Positions 1 to 5,443 of a stretch of DNA of 5,443 nt are shown here, piece by piece. The stretch covers positions 1 through 5,443 of the forward strand of contig JALWSI010000138.1 of NCBI GenBank assembly GCA_027080315.1, given 5' to 3'. The translations under genes and the position numbers were made by a program. The notes under the pieces are model-generated. The model ran no database searches, was not told where the DNA came from, and saw only the letters and a list, made by a program, of their open reading frames with translations. Every line of letters begins with the position of its first letter. Within the stretch, counting starts at the first letter, position 1. The DNA comes from a bacterium. Its GTDB lineage: Bacteria; Thermosulfidibacterota; Thermosulfidibacteria; Thermosulfidibacterales; JALWSI01.

Positions 1-565
1 AGGGGTTATTGTGACCATGAAACCCAGAAACCGGGAGGAGTTGAAGCAATGGGTGCTAAGAGAGATCAAGAAAGCCGGCCTTGAACCTGATCCCGCCTTT
101 GTTGAGTGGCTTGTTGAAGAGTCTGAGGGGAACGTGGGCTTCATTGAGAACGAGATTGCCAAAAGGGCTCTGTACGCAGAAGAGGAGGAAGAGTTCAAAA
201 CCGCAGTTTCTCTCAACAGGTTCAAAGGAGAGATTGGAAGAGGCGATATCAAAGCAATAAAGAGCCTTGAAGAGCTTCTGGCTGCTGGATACTCTCCCTT
301 GTACCTTATGGGAGTGATGACCAATATGGTGAGAAACGCCGTGGCGGTTTACGAAGAGGCCAAGAAAGCGAGAAGTCTGCAGGCAGGCCTGCAGAAGGCA
401 AGGATTTACCCAGGGGAGAGAGAGGCCATAGTCTCGTTATTGAAGAGGCACCCAAAGGGCAGAATCTACAAGCTGTTCTCGGCTCTTCAAGATGCAGATC
501 GTGAGTTGAAGAGCAGCTCCACTCCTCCCCAGGTGGTTCTAAACAGAGTGATTATTAGCCTTTAA
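1..565 (+). CDS. holA: DNA polymerase III delta subunit, C-terminal part (5' end outside window)
   Basis: The delta subunit opens the beta sliding clamp as part of the clamp-loader complex. The reading frame is open from the left edge (GVIVTMKPRNREEL...), so the GTG at 11 is very unlikely to be the true start. About 188 residues are visible, against roughly 330-350 for the family. The visible part matches the end of the ATPase-like region: a Lys/Arg-rich entry, then 'ELKQWVLREIKKAG', then 'GNVGFIENEIAKRALY', which corresponds to the family pattern of an acidic 'E(L/I)xKLxLY' helix. The helical C-terminal collar domain follows, and the protein ends 'VVLNRVIISL', typical of HolA tails. The family call rests on these patterns and on length; no search was run. 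The stop TAA is at 563-565. No convincing terminator follows, so some read-through toward the downstream operon is possible. Confidence 0.8.
   Translation, partial: GVIVTMKPRNREELKQWVLREIKKAGLEPDPAFVEWLVEESEGNVGFIENEIAKRALYAEEEEEFKTAVSLNRFKGEIGRGDIKAIKSLEELLAAGYSPLYLMGVMTNMVRNAVAVYEEAKKARSLQAGLQKARIYPGEREAIVSLLKRHPKGRIYKLFSALQDADRELKSSSTPPQVVLNRVIISL
376..395. repeat. Perfect 9-bp inverted repeat inside holA
   Basis: TCTGCAGGC (376-384) and GCCTGCAGA (387-395) are exact reverse complements separated by AG. In the protein this covers 'SLQAGLQK', whose repeated Leu-Gln partly explains the DNA symmetry. In RNA it could fold into a tight hairpin with eight pairs and a short loop. No U-run follows, so it is not an intrinsic terminator. 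A function is not evident. Confidence 0.6.
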
Positions 566-596
566 GGGTTAACCCCTGAAAAGTATGAATAAGCCC

Positions 597-626
597 TTGC
601 GCCTTTCTCTGAACCGATGTTATTAG
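597..626 (+). promoter_or_regulatory. Candidate promoter of the riboswitch-dynamin transcript
   Basis: TTGCGC at 597-602 resembles a -35 box, and TATTAG at 621-626 resembles a -10 box at 18-base spacing. The -10 is preceded by TGT (618-620), giving the extended -10 form TGnTATnnn, which offsets the poor hexamer matches. A start about seven bases downstream (near 632-634) would put the fluoride aptamer at the very 5' end of the mRNA, where such aptamers commonly sit. Assignment is by pattern only. Confidence 0.42.
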
Positions 627-639
627 GGGAGGCGTTGAT

Positions 640-690
640 AGGCGATGAGGTCCGCCTTGAACCGCCGTGGCAACGGCTGATGACCTCTAA
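640..690 (+). promoter_or_regulatory. Fluoride riboswitch (crcB motif) aptamer
   Basis: This segment reproduces the fluoride aptamer nearly position for position when compared from memory with the crystallised Thermotoga petrophila example. P1 pairs AGGCG (640-644) with CGCCT (653-657) around the loop ATGAGGTC. A second hairpin pairs GCCGT (664-668) with ACGGC (673-677) over loop GGCA. The pseudoknot pairs GAGGTC (647-652) with GACCTC (682-687). The ligand-pocket bases are all present: A645, U646 and G647 after P1, and the CUGAUG segment at 677-682 with U681 and G682. The A680-U688 long-range pair is also available. Known members sense fluoride through Mg ions and turn on fluoride exporters or fluoride-sensitive enzymes. 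Here the downstream gene is a dynamin-like GTPase 28 bases away. No U-tract terminator lies between aptamer and gene, pointing to translational control. Confidence 0.94.
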
Positions 691-710
691 GGATCTGGGA
701 AGAAGGAGGT
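683..710 (+). promoter_or_regulatory. Riboswitch expression platform: SD-masking helix and ribosome binding site
   Basis: AAGGAGGT (703-710) is a near-perfect Shine-Dalgarno sequence seven bases before the ATG at 718. ACCUCU (683-688), the aptamer's 3' pseudoknot strand, can pair with GGAGGU (705-710): five Watson-Crick pairs plus one U-G pair, enclosing a 16-base loop. Because 682-687 also forms the fluoride-stabilised pseudoknot, the two structures exclude each other. Fluoride binding would hold this strand in the aptamer and free the ribosome site, giving an ON switch. The pairing is seen in the sequence; the regulatory outcome is inferred. Confidence 0.72.
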
Positions 711-717
711 ATGAGCC

Positions 718-2568
718 ATGGCGGAGCTCGCACGTTCAACGCTATCCGAAAATCTGGTCCCACCAGCAGGTCTCCCTGAAGGCATGGAAAACGACCTTGA
801 TCTCTCACAAAAATACTCAAAGGCCCGAGACTCAATAAGAGAGGCTATAGAGTTTCTGAGACCCAGGGTATCTCAGGAGAAGCAGGAGCTACTGGATGAG
901 ATCCTGACCAAGATAAGAGAAAACCGCTTCAATCTCGTTGTTTTAGGGCAGTTCAAGAGGGGCAAGACCACCTTCATCAATGCCTTGCTGGGAGAGCCTG
1001 TTCTGCCCAGCGCCATTGTACCCCTCACCTCTATTGTGACCATCTTGGAGTACGGAGATAAAGAGAAGGTTGAGGTCTTCTTTGAGGACGGACGGGTGGA
1101 GGAGATCCCCAAAGAGGAGATACCCAAATTCGTCACCGAAAGGGAGAACCCCAAAAACGTCAAGGGGGTTAAGTACGTTAGGGTTCTTTACCCCTCCGAG
1201 TTCCTCTCTTCCGGGATAATTCTCATTGACACCCCAGGGGTGGGTTCCCTTTACGAGAATAACACAGACGTCACCTATGGCTTTCTGCCCCATGTTGACG
1301 CCGGGATCTTCCTGCTCACAGTGGATCCACCCTTAAGCAAAGAGGAGATCGCCTTTTTGAAAGACATTCTCCCCAATGTGGAAAAGCTCTTCTTCATCCT
1401 CAACAAGATAGACTATGTGGGCAAGAACGACCTTGAAGAGGTGTTGGAGTTCTCAAAAAGCAACCTTGTGGAGGCCTTGGGAGAAGAGAACATTGTGCTG
1501 CTTCCCATCTCCGCCAAGATGGCCCTTGACGGCAGGGTGGCCGGAGACCCAGAGGCGGTGATGGAAAGCGGTATCACCAAGGTAGAAAGCGAACTCAAGG
1601 AGTTCCTCATAAAAGAGAAAGGCAAGGTGATAATCAACTCCTCTGCCAACAAGGTGCTGAACATTCTGGGAGATCTCCTCTTCAGAATAGACCTTGAACG
1701 CAAGATGGCCACCACGCCTCTTGAGACCCTTGAAGAAAAGATCAAGAAATTCAGAGAGATACAAGAGGGCATTCTGCAAGAACGAAAGGACAGCGAGTAC
1801 CTCTTTAAGGGAGAGATAGACTCCCTCATACGTATTGTTGAAGAGGACGTTTACCGATTCAGAGACAAGAAGATCCCCCAGCTCTGTAAGGCCCTGCAGG
1901 AGACCTGTGCCAAGGAAAAACACCGTGGCTCAATAGAGCTCTCTAAGGTAATGGATAAAGCCCTGAAAGAGACCATTGTAAAAGAGTTTGACGCAATGGT
2001 GGAGAAGGAAAACCAGCGAATCAACGAGGAGTACGCCCGCATAGCAAAGAGGTTTGCTGATAGAATAAACGGGATAATCAACAACCTCCTCTCCCTATCT
2101 GCAGAGCTCTTTGAGGTCTCCCTTGAGCAGTTTGAGGTTGAAGAGAGCATAACCGACGAGTCGGGTCTCTACTACGTGTTGGAAGACAGGAAAATGCTCA
2201 TAGACTTTGAGGGTGCCGCCAAGTTTCTCTCCTATGCGGTGCTGCCCCACGCCATAGCCACCAAAAAGATAATGAACGACGTGAACAAGAAGATCCCTGA
2301 AAAACTTGAGATGAACTGCGGCAGGGTTAGATCGGACTTTGTAGAGAGGATCACCAAGAGCGCTATGGATCTGCGCTGGAACATGCAGCAGAAGCTGGAT
2401 CAGACCATCTCGTACGTTGAAGAGGCCATAGACCGGGCAATGGAACTGAAGAAGAAGAGCAAAGAAGAGGCTGAGAAGGCACTAAAGGAGCTCACCTCTC
2501 AAAGAGACCTCTTAAACCATTACAAAGAGACCATTCTCAAAGCCCGGTCAGAGTATGGAGCAGAATAA
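718..2568 (+). CDS. Bacterial dynamin-like GTPase under fluoride riboswitch control
   Basis: This 616-residue protein is a large GTPase of the bacterial dynamin-like family, whose members bind, fuse or remodel membranes. All GTP-binding motifs are present. G1 is G77-QFKR-GKTT (P-loop ending K83-T84). G2 is T104 in 'VPLTS'. G3 is D171-TPG. G4 is N229-KID. G5-like is 'ISAK' at 264-267. The P-loop plus 'NALLGEPVLP...P(L)TS' is characteristic of dynamin-like rather than Era/YihA-type GTPases. An N-terminal helical segment (about 25-70) precedes the GTPase domain, as expected for dynamin architecture. Residues about 300-480 are long charged helices (trunk). A moderately hydrophobic patch at about 497-514 (FLSYAVLPHAIA) is a candidate membrane-contacting tip, and 570-612 is a lysine/glutamate-rich coiled-coil. 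No signal peptide or clear transmembrane helix is seen, so a cytoplasmic, membrane-associated location is likely. The start ATG has an ideal ribosome site seven bases upstream. The stop overlaps the next gene by 14 bases. Membrane activity is inferred, while the GTPase fold is well supported. Confidence 0.88.
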   Translation: MAELARSTLSENLVPPAGLPEGMENDLDLSQKYSKARDSIREAIEFLRPRVSQEKQELLDEILTKIRENRFNLVVLGQFKRGKTTFINALLGEPVLPSAIVPLTSIVTILEYGDKEKVEVFFEDGRVEEIPKEEIPKFVTERENPKNVKGVKYVRVLYPSEFLSSGIILIDTPGVGSLYENNTDVTYGFLPHVDAGIFLLTVDPPLSKEEIAFLKDILPNVEKLFFILNKIDYVGKNDLEEVLEFSKSNLVEALGEENIVLLPISAKMALDGRVAGDPEAVMESGITKVESELKEFLIKEKGKVIINSSANKVLNILGDLLFRIDLERKMATTPLETLEEKIKKFREIQEGILQERKDSEYLFKGEIDSLIRIVEEDVYRFRDKKIPQLCKALQETCAKEKHRGSIELSKVMDKALKETIVKEFDAMVEKENQRINEEYARIAKRFADRINGIINNLLSLSAELFEVSLEQFEVEESITDESGLYYVLEDRKMLIDFEGAAKFLSYAVLPHAIATKKIMNDVNKKIPEKLEMNCGRVRSDFVERITKSAMDLRWNMQQKLDQTISYVEEAIDRAMELKKKSKEEAEKALKELTSQRDLLNHYKETILKARSEYGAE

Positions 2569-3340
2569 GGCAGCATCTGGGTTAAAAGAGGGGGCTATTG
2601 AGTACTTAATAAGGCTGGAGAAGCCTGAAGGGGGGTTCTCCTTTGCCCTCACGGCTCCTCCAGCCATTAAGGACACCCTTTATGCCACCCTCTCTTTAAG
2701 GCTGCTTGGGGTGTCAGAAGCGCCGGGGAACGCCACCATCAATTGGGTGGCAAAAGAGCCCTTCCACCCCGAGGCACCCATATCTACCGTGGCTGCTCAG
2801 GCCAAACTCTACAGGCTTTTTGATCTGCCCATACCCCAAAAAGAGATAGAGCTACGGGTGCATATGGAGCTGGAGGGTCCTCTAAGCCCCTCAAAGCTCT
2901 TTCACCTTGGAGTGGTGGTAAAAAACGCCCATTTAGACCATCACAAGCCCAAAATAGAGGAGCTAAGCCAAGGGCTTAACATACATCCCCAAAGACACGA
3001 CACCTCTGAGACCCTCTATTACAAGGCCGCCATGAGAGGAAAACATCACCACTGCTGGCGCGAGGCCATTGGTGATTGGCTAAGGGGATGCAGAAACGGA
3101 GACGGAGGCTACGGGTGCCGTCCTGACACAACCTCTTTTCTTGAGCACATCTACTGGGCCACAAGGCTCATGGAGCTGGCAGAAATAAACCTAAGTGAAG
3201 AGGAGAGAGAGACCACCCTTCAGTTTGTTCTTGGGTCTCAAAGTCGTAGAGGCGGATTCGGACGTGCCCCTGAAGGGGTTCCTTTCATTGACAGCACTTA
3301 CTACGCCCTCTGGATCCTCAAGTTCTTAGGCCAGCTGTAA
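2555..3340 (+). CDS. Prenyltransferase/squalene-cyclase-like toroid repeat protein
   Basis: The product has 261 residues and no signal peptide or transmembrane helix. At least three repeats carry the glycine-aromatic signature of the alpha/alpha toroid seen in protein prenyltransferase beta subunits and squalene/hopene cyclases. They are E25-GGFSF followed by D40-TLYATLSLRLLG, N181-GDGGYG followed by 'FLEHIYWATRLMEL', and R232-GGFGR followed by D246-STYYALWILKFLG. I see neither the cyclase DxDD motif nor a clear prenyltransferase Asp-x-Cys zinc site, so an enzymatic role is not shown. The middle is histidine-rich (H126, H129, H130, H144, H148, H164-H166) with C167, C179 and C188 nearby, which could bind metal. 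The start ATG lies inside the end of the dynamin gene (14-base overlap, no strong ribosome site), implying translational coupling and joint fluoride control. The exact function is unknown. A binding or scaffold partner of the GTPase is one possibility. Confidence 0.72.
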   Translation: MEQNKAASGLKEGAIEYLIRLEKPEGGFSFALTAPPAIKDTLYATLSLRLLGVSEAPGNATINWVAKEPFHPEAPISTVAAQAKLYRLFDLPIPQKEIELRVHMELEGPLSPSKLFHLGVVVKNAHLDHHKPKIEELSQGLNIHPQRHDTSETLYYKAAMRGKHHHCWREAIGDWLRGCRNGDGGYGCRPDTTSFLEHIYWATRLMELAEINLSEEERETTLQFVLGSQSRRGGFGRAPEGVPFIDSTYYALWILKFLGQL

Positions 3341-3368
3341 GGACCCACGGGCAATCCTGAAAATGTTA

Positions 3369-3385
3369 TCAATAATTGTTATTGA
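3369..3385. promoter_or_regulatory. Candidate operator (7-3-7 inverted repeat) overlapping the -35 box
   Basis: TCAATAA-TTG-TTATTGA is a perfect inverted repeat with 7-base arms. Its right arm covers the first four bases of the -35 hexamer of the peroxiredoxin promoter, so a bound protein would block RNA polymerase. AT-rich dyads of this size are typical of Fur/PerR-family and other dimeric regulators, which would suit a peroxide-defence gene, but the spacing is not the PerR 7-1-7 form. The regulator is not identified. Confidence 0.5.
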
Positions 3386-3410
3386 CTTTAGTATGAATAG
3401 ATCCTATATT
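3382..3410 (+). promoter_or_regulatory. Strong sigma70-type promoter of the peroxiredoxin gene
   Basis: TTGACT (3382-3387, five of six consensus bases) is followed after exactly 17 bases by TATATT (3405-3410, five of six). Transcription would begin near 3417, leaving a leader of about 36 bases before the ATG at 3453. This is the best promoter in the window and separates the peroxiredoxin gene from the upstream operon. The two flanking inverted repeats suggest that it is regulated. Confidence 0.82.
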
Positions 3411-3413
3411 GTC

Positions 3414-3428
3414 CTATGAAAGTCATAG
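3414..3428. promoter_or_regulatory. Second candidate operator (6-3-6 inverted repeat) at the transcription start
   Basis: CTATGA-AAG-TCATAG is a perfect inverted repeat covering the predicted start point. Its centre is 44 bases, about four helical turns, from the centre of the 3369-3385 repeat, so proteins bound at both could lie on the same DNA face. The two arms differ in sequence, so they may not bind the same regulator. TCCTAT also occurs twice, at 3402-3407 and 3412-3417, ten bases apart. Function is inferred from position. Confidence 0.4.
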
Positions 3429-3452
3429 AAAATTTCTGTAAGGAGGAGAGAG

Positions 3453-4055
3453 ATGGAAGGAACTGCAAAGGTTGGAGCCAAGGCACCTGACTTCACCATC
3501 CCCGCCTACTACAAAGGAGACTTCACCGAGGTCACCCTTTCTGACTTAAAGGGGAAGTGGGTGCTGGTCTGCTTCTATCCCGGAGATTTTACCTTTGTCT
3601 GAGCTACCGAGCTGTCGGCGGTCGCCGACAAATACAAAGAGTTTCAGGAGCTTGGTGTAGAGATCATCTCCATCAGCGTTGACAGCAAGTTTGTGCACAA
3701 GGTGTGGGATGAGCAGGAGCTCTCCAAGATGGTTGAGGGAGGCATCCCCTTCTACATGGGCTCAGATCCCGGAGGGAACATAGGTAAGATCTATGGGGTT
3801 TACAACGAGGAGATAGGCGTTGACATCAGAGGCCGTTTCCTCATTGATCCCGATGGCGTGATTCAGGCCATGGAAGTCCTCTCTCCACCTGTTGGGCGAA
3901 GGGTAGAAGAGGCTCTGAGACAGATAAAGGCCTTCCAGCATGTGAGGGCCACAGGAGGAGCAGAGGTGTGCCCCTCTGGTTGGGAACCTGGCAAGACGGT
4001 GCTCAAACCAGGGCCCGATCTCGTGGGCAACGTCTGGAAGGTCTGGAAGCCTTAA
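3453..4055 (+). CDS. Selenocysteine-containing AhpC/Prx1-type peroxiredoxin (in-frame TGA = Sec50)
   Basis: This is a thiol peroxidase of the typical 2-Cys AhpC/Prx1 group, reducing hydrogen peroxide and organic hydroperoxides in the cytoplasm. Read through the TGA at 3600-3602 it gives 200 residues, the usual family length, with no other stop. The N-terminus '[16 protein letters not shown]' and the active-site loop FYPGDFTFV-Sec-ATEL match the family FYPxDFTFVCPTE, so selenocysteine sits exactly at the peroxidatic position (P43, T47, Sec50). R126 aligns with the catalytic arginine, and C173 in 'EVCPSGW' is the C-terminal resolving cysteine, predicted to form a selenylsulfide with the partner subunit. 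The residue after Sec is Ala, not the usual Pro. The ribosome site AAGGAGG (3440-3446) is six bases before the ATG. Ordinary gene finders would miscall a 49-residue ORF plus a 120-residue fragment starting at GTG 3693. SelA, SelB, SelC and SelD must be encoded elsewhere. Selenoperoxiredoxins (PrxU type) are known from anaerobes. Confidence 0.9.
3600..3630 (+). promoter_or_regulatory. UGA recoding site and bacterial SECIS hairpin
   Basis: The UGA is followed by a hairpin in which UGUCGGC (3613-3619) pairs with GCCGACA (3624-3630), seven uninterrupted pairs, over the loop GGUC (3620-3623). Seventeen bases lie between the UGA and the loop, within the range usual for bacterial SECIS elements. The loop starts with G and contains the GU read by SelB; from memory, GGUC is also the apical loop of the E. 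coli fdhF element. The hairpin lies in codons for 'LSAVAD' and would be bound by SelB carrying Sec-tRNA and GTP. Confidence 0.87.
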
Positions 4056-4072
4056 AAGGAAAAGAGAAACTC

Positions 4073-4105
4073 AAAGGGAGGGCATTCTGCCCTCCCTTTT
4101 ATTTT
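4073..4105 (+). terminator. Rho-independent terminator after the peroxiredoxin gene
   Basis: AAAGGGAGGGC (4073-4083) and GCCCTCCCTTT (4089-4099) form an uninterrupted 11-bp stem with loop ATTCT, followed by a T-rich tail (TATTTT). It lies 17 bases after the peroxiredoxin stop at 4055. It also lies downstream of the convergent leuA stop. On that strand the tail is T-rich but interrupted, so termination of leuA there is possible but weaker. Confidence 0.9.
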
Positions 4106-4131
4106 GACCATCAGGCCTGAGGAGCCTCTGA

Positions 4132-5443
4132 TTAGACCTTTTGCTTGTAGAGGTACTTGTTTACTGCGTTGAGATAGGCCCTTGCGCTCGCCTCTATCAC
4201 GTCGGTGCTGCTCCCCCTGCCAATCATAACCGTGCCATTGAATTGTACCTTAACGGTGACCTCACCAAGGGCGTCCTTACCTTTGGTTATAGCCCTGATC
4301 TGATAAGATAGCAGCTTGCCCTGAACCCCTGTTATCCTCTCAATGGCCTTGTAGGTAGCATCCACTGGACCATCTCCAATGGCAGAGTCCTTGAGCACCT
4401 CCTCACCCCTTTTCAATCCCAAGGTGGCTGTGGGAAGCACTTGATTACCGCTGCTCACATGGATGTACTCTATCTCAAAGGCCCTTGGGATAGCCATGAT
4501 CTCTTCCTCAGCCAGAATGATGAGGTCCTCGTCAAACACCTCCTTCTTTCTGTCCGCCACCTTCTTGAACTTCTCAAACACCTTGTTGAGGGTCTCTTCG
4601 TCCAGCTGGAAACCGAGCTCTTCAAGCCTCTCTTTAAGGGCGTGCCTGCCCGAGTGTTTGCCTAATACCAAGCGGTTTACCGGCACACCAACAGATTGCG
4701 GGGTCATAATCTCGTAGGTTAGGGGATTTGAAAGAACCCCGTGCTGATGAATCCCTGCCTCGTGGGCAAAGGCGTTCTTACCCACAATGGCCTTGTTAGG
4801 CTGCACATAAACCCCGGTGATTCGGGAGACCATCTGGCTGGTTCTGTATATCTCTTCGGTTCTTATGCCGGTCTCAAGGCCAAAGAGGTCGCTTCTGGTC
4901 TTAAGGGCCATCACGATCTCTTCCAAAGAGGCGTTGCCCGCCCTCTCCCCAATACCGTTAATGGTGCATTCAACCTGTCGTGCCCCTGCCTCTATGGCTG
5001 CTATGGAGTTGGCCACAGCAAGGCCAAGATCGTTGTGGCAATGCACACTAACAACAGCCTTGTCAATGTTAGGCACCTTGTTGAATAGGTATGTTATTCT
5101 CTCCCTGTATTCAGAAGGCATGGTGTAGCCCACTGTATCTGGTATGTTCACCGTGGTGGCTCCGGCGTTGATCACAGCCTCAATCACCTTGCAGAGAAAA
5201 TCGGGATCGGTCCTCGTTGCGTCCTCAGCCGAGAACTCAACATCGTCCGAGAACCTGCTGGCGAACTTAACAGCGTTCACAGCCGCTTCAAGCACCTCTT
5301 CAGGCTCCATCTGCAGTTTGTACTTCATGTGGATCTCTGAGGTGGCGATAAAGGTGTGGATGCGAGGCTGTTCCGCTGACTTCAAGGCGTCTGCTGCCCT
5401 CTGTATGTCCTTCTCGTTGGCGCGACAGAGCCCTGCAACCACA
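4132..5443 (-). CDS. leuA: 2-isopropylmalate synthase, N-terminus outside window
   Basis: LeuA condenses acetyl-CoA with 2-oxoisovalerate to 2-isopropylmalate, the first committed step of leucine synthesis. About 436 residues are visible and the frame stays open to the right edge, so the GTG at 5442 is not the real start. About 70-75 residues carrying the N-terminal TLRDGEQ region are missing. Visible-fragment landmarks: '[17 protein letters not shown]' (27-43), '[14 protein letters not shown]' (66-79), '[11 protein letters not shown]' (99-109), metal ligands H134 and H136 in '[10 protein letters not shown]', and 'NGIGERAGN' (162-170, N170 a metal ligand). 'GIHQHGVL' and '[10 protein letters not shown]' follow in the linker region. 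The C-terminal leucine-sensing domain starts near 320 and contains '[17 protein letters not shown]' and '[21 protein letters not shown]', so feedback control by leucine is likely. The '[10 protein letters not shown]' and HCH patterns fit true isopropylmalate synthase better than citramalate or homocitrate synthase. It converges with the peroxiredoxin gene and appears intact. Confidence 0.95.

Follow-up and report, generated by a model that had tools for sequence, protein, structure and literature searches.

Fluoride riboswitches recurrently precede one clade of bacterial dynamin-like GTPases

Introduction

The fluoride riboswitches of Bacillus cereus and Thermotoga petrophila precede the exporter gene crcB and switch expression ON through competition for the 3' strand of the aptamer pseudoknot. 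They have been assayed by transcription termination and their linchpin base pair is numbered A40-U48 (PMC11077080). Genes of the known fluoride regulon, coding for CrcB/Fluc, CLC-F, Na+/H+ antiporter, pyrophosphatase, enolase, UspA and formate hydrogen lyase, share this riboswitch and often the same operon. A 2024 review names antiporters, pyrophosphatase and HAD proteins as partners and leaves GTPases unmentioned (PMC11139923), and the targets named by Weinberg 2010 and in the 2020 orphan-riboswitch review are others. A membrane-remodelling GTPase is not among the named targets in the literature searched.

Bacterial dynamin-like proteins (DLPs) such as Nostoc BDLP (2J68), Mycobacterium IniA (6J72), Campylobacter Cj-DLP1/2 (5OWV) and SynDLP combine canonical GTPase motifs with neck and trunk helices. 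Few bacterial dynamins have a known natural trigger. Roles under membrane or drug stress are described for DynA and IniA, and some bacterial DLPs come in pairs (PMC6104087). Here we describe a stretch of 5,443 nucleotides (hereafter the window) in which a fluoride riboswitch precedes a DLP; it makes up all of contig C138 in a genome of 1.84 Mb that is 94% complete. We analyse this pairing and explore how far it extends.

Materials and methods

Riboswitches were identified by cmscan with the Rfam model RF01734 (gathering score 34 bits) and with a model built in this analysis. The single window DLP, used as query against the genome contigs, gave no match; a profile made from an alignment of the DLPs of the window's order succeeded. 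Screening species-level public genomes with the DLP profile yielded 525 relatives, the best 80 of which were analysed; three of these 80 are cut by a contig end, leaving 77 to be counted. Since these 80 are the closest relatives, bias was checked with a control sample of 386 genomes spread over the domain, 377 of them outside the order. In this sample DLPs with a profile score of at least 200 bits were considered family members, 20 of which lie outside the order.

Covariation was determined for nine riboswitches of the order, the three strands being aligned by hand; those of the window and of genome G002 were left out because their hairpins form in another register.

Results

The riboswitch and its operon

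A sequence-only reading of this DNA had placed a fluoride aptamer directly upstream of a dynamin-like gene, and both halves of that claim are confirmed. The RF01734 match covers the full length of the model with 46.7 bits against the required 34 (E = 7.3e-11) and is the sole match over the cut-off in the whole genome; the open reading frame that follows codes for a dynamin-family GTPase (PF00350, E = 6.9e-26). The span given to the unit, 640-2568, was correct except at its start, the 5' flank of the aptamer beginning at 632 (Table 1). The core nucleotides are intact (AUG 645-647, UGAUG 678-682), and sequence, structure, pseudoknot and linchpin are as in the B. cereus and T. petrophila crcB riboswitches. 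The aptamer ends 21 nt before the DLP start codon (ATG 718), which has a Shine-Dalgarno sequence (SD) GGAGGU at 705-710. A consensus promoter scan of positions 480-800 detected no promoter that would place the transcription start upstream or downstream of position 690, and a PrrB_RsmZ match in the window (18 bits against a cut-off of 44) was rejected as chance. The flanks are ordinary genes: the C-terminus of a DNA polymerase III delta-like protein upstream (2-565, +) and 2-isopropylmalate synthase downstream (4132-5442, -).

Table 1. Features of the window and toroid proteins at other loci
Feature	Position	Strand	Basis or remark
Fluoride riboswitch aptamer (RF01734)	632-696	+	covariance-model match, core nucleotides read from sequence
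Aptamer P1	641-644/653-656	+	
Aptamer P3	664-668/673-677	+	
Aptamer pseudoknot	648-652/682-686	+	
Aptamer linchpin pair	A680-U688	+	equivalent of A40-U48, mapping made in this analysis
Expression platform	683-710	+	anti-SD strand 683-688 (ACCUCU) can pair with SD 705-710 (GGAGGU)
Dynamin-like GTPase (DLP), 616 aa	718-2568	+	PF00350, AlphaFold model, BDLP/IniA/mitofusin matches
DLP GTPase motifs (residues)	G1 77-84, G3 171-174, G4 229-232		
Alpha/alpha-toroid protein, 261 aa	2555-3340	+	PF00432 (E 5.5e-10), AlphaFold, RabGGTase-beta fold
Toroid proteins elsewhere	L034:2392-3177, L028:3145-3984, L033:7771-8610, L035:7348-8184		

The DLP contains motifs G1 to G4 (GQFKRGKT, PLTSIVT, DTPG and NKID), which are invariant. 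Its AlphaFold model (pLDDT 82.8) has a GTPase domain and long neck and trunk helices. The closest sequence relatives with a structure are Nostoc BDLP and IniA, and fold matches comprise IniA, BDLP, mitofusin/Fzo1, the Campylobacter DLPs and SynDLP; the match to IniA and BDLP extends over about 500 residues with a loose global fit (rmsd 8-10). Residues 471-493, at the trunk tip, have a pLDDT under 50, and no transmembrane or membrane-insertion segment could be seen in the protein, nor a clear hydrophobic stretch at this poorly modelled tip. Identity with BDLP, IniA, Cj-DLP1/2 and SynDLP is about 17-20%; unlike these, the DLP lies under a fluoride riboswitch and falls into a clade of its own. 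In contrast to the paired DLPs mentioned above it is usually single, a second dynamin being found nearby in three loci of the best 80 of 525 relatives.

The operon consists of the DLP and an alpha/alpha-toroid protein, and the gene behind the riboswitch is, as had been read from the sequence, neither CrcB nor CLC. At the DLP stop and toroid start the two genes overlap by 14 nt, and translation of the toroid is likely coupled to that of the DLP. The toroid model (pLDDT 90.6) shares its fold with RabGGTase beta, the beta subunit of a protein prenyltransferase, at 14% identity (Z 24, rmsd 2.6 over 245 residues). Judged by eye, the Asp-x-Cys and His zinc ligands of prenyltransferases appear absent from the matching places, which would make prenyl transfer doubtful.

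Switching logic

In the minimum-energy fold of the window leader, ACCUCU 683-688 pairs with GGAGGU 705-710. Strand 682-688 also provides the 3' half of the pseudoknot (682-686) and linchpin nucleotide U688, so that pseudoknot and SD hairpin, both requiring the same strand, are mutually exclusive. As the 3' strand of the pseudoknot is able to pair with the SD, fluoride should turn translation ON, a logic that the window would share with the crcB riboswitches, although the platform of its order hides the SD rather than acting by the termination for which those were assayed.

An SD-hiding hairpin formed from the 3' strand of the pseudoknot occurs in all 11 riboswitches of the order. Against simple shuffles its energy z-score ranges from -3.2 to -6.2 in nine of the 11 and is -1.8 in G001, whereas the window hairpin is the weakest (z -0.1), no more stable than shuffles. 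Among the nine aligned riboswitches, the shared strand makes 100% standard pairs with the pseudoknot loop, three of them changed on both sides, and 92.6% with the SD side, with three covarying pairs; shifting the partners by one to three columns leaves only 32-59% and 36-51%, respectively, although placing the strands by hand biases the alignment towards the structure. The riboswitches of the order fit a translational ON switch.

Loci in other phyla mostly have terminator platforms (32 of those classified), which are also ON by design. At some Desulfobacterota-like loci, to judge by the sequences, the shared strand may take part in a three-way antiterminator. The platforms of L069, L071, L074 and L077 resemble a three-part aptamer/antiterminator/terminator and not a simple overlapping terminator.

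Recurrence within the order

A fluoride riboswitch is present in each of the order's nine genomes. It is followed by the DLP, with or without the toroid gene, in the window, G003, G005, G007 and G008, by toroid and then DLP in G002 and G006, and by a toroid without linked DLP in G001 and G004; a second riboswitch of G006 directly precedes the DLP. Outside this order the toroid is hardly found; within it, the toroid adjoins the DLP or comes first behind the riboswitch. It is the first gene in four genomes (G001, G002, G004 and G006) and so counts, beside the DLP, as another uncharacterised gene under fluoride riboswitches, its fold resembling that of RabGGTase beta.

Pyrophosphatase is among the riboswitch-linked genes of the order. 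A second riboswitch of G005 (L036:1414-1477, -) precedes inorganic pyrophosphatase, a known fluoride-sensitive enzyme. G007 has a second DLP-toroid pair (C148, L044), cut by the contig end, which may be foreign given the 6% contamination of that genome.

Recurrence across phyla

A same-strand riboswitch lies upstream of 74 of the 77 untruncated DLPs from the best 80 of 525 relatives, at a distance within 400 nt in 64 cases, 0.5-0.8 kb in nine and 3.2 kb in one. For a subset of 17 loci, Rfam's own model confirms 13 of the 15 riboswitches called by the model built here; the two weakest calls, L115 and L116, score below the Rfam gathering score, and L080 and L117 are negative by both models.

Of the 20 family DLPs in that part of the control sample which lies outside the order (377 genomes), 16 have a riboswitch on the same strand no more than 6 kb upstream, a count that assumes co-transcription where the riboswitch is 1-6 kb upstream, so that the farthest cases may not share a transcript. 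The riboswitch is within 400 nt for ten of the 20, and four have none nearby. By contrast, none of 31 lower-scoring dynamins lies behind such a riboswitch (Fisher p = 7e-10). A separate PF00350 search gave the same picture, with a riboswitch at 7/7 close relatives versus 0/15 distant dynamins. Chance adjacency was rejected on the basis of the 386-genome sample with dynamins of other clades as controls. Seen from the RNA side, 16 of the 91 riboswitches of the sampled genomes outside the order, about one in six, lead to the DLP family.

In the phylogenetic tree the DLP family falls on one side of a branch with support 100/98, opposite 11 other bacterial dynamins. Going by record titles, which for MAGs are a rough guide to phylum, it occurs in at least eight phyla, with Thermodesulfobacteriota, Bacillota, Nitrospirota, Planctomycetota, Myxococcota, Actinomycetota, Atribacterota and Gottesmanbacteria among others. 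That many unrelated phyla share the pairing suggests that fluoride turns on an entire branch of the bacterial dynamins.

Planctomycetota loci with two or three tandem riboswitches were observed (L131 at 1459, 1943 and 3779; L123 at 3375 and 5741; L135 at 3676, 5758 and 7642). L131 and L123 have an extra dynamin-like ORF behind its own riboswitch.

Neighbours and exporters

Genes beside the DLP at the various loci code for Na+/H+ exchangers, UspA, MFS transporters, HEAT-repeat proteins, DUF6062 and a HAD-like hydrolase, none of which is constant across all loci. The Na+/H+ antiporters and UspA, like the pyrophosphatase of the order, belong to the known fluoride regulon. DUF6062 proteins under fluoride riboswitches are found in L101 (1978-2703, Pfam-confirmed), L011 and L027 (by eye); in L011 (genome G020) DUF6062 lies between riboswitch and dynamin.

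No CrcB was found in the 94%-complete genome of the window, and one was found in only one of the nine, incomplete, genomes of the order. The CLC of the window's genome is on contig C36, not under this riboswitch. CLC proteins of the order have motifs GSGGSxGREGP and GYGMP- or GHGVP-like, which, judged by eye, do not look like those of CLC-F.

Discussion

We propose that, without fluoride, pairing of 683-688 (ACCUCU) with the SD (GGAGGU, 705-710) would block ribosomes, and that with fluoride and Mg2+ the pseudoknot and linchpin would hold 682-688, freeing the SD so that the proteins can be made. The riboswitch would then be an ON control of DLP translation and, through coupling, of toroid translation. 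As a separate lineage of bacterial dynamins, the DLP clade would be specialised for the response to fluoride and would use GTP to remodel or repair the inner membrane in fluoride and acid (HF) stress, beside Na+/H+ antiporters, UspA and pyrophosphatase. Taken as a whole this is the explanation we favour, and we hold it to be rather probable. Its parts differ in strength. The riboswitch, its recurrent place before the clade and the mutually exclusive pairings are supported by sequence analysis, from which we infer the actual switching by fluoride. That the riboswitch controls the dynamin-like GTPase, as the sequence-only reading had it, is very probable, its position, the competing SD hairpin in 11/11 riboswitches of the order and the recurrence across phyla all strongly arguing for it. 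The membrane role is a near-even call: the modelled fold is that of membrane-active DLPs and DynA and IniA offer analogies (PMC6104087), while the link to fluoride stress runs through regulation and neighbours only.

The aptamer might instead be degenerate, or its adjacency to the DLP accidental, and the weak leader hairpin of the window could be read that way; with the core intact and the association recurring across phyla, this is almost certainly wrong. That the toroid is the true target and the DLP an operon passenger would explain the riboswitches before a toroid without linked DLP in G001 and G004, but is highly improbable since the riboswitch is followed first by the DLP, both in the window and at most loci, including phyla without toroid, and the SD hairpin of the window covers the DLP start.

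Dosage compensation, in which fluoride traps the GTPase site as GDP with AlFx, BeFx or MgFx and cells make more DLP, deserves more weight. It has already been proposed for enolase and pyrophosphatase, making more of an enzyme that fluoride inhibits is a known strategy (PMC11139923), and structures of Cj-DLP2 and mitofusin with GDP-AlF4 or GDP-BeF3 are available (PMC6104087); the canonical G-motifs of the DLP make such trapping plausible. Yet a switch that is OFF by default is odd for a needed housekeeping GTPase, and this ON logic argues mildly against it, as does a dedicated clade, a single one carrying the riboswitch (0/31 among other dynamins). Essential GTPases with the same chemistry, moreover, are not described as targets, and we consider this account unlikely. 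The DLP could also be a helper that does not repair bilayers but arranges or stabilises parts of the membrane for other members of the regulon, such as Na+/H+ antiporters, or that acts jointly with the toroid. Genes for Na+/H+ exchangers, UspA and MFS transporters do recur beside the DLP and the toroid adjoins it in the window's order; as no neighbour is constant across loci and the toroid is nearly limited to that order, a helper role seems quite unlikely.

Returning to the favoured reading of a fluoride-induced, membrane-remodelling clade, we suggest tentatively that in many phyla such dynamins form an unrecognised, transport-independent arm of fluoride resistance, and that, in lineages where CrcB is undetectable, they are the main product of the sole fluoride riboswitch. 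This points to a non-transport arm of tolerance, possibly membrane upkeep, that would concern anammox planctomycetes, Nitrospirota, sulfate reducers and syntrophs. With the fluoride switch largely specific to one clade, that clade gains a defined inducer and an immediate assay. The literature searched lists exporters, antiporters and metabolic enzymes, yet about one in six sampled riboswitches leads to a DLP. Neither the RNA class nor the protein fold is new; what is new is their dedicated and widespread pairing. The pairing had been taken as not established, and for the literature searched it is indeed undescribed, nothing there joining dynamin, fluoride and riboswitch, but it is widespread in genomes and no one-off. 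An earlier listing is possible: a figure of Baker et al. 2012 may include a COG of dynamin-like GTPases.

Finally, a peroxiredoxin gene downstream of the operon (3453-4055, +) has an in-frame UGA (3600-3602) in place of the peroxidatic cysteine (FTFVU). A hairpin at 3614-3629 resembles a bacterial SECIS (z -2.9) and SelB is present in the genome. The product is probably a selenoprotein, which gene callers would shorten to 3693-4055.
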